A DNA stretch of 64,000 bases from Antedon mediterranea (lineage: Eukaryota; Echinodermata; Crinoidea; Comatulida; Antedonidae), in assembly GCF_964355755.1 (NCBI RefSeq), contig NC_092674.1:997001-1061000 (forward strand), written 5' to 3'. The number at the start of each line of letters is the position of its first letter. Within the stretch, counting starts at the first letter, position 1. Under the pieces are notes generated by a model. It was not told the origin of the DNA. It ran no database searches and saw only the letters and a list, made by a program, of their open reading frames with translations. A program made the translations under genes and the position numbers. Of the stretch, positions 1 through 64,000 are shown in pieces.

Positions 1-24
1 TTTTTGCTTTTCTCCATTAAATAG

Positions 25-3000
25 AATCAACCAACACATAATCCCGAAGCGCCAAAACATCTGGAAAGGAAACAAGAGGAGTGTATGTTTTATCTTAAAA
101 CAGGAGCATGTCGATTCGGAAACAGGTCAGTTTTGTAAAAAAATCGTGATTAATTATGAAATTGAAATGCTGATGGTGGTTTTGATTGATATAATGAGTA
201 AAAACCAATATTTTATCTTGTTCTGAAGGTGTTCATGTCATCATCCTTACCCTATTATTAGTACAACACTTTATCTTGTTGTGAAGGTGTTCACGTCATC
301 CTCCTTACCCTATTATTAACCAATATGTTATCTTGTTCTGAAGGTGTTCACGTCATCATCCTTACCCTATTATTAACCAATATGTTATCTTGTTCTGAAG
401 GTGTTCACGTCATCATCCTTACCCTATTATTAACCAATATGTTATCTTGTTCTGAAGGTGTTCACGTCATCATCCTTACCCTATTATTAGTACAACACTT
501 TATCTTGTTCTGAAGGTGTTCACGTCATCATCCTTACCCTATTATTAACCAATATGTTATCTTGTTCTGAAGGTGTTCACGTCATCATCCTTACCCTATT
601 ATTAACCAATATGTTATCTTGTTCTGAAGGTGTTCACGTCATCATCCTTACCCTATTATTAGTACAACACTTTATCTTGTTCTGAAGGTGTTCACGTCAT
701 CATCCTTACCCTATTATTAGTACAACACTTTATCTTGTTGTGAAGGTGTTCACGTCATCATCCTTACCCTATTATTAACCAATATGTTATCTTGTTCTGA
801 AGGTGTTCACGTCATCATCCTCACCCTATTATTAACCAATATGTTATCTTGTTCTGAAGGTGTTCACGTCATCATCCTTACCCTATTATTAGTACAACAT
901 TTTATCTTGTTGTGAAGGTGTTCACGTCATCATCCTTACCCTATTATTAACCAATATGTTATCTTGTTGTGAAGGTGTTCACGTCATCATCCTTACCCTA
1001 TTATTAACCAATATGTTATCTTGTTCTGAAGGTGTTCACGTCATCATCCTTACCCTATTATTAACCAATATGTTATCTTGTTCTGAAGGTGTTCACGTCA
1101 TCATCCTTACCCTATTATTAGTACAACACTTTATCTTGTTCTGAAGGTGTTCACGTCATCATCCTTACCCTATTATTAACCAATATGTTATCTTGTTCTG
1201 AAGGTGTTCACGTCATCATCCTCACCCTATTATTAACCAATATGTTATCTTGTTCTGAAGGTGTTCACGTCATCATCCTTACCCTATTATTAGTACAACA
1301 CTTTATCTTGTTCTGAAGGTGTTCACGTCATCAGCCTTACCTTATTATTAGTACAACACTTTATCTTGTTGTGAAGGTGTTCACGTCATCATCCTTACCC
1401 TATTATTAGTACAACACTTTATCTTGTTCTGAAGGTGTTCACGTCATCATCCTTACCCTATTATTAGTACAACACTTTATCTTGTTGTGAAGGTGTTTAC
1501 GTCATCATCCTTACCCTATTATTAACCAATATGTTATCTTGTTCTGAAGGTGTTCACGTCATCATCCTTACCCTATTATTAACCAATATGTTATCTTGTT
1601 CTGAAGGTGTTCACGTCATCATCCTTACCCTATTATTAGTACAACACTTTATCTTGTTCTGAAGGTGTTCACGTCATCATCCTTACCTTATTATTAGTAC
1701 AACACTTTATCTTGTTCTGAAGGTGTTCACGTCATCATCCTTACCCTATTATTAGTACAACACTTTATCTTGTTCTGAAGGTGTTCACGTCATCATCCTT
1801 ACCCTATTATTAACCAATATGTTATCTTGTTCTGAAGGTGTTCACGTCATCATCCTTACCCTATTATTAACCAATATGTTATCTTGTTCTGAAGGTGTTC
1901 ACGTCATCATCCTTACCCTATTATTAGTAAAACACTTTATCTTGTTCTGAAGGTGTTCACGTCATCATCCTTACCCTATTATTAACCAATATGTTATCTT
2001 GTTCTGAAGGTGTTCACGTCATCATCCTCACCCTATTATTAACCAATATGTTATCTTGTTCTGAAGGTGTTCACGTCATCCTCCTTACCCTATTATTAGT
2101 ACAACACTTTATCTTGTTCTGAAGGTGTTCACGTCATCATCCTTACCCTATTATTAGTACAACACTTTATCTTGTTCTGAAGGTGTTCACGTCATCATCC
2201 TTACCCTATTATTAACCAATATGTTATCTTGTTGTGAAGGTGTTCACGTCATCATCCTTACCCTATTATTAACCAATATGTTATCTTGTTCTGAAGGTGT
2301 TCACGTCATCATCCTTACCCTATTATTAACCAATATGTTATCTTGTTCTAAAGGTGTTCACGTCATCATCCTTACCCTATTATTAACCAATATGTTATCT
2401 TGTTCTGAAGGTGTTCACGTCATCATCCTTACCCTATTATTAACCAATATGTTATCTTGTTCTGAAGGTGTTCACGTCATCATCCTCACCCTATTATTAA
2501 CCAATGTGTTATCTTGTTCTGAAGGTGTTCACGTCATCATCCTTACCCTATTATTAGTACAACACTTTATCTTGTTCTGAAGGTGTTCACGTCATCATCC
2601 TTACCTTATTATTAGTACAACACTTTATCTTGTTCTGAAGGTGTTCACGTCATCATCCTTACCCTATTATTAGTACAACACTTTATCTTGTTCTGAAGGT
2701 GTTCACGTCATCCTCCTTACCCTATTATTAACCAATATGTTATCTTGTTCTGAAGGTGTTCACGTCATCATCCTTACCCTATTATTAACCAATATGTTAT
2801 CTTGTTCTGAAGGTGTTCACGTCATCATCCTTACCCTATTATTAACCAATATGTTATCTTGTTCTGAAGGTGTTCACGTCATCATCCTTACCCTATTATT
2901 AGTAAAACACTTTATCTTGTTCTGAAGGTGTTCACGTCATCATCCTTACCCTATTATTAACCAATATGTTATCTTGTTCTGAAGGTGTTCACGTCATCAT

Positions 3001-6000
3001 CCTCACCCTATTATTAACCAATATGTTATCTTGTTCTGAAGGTGTTCACGTCATCCTCCTTACCCTATTATTAGTACAACACTTTATCTTGTTCTGAAGG
3101 TGTTCACGTCATCATCCTTACCCTATTATTAGTACAACACTTTATCTTGTTCTGAAGGTGTTCACGTCATCATCCTTACCCTATTATTAACCAATATGTT
3201 ATCTTGTTGTGAAGGTGTTCACGTCATCATCCTTACCCTATTATTAACCAATATGTTATCTTGTTCTGAAGGTGTTCACGTCATCATCCTTACCCTATTA
3301 TTAACCAATATGTTATCTTGTTCTAAAGGTGTTCACGTCATCATCCTTACCCTATTATTAACCAATATGTTATCTTGTTCTGAAGGTGTTCACGTCATCA
3401 TCCTTACCCTATTATTAACCAATATGTTATCTTGTTCTGAAGGTGTTCACGTCATCATCCTCACCCTATTATTAACCAATGTGTTATCTTGTTCTGAAGG
3501 TGTTCACGTCATCATCCTTACCCTATTATTAGTACAACACTTTATCTTGTTCTGCAGGTGTTCACGTCATCATCCTTACCCTATTATTAGTACAACACTT
3601 TATCTTGTTCTGAAGGTGTTCACGTCATCCTCCTTACCCTATTATTAGTACAACACTTTATCTTGTTCTGAAGGTGTTCACGTCATCATCCTTACCCTAT
3701 TATTAACCAATATGTTATCTTGTTCCGAAGGTGTTCACGTCATCCTCCTTACCCTATTATTAGTACAACACTTTATCTTGTTCTGAAGGTGTTCACGTCA
3801 TCATCCTTACCCTATTATTAACCAATATGTTATCTTGTTCTGAAGGTGTTCACGTCATCATCCTTACCCTATTATTAACCAATATGTTATCTTGTTCTGA
3901 AGGTGTTCACGTCATCATCCTCACCCTATTATTAACAAATATGTTATCTTGTTCTGAAGGTGTTCACGTCATCATCCTCACCCTATTATTAACCAATATT
4001 TTATCTTGTTCTGAAGGTGTTCACGTCATCATCCTTACCCTATTATTAGTACAACACTTTTAATACGAGGTATGTTCACATGTTATTCTATGGAGCAAAG
4101 CTATAGAGATGAGTATGATGCTGATATTGCACTAGAGTTTGATGAAACAGAAACTCACACAGCCTTCCTTGAATTCTATGATGATGTGTTAGCAGAGTTC
4201 AGAAAAGCTGGCAAGGTTGTTCAGTTTAAGGTATACAATCTGTTTTTCTGCATACAATGATAACATTTTCATAAATACAATAACAAAAAGAAAGCAAAAA
4301 ATTATCAATTATTAAAATTTTATTTCAACTAGGTGTGTAAAAATTGGGAATCTCATTTGCGAGGTAATGTGTATGTTGAGTTTGAAAGCGAGGCAAGTTG
4401 TAGCAGTGCTTTCAGTATGTTTAACGCCAGATTCTACGCAGGTAGACAGATGTCGTGTGAATACTCCCCAGTAACTAATTGGAAAGCTGCTATTTGTGGT
4501 AAGTATATCTTATCAATAAATATTCAAATGCATTTAAATAATTGTGTACTGCATTCTATGTGTTTTATATTTTGTTGTGGTATTGAGTGGCACCGGATAC
4601 TTGTTTGGGTTCAATTCCTGTACTGGTAAAATATTTAATTTTGCAATTTATTTTGATTAAATGCTCAAATTTTACCAATTATTTTAAGTACATCAAATCT
4701 TTATAAATTCTTTTCTTCTATAGGTTTGTTTTACCAGAAGAAATGCCCAAAAGGAAAGAATTGCAATTTTCTTCATGTATTCAGAAATCCAGGAAATGAG
4801 TTTTTCGAGTCTGATCGAGCATCAGGTATGAGGGGTTCACAGAGAGGGGATTGGAGCAGTCGGCGGTCACATATGGGAAGTGAAAGAAGTTTCAGGACTC
4901 GCCATAGATGGCATTCAAGAGATGATGAAAGAGAGTATAGTAGGCGGCGACACAGAAGTAGAAGCAAAGACCGGCGGCGTAGAGGGAGCAAGGAGAGAAG
5001 AAGGAGCAGAAGTCACAGTAGGGAAAGAAATAGAAGTAAGAGTAGAGAAAGGCACAGAAAAAGGAAGAAAAATCAAAGTAAAGAAAGATATTCAAACAGG
5101 GATGATGTCAAGAGAAGTGAACGTAGCAGAAGTAAAGATAGATCAAGAAGTAAAAGCAGAGAGAGAAAACAAATTAAAGGAAGAAGTAGTAAAAGTAGAG
5201 ATAGATCAAGAAGTAACAGCAAAGAGAAAAAACAAATTAAAGGACGAAGTAGCAGAAGTAGAGATAGATCAAGAAGTAACAGCAGAGAGAGAAAACAAAT
5301 TAAAGAAAGAAGTAGCAGAAGTAGAGATAGATCAAGAAGTAACAGCAGAGAGAGAAAAGAAATTAAAGGAAGAAGTAGCAAAAGTAAAGATAGATCAAGA
5401 AGTAACAGCAGAGAGAAAAAACAAATTAAAGGACGAAGTAGTAAAAGTAGAGATAGATCAAGAAGTAACAGCAGAGAGAGAAAACAAATTAAAGAAAGAA
5501 GTAGCAGAAGTAGAGATAGATCAAGAAGTAACAGCAGAGAGAAAAAACAAATAAAAGGAAGAAGTAGCAGAAGTAGAGATAGATCAAGAAGTAACAGCAG
5601 AGAAAGAAAGCAAGAGATGCGCAAAGAAAGAAGGTCTCGTAGTCAAAGTAGAGAAACAGCACATTATCAAATACACAGTAATTCCACAAGTCCAGAAGAA
5701 CGTTCTAGAAGATCTAGAAGTTGCAGCAGAGAAGCAATTCAACGTTCAAAAAGATCACAAAGTAGAAAAAGAGACGGTAAAAAGCAAAGTCATTCAAAGA
5801 GTAATTCTATAAATTCAATTTACGAGAGAGAAATAAAACTTGAAAAAATACCGAAACAAGCATCACCTAACCAAATGGATAGATCTGGGAGCAGTCCATT
5901 AGAAGGGTCAAAAGGGTCATGTCAGAAAGAAACAAACTTTATAGTAAGCAATATTAAACAATTGCTAGAAGAGAAATACATGAATAAACATAAAAAATCG

Positions 6001-6114
6001 AAGCATAAAAAACACAAGAAAGACAAAAGGGTTAATACAAAACTTAACGAAATGATTGATGATCATAATTCAGAAAGTGGAAAAAAGTCTGCTAAGAATG
6101 GTAAAGATTATTAA
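25..6114 (+). CDS. ZRSR2: ZRSR2/URP-like U2AF35-related splicing factor (5'-partial)
   Basis: Four exons are visible: 25-125, 4017-4230, 4333-4498 and 4724-6114 (stop TAA 6112-6114). All junctions are GT-AG and the phases (2, 0, 1) keep one frame; upstream exons lie outside the window. Domain order: CCCH finger C-x8-C-x5-C-x3-H split by the first intron (CMFYLKTGAC...CSRHH); a UHM/RRM-like domain (GMFTCYSMEQ, HLRGNVYVEFE, AGRQMSCEYSPV); a second CCCH finger C-x7-C-x5-C-x3-H (ICGLFYQKKCPKG, CNFLHVFRNP); then about 430 residues rich in RS and KH. This matches vertebrate ZRSR2, which contacts 3' splice sites and supports U12-type intron splicing in the nucleus. The RS tail is longer than the human one because of an internal 21-residue repeat. 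The family assignment is firm; the function here is inferred from the family. Confidence 0.93.
203..4060 (+). repeat. 57/58-bp minisatellite spanning the 3' splice site of ZRSR2
   Basis: Roughly 65 tandem units fill the intron between exons 25-125 and 4017-4230. Each unit contains a pyrimidine-rich tract ending in TTGTTCTGAAG, identical to the true acceptor, followed by the first 40 or so bases of the downstream exon (GTGTTCACGTCATCATCC). Two types alternate: a 57-bp unit (AACCAATATGTTATC junction) and a 58-bp unit (AGTACAACACTTTATC junction). The last 58-type unit is the start of the real exon. A higher-order duplication of about 975 bp is visible: variant units at 2221 and 2346 recur at 3196 and 3321. 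Confidence 0.95.
5127..5610 (+). repeat. 63-bp in-frame tandem repeat encoding the RS domain
   Basis: About 7.5 copies of a 63-bp unit lie in the last ZRSR2 exon and encode a 21-residue unit of the type RSRSNSRERKQIK followed by (E/G)RSS(R/K)SRD. Copies differ by K/R and E/G changes but keep the frame, so expansion simply lengthens the arginine-serine tail. The leucine-rich open frames on the opposite strand are shadows of this repeat. Confidence 0.9.
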
Positions 6115-6157
6115 CATTTAAAGACAAGACTAACTATGTCAAAGAATTTTATTGATA

Positions 6158-6163
6158 AATAAA
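6158..6163 (+). terminator. Polyadenylation signal of ZRSR2
   Basis: AATAAA lies 44 bases after the ZRSR2 stop codon and is followed by a GT-rich stretch (GTTGTTTGTG). A very short 3'UTR is implied. Confidence 0.6.
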
Positions 6164-6200
6164 AGTTGTTTGTGTATCAATGTTTTTCTTCAGTACTACG

Positions 6201-6324
6201 TGTCTACAAACCTTATGTGACAACAATGTAATATGCCCATATATGGATATGATGATGTCATCACTACTATATTTGGGCATATCACTACCATATTTGGGCA
6301 CATTTTTTAGACATAGCTTTACAA
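6201..6324. mobile_element. Degenerate MITE-1 copy
   Basis: Shares the internal words ATATGCCCATATATGG, GATGTCATCA and CATATTTGGGCA with the better copies at 19010-19149, 30273-30424 and 38879-39010. The terminal CTCTGTCTACACTATCAAAC repeats are decayed here. Confidence 0.55.
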
Positions 6325-6400
6325 ACATTTTTATGTACATGTTGAGGTACAATATAAAAACCAACTTGGCATTTACCACCTTCGCTTTGCCTTGCTCTAC

Positions 6401-8149
6401 GGTGGCCCACAACTGTCACGCACACTATAACACAGAATCACACAATTAAAGAAGGAATTACACAATTAAAGAAGGAATCACACAATAAAAGAAGAAATCG
6501 CACAATTAAAGAAGAAATCGCATATAAACAAAAGAAAGCATGAAAATATAAAACGAAATGCACAAATAAAGAAGAGCTAAGCACAATTAAAGAAGTCCGA
6601 CACAAATTCGAAAGCTCCTCGCACAATTAAAGAAGTCCGCAACAAATTCGAAAGCTCCTCGCACAATTAAAGAAGTCCGCAACAAATTCGAAAGCTACTC
6701 GCACAATTAAAGAAGTCCGCAACAAATTAAAGTACAGTAGTCCGTATGGAACGCCATCGCTGCCTCCGGCAGCAAACTTAATTCTATTCGGCTCTTTTAC
6801 TATTACGTTCGGCTCTTTTAGCATTCGGCGCATTTCTATTCGGCCCATTTACCATTACGTTCGGCTCTTTCAGCATTCGGCGCATTTCTATTTGGCCTAT
6901 TTACCATTACGTTCGGCTCTTTCAGCATTCGGCGCATTTCTATTTGGCCCATTTACCATTACGTTCGGATCTTTCTGTATTGATTTGGCCCTTTTTTATT
7001 CGGCTCTTTCTGCATTACGTTCGGCTCTTATTGATTTGGCCCTTTTTTATACGCCGCAATTAAATTCTAACCTTTTACATGCGGTCAAATGGAAGAAAAT
7101 CAACGGCTGGAAACGAGTCTATGAAAAGTTTACAAAACAAATAGATGCAGCATGTAGAGTGTTTGGTTGGTTGAATTAAATGAATTTGAAAGCTATTTCA
7201 ATATGACTAATCATGTTATTGACATGATTAATGTGTTAGAGAAGTTGCAATTGTCCCACCTTATTGACCATTTTGAGAGAGAAAAGGTTGATTTATGGCA
7301 TAGGCTAGCTAGGCCTAGCCTAGTGTCAGCCTAACATTTAATAATAATAATTTACCCTTTCTCGCTCAAAATTTGTTAAAAGATGAATTAATTTTAGGTT
7401 ATTCAACACATCTTTAATCGGTTGGCTACTCATGGTTGGCGCCATGATGATGAAATGTTTGTAAACTTTTCATAGAATCATTTCCAGTCGTTGATTTTCT
7501 TCCATTTGACCCCATGTCAAAGGTTAGATTTTAATTGCGCCATATAAAAAAATGCCGATTTAAAAAGAGCCCAACGTAATGCAGAAAGAGCCGAATATAA
7601 AAGGGCCGAATCAAAAAGAGCCGAACGCAATGTTAAATGGGCCGAATAAAAAAGAGCCGAATGCTGAAAGAGCCGAACGTAATGGTAAATGGGCCAAATA
7701 GAAATGCGCCGAATGCTGAAAGAGCCGAACGTAATGGTAAATGGGCCGAATAGCGCCGAATGGTAAAAGAGCCGAACGTAATAGAATTAAAGCTTGCTGC
7801 CGGAGGCAGCGATGGCGTTCCATACGGACTACTGTACTTTAATTGTGCGAGGAACATTCGAATTTGTTGCGGACTTCTTTAATTGTGCGAGGAGCTTTTG
7901 ATTTTGTTGCGAACTTCTTTAATTGTGCGAGGAGCTTTCGAATTTGTTGCGGACTTCTTTAATTGTGCTTAGCTCTTCTTTAATTGCGCGTTTCTTCTTT
8001 ATTTGTGCATTTCGTCTTATATTTTCATGCTTTCTTTTGTTTATATGCGATTCCTTCTTTAATTGTGTGATTTCTTCTTTAATTGTGTGATTCCTTCTTT
8101 AATTGTGTGAATATGATTTATATAGTGTGCGTGACAGTTGTGGGCCACC
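6401..8149. mobile_element. Foldback-type element with about 700-bp inverted arms
   Basis: The left arm (6401 to about 7137) is the reverse complement of the right arm (about 7463-8149). The ends are GGTGGCCCACAACTGTCACG and its complement. Each arm holds two internal tandem arrays: a 40-bp repeat (CACAATTAAAGAAGTCCGC...) and a 51/52-bp repeat (ACCATTACGTTCGGCTC...). The spacer of about 325 bp has no coding potential. The open frames in the arms are repeat artefacts. The structure resembles FB/foldback DNA elements; the superfamily is not determined and no clear target-site duplication is seen. Confidence 0.75.
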
Positions 8150-8259
8150 ATACTTTTTGTGTAAAATAATAATAAATACATTTTAGAATTAAAATACTTA
8201 ATAATTAAAAAATGTTTGCTTAGAACTGGCCCTGCTGTGTGCATTCAATCCATGTATTT

Positions 8260-8287
8260 TATAAAGGTCTACGTCATAAGTGACGTA
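8260..8287 (+). promoter_or_regulatory. Candidate TPT1 promoter: TATA-like box and paired CRE-like sites
   Basis: TATAAA at 8260-8265 is followed by TACGTCA (8270-8276) and the mirrored TGACGTA (8281-8287), two CREB/ATF half-site-like motifs. CRE control of TPT1 is known in mammals. A pyrimidine start CCTTTT at 8350, 78 bases before the ATG, could be the 5'-TOP start expected of TCTP mRNA. The motifs are seen; their use is inferred. Confidence 0.35.
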
Positions 8288-8427
8288 TACACGTATATTT
8301 TCAGCAACTTTAACTTTACAAGTTTACCGTTGATGGCAGCAGCATCGTTCCTTTTGGTTGTCGGCTCACTGTCCGTTCGGTTCGTCTCATAAAAACTGTT
8401 GGGTAAAATCCTACAAAATCAGCCAAC

Positions 8428-11400
8428 ATGATTATTTACAAGGACCGGTTTACAGGTAATATACATATAACATTATATGTACTTCACTTGGCTTATATAT
8501 TTATTTAAATCTGTATTAAATATTGGTAAAATTTGCTTGAGTGTCTGTCCGGAAGTTAGCGTAGGCTTGCATGTAGTAGGAGGAGGCCTAGGCGGCGCTA
8601 CTGCAGTTTCGCACCACACTGTTATATCTTCGATTTCTTGCTTCATTTTTTTCTCGCACTCACATCATACAATTTTGGGCCATTATGTAACATGTTCCCA
8701 TGATTTAGCCACCGTTATATTACCTTTATCACAATAAAAAATGCCTTTCAAAACAGCTCCTTTTTTCGCGAAAACTTCGATTGAACTGTGGCCATTTTAG
8801 ATTCAGAAAATTGCCAGAAATCAATGTATGTTTTATTTTCTGTTTTTATTTTTAAACTGCAAAGAGTGGTTTTATAAAGAACCAGCTGTACATCAAAACG
8901 GCGTCGTACATAAAACATTGATAGGAACCATTAATATAAATAATAATAGTAATACTAATAATTAAATATTAATTTAACCTTTATTTCGCCAGCTGAAAAC
9001 ATTTCTTGCTTTTCAAAACTAAATAGGGTAGGCCTATGTGTAATCGGATTTTATAACACTGCCCTCTATAGTTTCTACAATTTTTTGGGTAAAATGAAGC
9101 ATAAATTCTGGCAATTAACTGATAAATATAAGATGGCCAACATTTCGCAGTGTGTTGACAGCGAGTTCAGTATTGTTTAAAATGTTTTGAAAAGTATTGT
9201 TATTTAAAAAAAATTACTTCGTAAGTGGTCGAATCGTATAAACATGTTACATAATATTATGTTGTGAGTGTAAAAAACGAAAGTTTAGGTGAGAAATCGA
9301 AGATATAACGGTGTGGTGCGAAACTGCAGTAGCGCCGCCTAGGCTTAGTCGATGAATCATTTTAGCCTACCAAACACTTTAACAAAGAACCATTCAAACT
9401 AAATTCATTTACTGCTGTGCCCGTTGGCTAGTCACAATGTGAGGGTTTCCCGATGTTTTCTGTAATTTTGTAAGCCTAGCTAGCCTAAACTTTAGGCCTA
9501 GGCTAGTCTAAAAGTCTATTAAAAGTGCTAGGCCCTAGCCTAGGCCTAGCACTTTTAATAGACTTAATAAATAAGAACGTTTTCTTGTTAAAATTGTTGT
9601 GTAAAGTGCTAGCCTCTGATCTAGTAGGCCTAGGGTAGGGCTCAGATCATGGGCCGCTACTTAGATTATATAGATAGTAGGCTTAGCCTGCTAGTAGTAG
9701 TAGCAGCCTCTCTCTGCTAACTTTATTATTTCTTTTATTTCAGAAGATGAAATGTTTTCAGATTCCTTGAAACTAGTGGAGGTAGCAGATGGTGCTTTAA
9801 TTGAATTTGACAGCAAAGTATGTATTGAATACTGACTAAATTAAATACACCAGAACATTTCATCATATCATTTATTTTGCCAATACAGTACAAAGAAAGA
9901 CATAAAAACATTACAATAAGTAAATCAATGAGGCAGGATCTCCTAATATTTATAAATAAAAATAACCGTTGAGAGGCTCTCCACATAGGCCTAGAAATAC
10001 TAACATAAAATGAATAACATACATAAAAATCATGAATTCTTATCATTTTGAGATAAAACGGTAAAATTCTGCATCATTTTGTTAAGCTAATGAATAATTT
10101 GTTTGTAAATTGTAGAAAGTAACCGACACAACAGACATGAGTACAGTTAATATTGGAGCTAATGCATCAGCAGAGGAAGCCCCAGAAGACGTTGACGATA
10201 TAGTTGAAAAAAAAGACTATGAAATTGTCATCTACCATAGGGTGAAATATGAAGAATCCAAACCCACAAAAGCTGAATTCAAAAGTTACATAAAAAGGCA
10301 TCTTAAAAAGTAAATGTGTTTTTTAAAAAAGTTTAATGTTGTACCCGATTACTAAAAATCCTACAATTGGATTGGAAGTATTATTTCTTTTTAGGTTGGG
10401 TGAAAGGCAAATCGAGGCATGAAAAAATAAAAAGAACTTTAAAAATAAAGAAACTCGATGGCTGTAGAGGAAAACTCTAATAGTTACTAGGCTAGGTACA
10501 GTACAGAAAGAAATTACTGCTTCGTATCTACGCGTAGGCTTTCGTAGATAGATCGTAGGTAGAACGTAGGTCATTGTTCTCTCCTACGATGTATTGTTTG
10601 TAGCCTACGATGTATTGTTCTCTCCTACGATGTATTGTTCGTAGCCTACGATGTATTGTTCTCTCCTACCTACGATGTATTGTTCGTAGCCTACGATGTA
10701 TTGTTATGAAATCTAGGCTACGCCTCGATCGTAGGGTGGTTCGTAGAAGCATGGACAATGCAAACAAACAATGTAATGTTTGCTAATTAAAATTCTACCT
10801 AAAGATAGTAGGTCAATTTTTGTAGCCGCCCTACGCATCGGTTATCCTAATTTGGATGGAAATCCGCCCACGAAACGACATCGGGCCGGTGGACCTCAGC
10901 TCACGTAGACTAGAGAGAGTCGAGGCTAGGCCTAGCCTGTTTCGGCGGCCTACACTATAAATTATTTATTCCTACCTTGTTGGGTTAGCGAATTATAAAA
11001 ACAACGACACCTAGGCTAGGACACCAACAAAATATATGCAAAATAATTATATATTCCATATTAAGATTTAACATACATAAATAGGCCTTTTAAAATGATT
11101 ACGACATGTATAAAGAAAAAGGCCCGACCAGAATTTGGAGGGGAAAAAACATGTGAGCTGAGCTGCAGTTTAGAGAGCGAGAGTATTATGTTTCATGTCA
11201 TGTGACACAAAATCCAGGTACACGATCTTAATTAATATTTTATCGTCGTCAGACGGTAGCCACCCTCTCCTCGTCGAGCTCGTACTAAGTAAAAAAAACA
11301 TGTGAGAGATTGCGGTAAGCAGAGAGTATCACGTTTCATGCCATGTGATAAAAAAAAAACTAGGTCTGTATTAATTACGGTCTTCTGTCGGCAGTCTTTT

Positions 11401-12950
11401 TGAGCGACCGATTGAACGTCCTGATGCTATATTTAGAATGAATTGTTTACGATCTTTTTTTCTCGGCATCGTTTCTGGATGGGACGTTCGCTATATTATG
11501 TTTATTAGTTGGCCTGTTCGTTGCGGTTCACCTGTGTTGGATCGTGTCTACGTTCGTGGGAAATTTATATTTATATTCGCCGTTGAGTAGGTAAACACGC
11601 ACGAAGGAAAATATTACGATTAAAAAATATTATTTATTTTTTATTAATTTACAACTTTGTCCTCCGCCAATTAAATTTAACACATTAATTTCACACCTTA
11701 CTTCACTAAGAACATCGTAGGGTTGTTTATTTAGGTTACGAACTCCCTACGAAGTTCAGAACGTAGCTCATTGAAAGTTGTTTATTGAGGTTACGAAGCC
11801 AAACAATGGAACCTACGAAGCCAACAACGTAGCCTACGTTCTATCTACGAAGCTACTTCGTAGGTAAAGTTGCAGTATTTTCTTTCTGTACTGTAACTTA
11901 AGGAACTCTAGACCCGGTTGAGGAACTCTAGACCCGGTTGTGGAACTCTAGACCCGGTTGTGGAACTCTAGACCCGGTTGAAGAACTCTAGACCCGGTCG
12001 AGGAACTCTAGACCTGGTAAAGAAAAAAAAACTCTAATAGTTACTAGACCCGGTTGAGGAACTCTAGACCCGGTTGAGGAACTCTAGACCCGGTTGAGGA
12101 ACTCTAGACCCGGTTGAGGAACTCTAGACCCGGTTGAGGAACTCTAGACCCGGTTGAGGAACTCTAGACCCGGTTGAGGAACTCTAGACCCGGTTGAGGA
12201 ACTCTAGACCCGGTTGAAGAACTCTAGACCCGGTTGAAGAACTCTAGACCCGGTTGAAGAACTCTACACCCGGCTGAGGAACTCTACACCCGGTTGAGGA
12301 ACTCTAGACCTGGTAAAGAAAAAAAATACACAGTTCAAGTTTGTTTTGCTTCTGGTTAATATAAACTATTTGTCTTATTTAGATTAGTTGACGTGATAAA
12401 AGCTGAGGAAGGTGATGCTGCAGCGGACAAGTTTAAAGCAAAAGCGCAACCAGCTTTGATGAAGATAATTAAAAGTTATGATGATTATGATTTGTATACC
12501 GGTGAAAAGGCAGATTTCAACGATGAAACTTCACATTGTGCGGTTCTTTTACTCAACTTCAGGGAAGATGGTATAACTCCTTATTTCACTGGAATTAAAG
12601 CAGATTTTATTGAAGAAAAAGTAGTAAGTATCTTGTTCCAAAATATCTGTCAATCTTATGCAAGCATTCATCTTTCATCACATGTATTTTTTAACATTAT
12701 AATGGTGATAGCCAATCGTTTTTTTCTTTTTAAGATCTACTCTTTTTCTTTTGTTTTCATTTTATAAAATGTTTAGAACATATTGCAAAAGTAGTAGATA
12801 AATTGCATATGTCATAAAATAGATCGAAGCCAATATGTTCATGTTTGAAATTGAATGCCCGACGTTAATTCAACACATGCATATCACAATATTCAGTGTT
12901 AATCAATGCTTTGCTTATAGTGTGTTTTTATTTTCTCTATCTTTCAGTAA
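8428..12950 (+). CDS. TPT1: Translationally controlled tumor protein (TCTP)
   Basis: Five coding exons: 8428-8455, 9744-9817, 10116-10309, 12383-12623 and 12948-12950, together 540 nt or 179 residues, close to the usual 170 or so. All introns are GT-AG and all phases agree. The start MIIYKDRFT matches the invariant TCTP start; exon 2 carries DEMFSDSLKLVEVADG, exon 3 NIGANASAEE and the start of the helical hairpin, exon 4 the rest of the hairpin and LNFREDGITPYF. TCTP is a conserved cytosolic/nuclear protein linked to growth, translation and calcium or microtubule binding. The family's usual C-terminal Cys is absent (the end reads EEKV) and the stop codon is the only coding triplet in the last exon. 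Introns 1 and 3 are swollen by transposable elements. Confidence 0.95.
8587..9343. mobile_element. TIR element in TPT1 intron 1
   Basis: Terminal inverted repeats of about 55 bp: CCTAGGCGGCGCTACTGCAG at the left end is the complement of the right end at 9343, continuing through TTTCGCACCACAC and ATATCTTCGATTTCT. The roughly 650-bp interior shows no coding potential, so this is a non-autonomous DNA transposon. Confidence 0.75.
10497..11895. mobile_element. TIR element with CTACGA-rich arms in TPT1 intron 3
   Basis: The ends TACAGTACAGAAAGAAA and TTTCTTTCTGTACTGTA are inverted copies. Inside both arms are variants of CTACGA/TCGTAG, including a tandem array of CCTACGATGTATTGTTC at 10565-10700. 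The centre has no recognisable gene. It looks like a non-autonomous DNA element of about 1.4 kb. Confidence 0.65.
11897..12320 (+). repeat. 20-bp tandem repeat (AGGAACTCTAGACCCGGTTG)
   Basis: Two blocks, six copies at 11897-12017 and about fourteen at 12050-12316, lie in TPT1 intron 3 just upstream of the exon at 12383. They are separated by AAACTCTAATAGTTACTAG, which also occurs at about 10475-10490 on the far side of the neighbouring TIR element. That element therefore appears to have landed next to the array. Confidence 0.9.
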
Positions 12951-13300
12951 TATGTATGGCAATGGATTTAAAGGACTTGCACAGCAACACTGAATGCAAG
13001 AAAACATGTGGCGTATACTTGCTAATGGAACAATTCTTGGCTTATACTTGCTAATGGAACAATTCTTGACTTATACTTTGCTAACAATTGTATTTATACT
13101 GAAAAATTGGAATTAAAATAATGTAATAACTGCAATCGGTAAATTGATGAAATCAAAAAGTTAGCCAGGTGGCTAACCCTTTTATTGTATATAGAATGGG
13201 ATTTGGCAGAAAACATCACAGTTTTATTTCTGAATCTTATTGTATCAATTAATCTCTGTCATCTATTTAATGACAACTCTGAATATGTCTATATAATAAA
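12951..13300 (+). terminator. TPT1 3'UTR with polyadenylation signal
   Basis: About 345 bases follow the stop codon without another gene. AATAAA is at 13295-13300. A short tandem duplication (GCTAATGGAACAATTCTTG) lies at about 13020-13070. Confidence 0.55.
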
Positions 13301-13576
13301 CGTATTGTGAACACTCATAATATGGTGTAATGTTGTCATCATTATTCTCAATTCAACACATTTTTTAAGCTAAGCATTTTATCTTTTTATTGGTAGCTAC
13401 TTAGTTTTTGGTAGCTAAGTTGGAATATATGCAGTGTTTGTAGCACTCCAATTTTTTATGATACAGGCGTCACATGTGAAATATATGTGATCTGTATCAC
13501 GGAATTTGCCTGTGATACTGGGCAAATTTAGAAGCTGTATCAAGAATAGGCCAACATTCTACTATTCATTCTCGCA

Positions 13577-14150
13577 GTGTACCGATAATGATATATCCGC
13601 AACAGTAATACTAACATGCATAACATTACAATCTCGTATACACAATCAACATGTACACTTCTGCAAAATTGTTTTTCTCTTATTTACAATATTCATTGAC
13701 AACTACAAATAATGTTAGTTATTTGACATTTCTATCTATTTGTCAAATAGTTTTAACAAAGAACAAATCAACATACAATGATATATCCACAGCAGTAACA
13801 ATACTAACATACATACAATTACAATCTCATTATTATGCAATGTACACTTACGCACAAATACAAAATGTACAATATTCAGTGACAATGTTATATATAATCG
13901 ACATTTCTATCTAGGCCGCGCCGATTTGTAATAGTTTTAACAAAAGAACAAATCAACATACAGTATTGTATAATAATAATAATAATGACACCATTAACAA
14001 TACTAACATTCATCAAATTACAATCTCATTATGCAATGTACACTTATGTGGTTATTTTGTTCTATTTACAATATTCAGTGACAAATACATGTTATTCGAC
14101 ATTTCTATCTGTCATAGTTTTAACAAAAGAACAAATCAACAATCCGAGTA
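13577..14150 (+). repeat. About 190-bp tandem repeat, three diverged copies
   Basis: Copies begin near 13577, 13777 and 13970. Each contains ACAATACTAACAT, ATTACAATCTC, ATGTACACTT, CAATATTCA, CGACATTTCTATCT and ATAGTTTTAACAAA followed by GAACAAATCAACA. The region between TPT1 and receptor gene A shows nothing else. Confidence 0.75.
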
Positions 14151-14331
14151 GTTAATGCTTTGCTGGTTTGTAAAAGAACATCCTGAAAGTCTAGGCTGTT
14201 GTATTATCCTTGTTTGTCGATGCACTTCAGTCTTTTCATAGTATTTTATTGTTAGCTATTGACTCCCTTATATACAATAAAAAACCTAACTTCCTTGCAC
14301 AAAGGTAACGTTTAGTTATTGCGATCGTATC

Positions 14332-17300
14332 ATGGTCGTCGGCAATATGTCACCAAATTGTGTCGTATTGATCCTAGCAGGGTTTGCAGTTATCATGACA
14401 GGTAATACTATTTCTGTTATTCACTTTTATTATTTATTGTTATATCACTGAGATTTTTAATATTATTTTCTTCTTTCGATATTCTGTTAATGTTTTTATT
14501 TTGTAAAGACACCAGTCTTTTTTAAAGCTTTTCCCCACACTCTTGGATGGCGGCTGCAACGAAAGTTAGTTGACCAAGCAACAGTTCTGATGATACATCG
14601 CGATTGGTCAAAATTATTTTGCTGCGCGCTTCTTACGTCCTTGCGTTGCGTCCTAGTGGGAACCAAGCTTTATAAAACAAATAAAAGTGTATAGGTACTT
14701 ATTACTATACTGTAATATAGAATATCGCGTTATCCATTTTGACGCAAACGATTGGTGTCACGGACCAACCGTTTCAAATGGTGACGTAATTACTATTATT
14801 AGTTTAGGGATAAGCTCTGGATTTCACCAGGGAGAACTCCCGGATTTAACACCATTTTCTGTTAGGCCTGGTTTAACAAATTGTGTATGGGCGTATGATA
14901 AGGTCACCGGAGCGGGCATCATCTAACAGTTGCTTGAATAAAATGAAATAGGCCTATACCAAATAGAAAAAAAACATGTTAAACAATATTGAGCGGAAAA
15001 CTGAAACCTTATTTCTTGGAGTGTACAAATCCAAAAAAAGAAATAACCAGTCACCAAAATTCCCAATATCATTGGAGCTTCAGATTATCTCTCTAATTTA
15101 GATAAACTTGTTAAATTACAGAAACGTTCAGCCATAATTATCATACCATTTGATATCAATAAAGTTCAATTATCAATATTTATGTTTCAGTATTTTAAGA
15201 AAACAAATCCTAATCCTATGTTAAAATTGTTAAATATTTATACTAAGAAAACTCATTCATATAATTGTAGAAATCATTCTGTTCCAGTTCCCTTCGTCAG
15301 AAAAAGTCTTTTTGTTTGTTTCTGTTTCTGGTCCTAATTTATGGAATAATCTCGATGCTTCACTTCTGTTTCTTTACCAGCTTTTAAAAGTAAATTAAAA
15401 AATAAATTAAAAAAAATAAATACCAACAATAATTTTATATAGCATTTATTAAGGTAGCCTTTTTTATCTTTTTTTTCTCTCTCTCGGAGTCATGGTGAGA
15501 CAAGTTTTTGACTTCTAATCATGAACCCAATGATGGCATTCCTTTCTCTTTTTTACCTTTTCTTGTTTTTGTATTGTATTACTGTTTCTTATTGTTTAGT
15601 ATTCTTGTATTTAAGCATTATTGTATAAATGTTATGTTGAACTTGAACTTCTTCTTTCTAAAATAAAGATAAAATGCATATTTCTGTTTTTTTACTATGA
15701 ATAAAAATATTAGAATAAAAAGATAGGGGCCTAACTCACTTAACTCCAAATTCTTTATACGATTTAATCAATTAACTTCCATTTTGATGTGCTAAATCGA
15801 CTAAAAAGCCGAATCAAAAGTTGCAGTTTAATACATTTATGTTATTCTTATGATTTGTGATATCTTTTAAAGCTACCGGAGAAGAGGCGGCAGGCAACAG
15901 AATGTATTTAGCTGTGTTTGATCATAGATATTCTGCTACTTACATCGAGTGGATTGAAACTAAGAAACCTCTACAAAACGAAACATTATTCTCTATATCG
16001 TATGCGTCACTTGACCACCACTGGACGGCACTAGCTGTCGACTACCATACGGGTAACGTTACCTTCCATGATAAAGAAAACCACTGGATATTTCTAAGCG
16101 ATGATTTTGTCTTAGAAGACAACGGCACAGCATATAGCATCGAAGGCGGTACATCTGGTAGAGTGAACGGTTTAGCGATTGACTGGTTAGCAAAAAATGT
16201 GTACTGGGTGGATGAGGGGTACAACTGGATCAAAATGACCAATTATACGGGAGGAGGAGAAGTGGTGATTGCTGATGTGGGTTTTGAGAAACCGTCTGGA
16301 ATAGCTTGCCATCCTTCCCAAGGGTAAGTAGTACTAGTAGTAGACAAATTTAAATCAAAAGGATAATAATAAAATCCTCCCCGTTTCATTCAATTACAGA
16401 CAAAACATCTTTTTGATTTTGTTTACCTAAAGATATCTTTTCTGGACCGAGTTAGGAGATAAATATCCACCGAAGATTGAACGATCAACAATGGCGGGAA
16501 ACAACCGAATTACAATCGTTGATGGGCTGACTGAACCGAGATCTATAGCTGTCGATACGATACTGGACAGGTAACATATTCTGGTACCGTATGTTATAGC
16601 ATTCTACTCATGTTGAAAAAAAACAAACTAGTTTTGTAATTTCTATTTTGATTATTATTAAAAAGTTTACAATAATTTAATCCTTTTGTTTTAGGATTTA
16701 TTGGACTGACAATAATGCAACAGCAATTAAAGTTGAATCTTCAGATCTTGACGGTAATGGAAGAAGAACTGAAATATCGGAACCAAAGTCTCTGGGTGTA
16801 TTTGATAGTATTGCAGTAGATGAAGTGAGTAACATAATAATTACCAAAGTCTCTGGGTGTATTTGATAGTATTGCAGTAGATGAAGTGAGTAACATAATA
16901 ATTACCAAAGTCTCTGGGTGTATTTGATAGTATTGTAGTAGATGAAGTGAGTAACATAATAATTACCAAAGTCTCTGGGTGTATTTGATAGTATTGCAGT
17001 AGATGAAGTTAGTTAACAATAACAATATTTAATATTATATCTTAATCGGATTATATCTATGTTGTTGTACTCCATTAACTGAAATCATATTTTGTTTAAT
17101 AACAATATTTGATATGTATTATATCTTAATAGGATTATATCTATGTTGTACTCCACCACATTTCTTTGGACAATATTATTCGTTATTATAAAAAGGCCGC
17201 TCCAAATGAATTGGTATACGAGTATAATGTTGGTACTGCAGTAAAACTGCTAGATTTATGTGTTGCTGGTCCAAACATCCAATCACAACCAGTGACATGT

Positions 17301-20300
17301 AAGACATTGTTTGATTTTAACCAACCATAGCCTATTTCCAATAGCGAATATATTCGCGCGAATTATTCCCGAGTTCTGATTGGTTGCGTACTTTTCGCGT
17401 CATAAAAATTAGATTAAAATTAGAATACGCATGCGCATTACTCAACGTTTCCAATTCGTGCGAATACATTAATGGACAGGTAGGCATGTGTCACATAACC
17501 AGGACCTATCTGAAAGTATAATGAATGAATTTGTACGGTACATAAGTATTTGTACACAATTCAATCAACCTTTAGGCCTATTTAATTTATTTCACGTTCG
17601 GTGAAGGTCAATAAATGAATTGAATTGTTGATTACGAGGGAATTTAAGGCATATAATTGAATAGACTCAGTAACTGAACCTTTTGAATCTTATATATACA
17701 GGTGAGAATAACAGTATTTGGTGAAATGCTCAATTCATCTTTTTCAGCACCGTGTGATGGTAATACATGTGGACACTACTGTGTATCGGCTGCCAACAAC
17801 AACCACGAATGTTTGTGTCGAGATAACTACGTCTTACACCCGAATGGAACGTGTAGTATCGGTGGGTAAAATAGATAAGTAAATAACTAACCAAACGATT
17901 AAAATGAATTGGGTATTAATCATCAAACCGTTATTAATTTGGAGCTGAAGTTAATAGTTTCCACTCGGCGGATGCGCCCTCTGTGGAAATATTTTGCCAA
18001 GTACTTCACTCAGTTTCCGAGTGCTTTCATTTGTTTTTTTTTTCCTTATATAGATTTAACAACGTATCAACAGCCTTTTTGCGTAATAGGAAGAACAAAT
18101 TCCATATCTTCATTTCACCCAACGCTTCTGCACTATGATTTGCCATACAAAGCTGAGTACATTTTCGAGATTTTGAGCGGAACATCAGTAGCTATAGATG
18201 TGACAGCAATAGCAATTGATATACACAGTAACTTGATGTTTTTTGCTGATGATTCGCAAAATAAAATATTTTATGCAAGGATGGAGGGAGGAGAGTACCC
18301 TGTTGCAATTCATGAATACGGCACGGGACGTATTGACGGTATTTTAAAAATATATCAGTTTATATTATTAGAGTTTTACCTAAAATTATCATAAACAATA
18401 TCATTATTATAATGAAGATGAACATTATAGAAACTAGGAGATGATGTTAATTGTTATGCGAAGTAATCATTTATGTTTTCAGGAAACTATCAGGGTATAA
18501 GTACGAATATATTTTAAGTAAACTTGTAAATCGTAACACATTGTTGGCCTACTACCTTAGATAGGGAAAGTTTGGTCTAATGTGAACACCATTGTACTGT
18601 CTGCAGACGGTCACACACACATATAAACATTGAAACTGAAAATCACGTATTATTTTTTCCAAGTATCATTCACTTACATCGCTAATTTGGTTCCTAGGTA
18701 TGGCGGTTGACTGGCTACCTGAAAATCTTATCCTTTATTACGTTGACTACGTAAAAGAAACTCGTGGATCTTTGAGGTACGATGGAGAAAGTTTAAACAT
18801 CCAATATGACGTCACTAAACCGACATCCATTGCAATAGATCCTTTTGCCAGGTATGTACATCATTATTATTAATGTATGGAACACTTTTATTATGAACAT
18901 ACAGAATAAGATATAAACTTAACTAATCTAATTATATATATATCATAACTATTCGATGTTTCCACAAGAGACATAATAGTCCTGTGGTCATTAATACTTT
19001 TTCTCATTAAAGCTCTGTCTACACTCTCAAACAAATATGGTAGTGATATACCCAAATATGGTAGTGATATGCCCAAATATGGTAGTGATATGACATCATC
19101 ATGTCCATATATGCACATCACATGAAGTTTGATAGTGTGGACAGAGCTTAAGACAAAACTCATGAATAATTCATGGAATCAATTAGTACGCAAATTTCTA
19201 CTTCTTTCCTGTAACTTTCTTTTATTTCAATTGTTTATTCTTATTATTACTCAACAGGTACATGTTTTGGACAGAGGAAACCTCACCTGCCAAGGTCGTT
19301 AGGAGTGACTTAGATTTTACAAATCGAAGAGAACTGACGGACATAGGTCTCCAGAATCCAACAGGGATGACGGTTGATCTAAAGCAGAAGAGGTAAGTAT
19401 TTAATATAATGTGCAAGAAGATAATTTTAGACAAACATCGCGTGCGACTTTCGTCAATCACGCGTGTATAAGCCTTTTTGTGCAGCATGAGCAGGTCAAT
19501 GATATATGAACATCAGACAAAATGTGTACTAGAATTTAGCTCTTCATTCGACATCTTGTGTGAATGGTAAAAATACAGTAGTATTGACGTATGCCTGTGT
19601 ATACACAAGTATGTATTATTTGTACCATTCCACGAACATAACAATTTATATTTATATTCAATATACTGTATTTTGAAGTCAGTACCAACAAAATGTTTGT
19701 TGGTGCCATATATTTCTGTTTTGGAAATAGGCTACAACATTTATTATTATGTTCGTCGAATGGTACAACAAATGCCATGAGGTGAATGATGAAAGGTTAT
19801 ATTTCATATGGGGAAACTTCGTCGTAACGACCGTTAAATAGTGCGTACTATTGCACGCCATGGGACCCACAATTGTCTAATCAAATGACAGGAATGTATT
19901 TACGTGTTATATAAAATGATCTAATGTATGTGATATAAGAATAAAATGTGTTTATTTCCTACAGGATTTACATTGTTGGATCAGATAGTACAATGATATA
20001 TTCAATCAATTATGACGGAACTATTAAAGAGATTATTGGGAGAAGTAAATATCCTGCAATAGATATTACTATTTATCAGGTAAAAATAATAGAATAAATA
20101 TTGGTAAAATAAGAACAATTGTTTGGCTACAGAACATAGTAAAGCTCTGTGACAACAAAATGTGATGTGCCCATATATGGACACGGTGACGTCATATCAC
20201 TACCATATTTGGTAAACCAATAATGCATAAGTTGCAGGCAATGCTGTATAAATGTCATACTAAAGGCCTGCTGTATCATATGTATACTTTTAATGAAACA

Positions 20301-23300
20301 GAAAATACATAACTATAAGGTTACCATGGTTACCAAACTGACAAGAACTCACTTAACTCACTTAAATATTGAAATGTAATTGTGAATAAATGTGTACATG
20401 ACAAAGGCTAGCTAAAACATAATATATACATAGTAGAAGATATACTTATCTTAAAATTATTGTTTGAAGGATTTTATGCTACTAGCTGAACCATACAATA
20501 GTACGAGTGGAATAGTGGAAGCGATACACATATCAACTGGAGAACACGAAGGCTCTATAAATGTGAATTCGTCTATAACCGCTATCGAATTCGCCGACGA
20601 GTCTACTCAACCTGTGCCAATACCGACGACAAAAGGTTTGTATTATGGTCATGAAAAAAGTATAGTAACATACGATAGGACTACTGTTCAAATAACCATG
20701 CTAACAAACATTCTTGTAGGCCTACACAGCAGATGTTGCAAGTATGACGGGCCTTAATTCCTTCTCACATAAATGTAAGAGGAGAGTGAACCGAACACCC
20801 GCTTCAATCACCAACACCAAATAATGAAAAAAGGGACCTCTGCGAATCATCTTTTTTAGAGGGGACCAAACTCCTTTTTCTAATTTCTCTCTATGACCGA
20901 ATACAGTATTATGGCACGCCAGGATGGACAAAACCATTTCAAATGCCAATCCCAATAGACCGGGCGCCCGGAAGATTTATTCATGTGAAAAGATACAAAA
21001 GGTTTGATGATGTAGTTAGGTGCGTATTAGGGCGAGATGCAATATTCGATATTGCTGCCGGGTCACAGCCTGTACAAGGGGCCTGTGGGGATCATAACAT
21101 AGGGGGGTAAAAATGCATTTATTCATGTGAAGCGATACAAGGATAAACTTTTTTGGATATCATTCGCAGTGGGCTACTAATGATTACATCACCAATGACA
21201 GCAACTTTATCCTGTACGGGGCGCCAAACAGCAACATTTTAGGGCCACGCCCAAATGGGTTTATTCATGTGAAGCGATACAAGGTTGAATCTTTTTTTAA
21301 TGGCAGCAGTACATATTGGGGATGACAAAAACACCAATGACAGCAACTTTATCCTGTACATAAGCTCAGACAGCAGCCCTAAAGGTCCGCAGATTCCCCC
21401 TATTATTCGACTATATACTCGGCGCGTATCATGGCGTTCAGCTGAGTTAGAAATACGTGATAGTAGATACGGACTCGGACTGACAATAAATACACAGCAG
21501 AATGATAAAACAATAAATAAAGAGAGCAGTTGTTTCCTGTACCAAATCATCAAACATCAAACTCTTAGGAACTCGCCCAAAATGGGTTTATCCATGAAGT
21601 GTGTAATCATTTTTGAAAAAATGGGGGTTTTTTTTAACTTTTCCCGGTACACAGCAGCTCAAATACCCGAGGATTCGTGATCAACAATGTTGATAATACA
21701 AACACATTCACGATAACGAGTGACTTTTAGGCCTATTTTATAATTGAAATATATCTTTATTTTGGAATAATAAATAACACCAACAAAAACACTTAAAATA
21801 ACCAAAAGCAGATTTGTATTTTAGGGTATCATTTTGAACAATCAATATTATATCAAAATCATTATTTCACAACACAAAATAATATAATTTAAGAATATTT
21901 TTCAGATAAACTAATTAATAATTACACTCATAATGATCGACACCGGTACCGATTATTGTGCATTATTATTACTAGAGGGTGAGCTCGCTTCGCTCGCTCT
22001 CCCGGCCCTCTAGGAAGTGTAGACGATGGTTTTCGGAATGATAATGTTCTCCTTATACGTTTTCTGTCGGTTACCATTATTGAAAATGCTTGACATTCGT
22101 AAAACTAAACTACTTTGTTTCACAGTGTTTTAGATGATTAATAACATTTTAAAGTACAGTTTTTATTGTTTGGTAGGGCCCTTTGGGGAGGCGGAGGTCA
22201 TTTGAGGGAGGTGCTTATTCGAGGTATATATGTTAAATTTTGTAGTTTTAAATGGTAACATTTATAATAAAATGAAATCCTCTAATAGATATGAAAAGTG
22301 CTAAAAAAGAATAACAAATGCTTGGTAAATTGTACAGTGTGTCGGTAGTTACACTGCATGTAAAATATTCGACCTGGGTTCAGTTAGAGAAAAATAATGT
22401 GCAATAATCAATACAGTAGTCGATCCATTGTGGATAAGTAACGATATTTAATTTTGTCCAGTATTATTAATGTTGCCTTTTATCAGATATCACTGTATAA
22501 TGTTAATACAGTAACAATTTTAAATTTGACTTCGGCAGTTATAGTAAAATAATGTGCAATAATCGATACAGTAGTCGATCCATTATGGATAAGTAACGAT
22601 ATTTAATTTGGTCCTGAGTATGTTGCATTTTATCAGATATCACTGTATAATGTTAGTGCAGTAACAATTTTAAAATTGACTTGGGCAGTTATAGTTAAAT
22701 AATGTGCAATAATCGATACAGTAGTCGATCCATTATAGATAAGTAACGATATTTAATTTGGTCCTGAGTATGTTGCATTTTATCAGATATCACTGTCTAA
22801 TGTTAGTACAGTAACAATTTTAAATTTGACTTGGGCAGTTATAGTAAAATAATGTGCAGTAATCAATACAGTAGTCGATCCATTATGGATAAGTAACGAT
22901 ATTTAATTCGATTCAGTTTGTTGCGTTTTATCAGATATCACTTTAGTTAGTTAGTAAATAATGTGCAATAACCAATACAGTTAGTCGATCCATTGTGGAT
23001 AAGTAACGATATTTAATTTGGTTCAGTATTATTAATATTAATTAATGTTGCCTTTTATCAGATATCACTGTCTAATATTAGTACAGTAACAATTAAAAAT
23101 TTGACTTTGTTTCAGTTAAAGTAAAACAATGTGCAGTAATCGATACAGTAGTCGATCCATTATGGACAAGTAACGATGTTTAAAATGTTGGCAGATTAAG
23201 TTATTTGTTGGGTTTTATCAGTCTAATTCACATGAAAACGGTTACTTTTTTTATTTAAATTGAATTAAAAATACAGTAATAGTGTGCAATCGATAGTCTA

Positions 23301-26300
23301 ATCTATACCTTACCAATTCTCTAAGTGATTATGTTGAATTCGAACTATTATTTACTTTACTATTATGTTATGTTATGTAAAAAATGTTGCAAATTTAGAT
23401 TTCATTGCCTTTTTTCATATAGACATATCACTAGTGTCTAGTGTGTAATTAAAACAATATTTAAATCGAGTTATCTATATATAAATTATGGTTAATTCTG
23501 ACATAGGCGAGCACAATACAAAAACTTCGGTACAAATCTCCGCCTTGGATACCTACCTTATCTATCTGAGATGTACCGCGAAACGTAGATTTGATAACAT
23601 TAGTGTTCACAGCGACGCTATTGTTCCATATTTCTATCTTAGGAAGATATTATAAAGAGTTTTTTAACACAATTTATGATTTCTACATTAGATTTTCATC
23701 TCAATTTCAATTCTTCCCGGTCAAAGTAATTTCCGGGTTTAAGATAAGTTCACCTTGCAACAACCTGGTTTCAAATATTTTCTCTCTTTTATACACAAGG
23801 GAGCAGTTAAAATAATAGATTTGACCCTAAAGGTGACTGGAAACAGGCACTTTCCATCAATCAATACAGTGTCCCTTTGGAAGACGAAAAAAAAATCTTT
23901 GTCACCCGATTCTGTAGCTGTTAGTATGCCTACACTCAACGTGGAAGACTGTCGACAGTCTACCAGAGACCTATCTGACTGTATTAAGTACTTTTAATAC
24001 ACGATATCGCTGTCATTAGGTGTTTGACCCCAAAAATAAGTAGTTAACAGTAGAAATTTAATAATTTATATACCCAGTGGGTCGTACACTACATTATTCA
24101 ATCACTTTTATGTTGGTTCGGTGGGGTTTGCTATGGTTTTTTGGAGGTTTGCGGGGTTTACCAATCATTTTTGACCAAAAAATGATGTTTTACCCCAAAA
24201 ATAAGTTGTTAACAGTAGAAATTTAATATTTTTTTTTACATTGATATACCCAGTGGGTTGTACACTACATGATTCAATCACTTTTATGTTGGTTCGGTGG
24301 GGTTTGCTATGTTTTTTTGGAGGTTTGCGGGGGTTTGCGGGGTTTGCGGTGTTTAGCAATACCCTAGTTAAATAATAGGAATTATACTGCAAATTAATAA
24401 AGATCAAATTAAATATACGCCATAAAGAATCAGAATATATTGTGGGGAATAGTATTATAAAATTACATAGGGAGATTTGATGATAAGACATTTTTCGAGT
24501 GAAATCCCGATAGCTGAGTTTTATTGAGTAAGCTTGCAGGAATAACTGTAGGCTATCTTTCTGTGTCCCGTTAGAACCGAGATGTCTGCCCATGTTGCAA
24601 GCCGTACCATAATGTCTTCTTTCTTGAGCCCACTCTGTCACGGCAGTTAGTTTCAAAAGATGATTAAATTAAATAATGTATTAATTATTATTAGGATGGT
24701 ATTCATTTGAATAAACGCCTCTCCAATAAAACATCACTTTGAATAATAACCCCCCCCCCCCCAACCCAACTATCCAATAAACGTCCATCCACATATTTAT
24801 AACAACACAATTATACGGTACTATTTGTAGTAGAATTCACCGCACTGTTATCTACAATTTACCAAGCATTTGTTATTCTTTTTTAGCACTTTTCATATCT
24901 ATTAGAGGATTTCATTTTATTATAAATGTTACCATTTAAAACTACAAAATTTAACATATATACCTCGAATAAGCACTTCCCTCAAATGACCTCCGCCTCC
25001 CCAAAGGGCCCTACCAAACAATAAAAACTGTACTTTAAAATGTTATTAATCATCTAAAACACTGTGAAACAAAGTAGTTTAGTTTTACGAATGTCAAGCA
25101 TTTTCAATAATGGTAACCGACAGAAAACGTATAAGGAGAACATGATCATTCCGAAAACCATCGTCTACACTTCCTAGAGGGCCGGGAGGAGCGAGCGAAG
25201 CGAGCTCACCCTCTAGTAATAATAATGCACAATAATCGGTACCGGTGTCGATCATTATGAGTGTAATTATTAATTAGTTTATCTGAAAAATATTCTTAAA
25301 TTATATTATTTTGTGTTGTGAAATAATGATTTTGATATAATATTGATTGTTCAAAATGATACCCTAAAATACAAATCTGCTTTTGGTTATTTTAAGTGTT
25401 TTTGTTGGTGTTATTTATTATTCCAAAATAAAGATATATTTCAATTATAAAATAGGCCTAAAAGTCACTCGTTATCGTGAATGTGTTTGTATTATCAACA
25501 TTGTTGATCACGAATCCTCGGGTATTTGAGCTGCTGTGTACCGGAAAAAGTTAAAAAAAAAAAACATTTTTTCAAAAATGATTACACACTTCATGGATAA
25601 ACCCATTTTGGGCGAGTTCCTAAGAGTTTGATGTTTGATGATTTGGTACAGGAAACAACTGCTCTCTTTATTTATTGTTTTAGCATTCTACTGTGTATTT
25701 ATTGTCAGTCCGAGTCCGTATCACGTATTTCTAACTCAGCTGAACGCCATTAGACGACATACGCGCCGAGTATATAGCCGAATAGGGGGAAACTGCGGAC
25801 CTTTAGGGCTGCTGTCTGAGCTTATGTACAGGATAAAGTTGCTGTCATTGGTGTTTTTGTCATCCCCAATATATACTGCTGCCATTAAAAAAAGATTCAA
25901 CCTTGTATCGCTTCACATGAATAAACCCATTTGGGCGTGGCCCTAAAATGTTGCTGTTTGGCGCCCCGTACAGGATAAAGTTGCTGTCATTGGTGATGTA
26001 ATCATTAGTAGCCCACTGCGAATGATATCCAAAAAAGTTTATCCTTGTATCGCTTCACATAAATAAATGCATTTTTACCCCCCTATGTTATGATCCCCAC
26101 AGGCCCTATGTACAGGCTGTGACACGGCAGCAATGTCGAATATTGCATCTCGCCCTAATACGCACCTAACTTCATCATCAAACCTTTTGTATCTTTTCAC
26201 ATGAATAAATCTTCCGGGCGCCCGGTCTACAAGCTGTTGAGTTTACAAATCCCTACTAGTCGAGATCGACTAGACACATACCTATCCATCGAGTTTACCA

Positions 26301-29300
26301 CACAGCACTAGTAGCAAAGAACTTATAACACAAGAATCTCCTGTTCTTCAATTTGCATTCAAAACACAGTATCGGAAGTACAGGGTTAAAAGGTCAAACT
26401 GAGCGACGCCATTTCACAGCATGGAGCAGCGCCCCCTCCAAACTAGGAAGTCAATTACTCTACACCCACTAGAGTATTAGCAGATCCCCTCTACGATTTT
26501 GACTTTCTAATTTGATGCGGGCGGCGTGTTTTTTTTTTCCAGGACGAACGTGGGCAGAAGTCATGAATAATTCATTACCTTAATTATTTTTATTATAAAG
26601 AATTGAAAGATAGCTGATCTACTTCCTAAATATACTAAACCTAACCCTCTAAATAATCTCTCTCAACTACTAAAAAAAAACATGTTCATGAAAGACCTCG
26701 AACCGAGGGCTTCAGCGTAATAGGTTAAAGCCTTTACCACTAGACCAAACATTTCGGTTGGCAAACGTTGTTTACACTAATTATTTAATCTCTCTGCATT
26801 CTTATACAGCGCCCTCTATAATGTTCCCTATTATGTCATAATTAATCATGAATTATTCATGATTTCTGCCCACGTTCGTCCTGGAAAAAAAAATTACGCA
26901 TGCGGGCGCCCTACTCCTCAGTCAATTACTCTATCCCCCCTAGAGCATTAGCAGATACCCTAGTATGATTTTGACTTTCTAATTTGATGCGGGCGCCCTA
27001 CTCCATGGCTCACAATGGCGCCACCCATAGCTCTATTCTATCCCACAATGCCTTTCGAAATTGTTACGCGCTTCGGACGAACAGGAGATTCTTGTGTTAT
27101 CAGTAAGGGTTTGTAGAACGCCACCAACGTTCAGAAAAGTTAAATATACTTGTTGCGCCCAGACAAAAACCAGAGTAGAATCATTTTTGGTGTTCGCAGC
27201 AAAATGACGGATCGTAATTTATGTGAAATATTTGACCAATATGCCCGCGAAAGTTTAAAGATGTATTGTCCCCAAAAAACATGAAAAATGAAAATTAATT
27301 AAATCAGACTGTGTGTTATTTTGTAGTTTTAATAAAGTTAATCACTTACATAGAAAAAAAAAACGACAAAAAAAATGTTTTCACTTATAAAATGACAATA
27401 TAAATGGTCAAATTCAACAAAAAATCCATTGGCTGGCAGCCAATTTGACTATTTTTTGCTTTAAATCACATTTTTTCAGGTAAATACATTTTTTTTTCGA
27501 TCCAATTTTTGGTCAAAGTGGATAACTATTATGTTACATTAAAATGGAATATTCAACAAAAATTTTGTTAAGAAGGACAATACATCTTTAAGGGAACAAG
27601 AAATATAATAAAGGAGGCAGCCTACTTTTACTAGGCCTAGGCTAGGCCTGGCCTATTGACCAATATAAACAAAAAAATATTAATATTTTTTTTGTTTATA
27701 TTGGTCAAATATTTCACGTAAATTTACGATCCGTCATTTTGATGCGAACACCAAAAATGATCCTACTCTGGTTTTTGTCTGGGCGCAACAAGTATATTTA
27801 ACTTTTCTGAACGTTGGTGGCGTTTTACAAACCCTTACTGTGCATGTCTACTAAAATAATTCTCAACAACTTGCGATGTGTGTATAAAAACAACTCGACC
27901 GGTAGCGATGTGTGTTTAAAACTCGACCGGTAGCGCGATGTGTAAATCTCGACCATTAGTGATGTGTATATATGAAAAAAAGTTACTTTTATATGATCCA
28001 ATATAGTGTCAAGTTTGTAAGATGATGTCGGTACTTACATTTCCAGAGAACTTGACGTTTCGCCTACTAACAGCAAGGCATAATCTTGTCTGGGTTCCAG
28101 ACGGAGTTTTGTCTTAATATTAGTAAAAAGATAAATATTTTGGCACATATGGCGTTTCATACGTATACTACTTGATTTTGGATACTCAGACAAAAATCGC
28201 GGTCGAAATAAAAACAAATAAATAAAAAAAAAGATAATACAGACTTGGGGCAAGTCTAGGCATAATCACAAGTGAATACGTTCTGGTGACGTAGCGGTGA
28301 CGTTACGGTGACATGGTTGAAAGGAGCCATTGTGAAGTTTACCGCTTGGAGTTATCCAAGCGGGATGTGCGGGGGTCGGTCTCTTTACGTTTTAAATGTT
28401 ATTGTATGTGCGATAGTTCATATGCTCCTTCATCTCTATTCATATTATTAGGGTGTAATCTTATATGTAGCCTATCGCTTCTTTTATTTTTTCTTGTGTT
28501 CCATTCAGTTTCTTTGCTAAGACTTTGTTGTTGTTCCAATTGGGTGTGTGACCAAGAGTCGCCATATGATCCGTGATAGCCGAGCTGTGAAACTTTTCTG
28601 ACGCCGACTTTCTGCTTGATCTGGTTGAAACACCTTTGCATTGTTCTACAACTTCGGTTTTATGTTCTTTAATCCTGGTCTTCAGCGCTCGTCCTGTTTC
28701 TCCAACATCATACTATCGCAGTTATGACAGTTCACTTGATATACAACACCACAAGTGTCTTCTTTTTTAATTTTGTCTTTTGGGTGTACTAACTGGTTTC
28801 TTAACTTGTTTTCAGGAATAGAGTATGTGTTAATGTTATGTTCTTTTAGGCATCTTCGTATTCTTTCCGACATATTTGGGATATATGGAATTCCAATACT
28901 TCCTTTTTGTCTTTCTATGTTTTCATTCTTTTCTGCTTTGTCGTTCTGTGTTTTGTTTTTTAAAATGTTGTTAACACACCACTTGGGATATTCGCATGTA
29001 GATAGAGCAGTTCTTATGATTTTAACTTCATTCTCTTGTTCTTTCTGCGTGGGAAACAACATTCTGACATCTGTCCACAAGTGTGCTCACAACACTCAAT
29101 TTATGTTGTAATGGGTGACATGACTGAAAGTGTAAATATTGGTTGGTAAACTGATGTAGTAATTTTGTTGTCAATGAGTGAAATAGAGACGTCTAGGAAA
29201 GGTATAGTGTTATTAGTCATAATGTTCTGTTGTGAAAGTAATGTTGTGTGTGGGATCGATTGAGTTAAGATGATAATTAAGGTTGTCAGCAGCTCTTTCT

Positions 29301-31183
29301 GGAACAACTGCTAACACGTCATCTACGTATCTTTTTCATATCAGTGGCTTAATTTCTGTATGTATGATGTGTAGGCCTATATAGTTTGTCATTAACTACT
29401 AGTGCTGTGTGGTAAACTCGACCGATATGTGTCTAGTCGCTCTCGACTAGTAGGGATTTGTAAACTCAACAGCTAGGAATTGGCATTTGAAATGGTTTTG
29501 TCCGTCCTGGCGTGCCATACAGTATGATATGCACGCAACACGCGCTGTACTAATAGTTTTGAACAGCGCTTCCGTTTGTAAAATATAAATAGTAAATCTG
29601 TTGTGGCTTATATCAGTGTTTATATTAGTTTATATTAATTGGTTTTGTGTTATAACACTGTTTGTAATTTTTCAACAGTTCCAGCCATGTCGACTATCAC
29701 AGCACTAACTAAAGTTAAGATAGGCCTACTACTAGAAAAAAAACGAAAAAAATAATATTTTCATTTATAAAATGACAAAATAAATGGTTAAATTCAATCA
29801 AAAACCAATTGACTGGCAGCCAATCTGACCATTTTTTGCTTTAAATTACAGTTTTTAGGTAAATACATTTTGTTTTTGGTCAAAGTGGATAAGTATTATG
29901 TTACATTAAAATGGCATATTAAACAAAATGTTGTTAAGAATTATTTTTTCAGGGGGACAATACATCTTTAAGGCGTTACTGCGATTATTATAATTAATCA
30001 AATATCAAAGTATCAGGATCATTTATTTTGTCCAATAATGTTATTTCTTTATAGTTGCTGCCATGACAACTGTCGCAAAATCACCAAATGATGGTAAGGA
30101 AAGAGAGATCATTTTAGCTTGATTGATTATGATTTAATATTCAAAATGCAAACATTACTGGTATTTAATCCGTATATCAATAAAAAGAGTCGAATGGTGA
30201 CCGCGCGCACTCCATGTTAACAAGGATTGCAACGATGCATGCTGTTATTTATTTAACGATAACGCGACACTAAAGCTCTGTCTACACTATCAAACTAGTT
30301 TGAAAACAAAATGTGATGTGCCCAAATATGGTAGTGATATGCTTAAATATGGTAGTGAAATGATGTCATCATGTCCATATATGGGCACATCACATTTTGT
30401 TGTCACATAAAGTTTGATAGTGTTAAGACGACGATTGCACGCAATATGCGCAGACGCACATACCAATCAGCGCTGTGATTGTTTGGCCCTTCTTAACAAG
30501 TCCATTTTCTGTTCAGCATATTACGGCAAATATTTTCTTTAAATAGAAAGCAGTTCAATTGTGCTGATTGGCGGCGTTGGAGGAGCTGTTGTTGTCATCA
30601 TCATCCTTCTTATCGTCATTATTTGTGTAGTTTTAACAAAACGGTAGGTATTTATATTTTGTTGTAACATTGAATATTAAACATTCGTTTGTGGATTAAA
30701 CGCATTCAAATATTTCTAAATGACGTTGGCATAAAATCTAAGAAAATTAAAAGGCAGAGTAAAGGTATGACAGAAAATGAGCGTGAAAATTATTACAATA
30801 ATCGTTTTGAACAGTTAAATATAACACCTTGTGTCTTTAAACGTTAATTATGTTGTTTTGTATTTGATAGTTCAAAACGGCCTGAACCAAGACAGGAACC
30901 ATTCGCCAGGGATGGACCACATCCTAATGTTGCGGCGGTGAATGTCATAGAGCCGCCGACATACGAATCAATTGCTACTGGAAATGAAACCAATATAATA
31001 GACAAGAAAGATCTCGGCAAAAAAGAGGGATTTGACAATGCACTATATATGACTTGTCTTCCACCACCACGATACTCCCCGTCGCCGGTTAATACACCGG
31101 CGACTGACACAGAGTACGTGGACTTGAATGTGAATGCCCCGACTGTTCCAAATGTAACCTATAATAGGAATCTCTTCTCATAG
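14332..31183 (+). CDS. Receptor gene A: YWTD-EGF-YWTD LDLR/LRP-like membrane protein
   Basis: Model of 14 exons: 14332-14401, 15873-16323, 16433-16570, 16695-16824, 17133-17298, 17748-17861, 18054-18338, 18698-18851, 19258-19392, 19965-20079, 20470-20635, 30055-30093, 30547-30643, 30871-31183. They sum to 2373 nt (790 residues) with GT-AG junctions and consistent phases. Signal peptide 1-23; first propeller about 24-318 with YWVD, LFWTE and IYWTD repeats; EGF-like domain 319-356 with six cysteines; second propeller about 357-641 (FFADD, YYVDY, MFWTE, IYIVG); TM about 659-685; tail with two PPxY motifs (EPPTYES, PPPRYSP) and FDNALY, close to the LDLR FDNPVY uptake signal. No LDLR class A modules. 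The layout equals half an LRP5/6 ectodomain; the ligand is unknown. Intron 11 is 9.4 kb of nested elements. A TATATA-like motif lies at 14270. Confidence 0.85.
15050..15670 (+). mobile_element. 5'-truncated non-LTR retrotransposon (LINE) 3' end
   Basis: In intron 1 of gene A, one frame reads LDKLVKLQKRSAIIIIPF and later NPMLKLLNIYTKKTHSYN, the C-terminal pattern of CR1/L2-like LINE ORF2 (LQKRA..R.I, HSYNTRN, PKIWN). Frameshifts and stops follow, then a non-coding tail to about 15670. This is a dead fragment. Confidence 0.65.
16783..17010 (+). repeat. 61-bp minisatellite spanning the exon 4 donor (gene A)
   Basis: Four copies. The first is the real end of exon 4 plus its donor (GATGAA then GTGAGTAACATAATAATT). 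The next three repeat the exon end and donor inside intron 4; the last has GTTAGT instead of GTGAGT. Confidence 0.9.
19010..19149. mobile_element. MITE-1 copy in intron 8 of gene A
   Basis: TIRs AAGCTCTGTCTACACTCTC and GAGTGTAGACAGAGCTT-like (right end AGTGTGGACAGAGCTT). The centre has three copies of AATATGGTAGTGATAT. Confidence 0.8.
20141..20214. mobile_element. Internally deleted MITE-1 copy in intron 10 of gene A
   Basis: AAAGCTCTGTGACAACAAAA then TGTGCCCATATATGG and TATCACTACCATATTTGG match the MITE-1 core. The right TIR is missing. Confidence 0.6.
20897..22337. repeat. Left arm of a 1.4-kb inverted repeat (intron 11, gene A)
   Basis: It is the reverse complement of 24853-26229 plus 29475-29525; the right arm is split by a later insertion. 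It includes an inverted copy of the Helitron 3' end (hairpin at 21972-22014) and several variants of TTTATTCATGTGAAGCGATA. Open frames at 21239-21680 are not supported as genes. Confidence 0.85.
22385..23235 (+). repeat. About 150-bp satellite, six copies, in the palindrome spacer
   Basis: Period about 150 bp. Recurring words: AATGTGCAATAATCGATACA, GTCGATCCATTATGGATAAG, TAACGATATTTAATT, TTTTATCAGATATCACTGT. Later copies are shortened. Confidence 0.85.
23474..25216 (+). mobile_element. Helitron-like non-autonomous element (intron 11, gene A)
   Basis: It begins TCTATATATAAATTATGG after an A and ends in a GC-rich hairpin (CTAGAGGG...CCCTCTAG) followed by T, as expected for 5'-TC, 3' hairpin, CTRR and A/T insertion. 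It is homologous over most of its length to the outer element in gene D (59929-60914). It contains a duplicated block of about 170 bp (24020-24350, TACCCAGTGGGT, GGTTCGGTGGGGTTTGC). It encodes no Rep/helicase. Confidence 0.6.
24853..26229. repeat. Right arm of the 1.4-kb inverted repeat (intron 11, gene A)
   Basis: Reverse complement of 20953-22337 with few differences (for example one GGTACCGGTGTCGATCATTA site in each arm). It begins inside the 3' part of the Helitron-like element and runs into its flank. It is interrupted at 26230 by the element ending at 29474, after which the arm resumes for about 50 bp. Confidence 0.85.
26527..26892. mobile_element. Small TIR element flanked by about 85-bp direct repeats
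   Basis: TCCAGGACGAACGTGGGCAG at the left is inverted at 26865-26884, continuing through ATGAATAATTCAT. On either side, the blocks 26440-26525 and 26905-27005 (GTCAATTACTCTA, TTTTGACTTTCTAATTTGAT) are direct copies. Confidence 0.65.
26690..26762 (-). pseudogene. tRNA-like sequence (tRNA pseudogene or SINE head)
   Basis: On the minus strand, TGGTCTAGTGG matches a Pol III A box and, about 40 bases on, GGTTCGAGGTC matches a B box. The stems are poor and no tRNA identity is assigned. Confidence 0.4.
27103..27845. mobile_element. TIR element with about 145-bp inverted ends
   Basis: GTAAGGGTTTGTAGAACGCC and the following bases (CCAACGTTCAGAAAAGTTAA, GACAAAAACCAGAGTAG, ATGACGGATCGTAA) are inverted at about 27690-27843. 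An inner pair AAAGATGTATTGTCCCC / GGACAATACATCTTT (27257-27592) marks a second, nested element. Confidence 0.75.
28313..29345 (-). pseudogene. Penelope-like retroelement remnant (RT end and GIY-YIG endonuclease)
   Basis: Minus-strand pieces in several frames. Near 29310 is the RT catalytic box RYVDDVLAVVPER. NTIPFLDVSISLIDNKITTS follows at about 29130-29240, then IPYIPNMSERIRRCLKEHNI and LVHPKDKIKKEDTCGVVYQV (28740-28900). After a frameshift, VGETGRALKTRIKEHK (about 28640-28700) is the second half of a GIY-YIG endonuclease motif. This order (RT then GIY-YIG) is diagnostic of endonuclease-bearing Penelope-like elements. At least one stop and two frameshifts make it dead. Confidence 0.8.
29679..29713 (+). 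pseudogene. Exon-12-like sequence, possible duplicated exon
   Basis: TTTTTCAACAG followed by TTCCAGCCATGTCGACTATC resembles exon 12 at 30055 (TTGCTGCCATGACAACTGTC). The following GTTAAG could serve as a donor but leaves the wrong phase for exon 13, so it is probably a decayed duplicate. Confidence 0.35.
29735..29975 (+). mobile_element. Second copy of the 27346-27592 repeat
   Basis: Direct copy sharing AAAATGACA(A)TATAAATGG, CTGGCAGCCAAT, TTTGGTCAAAGTGGATAA and GGACAATACATCTTTAAG, lying just upstream of exon 12 of gene A. Confidence 0.7.
30273..30424. mobile_element. MITE-1 copy in intron 12 of gene A
   Basis: Left TIR AAGCTCTGTCTACACTATC, internal AAATATGGTAGTGATATG and TCCATATATGGGCACATCAC, right TIR truncated after AGTTTGATAGTG. 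Confidence 0.8.
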
Positions 31184-34039
31184 ATGCATAATATATTGAT
31201 CTATGACATAAATCATGCTTTTATATCAGTGGAATGTTACAAATAATTTCATTTGGTGAAATATGATATTCCATTTGAAATCTTCTATCGTTTTAATTTT
31301 CTTAGATTACATGAAAAATTGAATTTCATCTCTCATCTCATTCATTATTTATTTATATATTAGCCTACTGCTAGACTTTTATTGTGGTCGGAGCATACGC
31401 CTCCTTACCTCGTCATATAAACGCAGAATGTACCGTAAAAAGAAGACATTTGTCATTTATTTAGATATATATTATTTATATTGTTTAAGACGTAGAATAC
31501 GTACTGTAGTATGAGTTCAAATACACATAATGTTGTTTAAGACGTAGGATACGTGAGTTCAAATACGCAGAATATAACCGCCAACAATAATTAAGAAGGC
31601 ATAGTTCATTATATTCAGGAACGACATTTTTGTGGAAGGATACAAATAAGCATATTGCAAACTACCTTACCAAACAGACCGATACTTGGAGCATTAGCAC
31701 GGAGGAAATAAATAAACATTTCCTCCATGAAAAAAGCGGCGCTTTAAATGTAATGTTGTTCGATTTATAAATTATAAATCATAATTATTATTATACAATC
31801 ATACAAATGCGCTGAGAGAATAAACAGAAAGAAATGACAAAGAAAAAAGATGGGTTTTTAAGAATGTTTTGAAAACTATGATAGCGGATGCATTTTTAAT
31901 AGGGTCAGGAAAATTGTTCCACAGTTTAGAAGCTGCAACTGCAAAGGCTTGATCACCATATGATATTAGTAGTAGTAATAATTATGATAATAATCATCAT
32001 TTTGTATTTTATAAAAGTTACCGTATATTAAATTTTACATATGAGCCGATTCAAGTTTAACAGCCTAATTATTCAGGATCTCTATTATTACTACACGCTA
32101 TACTACTATCATTCGGTAGAACTCTAAGAAATCATAATGAACTATTTATCTCATCACAATTTATAAACACCATTATAAACGTACATAATAATTGTAATAA
32201 CAAATATTCCAATCACCATCAATTACAAGTTGAAGTAAGTCATTTCACGAGTCCATTCTAAAGTCGACGCCATGTTTCCTCATCAACTACATCTTCTATG
32301 TTCTATCATGGATTAAATTCTTTAATCCATGATAATCCATGATCCATGATAATCCATGATCCATGATAATCCATGATCCATGATAATCCATGATCCATGA
32401 TGGTTCTATCAACAACTCCCTGGTTCTATTCATTCATTTCGGATAGAAAATCAATATACAAATCGTACAAATCATACAAAAAAACAAAATGAGAAAAAAT
32501 GTCACCAGGAAATTAACAATAAAAACAACAAAACCAACCTACAATATCCTAAAATATTAATTTGTTTCAACGCTGATGTAGTTTGGATTGTGAAAGTACG
32601 TTAACTGTGGTTTGAATCAGACTATTACAACTGTCATGAATTCTGTTCTTAAAACTATGTATAGAGTTCCTCAAATTAATATTCATAGAAAGAGGCAACG
32701 TTATTCGTAACAAACATCATGCTAACTATAGTTTGTGATCCAGAACCGCTTTGATGATTGTGCAAATACTTGTTGAAGAATACACCGATCAACAGAATTG
32801 TGGAATAACACAAAGCCTCTGAACAAAGTTCGCACTATTGTTAATACCATTAATATGCAAATAATACAACGCGTTTCTGCACATGCTCAGTTTTACTTTC
32901 AGGTGGTATGATGTGATGCAAATATCTGTGTCTGTAGAATTGTCACCAATACTTTGGCAGGCAGTTTTTGCTTTTCAAGGATGGGCGTAATATTGATTAC
33001 TTTTCCAATAGTGTTCCTACCCATTACTTTGACTATTTATATATTATGATAAATACTAGTAAAATATGCCTCAAATGATGCACTATTAATTGTAAGTAGA
33101 AAATGGTCATATGTTTGTTAATCATTCGTGACGGTTTTATACAATGGTTTGCTAATGTAGACCTATTGTATGCTAGAGTGACGCAGCGGCTTTGAAAGTA
33201 GACACTTTACATATCCATTCCAGTATATAAATATTTATTTCAGATGATATATTTTAAAGAGGACTAGCCTACGTAACTTTTACATTATTTAGCAGACTTG
33301 GCGCATTACCAATTTTTTAAATTGACTGCTCCTCTTTGCTTTTTAAACCACCCGTACCTGTCTGTTTTGCTACTCAGTACACTTAATTACAGTAATATAT
33401 ATAACGTAACGGGCGTTTCTTAAAACGATTTTTTGCATTATTTTGGATGGTAAATTGTATATTTTGTAGACCTAAGTTAGTGGACGACTTAGCTAAGTTA
33501 TACCCTGCAGTGATTGTTGTAGTCGATAAGGACAAATCTAACTTTAAGCAAAATACATCTCATTACTGGGCTAAATTGAACAGTCAAAAAGTCAAATTAT
33601 TAATAACTATTCGTTAATGGAATCCAAATTGGACATTAGAAGGAAATCTCATACAGTATAAAAACAATGGCATGGTTTTGTAAATACTATATTGAACGGC
33701 ATGTAATTCATTCAAGTTAATTCAATCTCTTAGGTAATTACAAGTTCTTGCTGATATTTAATCCTTCGATGGGTCTATCAATGGTATAAACGATGATTTG
33801 GGTTTGAAACTCTTTTTGTTCTATGTCGTGGTACATGGCTGATGTTGGGAATAAATTCATAACTCTCATTTAAGGAAAACCATTTCGCTCTCTGACGGAT
33901 AAGTCATCTATTTTATACCGTGCTTTATTCCATTGATAATTTGATAATTAATAATAATGGTGTTTTTGTTTTGTTTTGGGGATAAAAATTGTGAAAGCTA
34001 TGGATATCTGGTAAATTTCAGAAATTATTTTTAGCACTT
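31184..34039. other. Intergenic region A-B, one copy of a segmental duplication
   Basis: No gene is supported. Possible polyadenylation signals (AATAAA) of gene A are at about 31706 and 31819. From 31190 onward the sequence is repeated between pseudogene C and gene D (44563-48077), and in weaker form after gene D (from about 62900). A 16/17-bp tandem repeat (AATCCATGATCCATGAT) lies at 32324-32402. Confidence 0.6.
32324..32402 (+). repeat. Short tandem repeat AATCCATGATCCATGAT, about 5 copies
   Basis: Perfect or near-perfect copies; the motif contains the self-complementary ATCCATGAT/ATCATGGAT pair and could fold. It is absent from the duplicate region near 46470. Confidence 0.85.
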
Positions 34040-34065
34040 GGATGGTGAAAGAATATTCAAGGTTG
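34040..34065 (+). other. Candidate non-coding leader exon of gene B
   Basis: TGGATGGTGAAAGAATATTC runs into GGTTG followed by the donor GTAAGT. The same block precedes gene D (ends 48110) and recurs at 63918-63941, where a further copy is expected, each time ending at GTAAGT. The exon start and the partner acceptor before the ATG are not resolved. Confidence 0.35.
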
Positions 34066-34308
34066 GTAAGTTTATTTTCTATTACTCTTTGTTTGCATAA
34101 GTGATTTGTTGATTTATTTCCGTAACATGCTCAATGCTTTACTCCCTAAATTAATTTTACCCTATTTGCCAACACTGTTTTATGCTTTATGGTTTTTCAC
34201 AATCCAAGAAGGAAATACAGCAACATTATTAGCTAGTAGTATAATTAGCTTTTTTAGTTATAACACACAACTTTATACGTACAGTACATGTTTGTACCTA
34301 CCTTCATC

Positions 34309-37300
34309 ATGTTCAGTACCTACCTGATATTTCTAGTAGGAATGTTAGATTTTCTTTACACAGGTAACCGTTATTCATCTATTTCTCAAACGTTTTTAAA
34401 ATCATAGGCCTAAACCTCTTATTTTATTCATAATTTGTTATAAAAAATAAACGTTTTTATATTTTGTTCACAGTTAATGGAGAAGATAACAGACTGTACT
34501 TAGCAGTATTTGACCAAAGTAAATCTAATGCTGCCATTTTTTGGATTTCAGCTAATCCAGAAGTTTATGAAAATGACCGAAATTTAGAATTTGAAAAACT
34601 TTACACAGTTCCACGTTCTCCGTACATGCCATCATCACTTGTCTTTCGGTTCTCGGCGTTGGCAGTCGATTACCACGAAGGAAATGTAACATTCCACGAG
34701 CTGACCAACCATTGGATATACATGGCCCCTGATATTACTTCAGAATCTGATTACTCGATACCAGCGATTGAAGCTGGTACATCTGGTAGAGTGAACGGTT
34801 TAGCGATTGACTGGTTGGCAAATAATGTGTACTGGGTGGATGAGGGGTACAACTGGATCAAAATGACTAACTATAATGGAGAAGGAGAAGTCACCATTGC
34901 TGATATGGGTTTTGAGAAACCGTCTGGAATAGCTTGTCATCCTCACAAAGAGTAAGTATTGTGAGAAGAATAAAGAAACTTACTTAAATATACTCTAATC
35001 TAATGGTTGATGAATGTTATCGCCTGCGATAAGTAAACACAAGTATGCATTAGGTCAGGCATACACACCGAAAAAACACCTGGGCAAGGAGCAAAACATA
35101 ACTAAACTAATAATTTTGTATAATAAAATAAATAATGATAATAATAATAATAATATTAATGCGTAAATAAGAAGAGATGTATTTTGTTGAAATACCAAGA
35201 TTTTAAAATATTATGATTATTGAAAAAAACAATATAATATAAATTATTTTCTGAATGAAAATAACCCATTTTGATCAAATTAAAATCAGGATGTAACATA
35301 TCGGGATGAAAATTAAACAAGCAAAAAAAAAAACAAAAAGGGATCTGGGTTGGTTCTAGTAGATAATAACACCACACCATTTAACATTTTGTGGACAAAA
35401 GAACCAATCAAGTTTTTAGAAATATTTATTGGTTACGATACCAACTTATGTGAGCAAACAAATTGGGATGATAAGATTTTAAAATAAAAAAATACATTAA
35501 AAATGATATACAATGCTAGTATAATAGATGTACCAATATATGTATTCCCTCTTGTTGAAAAGGAAATTATTACATTTTCTATGGGGAAAAAGAAGGGAAC
35601 AAATAAAAAATTGTTAAAGAATGATGTTTTTTTATAGATGAAATAAAAGTGGGAAGAACCCATAAAAGACAAAACAAAAATTAAAATAAATAAATAAATA
35701 AAACCAAGATTTTTACTTCAAATATCAACCTTGATTGTTAATAAGGTTGACTTTTAATCTTGTCTCAAAAGTTTTCTATTCTGGACCGAGTTAGGAGATC
35801 AGTATCCACCTAAGATTGAAAGATCAACAATGGCGGGAAACAACCGAATTACAATTGTTGATGGGCTGACTGAACCAAGATCTGTAGCTGTAGACACGAT
35901 ACTGGACAGGTAACGCTTTGATTGTGTACACTAAAACACACATATTTCTTATGATATATGATTATTTGTTGTCATTCTTGGGTATTTTCCGAAAAATGTC
36001 AATATCAATGGTAAGATCCATACAACTGCTAAATAAAATAATTCAGATTTTTAATAGATTGTAATTAAAAATAAATGATTATGGATTGAAAGAATCTATA
36101 ATTAAGATTATGATTAAGTTTTTTTGGACGAATACATTAAATTATAAGGAAGAAAATATTCGGCATTTAGCGAGAGACGTTGTCTTCTCTATATGTATAG
36201 TTAAATAGGTCTATTAAAAGAATTTAAGCAAGTTCTGTTACTGGTTAGCCCTTCACAAGTTTTTGCTTTCTGAGATTTCGCTCTTTCTAATTTTCTGCAT
36301 AAAAACTGTTAAATGTTTACTAATGCTAGATAAACAACGCAAACTAAAGAAAAAATACCTGAAAATTGTTCATGTGAAAACTGGCAAATTTTTTGCTTTA
36401 TAATTTTACAGTTCTAAATCAAAATGAAAAGTAGGTTTGCCTAAACAATAATATCAACACTTAAACATAAAATGTCGATGCTTTTAGTTTGTTTTTTTTT
36501 TGTCTCTAAAAGCATCAGCAGTACATGTCGGGTAAAGTTCTTCATGGTTGAATACAATGCACTTATGATGCACTTGAGTGCTTGTAAAATGGTTTCGTAC
36601 AAATTGCGATTACATCTCTAGCTTGATTTAACCAATCCTTATGACACAACTGCGAAATTATCCAACTGTGAAAATTAATATTAAAAAATAACTAATTGTC
36701 TCAGAATTTATTGGACTGACAATACTGCAGCTGAAATTAAAGTTGAATCTTCTGATCTTGACGGTAATGGAAGAAGAATTGAAGTATCGGAACCAAAGTC
36801 TCTGGGTGTATTTGATAGTATTGCAGTAGATGAAGTGAGTAACATAATAATTACCAAAGTCTCTGGGTGTATTTGAATTATATTGCTGTAGATGAAGTGA
36901 GTAACATAATAATTACCAAAGTCTCTGGGTGTATTTGATAGTATTGCTGTGGATGAAGTGAGTAACATAATAATTACCAAAGTCTCTGGGTGTATTTGAT
37001 AGTATTGCAGTAGAGGAAGTGAGTAACATAATAATTACCAAAGTCTCTGGGTGTATTTGATAGTATTGCAGAAGATGATGTGAGTAACATAATAATTACC
37101 AAAGTCTATGTGTGTATTTGATAGTATTGCAGTGGATGAAGTGAGTAACATAATAATTACCAAAGTCTCTGGGTGTATTTGATAGTATTGCAGTAGATAA
37201 AGTAAGTAACATAATAATTACCAAAGTCTCTGGGTGTATATTTGTACTTACATCCCATTAATTTAATTAAATTCAACCAACTTGTTTTTATCTCGTAGAC

Positions 37301-40300
37301 GTATATATTTGTCAGTGGATCATCTTCGGAAGATTTTATGCGTTATTATAGGAAGGTTTCTCCAAATTTGTTGGTGTTCGAGTATGAGTTTGGTAGCGAG
37401 ATCGAGCTGTACGATTTATGCGTTGCTGGTCCTAACATCCAATCACAACCTGTAACGTGTAAGTAAATTCACTTCACTATTTATAACTATGTAATCTAAA
37501 CTATTACTTTAAACTGTGACGTCATTGTATGCTTAAATGATTAGCAAGTAATGTGACATGCAGTTTCCACAAAAATGAATGATTTATGTTTAGACTTTTG
37601 CTCAGTTCTCTTTTAAATTTATAGGGATATATATTGTCTTAATTAAGTATTGTTGCATGTTTATACAAGTTCACGGTAGTGCACTTGTATAAACATGCAA
37701 CAACGACATTAGTGCAATGCTTTACTACTAAACAATGTACTGATCATAAATCGTTAGTTACAATAAGAAATAAAGCCACGAAGGGACACAATTAGTAGAC
37801 ACAGCGCTTACAATTCCTTGTTGTCATTTCAGCACCGTGCGATGGTAATACCTGCGAACACTACTGTGTATCGGCTGCCAACAACAACCATGAATGTTTA
37901 TGTCGAGATGATTACGTAATAAATCCGAACGGAACGTGTAGTATTGGTGCGTACTATATTTCATACATAAACTATTATTTTTTATAAGTTATTTATTTTG
38001 GATAAAACGCCCTACTTTTCTTGCTAGTCGTTAGATTTTATTATTTTCTCTACCGATTCTGTTCTGCAGCGAAATACCATGTTTAGTTTTCTTAATGCCT
38101 GTAATTTTTCATGTTTATATATATTTTGTTTTCAATTTATTAACAGACTAAAATCTTTAACTCTTTGTTTGATAGATAAATCAATATATTACCCGCCGTA
38201 TTGCGTGATAGGACAAACAGACGCCATATCCTCTTTTGATCCAACTATACTGCACCATGATTGGCTATCATTTCATGGAGTAGATGCCTACATTCACAAT
38301 TTGTTTAGTGGATCACCTCCATATGGGACGACAGCATTAGTGGTTGACACACACAGTAACTTGTTGTTTTTGGCTGATGATTTGGGAAAAGAAATATTTG
38401 TCGTAAAGGTGAAAGGAGGAGAGTTTAGTGTTTCAATACATAAATACAATACCGGACAGATTGAGGGTAAAATGTTTTTTTTTAATTAATTTTTTCAAAT
38501 TTTACAGTGGAAGCTCAGGCCGTGCGAAATGTTAATGAGAACAACGTAATTGGAGCTACAAAACTATATAGGCTTATAATTTCAATGGGTATATTATTTT
38601 GTTCGTTGTTTCAAAATAGCATAAATATGGTTTTATAATTGTCATTGAAGGCATGGCGGTTGACTGGCTAACACTTACTCTTTATTATGTTGACTATGTA
38701 ACTGAGAGTCGTGGATCTATGAAGTATGATGGAAATGATTTAACTACCAAATATGACGTCACTAAACCAACGGCCATTGCGGTGGATCCTTTCGCAAGGT
38801 ATCTTAAAGACTTGTTTTTAAATTTACTATTAAACAATACATTTTAATACTTAAGTGGAAAGATTTATGTAAACAACCTTAAGCTCTGTCTACACTATCA
38901 AACTAGTTCGCCAAAAAAGGTGTGATGTGCCCAAAAAAGGTGTGATGTGCCCAAATATTGTAGTGATATGACATCATCATGTCCAGTTTGATAGTGTAGA
39001 CAGAGCCTTATATAACTCTATAGGCCTATTAGTGTTTATTCTTATTATTACTCAACAGGTACATGTTTTGGACAGAGGAAACATCACCTGCCAAGGTCGT
39101 TAGGAGTGACTTAGATTTTACAAATCGAAGAGATCTGGCGGACATAGGTCTCCAGAAACCAACAGGAATGACGATTGATCTAAAGTTGAATAGGTGAGAA
39201 TGTAATGCAAGTAAACTCAACGCGTTCATTAATATTATAGGCATTTAAAAAAATAAATTAGCTGATAAGACGAAAATTATAAATTATATTCTGTTTTTTC
39301 TAAAGGATCTACATGGTAGGATCAGATAGTAGACTGATATACTCAACTGATTATGATGGAAACAATAAACAAACTATTGGAACAAGTAAATATGCCGCCA
39401 TAGATATAACCAGTTATCAGGTAAAATAGTATTATGGCTTTTTCACGATAAAAAATAAGATGGTTGAAATAACAACAACAATGATGTAGATCCTATTTTA
39501 GATATATTGAAAAATGGTAAAGTTTCGAAACTCTCGATCCTCTCATCCTAATGTTAGTTATCCTTGCTTGTATGCACTTTTTCTTAATTTAGCAAATTTA
39601 TATCCAATATTTAAATTAATTTATTTGTATAGGACTTTCTGATATTAGCTGAACCACTCGGTATATTCAGTGGAATGGTTGAAGCGATTCACAAGCCAAC
39701 TGGAGAACACGAAGGTTCCATAATGTTGGATTCATTTGTATCCGCTATCGCCATCGCCGACGAGTCAACTCAACCAAGAACATGTAAACCGTGTTTATTA
39801 TACTGCGTAGTTGCATAATCGTGTGTATGTTATAAGCTCAGTTCGTTGAAATGTAATTAATTATATTTTGTTTTACAGCACCTTTGACAATACAGGACGA
39901 TGAATCGGGTACGCCTATTTTACATTTTTTCTCCGTTAAAATATTTGGAAGAATATATGGTGTCGGGAGAGAGGATGATGTTGGGGAAATACTATTTTAA
40001 CCTATTTACTGTATTGTTTAATATATTTATTTTAAATTATTTTGTATGATGTAGAGAACAGCGGACTGAACATCGGTGCCGTGGTAGGTGGTTTAATTGC
40101 TGTGATCATTTTGATTGTCATCGTTATTGTGATTTATAAATTTGGGTAGGTAACTTTTGGAAAAGAAATTTGTAAGGAAGTTTTTTGGTTTTCGAAAATA
40201 TACAATAATACTTTATATTGAATTTCATATATTTCAGATCAAAGGGGATATATTCATTCAGGTTCAAACGCAGTAAAGAAAACAGAAGGGAATTGACAGA

Positions 40301-40481
40301 GAATGATGAACATGATAACAATGTATTCATCGGTGATACTAATAGACCAGCAGCTGCAAGGCCAGCAGCAAGCCCAGCCAATATTAAACCACCACAACAA
40401 CCGATAACCAATGTGGAAATTCGTGAGACTACCGTTGTATTTATTGCTGGTGGTATCGCTAGACCATCAAACATTCCATAA
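34309..40481 (+). CDS. Receptor gene B: YWTD-EGF-YWTD LDLR/LRP-like membrane protein
   Basis: Model of 14 exons: 34309-34363, 34474-34951, 35772-35909, 36705-36834, 37299-37458, 37833-37946, 38176-38466, 38651-38798, 39059-39193, 39306-39420, 39633-39783, 39879-39908, 40055-40145, 40238-40481. They sum to 2280 nt (759 residues), in frame throughout. Exon borders and phases equal those of gene A. Signal peptide MFSTYLIFLVGMLDFLY; first propeller with YWVDEGYNW, LFWTE, IYWTD; six-Cys EGF at about 321-358; second propeller (FLADD, YYVDY, MFWTE, IYMVG); TM about 653-676 after a glycine-rich start. The tail (about 679-759) is basic then Ala/Pro-rich and lacks the PPxY and FDNxxY motifs of A. The ectodomain is nearly identical to D. 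Ligand and function unknown. Confidence 0.88.
35345..35640 (+). mobile_element. Decayed LINE fragment in intron 2 of gene B
   Basis: Broken frames resemble the post-catalytic part of L1-like ORF2 (WTKEPIKFL, NWDDKIL..K.TLK, FLWGKK). The same fragment sits in intron 2 of gene D (49505-49780), so it predates the B/D duplication. Confidence 0.5.
36792..37240 (+). repeat. 61-bp minisatellite spanning the exon 4 donor (gene B)
   Basis: About eight copies, against four in A and two in D. Most copies keep GATGAAGTGAGT or a close variant. Starts near 36792, 36853, 36915, 36976, 37037, 37098, 37159 and 37220. Confidence 0.92.
38879..39010. mobile_element. MITE-1 copy in intron 8 of gene B
   Basis: The best-preserved ends: AAGCTCTGTCTACACTATCA and its complement GATAGTGTAGACAGAGCCTT. 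Length about 132 bp. It lies in intron 8, as in gene A, but with a different interior. Confidence 0.85.
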
Positions 40482-40906
40482 ATTAAGTAGAACCAAGTCC
40501 ACCATTTTGTAGGAGGTGCTACTACTAGGAGGCTTACAGTTTGTTTCTATTATATAAACTATTATATAGTTTTAAAAATATTTTCTGGTAAACTTAATTT
40601 TGGTATTATATGTCGATGTCTTGACATGTTATTTTGTAGTTTGGGATTCTTAAGTATTCTCAATTTTGTTTTTTCCTAATTAAAACCTCTACAATATATA
40701 CGCTTATAGAATACGCGGTACTTTGTGCATTATAGGGAGTTACAGTTTTTCTTCACAGTTTTGTATACATATATAAAATCCGTATTAACTTTATCATGAT
40801 CGCCATAATTACATTATTATTAGTATTGTTTAGCTATAATAATAGTGATATTTAGTTAAATTGTTTCCGTGTCATATCCTTCCATATACATTCTTTATTC
40901 AACTTT

Positions 40907-40912
40907 AATAAA
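40907..40912 (+). terminator. Polyadenylation signal of gene B
   Basis: AATAAA, 426 bases after the stop codon, followed by T-rich sequence; no closer perfect signal was seen. Confidence 0.45.
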
Positions 40913-41337
40913 CAAACAATTATAGGCCTAACTTGATTTCGCCAACGAGTTAAAATAAGACCAACAGCTTTGCCGCTGACAAAATGCCAGAAAATACAAA
41001 AAAATATACACTATGACTAAAAACAGAGCATAAAGCGAATTAATTACAGACTTTTATGAAATTGTTTTTAGCGCTCATGCGCAAGAACCACTAACCGATC
41101 AGTTCAGGGCGTAAAATCCACCCCATAACTTGCGAAGTGTAAACATAAATTGCACAAAATTTGATCACCCGAGAAAAATATTTTGCCAGTGTCAGTTGCT
41201 ATTAGCCAACCACCCTTTATTTTACTTTGCGTTGTAGTTGAGAGCCTGATGTTATTAGGCAAAATAATTGCTTTTATTTTATCAGCAAAAGGATAAAAAA
41301 TCTGCATAACGTTATGTACCATACAGTCGCTCACGTG

Positions 41338-42558
41338 CCGGCCGGACCGCGAGTTTTTTTTTCGTACATAAGTTGGGGACCCCTCATGAAACGTCACAAA
41401 ATAAACATGAATAATTCATTAGTTAATTTTTTTGTTCCGTGTCTACCCAAGCGTACGGACGTATAGCTAAAAGTGATTACAACTGCGATACGATTCTTTC
41501 TAGACCTAGGATTCTAGGTCAATTCATGTGATTGCCTTCTCGCACTCTTCTTCACACATACACCAACCTATGCAAAATGTGTCGAGGCTAATCGACAGCT
41601 AGGCAAGACACATTCAACTAAATAGTAATTAGACATAGCCCATAGAAAGCTTAGACCCACAAGAAGAATGTTTATAATTTGTGTACTGTAATTTTTTAAT
41701 TCTGCTATTTTATTATCAAACAATATGCATGTACTCAAAGGAACTTTAAAAATGCGCGTATATGAACACATGAGATGGAAAGATTAGAACCACGAGAATA
41801 AAAAATGTATTTTTGTGTAATGTAATTGTTTAAATTTGCTGACTTATTACTCGGACTGTGTCATACCTAACAGTAACACACACGTCACACCCACACAGAC
41901 TACTAGAATAATAATTAGGCCTAATAGTATTAATAGAAACTATAATTTTAACACGTAATTCTTTAGTAATACAATAATTATATTAAAAACTCTATCATAA
42001 ACTAAAGGCTGATTATTTCGACAATCCACACAAAACGCCGCTATTTTATGAAATCGCACGCCGCAACCACAGCGGAGATAGGCCTAGAATCGTATCGCAG
42101 TTGTGTCGTGTAATCACTTCTTGTTGTTATACGCTTGGGTGCACACGGAACAAGAAAATTTAACTGATGAATTATTCATGTTTATTTTGTGACGTTTCAT
42201 TAAGGGGTCCCCAACTTTGAGGGCGTGTGGCGCAGTGTGTTGGACGTTGGACTACCGATCGTCAGACCTAGGTTCGAATCCAACTCTCGCCGCATTGCTT
42301 GTATCCGTAGGCAAGATACTTTACTTACGTTGCCTCTCTCCACCCAGGTGTTTAAATGGGTACCCAGTTAGATCTAGACACAACTTTGCGCTGGTTACCG
42401 GCTGCATTATGGGAGTATGTTTCCATACGTGTTTGATCCCAAAAAATACTGGGGTAATAATGCTTGTAAAGCGCCTTTGAGCATGATTACTCATGAAAAG
42501 GGCGCTATATAAATGTGGTATTATTATTATGTACGAAAAAAAAAATCGCGGCCGGACC
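41338..42558. mobile_element. TIR element (about 185-bp ends) interrupted by a SINE
   Basis: The left end (CCGGCCGGACCGCGAG, TTTCGTACATAAGTTGGGGA, AACGTCACAAAATAAACATG) is inverted at the right (42085-42217 and 42529-42558). The SINE at 42218-42528 splits the right end between CCAACTT and ATGTACG. The interior has no gene. Confidence 0.75.
42218..42528 (+). mobile_element. tRNA-derived SINE
   Basis: The head has an A box (GTGGCGCAGTGTG) and, 40 bases on, a B box (GGTTCGAATCC). The body is unrelated to tRNA, and the tail AAGGGCGCTATATAAATGTG ends in ATT repeats, as in SINEs mobilised by L2/CR1-like LINEs. No target-site duplication was found. Confidence 0.85.
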
Positions 42559-43788
42559 TTAAAATTTGATGAGGGACTTATGATAAAACTCGGAGTTTTT
42601 AATTAGAGACCTATACATGGCATTTGACACTGTAGATCTTGTGTAAATTTTATCTATTAAGTATAATAAACAGTAGTGCACTTCAACCGAATGAACAATG
42701 AATGATGTATTACTATTCCTGTATAATAATGTTATTTCAAAAGGTTCACATTATTAATCGACCAGTCGAGACGGTTGCATTCGATATGGTTTGATAATCA
42801 AGGCCTATTGTTTATTTATAGACTGTGATGGAGCCGCTTTGAGATGGAATTCATTGAAAATAAATAACATATATGATTTTGCAGATCTCATTTCATTATA
42901 TAAATATTTGATTTCAATTTTTTGAACTCAACCTGTTCTTTTAAAATTCATAATAAAAAATGAATTTTTCTCATTGACCAGGGAGTTGTAATTAACTAAC
43001 TAATTAATTACAACTCGCTGGTTCTTCTATGACGGGTCAAAATGTAACTTGCCTTACTGTTTCTTTATTATGTTGATTATTTGTTATCCACAAGTACCGT
43101 TGTTTGCCAATCCGGAAAGAAGAATTTCCTTGCTTGTAAGGTAATACTTAATTCAATAAAGTCATTTTAAAGATCTTTTGCATGATTTTTGGTAAATTGT
43201 GTATTGTGTAGGCGAAGGCTGGTAGAGGGGGCTTAAGTAAGCTAGCCTATCCATGCTTATCGTTGTAGTCTGAGTCGAGAAGAGAAACAATTATTCCATT
43301 AATTGCTGGAAACTAAATTGGATATTCTGAGTCGAACGCCATCTTGTTTGGACTTTTAAGAAGATTTTTGGAAGCCAAATTGGACATTGGAATGAAATAT
43401 ATAGTTCATGCAGAAAAGCAAAATTATTTGGATCAGTATTGAAAACAATGAAATATTGTTCAAGTTGTATACCTGGGAGTTGTTATGAAACAATGTACTG
43501 TTACTGAAAAAGAAATGTTTGGTTTATGTATTCCAGTAGTTTTCCAGTAGGCCTAGCATTCTCCACATTGTTGCTGTACCCTCCTAAATTATTTTCCCTT
43601 TCAACCACTTGCCTTCACACGCTTCTTGTTATGCTCTAATAGGCTTCTCACAATCTATTGATGAGATACCTAAAACGATGATTGGCTAATAATGCCTATT
43701 TTGTCGATCCACCTTTTTTATGGATTATAAGTACTGTTTAAATTGTAGCTTTATACATACCTGTGTGTTTGTTGTTTTTACCTTAATC
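42559..43788. other. Upstream region of pseudogene C
   Basis: No gene seen. 43190-43300 resembles the upstream regions of B (33440-33530) and of the right-edge copy (63690-63780), for example GGTAAATTGTGTATTGTGTAGG, as expected for a tandemly duplicated 5' flank. Confidence 0.5.
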
Positions 43789-44562
43789 ATGTTCAGTACT
43801 TTGCTGGTATTATTCCTAGCAGGATTGTTAGATTTTCCTTACACAGGTAACCGGTATTCATTTATTTCTCTATCAGCGCACAGGTTTTAATATTTAATTT
43901 ACAGTTTTTATGAACTTTTCTTTATAAGTAGAGGCAGTTTTCGAGGTTTTTTCGTTTCATAATTTGTTATAGGTAGGCCTAGTTAAAACTATTAGTACGT
44001 AAATGAAGCACACGATTGATGACTTTAAAACCGTATAAAGTTGTTCATTTCAGTTTTTGCTTTTTACAAGCTTTCTAAAATTAAATATATATTTTAAATA
44101 AAATATTAGTTTTTATATTCGCTCACAGTTGTTGGAGAAGAGGATAATAGACTGTACTTAGCAGTTTTTGACAAAGTGAAAGGAATGCTGGTATATTTTG
44201 GATTTCATCTAATCCAGAATTTTATGAAAATGACCAAAAATTAGACTAAAATTTACAAATATCCAATAAATATGTACATGCCGTCATCACCTGTGTCTAT
44301 GCGTTTTTCGGCGTTGGCAGTAACGTACCACGAACAGGCAAACCACAGGATAAATTTAACCCCTGATATTACTTCAGAATCTATGTTTTCGATACCAGAT
44401 ATTGAAAGCAGTAAATCTGGTCGAGTGGACGCTTTAGCGATTGACTGGTTGGCAAATAATGTGTACTGGGTAGATGAGGAGTAAAACTGGATCAAAATGA
44501 CCAACTATATGGGAGAAAGGGAAGCGGTGATTGCTGAGGTGGATATTGAGAGACCGTCTGGG
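43789..44562 (+). pseudogene. Receptor pseudogene C (exons 1-2 only)
   Basis: Exon 1 (43789-43846, MFSTLLVLFLAGLLDFPYT) and exon 2 (from 44129) match genes A, B and D. Exon 2 carries a frame-shifting deletion after VFDK, stops at AATTAG and at GAGGAGTAA (where the others read GAGGGGTAC), and lacks the GNVTFHEL segment. It stops near GAGAGACCGTCTGG and continues directly into sequence matching the 3' flank of gene A, so exons 3-14 were lost in one deletion or unequal crossover. Confidence 0.9.
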
Positions 44563-47500
44563 TTTTATGACATAAATAAATAATGCTTTTATATTCGCGG
44601 AATGTTACAAGTAATTTCATTTGGTAAGATATGAAATTCCATTTGAAATCTTCTATCATTTTAATTTTCTTAGATTACATGAAAAATAGAATTTCATCTT
44701 TGATCTCATTCATTATTATTTATATATTAGCCTACTGCTAGACTTTTATTGTGTCGGCGCATACGCCTCCCACCTTGTCATATAAACGCAGAATGTACCG
44801 TAAAAAGAAGACATTTATTTAGATACATAGATAGATAGATAGATATTATGTATATATATAATTTATCTCATAACATTATATATATTATGTATAATACAAT
44901 ATGTTGGTTAACATCTTTGATTGGCTGATTTGTTTTATTATGTAATTTTGTGACTTATATAATTATGTTATCCTTTGTTACAATTCTCTTCACCTGATGA
45001 TTGGCTATGCCCGAAACATGTCGTAAAAATAAACTTATATTAAGGCAGTTTTAACTTTTTTGATTTTGATATTTTTTCTATATCCAGCCTATGCAGCTCT
45101 ATTTTTTTTTTATTTATTCGGTATATAAAAAATATATTACAAAATGACAGTCAAGGACTGACAAAATTAGTTAAAATTGCTATAAAAATAGAAACATTAA
45201 ATTTAACATTTAATTAAAATTAAAGCCCCATTCCCTACGTTTTTTAGATCTAATTTAAGATCACAAACTATATTTAATGTAAAAATAATACTATATGGTC
45301 CTATTGCGATAACTTTTTTCGTCTTTAAACGGTTAAAAATGTGAAAAATAAATCGATTTTAATAATTATAGCGGCCCGCTATAAATCCCAAAATGCATTG
45401 CGCGCGGATTGATATTGTTGTTTTTCACCTGTAATTCGCCCACTTTTCGATCGATCGTGAAGCCAAAACAAATGGAAGACTCCTAACTTTTCAGCGAAAA
45501 TACCGGGTTTTCCCCAATTTGTATCAACGGAGTCTGGCAAAAATAGAAAGACAATTAATGCAGCAACTATACAACGTCAGGCTAGGTATATAGCTAGCGT
45601 ACGATGTTCGTACGTTACCGATGTTTACCAGCTAGGCCTACAAAACTAAGCCTAGCTAGGCTAGGCCTGAGACCGTCCACGAGAGGTCGATCGCCGCGAG
45701 CTACTTAGGTAGTGCATTGTTTCTCACTTTTTATCATAATTTACCATAAAACGTACATTTAAGACAAGGAATGACATGGTTTAATGTTTTTAAAGTGATA
45801 TATATGTATTATTTTCCAAAAAACGTCCAAAATTGCAGGGAAGGGGTCTTTAAATATCGTACGATGAAATTAGAAAACATACATGAATAAAAACCTCAAA
45901 ACATTCACTTATGTGTACGTATACTGTTTAAGACGTAGAATACGTAGCAAGGGTTCAAATACGCAGAATGTAACCGCCAAATGTAAAAAGGCATAGTTCA
46001 TTATATTCAGGAACGACATTATTGTGGAAGGATACAAATAAGCATATTGCAGACTACGCGGACCTTAACCAAACAGACCGATACATGGAGCATTAGCATG
46101 GAAGAAATAAATAAACATTTCCTCCATGATACATTTTAAATGATATGATATTAGTAGTAATAATAATAATCATCATTTTGTATTTTATAAAGTTACCTTA
46201 TATTAAACATTTACTGTATATTCAGGATCTCTATAGTGATACATTCTTTGGTACTACCATTATTTAACTTAAGAAATCATAATGAACTATTTATCTCATA
46301 ACAATTTATAAACACCATTAAAAACGTACATAATAATTGTAATAAAAAATGTGCATCATAATAACTCTTTACTAACAAATATTCCAATCACCATCAACTA
46401 AAAATTGAAGTAAGTCATTTCACGAGTCTAAAATCGACGCCATGTTTCCTCATCAATTACATCTTCTATGTTCTATTCATTCATTCATTTCCATTTTGTC
46501 GGATAGCAAATCAATATAGAAATCATACAAAAAAAAGAAAAAACATTTAACCAGGAAATTAACAATAAAACAACAAAAAAACCTACAATATCCTAAAATA
46601 TTAATTTGTTTCAATGCTGATATACGGTCGTTTGGATTGTGAAAGTACGTTAACTGTGGTTTGAATCAGACTATTACAACTGTCATAAATTATGTTCTTA
46701 AAACTATGTATAGAGTTCCTCCAATAATCATAGAATGAGGGAACGGTATTCGTAACAAACATCATGCTAACTATAGTTTGTGAACCCAGCATCGCTTTGA
46801 TGGTTTGTGAAAATACTTGTTGACGAATAACCGATCAACACAATGGTGGAACTTGTGTAACACAAAGCCTGTGAACAAAGTTCGCACTATTGTTAATACC
46901 ATTGATATGCAAATAATACAACGCGTTTCTGCACATGCTCAGTTTTACTTTCAGGTGGTATGATGATATGCAAATATCTGTGTCTGTAGAATTGTCACCT
47001 ACAATATACTTTGGCAGGCAATTTTTGCTTTTCAAGGATGGGCGTAATATAGATTACTTTTCTGATAATGTTCCTACCCATTACTTTGACTATTTATATA
47101 TTACGATAAATACTAGTAAAATATGCCTCAAATGATGCACTATTAATTGTAAGTAGAAAATGGTCATATGTTTGTTAATCATTCGTGACGGTTTTATACA
47201 ATGGTTTGCTAATGTAGACCTATTGTATGCTAGAGTGACGCAGTGGCTTTGAAAGTAGACACTTTACATATCCATTCCAGTATATAAATATTTGATTTCA
47301 GATGATATATTTTAAAGAGGACTAGCCTACGTAACTTTTACATTATTTAGCAGACTTGGCGCATTACCAATTTTTTAAATTGACTGCTCCTCTTTGCTTT
47401 TTAAACCACCCGTACCTGTTTGTTTTGCTACTCAGTACACTTAATTACAGTAATATATATAACGTAACGGGCGTTTCTTAAAACGATTTTTTGCATTATT

Positions 47501-48077
47501 TTGGATGGTAAATTGTATATTTTGTAGACCTAAGTTAGTGGACGACTTCACTAAGTTATAGCCTGCAGTGATTGTTGTAGTCGATAAGGACAAATCTAAC
47601 TTTAAGCAAAATACATCTCATTACTGGGCTAAATTGAACAGTCAAAAAGTCAAGTTATTAATAACTATTCGTTAATGGAATCCAAATTGGACATTAGAAG
47701 GAAATCTCATACAGTATAAAAACAATGGCATGGTTTTGTAAATACTATATTGAACGGCATGTAATTCATTCAAATTAATTCAATCTCTTTGGTAATTACA
47801 AGTTTTTGCTGATATTTAATCTTTTGATGGTTCTATCAATGGTATAAACGATTACATTAGTTTGAAACACTTTTTGTTCTATGTCGTGTTACATGGCTGA
47901 TGTTGAGAATAAATTCATAACTCTCATTTAAGGAAAACCATTTCGCTCTCTGACGGATAAGTCATCTATTTTATATCGTGCTTTATTCCATTAATAATAT
48001 GATAATTAATAATAATGGGTTTTGTTTTGAGGATAAAAAATTGAAGTTATGGATATCTGGTAAATTTCATTATTTTT
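44563..48077. other. Intergenic region C-D, second copy of the A-B spacer
   Basis: Collinear with 31190-34039 apart from an extra kilobase at about 44850-45925, which includes a TTAA-flanked MITE. No gene is supported. Shared blocks include TTTGTCATAT-type 3'UTR sequence, CGTACATAATAATTGTAATA and GCACATGCTCAGTTTTACTT. Confidence 0.8.
45224..45849. mobile_element. TTAA-flanked MITE of about 630 bp
   Basis: TTAA at 45220-45223 and at 45850-45853 flank imperfect inverted ends AGCCCCATTCCCT and (complement) AGACCCCTTCCCT. TTAA duplication is typical of piggyBac and Kolobok. The interior is non-coding and is absent from the paralogous region after gene A. Confidence 0.7.
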
Positions 48078-48110
48078 AGCACTTGGATGGTGAAAGAATA
48101 TTCAAAGTTG
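48078..48110 (+). other. Candidate non-coding leader exon of gene D
   Basis: Same block as upstream of gene B: AGCACTTGGATGGTGAAAGA leads to AAAGTTG and the donor GTAAGT. The acceptor before the ATG at 48456 is not resolved. Confidence 0.35.
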
Positions 48111-48455
48111 GTAAGTTAAGATTTAAAAAGTATGTCATTTTCTTTTTATTTTCTATCGCTATTTGTTTGTACCATGCTACGTGATTTGTATTGTTTATTT
48201 TATTTCCGTAACATGCGCAATATGATTTACTCCCTAAATTAGTTTTACGCTATTTGCTAACACTTCTACCACTTTACTGTTTTATGCTCTGATAGGTTTT
48301 TCACAATCCAAGGAGGAAATACATCAAAATTATTAGCTATTGTAGTATAAATTAGCTGATCCACCCATTATGAGTACTGTATAAAACTGTAGATTTTGTA
48401 GTTATAACACACAACTTTATATAATTATACGTACGTGTTTGTACCTACCTTCATC

Positions 48456-51400
48456 ATGTTCAGTACCTACCGGATATTTCTAGTAGGAATATTAGATTTT
48501 CTTTACACAGGTAATCATTGTTCATCTATTTCTCAAATGTTTTAAAAATCATAGGCCTCCACCTCTTATTGTATTCATGATTTGTTATGAAAAATAAACA
48601 TTTTTATATTTTGTTCACAGTTAATGGAGACGATAACAGACTATACTTAGCCATATTTGACCAAAGTAGGTCTAATGCTGCCATTTTTTGGATTTCATCT
48701 AATCCAGAAGTTTATGAAAATGACCGAAATTTAGAATTTGAAAAACTTTACACAGTTCCACGTCCTCCGTACATACTTGCCTTTCGGTTCTCGGCGTTGG
48801 CAGTCGATTACCACGACGGAAATGTCACATTCCACGAGCTGACCAACCATTGGATATACATGGCCTCTGATATTACTGCAGAATCGGATTACTCAATACC
48901 ATCGATTGAAGCTGGTACATATGGCAGAGTGAATGGTTTGGCGATTGACTGGTTAGCGAAAAATGTGTACTGGGTGGATGAGGGGTACAACTGGATCAAA
49001 ATGACAAACTATATGGGAGAAGGAGAAGTCACCATTGCTGATGTGAATATTGAAAGACCCTCTGGAATAGCTTGTTATCCTCACAAAGGGTAAGTATTGT
49101 GAGAAGAAAGAAATTTACTTAAATATACTCTAATCTAATGGTTGATGAAAAGTAAACAAACGTATGTATTAATTAGGCATATGAACACCGTAAAACCACC
49201 TCGGCAAAGAGCAAAACATAACTAAACTAATAATTTTGTAGCCTATAATAAAATAAATAAATAATGATAATAATAAAAATATTAATGCGTAAATAGGGGA
49301 TGTATTTTGTTGAAATATCAAGAGTAAATTTTAAAATATTACGCTTATTGAAAAGTCTTGAAAAGCAAAAAGACAAAAAACAATATAATATAAATTATTT
49401 TCTTAATGAAAATAACCTATTTTGAGCTTGAAGAGAAATTACCGGTTCTTGTATAAAACCAGGATGTAACATATCGGAATTCAAATTAAACAAACAAAAA
49501 ACAAAAAAAGATTCTAGTAGATAATGACACCGCACCATTTAACATTTTGTGGACAAAAGAACCAATCAAGTTTTTAGGGATATTTATTGGTTACGATACC
49601 AAACAAATTGGGATGATAACATTTTAAAATTTAAAAAAAATACATTAAAAATTATATACAACGATAGTATAATAGATGTACCAATGTATTCCCTGTTGTT
49701 AAAAAGGAAATTTTTAAATTTTCTATGGGGAAGAAGAAGTGAACAAATAAAAAATGGTTAAAGAATGATACGTTTTTTATATTAGATTAAATAAAAGTGG
49801 GAAGAATCCACAAAAGACAAAAAAAAAAATTAAAAATAAATAAATAAAACCAGGATTTTCACTTCAAATAGGCCTACTAACATTGATTGTTAATAAGGTT
49901 GACTTTTAATTGTGTCTCAAAAGTTATCTATTCTGGACCGAGTTAGGAGACCAATATCCACCGAAGATTGAAAGATCAACAATGGCGGGACACAACCGAA
50001 TTATAATCGTTGATGGGCTGACTGAACCGAGGTCTATAGCTGTAGACACGATACTAGGCAGGTAACGCTTTGATTGTGTACACTAAAACACATATATTTC
50101 CTATGACATATTATTATTTTTTGTCATGTCATTCTTGGGTATTTTCAGAAAAATGCCAAGATCAATGGTAAGATCCATTCAACTGCTAAATAAAACAATT
50201 GAGATTTTAATGGATTGTAATTAAAAATTAAATTATTATGGATGGAAAGAATCTATAATTAAGATTTATGATTAAGTTTTTTTTTTGACGAATACATTAA
50301 ATTACCAAGAAAGAAAATATTCGGCATTTAGCGAGAGACGTTTTCTTCTCTATATGTATAGTTAAATAGGTCTATTAAAAAAATTTAAGCAAGTTCTGTT
50401 ACTGGTTAGCCCTTCACAAGTGTTTGCTTTAAGCAAGTTCTGTTACTGGTTAGCCCTTCACAAGTGTTTGCTTTAAGCAAGTTCTGTTACTGGGTAGCCC
50501 TTCACAAGTGTTTGCTTTAAGCAAGTTCTGTTACTGGGTAGCCCTTCACAAGTGTTTGCTTTAAGTAAGTTCTGTTACTGGTTAGCCCTTCACAAGTTTT
50601 TGCTTTCTGAGATTTCGCTCTTTCTAATTTTCTGCATAAAAACTGTTAAATGATTACTAATGTTAGTAAAAAATACCTGAAAATTGTTCATGTGAAAACT
50701 GGCAATTATTTGCTTTATAATTTTACAGTGCTAACTCAAAATGAAAGATAGTTTTGCCTAAACAATAATACCAACACTTAAAAGCCTGCAAATGAAATTT
50801 CGATGCTTTTAGTTTTTTATGTTGTAATTTCCTGTCTCTAAAAGCATAGGGTAAATTTCGGGTAAAGTTCTTCATGGTTGAATACAATGCACTATTTGAT
50901 GCACTTGAGTGCTTGTAAAATGGTTTCGTAAAACTGTGATTTCTAGCTTGATTTAACCAATCCTTTCGACACAACTGCGAAATTATGCAACTGTCAAAAT
51001 TATTATTAAAAAATAATTAATTTATCAGAATTTATTGGACTGACAATACTGCAAATGAAATTAAAGTTGAATCTTCTGATCTTAACGGTAATGGAAGACG
51101 AACTGAAGTATCGGAACCAACTTCTCAGGGTGTATTTGATAGTATTGCAGTAGATGAAGTGAGTAACATACTAATTACCAAAGTCTCTGGGTGTATTTGA
51201 TAGTATATTGCTGTGGATGAAGTGAGTAACATAATATCATATTATAATCTTTCATATTTTTTGCAAGCAGATATGACAATGATATCCAGTAATACTTTTT
51301 ATACCAATTTTTTAAAGTTACATTTAACCAACTCGTAGACGTATATATTTGTCGGTGGATCATCTTCGATCTTCGAAGATTTTATGCGTTATTACAGCAA

Positions 51401-54400
51401 AGTTTCTCCAAATGTATTGGTATTCGAGTATGAGTTTGGTAGCGAGATCGACCTGTACGATTTATGTATTGCTGGTCCTAACATCCAATCACAACCCGTA
51501 ACGTGTAAGTAAATTCACTTTCTCGATTTATAACTATGTAATCTGATTTATTACTTCAAAATGTGACGTCATTGTATGCTTAAATGAGTACCAAGTAATG
51601 TGACATACAGTTTCCACAAAAATGAATGATTTATTTTTAGACTTTTGCTCAGTTCTCTTTTAAATTTAAACTTATGAATGTTATTGAGGGATATTTTTTG
51701 TCTTAACTAAGTATTGGGAAGCACTACCGTGCACTTTTTTAAACATGCAAAAACGACATTAGTGTAGTGCTTTACTTCTAAAAAATGTACTGATCATAAA
51801 TCCTTAGTAACAATAAGAAATACAGATACACACAATTAGTAGACTCAGCGCTTACAATTCCTTGTTGTCATTTCAGCACCGTGCGATGGTAATACCTGCG
51901 AACACACTGTGTATCAGCGGCAGCCAACAACAACCACGAGTGTTTGTGTCGAGATGATTACGTATTAAACCAGAATGGAACGTGTAGTATTGGTGCGTAC
52001 TATATTTTATACATAAACTATTGCTAATTGGAACCAAGAGTTGAATAAAACATGTCTTTAACGAAAGACCCTAGCTCAAAAACTACCTTCTAGATAATAC
52101 ATATTTTGATGGTGCAAACAATTAAATTTATGATGCTTGTATATAATTACTCTATCATAAGAAAGTAGAAAATGTAATTGGTCACCTGAGAGTAATGGTA
52201 TGTGACTTATGTTATAAAATTGTATAGAAAACGTAAACCAATTCTTTGAATGTTCCTTTTACAAAGGAGGAGAAAACCATGGAAGTAAAGCTGCAATTGC
52301 AATATGACATATTCAATAACATTTGGTACTTAATATCTCTAATACAGAAGTCAAAATGCATCTAACGCTGGGAAGTGACCACCAATTTAATAATAAACAA
52401 GCTCAGCTTAATTACTTTTTTATAAGTTTTGTAAATTAAATATACTCAAATTTATTTTGGATCAAACGCCCTACTTTTCTTGCTAGTCGTTATACTTTAT
52501 TATTTTCTCTACCGATTCTGTTCTGCAGCGAAATACCATGTTTAGTTTCTTCTAATGTCTGTAATTGTTCATGTTTATATATATTTTGTTTTCAGTATAT
52601 AAACAGACTAAAATCTTTAACTCTTTGTTTGATAGATAAATCAATATATTACCCGCCGTATTGCGTGATAGGACAAACAGACGCCATATCCACATTTGAT
52701 CCAACTATACTGCACCATGATTGGCTATCATTTCATGGAGTAGATGCCTACATTCACAATTTGTTTAGTGGATCACCTCCATATGTGACGACAGCATTAG
52801 TGGTTGACACACACAGTAACTTGTTGTTTTTTGCTGACTATTTGGAAAAGGAAATATTTGTCGTAAAAGTGAAAGCGGGGGAGTTCCGAATTTTAATACA
52901 TAAATACAATACAGGGCAGGTTGAGGGTAAACTTTTTCGTTGTATTGCTTCATAAAGGTATCAAAGTACAATATATTTTATAAATGATGTTGAAGAAAGT
53001 AGACATTAATATATTTTACTTTCAAGATCATGTAATTGTAGCTAAACGGCCTTAGGTCTATGTGTAAAATTTACACATAGGCTGTTATAATATGTATATT
53101 GTTTTCTTCGTTCTTTCAAAACAGCAGCATAAAATAATGTTATGATTTTATTATAGGCATGGCGGTTGACTGGCTAACACTAACCCTGTATTATGTTGAC
53201 TACGTAACCGAGAGTCGAGGATCTATGACGTACGATGGAAAAGGTTTAACCACCAAATATGACGTCACTAAACCAACGGCACTTGTGGTAGATCCTTTCG
53301 CAAGGTACAGGGCTTAATATTTCCGATCTACAGATTATCCAGTCAAGATGTAAAAACTAATTAAATAAATCTATATCAATGTTACTCAACAGGTATATGT
53401 TTTGGACAGAAGAAACCTCACCTGCCAAGCTAGTTAGAAGTGATTTAGATTTTAAAAATCGAAGAGATCTGACGGATATAGGTCTCCAGCATCCAACAGG
53501 AATGACAATTGATCTAAAGGTGAATAGGTGAGAATCCCATAATAATATGCAACAAGATCATTTAGGCAATCCTCGTGTGTGCCACGTGATCTCTAGCCTA
53601 CTTTTATCATTCATTTAATCATTCCATTCAATCATGGCTAACGGCTCGTGACTGCAATGATGAATCGCCAAGTAGGCCTACTCGGTCTTCAGTAAGTTGA
53701 TATATTATAATGTACGTGTAGGTTTTTATTCTATCAAACCATCTTGACTTTTGGCGTCATAAATGTCTTTTCTAGAAATATGTCCGAAGTATAGTGTTAT
53801 TGAGTGATCGAAATTACAATTTAGATTTTATTTTTCCTGAAGAATTTACATGGTTGGATCAGACAGACGTGTAATACTATTTTTTGCTACATTTAAAGAG
53901 CAGATGAATGGTATGAACCACCAGAAAGAAAATGTCACTGAGTTTTTCCTATATGAAATATATAAATGTTTAACTCCCGCATAGGCCTACTTTTTAAATT
54001 ATTATTTTTTTACATTTTTTCCTAAAGGATTTACATGGTTGGATCAGACAGTAGACTGATATATTCAATTGATTACGAAGAAAACAATAAACAAATTATT
54101 GGAAGAAGTAAATATGTGGCCATAGATATTACTAACTATCAGGTAAAATAGCATACTGTTATCAACTGAAGCTTTGAAAACAGTGATCACCCCAATAAAG
54201 GTTCAGCTGGAATTTATTATGGACAATAATATACTCGATCTTTCCATTCTAGGATAAGAAGTTAAATCCAGAAGATAAGCCCAATGAATGAAACACAAAT
54301 GAATAATGTGTGTAACATTAATCCCAATGTAGAATCCCACAATTTTCTATACGCAATACAGACATTTGACATTTCATAAGACATATAGGGCGATGCATTT

Positions 54401-57400
54401 TTTAATTTGTAGCATACTTCTGTAAGTTGTTGCAAAGTTATTAGAGCGCGATTTAGTTTGAATTTGTAGATTGGGCGAGACAATTACTGTGCGTATATGT
54501 TTGTACTTATTTACTCGTGGTTTTAATTTTCACACTTTTTACTTTTGTAATTTCTTCTACCGTATATTTGAGAAGTAAATAATAAAAAGTTAACTAAGCT
54601 AATATAACATTTCAGATAAACTTCTTCTTCTTAGTTGTAGCAGGTTCGTGAATGGACTGATGTAATTTTAATTGTTCGTTCAAATTCTAACTGATATAAA
54701 ATAATTTTATTTAGGACTCTCTGATATTAGCTGAACCACTCGGTATATCCAGTGGAATGGTTGAAGCGATTCACAAGCCAACTGGAGAACACGAAGGTTC
54801 CATAATGTTGGATTCATATATATCAGCTATCACCATCGCTGATGAGTCAAATCAACTAAGAACAATTTCACAAACGCCAACAGGTTTGTTGTATGACTGT
54901 AATGGAAACATCAATACATTCTCGTTAGTCTTTGGTTATTCATAGAATTTATTTTTCATAAAGTTATGAGAGAAGGAATGTTAATAATTTGTCTGGGAAA
55001 GAGCCAAAATACACCCTGTTAGGCAAAAGTTTGCCTTGGTAATGTGTTCATCCTTTTCCGGATGTCATACAGATAAGAATCTATATCTATATATAAATTT
55101 ACGTTAGGGCAAAATTCGGTAAATCGCGCGTTACTTCTAGAATGTTTACTCGATGGTATATAAAGTTGGTTCGTACTTTCGGTACTGATTTTAACCACTT
55201 GATGTAACCCTGTTTACTAATTAAATTGAGTTCAATAATTAGTTATTGACGATTAAAACGAATTTAGGTTCAACGATTTGCCCCAAATAGGGGTGTTTTT
55301 CGATCGTGGTATACACTGTCTAATGGATGTCCGTCTTGAAAAATACCCGCAGACAATAATACGAGGATGCTTCGAATTTTCCTATCTCCTCCTACGATAA
55401 TTGTATTTAATGGCTGAAAACCGGTTGAACAGCTCGAGTACAGCGTCATAATGTTGAAGACAGGCCGATTTTCTTTAAAAAATACTATTTTGATAGATTT
55501 AATATACGTTTATACAAATGTATTGATTTGCGATGAATGGAACATTCCAATCTCTGTTCCTCAAGTGTCTATTCCCTCAGGCGTCGTAATAGCAGGGTTG
55601 CTAACTTCCATTTTTTATGAAGATTGTGCATTTTGTGACAAAAGCACCAAATTTGGCACAAACCTTCTTTAGGGTATATCTAACAATCCTAGAAGGGGTG
55701 CCCAAAAATCGGAACAATTTAACGACGTCATTTGGACCACGCCCTTTTTTTAGTATTACGTAATTAGGTGAAAACTTAAATCTTCGTATATACATACCAA
55801 GTTTGGTATCAAATTAAAACTCATGACATGTACATTGCAATACACACATAAAAAATATATGATTTCTCTTCAGACGGAATATATAGGTCAAATAATGTCA
55901 TTTTCTGTCATATTGAAGGGGATTTAAATCAAAACGCGCCAATATTGGGCTATGTTATAAACATTGTAGTTATAAGAAAAACAACCTTCATTTTTGTAAT
56001 AGAACTACTAATATATATTTATCCTGTCCTGTCTTTCCATTAACATAATATTAGGAACCACTGAAAAAAATTATATAAAACATATACTGTATCAAACTTG
56101 GCTCAATAATCACTGGACTAAGTAAACAGACAAAAGACCATTTGACTGACAATTATGGCGTTAGCATCCAAAACAATACATGGAGGTGATTATCAACTTT
56201 ACTTTTATGAAATTATTTATCTGGAAATAAACACTTATAATGGTACAGAGTTGCTAGATGACGAACAAGTTCCACGGCATGGGTAACAAAGACCAGTGCA
56301 AGAAAGACCTGCTTAACGGCACTTGCAGTTCCCTGAGCAATGCAGGCAACCCATTCCTCGATAATTGTTCAGAACTTCTGGTCTTGGATGCTCGAGATTG
56401 TGCCAATGAAAGTGCAATAGTGACAGTTCGTACAATTCAGGATGTAGGTACTACCCAGTACCAAAAAATATATCAAGGAAGTTATTCTCGACAGAAGTGT
56501 TGCAATTCAACAAGCCATCAAACAGAATAAGCTGCCGTTGTTCAACGCACCATGGTCAAAATCAGTGTCCAAAACAAAGCAACAAGTTAAGAGTTTAAAA
56601 AGTGACTGCAGCCTTTTCAGTCGACTGTATATTGCAAGTCAATCTCGTGATGAAGATTTGGAAGACTTCTTCATGCATGAAAACCAGCCATGGCCACCCT
56701 CTTTGGCAGTAAATGGAAAGCTTCGACTACCAACTAAGAAGTCTGAGTTGCTACAGCATTTGGAGACTGAAGGCCAGCCTGAACCTCCTACATATTTTGA
56801 CGTAAAGGTGTTTGACGGAGCTGCTATTGTCCATGCTCTTTCCAGCAACCATGCATTTACATGACTACGATGATAAGGTGAGTACATTTCTTTGCATTCA
56901 GGATTGTATCTATTGTTTAACCACCACATAATTGGTCACTTCTATATGCGGATCGTTATTCTTGTATCATTTGTATGACAGGTCTTTCTATCGTGGACCA
57001 GACAGCAGTTGCAGAATAGTAACAGAATTGATATAGTGTGGGACACTTACAGAACAGATAGTCTTAAGCAGTCTACAGGAGAAAAAAGACGAAAATGGGT
57101 CAAGAGGAAAGTTGGGGGACAAACAAAGATTCCACGGAATTTTCCAGACTTTCTGAAAGATCCAGTAAATAAAGAGGAGTTATTTAACTTTTTAACTACA
57201 TGATTACTCTGACTGCAAAGAAGTTTACATAATTACATCAGGTAAGTTTTATTATGATACATACTAATTTATTTTGTTTGTAACCAAACGATTAATTTAC
57301 TTATACAGTTTCATACCAATAATTAATTAAAAAGGCATATTAAATTAGTAAGTAATTCTTGATATATGTCCTGTAGGCGAGTCTGTTGTATGTTGACATC

Positions 57401-60400
57401 TACTCCACCTATGTCAATCTGCGACCATGAAGAGCCCGAATCCAGGATGTGCATTCACATTGATGATGCCTTAAAGAAAGGTAGCAGGGTTATTTTGGTG
57501 CGTACAGTTGATACTGCTGATGTCATTGTTATCCTGATTGGTATTTTCTGCAATCTAATAGCCTGTTATCCTGGTACGTGTATCTGGGTCGCATTTGGCA
57601 TGGGTAAGCACTTCCAATATTTTAATATAAATACCATCTGCCATAACCTAGGAGAGGATAAGTCAAGAGGGCTGCCAGTTTTTCATGCATTTACTGGGTC
57701 CGATACTACATCCCAGTTCTTCGGAAAAGCAAAACACTCTGCATGGGAGACGTGGAACTCATTTCCAGCAGTCACAGAAGCCTTTCTTTTCATGGCACAT
57801 CACCCTTTCAAATCTCTAGGAGTTAACTCATCTCAATTTCAGTTGCTAGAGGAGTTTACATGTCATCTATACGACAAGACAAGTACTTTAAGAAGTGTTA
57901 CTGAGCTAAGACAAGATCTTTTTTCAAGAAAGGCACGGTCAATTGACAACATTCCTCCTACACAGGTAAGGGGAGCTTCCATATAATTGTCAATTGTCGT
58001 TTAATAATTTATTATCAGGTTCATGTTTTTCTTTCATTAAAAGGTAACACCAATCTTTAAATTGTTTATTGAAGGATGCACTTTTACAGCATTCCAACAG
58101 ATCCATATACCAAGCAAGCATTTGGACCACCAGTCTACAGCCACAGCAGAATTCTCCATCACCAGAAGACTTTGGTTGGACTAAAACCGGCAGTACATGG
58201 ACACCAATCTGGACAATACTACCTGAAGCATCCATGGCATGTAGGGAATAAAGTGTGGCTGCAAGTGCCGTTCAGCAGGTCTTTTTACCCATGCCGTGGA
58301 ACTTGTTCGTCATCTAGCAACTCTGTACCATTATAAGTATTTGTTTCCAGATAAATAATTTCATAAAAGTAAAGTTGATAATCACCTCCATGTATTGTTA
58401 TGGATGCTAACGCCATAATTGCCAGTCAAATGGTCTTTTGTCGGTTTACTAATAGTCCAGTGGTTATTGAGCCAAGTTTGATACAGTATATGTTTTATAT
58501 ACCTTTTTTCAGTGGTTCCTAATATTATGTTAAAGGAAAGTAACTGGTACAGGATAAATATATATTAGTACTATTACAAAAAATGAATGTTGTTGTTCTT
58601 ATAACTACAATGTTCATAACATAGCACAATATTGGCACGTTTTGATTGAAATACCCTTCAATATGACAGAAAATTACATTATTTGACCTATATATTCCGT
58701 CTGAAGAGAAATCATATATTTTTTATGTGTGTATTGCAATGTACATGTCATGAGTTTTAATTTGATACCAAACTTGGTATGTATATACGAAGATTTAAGT
58801 TTTCACCTAATTACGTATCACTAAAAAAAGGGCGTGGTCCAAATGACGTCGTTAAATTGTTCCGATTTTTGGGCACCCCTTCTAGGATTGTTAGATATAC
58901 CCTAAAGAAGGTTTGTGCCAAATTTGGTACTTTTGTCACAAAGTGCACAAAAAAGTGCTAAGTTACCCTGCTATAAAGGCAAGTACTGTATACTCATTAC
59001 AGAAATTCATTTTTTTTTCAATCTGTGCTGCAGTGGTTGGATATACATTTTTTTTTTAAACGGATAATGAGCTAGAGTTTTCACTCGCCGTATATTATGT
59101 ACAAATCTTTATTATTGCAATTAAACCACCCACATCATCACCCTTCTCTCACTGGCATGAGTAGCGTTGTAAAACCAGTAGAGGATAGGCCTACGGTACA
59201 TCACATGCCCTAAACGCAGAACAACTTTGGTGGGTAGGGTAGGAACAAACTTAAGTATGAATTGGCTCTAAGAAACAATTGAAAACCATTAGGCCTACTT
59301 ATTAAGTTGAGTTAGATAATTTAATATTTATTGACGATTAAATCAAATTTATGATTTTCTCCGAATAGAGGTGGTTTTCACAAATTGTTTTACATTATAT
59401 AAACATATACACGTCGTAGTGATGTATCGTTACATGTACTGTACTATTTCAATCGACTTGGATGGTGATAGTTTCAACAAAGTATTACATCGCAATGTTT
59501 TACTGTGTTTAGTGGTATATTATTTGTAAAACATGAAAACAATTAATATTTCGTTACTAAATAGATAAAGAATATATTTAAAAATTGTTCCTCTTTGCAC
59601 CCATCCTCTTCCCCATCCTCTTCCCCATCCCTCAACCCTAATGTTACATACAAAACACAAATTAAGTTTGTTTAAATTTGACTTAAACAATATTGGTCTC
59701 ATTTTGTGACAAGTTTCTCTTTCGGAAGTAATTCCCAGGGTGCTAATTTTAGTTGAGTACATAAATCACATTGTCTATTTATTCGTTCCTGTAAACGACA
59801 TGTATTTGCCCTGCGGTACGTATACATTTGAAATCGCCAGTTTTTTAACGCTGAAATTATTATGTATTCGAGAACCATCTGTGGGCACGACCTAGATGGT
59901 ACGCGAGCGAAGCGAGCGTACCATCTAGTATATATAACTTATGCTTAATTCTGATATAGGCGAGCACAGTGGAAAAACTTTGGGACAAATATCCGCCTTG
60001 GATACCTACCTCATCTATCTCAGATGTACCGCGAAACGTAGATTTGATAACATTAGTTCTCACTAATATGATATTGTTCCATATTTCTCTATTAGGAAGA
60101 TATTATAAAGGGTTTTATAACAACATTTTTGATTTCATCGTTAAATTTCAACCGTGCGCTGGTTTACCGGGTTCACGATGAGTTCGAGGGTTCACCTTGC
60201 AATTTCCTGGTTTCAACTAAGTTTGCCGTTGGTGGTGGCAATGGCCATTTTAGATTTTGTTTATTTTCGGACCGCGCGTGTGAAGGGTCAGTAGTTAGCA
60301 AAATAAAGATTATACTGCAAATTATTAAAGATAAAATTAAATATATTCATAAATTGGTGTATATTGTGGGGAATAGTATATAAAATTACATCGAGAGAAC

Positions 60401-61880
60401 TGATAAGACCTTTTGTTTTAAATCGTTTGATACCCAATAGCCAAATTGTTGAGTCAGCGCAGGAATAATTGTGGGCTATCACACGGTCCAGTTAGGACAC
60501 TGGGATGCTTCTTCCGTCTAAAACGTCTTCGTTCTGTGTCGCGGAAGTTAGTTTCAAAAGATGTTTAAACTAAATAATGTATTAAATACCGATTAGGATG
60601 GTATTTATTTGAATAAACGCCCAACAACTCCCCAATAAAGCATCACTTGGAATAATAATCGCCCATCCACATTTATACACACAATACTGTATTATATTTA
60701 TAACACAATTATATTGTAGTAGAATTCATCGACTGTTATCTACAATTTACCAAGCATTTGTTATTCTTTTTTACACTTTTCAGATCTATAAGGGCCCTAC
60801 CAAAAACGTCCAAGCGAGTCAGAACGGCCTTCTAAAACCTTTTTACCCGAGTCATCATCATTCTGAGAACCATCGTCTACTTTCCCTAGAGGGCGAAGCG
60901 AGCACACCCTCTAGTATATCAAATACACGTTTCACGTTCGGCGAGGAAAATGTATTGGTAAATTATCAATATCCCAAAATAGGCTTACCAAATACAATGA
61001 AATATCGGTGTCAGGTTTATAATTTTATTCATGTTGTATTTAATGTTGTTTATTTCTCAAACAGTGACGGTCATCTCGACAATGTCAACAACAAATGATG
61101 GTAAGAATAGACATCGTTCAACTTGCTTGTTCATGTAATACAAATACATTTTCTTGAGATTTGTTAACTTTCTGGTTAAAACTATAGGGACCGGGATGCC
61201 TGACTATTTCTGATACACCTAGTTAATCTTTCAACTTTTAAAATTCTCACCATTCAACACATACAAATTTTATTTGTTTATTCTAGTTTGTATTTACTAT
61301 TTTGTCCAACGTTCTAAAATAATAGAATCTTCAACCAATCGAAAGACGGTAAATTAGTCATATTGATTCAATTCATATCGTTTCATAGTATAACTTCCTG
61401 GTTTCATTAATACAATAATCTAATGTTCGTTTTTGAATGTCAAATATTTTCTTTAATAGAAAGCAGTTCAATTGTGCTGATTGGAGGTGTTACTGTCGTC
61501 ATCATAATTCTTATTATCGTCATTATTTGTTATAAACAGTAGGTTTACTTTTGTAACATATAACAATAATGAACTACTCATGGAGTTTTTGGTTTTATGA
61601 TGCATTAACACATTCAACAATATTTTCTAAATGCCGATTGCATAACATTATTAGCCTATATCTGTTGATACGTCTTTAAAGATTAATTGTTTTTTATATT
61701 TATTTAAAAATTTATTTTAAAAATATATTATTTGCATTTTTTAGTTCAAAGCGGCTGGTTCAAAGACAAGAAGGATTTGACAATGATATATATATGATTC
61801 ATCCACCAACACCACCACCAGAACACCGCCTGGCTAATAATATAGAGTTGAATGCAAACATAATCCACAACTACTTCTAA
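48456..61880 (+). CDS. Receptor gene D: YWTD-EGF-YWTD LDLR/LRP-like, one frameshift in the EGF exon
   Basis: Model of 14 exons: 48456-48510, 48621-49089, 49924-50061, 51029-51158, 51339-51504, 51877-51992, 52636-52926, 53157-53304, 53393-53527, 54028-54142, 54715-54883, 61065-61100, 61460-61538, 61745-61880. The sum is 2183 nt, one short of a whole frame. The missing base is in exon 6 near 51904 (GAACACACTGT against GAACACTACTGT in B) and leads to TAA at 51966. Everything else is intact: signal peptide, both propellers, TM (IVLIGGVTVVIIILIIVIIC) and a short tail with FDNDIY. Exons 1-11 are nearly identical to B, while exons 12-14 resemble A. Exon 6 is symmetric (phase 1-1), so skipping it would restore the frame. 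It may be a young pseudogene, a skipped-exon gene or a sequencing error. Confidence 0.8.
49505..49780 (+). mobile_element. Decayed LINE fragment in intron 2 of gene D
   Basis: Same fragment as 35345-35640 of gene B. The open frame near 49549-49761 reads NWDDNILKFKKNTLKI and KFLNFLWGRRSEQIK, a pattern of L1-like ORF2 downstream of the RT core. It contains frame breaks. Confidence 0.5.
50386..50606 (+). repeat. 44-bp tandem repeat in intron 4 of gene D, five copies
   Basis: Unit AAGCAAGTTCTGTTACTGG followed by TTAGCCCTTCACAAGTGTTT. Gene B has a single copy at about 36227-36270, so the expansion happened after the B/D duplication. Confidence 0.92.
51118..51235 (+). repeat. 61-bp donor-spanning minisatellite (gene D), two copies
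   Basis: The exon 4 end with donor GTGAGT at 51159, then one further copy of exon end plus donor at about 51179-51235. Confidence 0.85.
52025..52440. mobile_element. Insertion of about 415 bp in intron 6 of gene D
   Basis: Absent from the otherwise collinear intron of gene B (37950-38175), where ACTATTATTTTTTATAAGTT is continuous. No inverted ends or coding potential were recognised; a MITE is likely. Confidence 0.45.
53843..53915 (+). pseudogene. Partial duplicate of exon 10 in gene D
   Basis: GAATTTACATGGTTGGATCA followed by GACAG repeats the start of exon 10 (54028) with its upstream context, then diverges. It would not code for the complete blade. Confidence 0.7.
55588..58977. mobile_element. 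3.4-kb DNA element with about 700-bp TIRs carrying a gene
   Basis: The left repeat (55588-56284) is inverted at 58289-58977; the ends are AGCAGGGTTGCTAACTT and the complement of AAGTTACCCTGCT. The internal gene starts inside the left TIR and runs into the right TIR. The superfamily is not recognised. Confidence 0.8.
56258..58338 (+). pseudogene. Transposon-borne gene of a widespread unnamed family, decayed
   Basis: A chain of frames with intron-like gaps: 56258-56529, 56538-56875, about 56983-57240, 57377-57965 and 58075-58338, with GT-AG borders at 56876/56982, 57241/57376 and 57966/58074. Recognisable blocks: LSNAGNPFLDNCSELLVLDA, SLFSRLYIASQSRDEDLEDF, RIDIVWDTYRTDSLKQST, CDHEEPESRM, ILVRTVDTADVIVILIG, WVAFGMGKHFQYF, LPVFHAFTGSDTTSQFFGKA, PEASMACRE then KCGCKCRS. 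These match a family common in cnidarian, fish and echinoderm gene sets as hypothetical proteins, usually next to repeats. Acidic motifs HEEADTR, DTDV and GCDTTS suggest a FEN1/PIN-like nuclease fold (inference). Here they are altered (EPESR, DTADV, GSDTTS). A +1 base in an A-run near 56463 and stops after 57200 break the frame. Confidence 0.65.
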
Positions 61881-63917
61881 TAGATGCAATAATTTATATA
61901 TAGTTTTTGATGTTTTTTGATGAAATATGTATAAAACGATTTGTAGGTGCAAAAGAGTCTCCAAGAATTTAAAAATAATTAAATTAAAATATCAGTACCA
62001 TTTTAGTAGTGTATGTTGTGGAGAAAAATAAGTCTAATTTAAATGCCACAGGCGACCAATGTGCAGTAAAAAGTGCTGTCTGAAACGCCTACACTTCAGT
62101 TCCTTTTCTGATATCAGTCACGATTTCGCTAATATGAAGCCCGGGCCCTTCTAAAACACAAGCATCATCGCACCACATAAAATATTGTGACATGAAAATG
62201 GTTAATTAAATTCCTAGCTGATACTAAGTTTCACATAAGTTAGTTTAGTTCGGTGATATTTTTTTTATGATAAAGAGCAATATGGCTTCGATTAATACAT
62301 CACGTGACTTTAGTTCAAGTACGCATATTATAATTAAAATGATTAAAATATTATATTAACCAGCATGTGGAGAAAAAAAGATTTGCTAAAATACTAATTA
62401 TTTAATTTAAAATGTTGAGTTGATATATCATTAAAATACAAATATGACTTATAATATAGACGTTGTAAGGTTAAAGATTATCCGTATAGTCAATATATTA
62501 GTTGTAATAAGTATATCTATATGATAATTTTAAATTTTGAAACTTAACAAATGTTATTATTAATAAACTGAAATTTATATACAAGATTATACAAACATCA
62601 CATTTTAATCAATCGTATAACCAAGTAAGAGTGAAATACATTTTACTCTTCCTTGGGTGAACTCGTTCGTAACAATATATTCCATTCTTCTATCTATTAA
62701 AAATCGTGGTAATACAGACTGACTTAATCAGTACTTGGTGAAATGGTCGCTAGTTGATCATACATATATTTCGGTATATCTTTATTCAAAAAAAAGTCAA
62801 ATGACAAAAACAGCCAATGGCTGAAACCGTATTCGTACATTATAAATATAAATATAAATATACAATCATGATAAAAACAGGAACCGTTTTGATCATTCCG
62901 GAAAATGCTTCACGGCGAACAGAAGTGTGGAGCTTGGGTAATAAAGTAATAATAAAATCTCTGAAAAAAGTCATCGTCTCATATATTCTATGCTGTTGGA
63001 TATTTCAATATGCGAAAGAATACAACTCAACGTTCTGCACATTCTCAGTTTTACTTCAGGTGGTGATGCAAATAAGAACACTGCGACATTTCACGAATAA
63101 ATCGACAGGCATTTTTTGAAAAGTGATTATCAAGCCCTTCATGCATTTTATGAGTAGACCTAATATTGACTACTTTTCCGAATATTGTTCCTACCCATTA
63201 CTTTGATCATTTATATACAATATAGACCTCAAATGATGAATTATGTAAGTAGAGAATGATCATATTAGTCAATCATTCGTGACGGGTTCATGCAGTGGTT
63301 CGATAAGGTCTTTTGTCTATCTCACTCTGACGTAATCATCGCTTTGAAAATAGATTCACCAGGTAAATTTAATGAAAATAAGTATAGTAACTTTGCAGAA
63401 CCATTCCAGTATATCAATATATCAAGTCATAATAATTTTTAAAAAAAGAAGAAAAAACCTACGTTATGTTTTAAAACTAGTGTTCAGATTTAGCACCTTT
63501 ACCATTATTTTTTCTCATTTACTGTTCGCATTTATATAGGCACGTATAAGTATGTTACTTATTTTGCTCTACCATGTGTTGTTTTAACCATCCACACGTA
63601 CATTTTTGCCATTCTGAGATGAAGGATTTCTTAGTAAAAGTAAGTAACACGCATACAAGTAATTGACGTCTTTTAACAAGATGTTTTTGCATGACGTTAG
63701 TTGGTAAATTGTATATTGTGTAGGCCTAAGCTAGTGGACTTAGCAAAATTAACCTGCAGGCTGATAGTTGTATCATGAGCCGATATACACATCTCATTAG
63801 TATGTTAGTATTCGAGCAATGCTTTTATAATTTTCAATTATTTTACTACTTATATTACTTTTCAATTATTAATTTCTTATCCATCTTTCAAAAATATTCT
63901 TCTTAACACTGAATTAA
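61881..63917. other. 3' flank of gene D and upstream flank of a further receptor copy
   Basis: No gene seen. The first 100 bases resemble the 3'UTR start of gene A (TAGATGCA then AATAAT-like). From about 62900 the spacer blocks of the cluster recur (TCTGCACATTCTCAGTTTTA, CCTACCCATTACTTTGATC, GGTAAATTGTATATTGTGTA), showing that the tandem array continues to the right. Confidence 0.65.
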
Positions 63918-63941
63918 ATGGTGAAAGAATATTTAAGGTTG
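63918..63941 (+). other. Candidate leader exon of a further receptor copy (E)
   Basis: ATGGTGAAAGAATATTTAAG and GTTG followed by GTAAGT, then a sequence nearly identical to 48140-48195 upstream of gene D. By analogy the ATG of copy E would lie about 350-400 bases beyond the window. Confidence 0.4.
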
Positions 63942-64000
63942 GTAAGTTTATTTTCTATCGCTATTTGTTTGTACCATGCTACGTGATTTGTATTGTTTAT

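Follow-up and report, generated by a model that had tools for sequence, protein, structure and literature searches.

Minisatellites built from copies of an intron-exon boundary have been described in lancelets as "mirages", in Adh3, troponin C, the globins BflGb6 and BflGb9, and PGBD5 (PMC3087553, PMC3902484). RT-PCR suggests that regular splicing is undisturbed at these loci, and the number of units varies between haplotypes (PMC3087553, PMC3902484); the boundaries of the clusters escape homogenisation, and the BflGb6 mirage was misassembled in the lancelet draft version (PMC3087553). Human CBS carries two related structures: 844ins68, in which the intron 7/exon 8 junction is duplicated and the distal site is strongly favoured, and a 31-bp VNTR that spans a donor (c.1444_1467+7) in 16-21 copies (PMC2630376). 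According to its title, Lievers et al. 2001, a reference given in PMC2630376, links the VNTR to reduced activity. Tandem repeats of U12-type 5' splice sites form the USSE of U11-48K and U11/U12-65K, where they take part in feedback (PMC5473595), and intron gain from tandem duplications carrying AGGT has been reported (Rogers 1989, ATP2A1, potato RdRp; PMC4974935).

The window analyzed here is the 64,000-nucleotide stretch C5:997001-1061000 (34% GC) of a 354-Mb assembly, which comprises 11 contigs of chromosome scale and 7 small ones. A U2AF35-related gene of the ZRSR2 type occupies the left end of the window; in it, the 3' splice junction of one intron is copied along a minisatellite (Table 1). 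We consider this array, with a probability of about 85%, to be a mirage whose growth has been tolerated, a reading that overlaps in part with the possibility, weighed below, that some transcripts are lost to the copies. Mirages would then probably extend beyond lancelets, since the 11 chromosome-scale contigs, compared with 18-20 in Branchiostoma, and the GC content of the window speak against that genus. The identity proposed for the gene in the initial annotation is upheld: the protein order is CCCH-RRM-CCCH-RS, Pfam places zf-CCCH and RRM_1 above cut-off and a weak second CCCH finger below it, and the PDB gives U2AF23 from fission yeast and U2AF35 from human as best matches. Judged by this CCCH - UHM/RRM - CCCH - RS architecture, it is a ZRSR2-type gene. 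The protein has an N-terminal SHKQYRALLKKEKRK stretch, encoded by exons further upstream. A genome search returned a single ZRSR2 gene, and no second gene or haplotype copy for a comparison of length; U2AF1, from which it is distinct, is encoded separately on C8. The ZRSR2 gene also contains a second minisatellite, at 5123-5613, where 7.8 copies of an in-frame 63-bp unit encode 21-aa RS-rich repeats of the RS tail.

Table 1. Positions of the ZRSR2 exons, the intronic array and the 61-bp arrays (numbered from the first letter of the window)
Feature	Position	Strand	Description	Basis
ZRSR2 exon	25..125	+	Ends ...CRFGNR, first two Cys of CCCH 1; donor CAG|GTCAGT at 126	Frame, translation
U2-type intron	126..4016	+	First acceptor about 0.1 kb after the donor; full length with the array 3.9 kb	Sequence
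Minisatellite	203..4060	+	66 units; each joins the intron 3' end and AAG|G to the opening 31-44 bp of the following exon	TRF, unit cutting
Block	1765..2787	+	Second copy at 2740-3762, with 6 mismatches over 1023 bp	
Decoy acceptor with CAG, not AAG	3555..3557	+	Exon would start at 3558	
Authentic exon, 214 nt	4017..4230	+	Completes CCCH 1 (Cys3, His) and opens the UHM/RRM	
ZRSR2 exon	4333..4498	+	Remainder of RRM	
Last ZRSR2 exon	4724..6113	+	Second CCCH finger, RS tail, stop	
61-bp array, LDL-receptor-like paralogue 1	16782..17026	+	Exon end plus 5' splice site	
61-bp array, LDL-receptor-like paralogue 2	36792..37239	+	About 7 copies	
61-bp array, LDL-receptor-like paralogue 3	51116..51233	+	About 2 copies	

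TRF reported the 3.86-kb minisatellite as one array with a 57-bp period (higher-order periods 172 and 459), 67 copies and 93% matches. Cutting at AG|GTGTTYA yielded 67 acceptors and 66 units of 19 sequence types, 40 of them 57 bp and 26 of them 58 bp long. The junction AAG|GTGTTC is present in 67 copies, namely the 66 tandem units and the true acceptor at 4016|4017, and its AG|GTGTT core is unchanged in all 67. It had been claimed that every unit carries the acceptor and that the copied part of the exon includes the third Cys codon and the His codon of CCCH finger 1, and both statements hold; the array itself was also called correctly, with a copy number given as about 65 where 66 extra copies are counted. 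The first acceptor of the array corresponds to a hypothetical exon start at 229 and the last to 4017. Units of both lengths join the intron end (..TTATCTTGTTCTGAAG) to the exon start (GTGTTCACGTCATCATCCTTACCCTATTATT..) and differ in how they close, the 57-bp unit by joining exon base ~31 to intron AACCAATAT and the 58-bp unit by joining exon base ~44 to the T-run preceding ATCTTG, which suggests that two duplications with unlike end points at the same junction seeded the array.

The ancestral sequence survives only at the two ends of the array: TATTTTATC is confined to the first and last acceptors, and the internal units share other variants, mostly TATGTTATC or CACTTTATC. The 19 unit types follow a non-periodic order with block structure, and the two copies of the 1023-bp block differ at so few positions that recent growth of the array in large steps is indicated, the block duplication itself being best read as a recent unequal exchange. 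No units of the array were found elsewhere in its own genome by genome search, and this restriction to the ZRSR2 locus, together with the length of the array, indicates that it did not arise by chance. Tandem arrays are often misassembled, as the BflGb6 mirage was in its draft (PMC3087553), and the array could in principle be a shorter one expanded by the assembly; this is extremely unlikely given the diversity of unit types, their non-periodic order and block structure, with the copy number taken as assembled, and the chromosome-scale assembly. Open frames of 119 and 150 aa lie within the array at 2221-2580 and 3196-3648, in the frame left open by runs of 57-bp units, and follow from a unit length that is a multiple of three.

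The authentic acceptor is the last copy. Only at the junction 4016|4017 does ...CMFYLKTGACRFGNR continue into CSRHHPYPIISTTLLIRGMF with an intact frame as far as the stop at 6113, and translation from each of the upstream acceptors (66/66) runs into a stop within 148 nt. The expectation that any upstream choice would be non-productive is thereby confirmed at the level of sequence. In the 57-bp units the stop is a TGA inside the same unit, as first described; in the 58-bp units, for which only TAG had been named, it is a TAA or TAG in the following unit. The single exception to this pattern is acceptor 3674, with its stop 148 nt in. In every case the stop of the decoy frame lies at least ~216 nt upstream of the next exon junction, so that the resulting mRNAs are predicted to be NMD-eligible under the usual rule. 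When the intron part of the unit was swapped for random pieces of the gene's own introns, however, chance alone placed a stop inside the array in 81% of the designs of random size; for the 57/31 and 58/44 designs the shares were 38% and 100%. Stops in arrays of this kind are the chance expectation and no sign of design. Missense changes are present in the exon parts of the decoys (HHP to HPP and Y to H, for example), the expected state of sequence that is never translated.

The initial annotation had offered two explanations, dose sensing or tolerated repeat growth, and our results favor the second. In the first, abundant ZRSR2 protein would bind the ladder of its own acceptors, upstream units would be used or the intron held, and the level of the protein would fall through NMD. 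The predicted non-productive outcome at all upstream acceptors fits this idea, as does the sequence of the decoys: at 40 acceptors, those following a 57-bp unit, a branch-like TTAAC ends 24 nt before the exon and is followed by a tract and AG, so that these decoys resemble complete U2-type 3' sites. Feedback through tandem unused splice sites also exists in genes of the minor spliceosome, where the USSE (PMC5473595) is the closest functional model available by analogy. Several observations speak against dose sensing. The stops, as described above, are expected by chance. The final 20 nt of the decoys are no poorer in variable positions than the remainder (8/40 vs 9/75, Fisher p = 0.28), a comparison to which homogenisation leaves little power; by this measure the splice signals of the decoys are not conserved beyond the rest of the unit.

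U12-type introns are the class for which ZRSR2 is best known. A search of the intron (126-4016) for a U12-type 5' splice site or branch consensus found none at <=1 mismatch, and a U12-type reading of the decoys was rejected on these grounds. The close paralogue U2AF1 has no array at matched exon edges, and autoregulation or a poison exon in ZRSR2 is not announced in the titles and abstract openings of papers on the topic. Dose sensing is possible, with support that does not go beyond the coincidence of gene and array, and we regard it as very unlikely. We hold equally little belief in the idea that a copied 3' splice site has been co-opted as a length-tunable sensor, in which the level of the protein would set the choice of upstream unit and the length of the array the gain.

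Splice-site strength raises a different difficulty. The authentic acceptor is AAG, the gene's eight other acceptors have C or T at -3, and the authentic site looks weak by comparison. Since one decoy has CAG, with an exon start at 3558, sequence strength alone would not be expected to select the right acceptor, and both features count, as far as sequence can tell, against the mirage reading. They agree with an unregulated cost, in which a fixed fraction of the transcripts would leak to NMD and the length of the array would tune ZRSR2 output between alleles without sensing. The reduced activity associated by title with the CBS VNTR is in line with such a cost, and 67 copies are far above the 3-6 units of BflGb6, which means that leakage could be larger here. 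Nevertheless, published mirages are spliced regularly, as RT-PCR suggests (PMC3087553, PMC3902484), and the last acceptor should be favored by exon definition; leakage as the main explanation is therefore unlikely.

The invariant AG|GTGTT also brings to mind recursive or AGGT-type splicing, in which each unit would act as a zero-length exon and the use of a wrong acceptor would be corrected when GTGTTC is spliced to an AG further on, with no change in the final mRNA. Tandem duplications bearing AGGT do yield introns elsewhere (PMC4974935). GTGTTC is nevertheless a poor donor next to the gene's own donors, and in an array that is homogenised little can be read from a few bases being invariant, which makes this mechanism highly improbable.

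The mirage reading is supported by other arrays in the same genome. A second, independent kind is found in the same window, where a 61-bp unit (..SLGVFDSIAVDE|gtgagtaacataataatt) repeats an exon end with its 5' splice site in LDL-receptor-like paralogues, a name that rests on YWTD-like motifs, Pfam giving no domain match for two fragments. Six paralogues on C5, three of them in the window, carry 2 to about 25 copies, and read-through in these arrays also reaches a stop. In two divergent paralogues without a fresh array the exon ends at the identical donor, which shows the array to be a derived addition. The largest array of this family (C5 1064853-1066400) contains the 5' splice junction about 25 times. 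At C5 1164500-1165500 (minus strand) a divergent paralogue has a degenerate second exon end followed by GTAAGT, perhaps an old mirage.

A third independent array lies at a Sushi exon on C2 at about 5.90 Mb (1610-2839 of the excerpt), where an 80-bp unit in about 15 copies repeats the exon end (..QADAEWSGSVPVCN) with the GTAAGT donor and the intron start. Three independent junction-spanning arrays, one of a 3' junction in ZRSR2 and those of 5' junctions in the LDL-receptor-like and Sushi genes, thus came from little searching; arrays across the matched exon edge occurred in 0/30 RRM loci, and 1/20 clustered Sushi loci had such an array, both small samples. Neither the LDL-receptor-like nor the Sushi family is a splicing factor. 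Small as they are, these samples show that such arrays recur and are not tied to splicing factors, and the presence of the same structure in non-splicing genes argues further against dose sensing.

Other repeats were noted during this work. On C4, at about 11.936-11.938 Mb, each unit of a 276-bp tandem array includes an entire Sushi exon together with its intron, a multiplication of complete exons. In the window, 20/40- and 52-bp arrays at 6435-8129 stand in inverted order on either side of about 7.2 kb, an arrangement that suggests a large inverted-repeat element, and arrays of 150 bp (22381-22942) and 44 bp (50384-50606) have no exon assigned to them.

Taken as a mirage, the ZRSR2 array would have started with short tandem duplications that happened to span the 3' splice junction. 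Two nested duplications with different end points would have produced the 57-bp and 58-bp unit types, unequal exchange or slippage would have multiplied them, and block duplications would have taken the intron from ~100 bp to 3.9 kb. Exon definition is an established principle, and the nearby downstream donor is most likely what selects the right acceptor. Splicing would go mainly to the last acceptor, the copy adjoining that donor, with exon definition acting over the 214-nt exon, and the decoys would be removed as part of the intron, their occasional use giving NMD-prone mRNA. That ZRSR2 encodes a 3'-splice-site factor would be a coincidence.

If this reading is correct, the ZRSR2 array amounts to a large natural experiment on how splice sites are chosen, with 67 near-identical acceptors of which one is productive. 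It suggests that junction-copying minisatellites of the sort known from lancelets are a common feature of a further animal genome, in which exon definition must be able to disregard dozens of equal decoys. Such arrays may also be raw material for intron gain and allele-dependent expression.

Comparison with described systems places the array nearest to lancelet mirages. As in lancelets, a real gene has one of its intron-exon boundaries duplicated in tandem in the manner of a minisatellite, with the authentic boundary at one end, where the last copy gives the intact ZRSR2 frame; the array is homogenised internally with the end units left out; and unrelated loci are involved, 5' and 3' boundaries both being affected within one genome. 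For length instability between alleles, the one haplotype covered offers the recent 1023-bp block duplication and the spread of 2 to about 25 copies among the LDL-receptor-like paralogues. BflGb6 is duplicated on the same side, with the intron 3' end and the exon 5' part, but in units of 150-160 bp, compared with 57/58 bp here and 10-72 bp in Adh3, and in far fewer copies; the host gene, a 3'-splice-site factor, also sets the ZRSR2 array apart. The CBS structures share tandem copies of an intron-exon junction, 844ins68 being likewise a 3' junction with its distal copy used; unlike the ZRSR2 array, they consist of one extra copy (844ins68) or of a 5' junction (VNTR). The USSE resembles it in that a splicing-machinery gene carries unused splice sites in tandem, with unproductive isoforms that are only predicted for ZRSR2, but it consists of conserved U12-type 5' sites acting as an enhancer, whereas the ZRSR2 sites are U2-type 3' sites lacking U12 consensus. 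AGGT intron gain also involves a tandem segment with AG|GT, and the potato RdRp duplication likewise spans the 3' end of an intron and the 5' part of an exon; in ZRSR2, by contrast, an existing intron has been lengthened and no new intron is indicated. Mirages are a kind already known from lancelets, of which the ZRSR2 array is most likely a strikingly large example.
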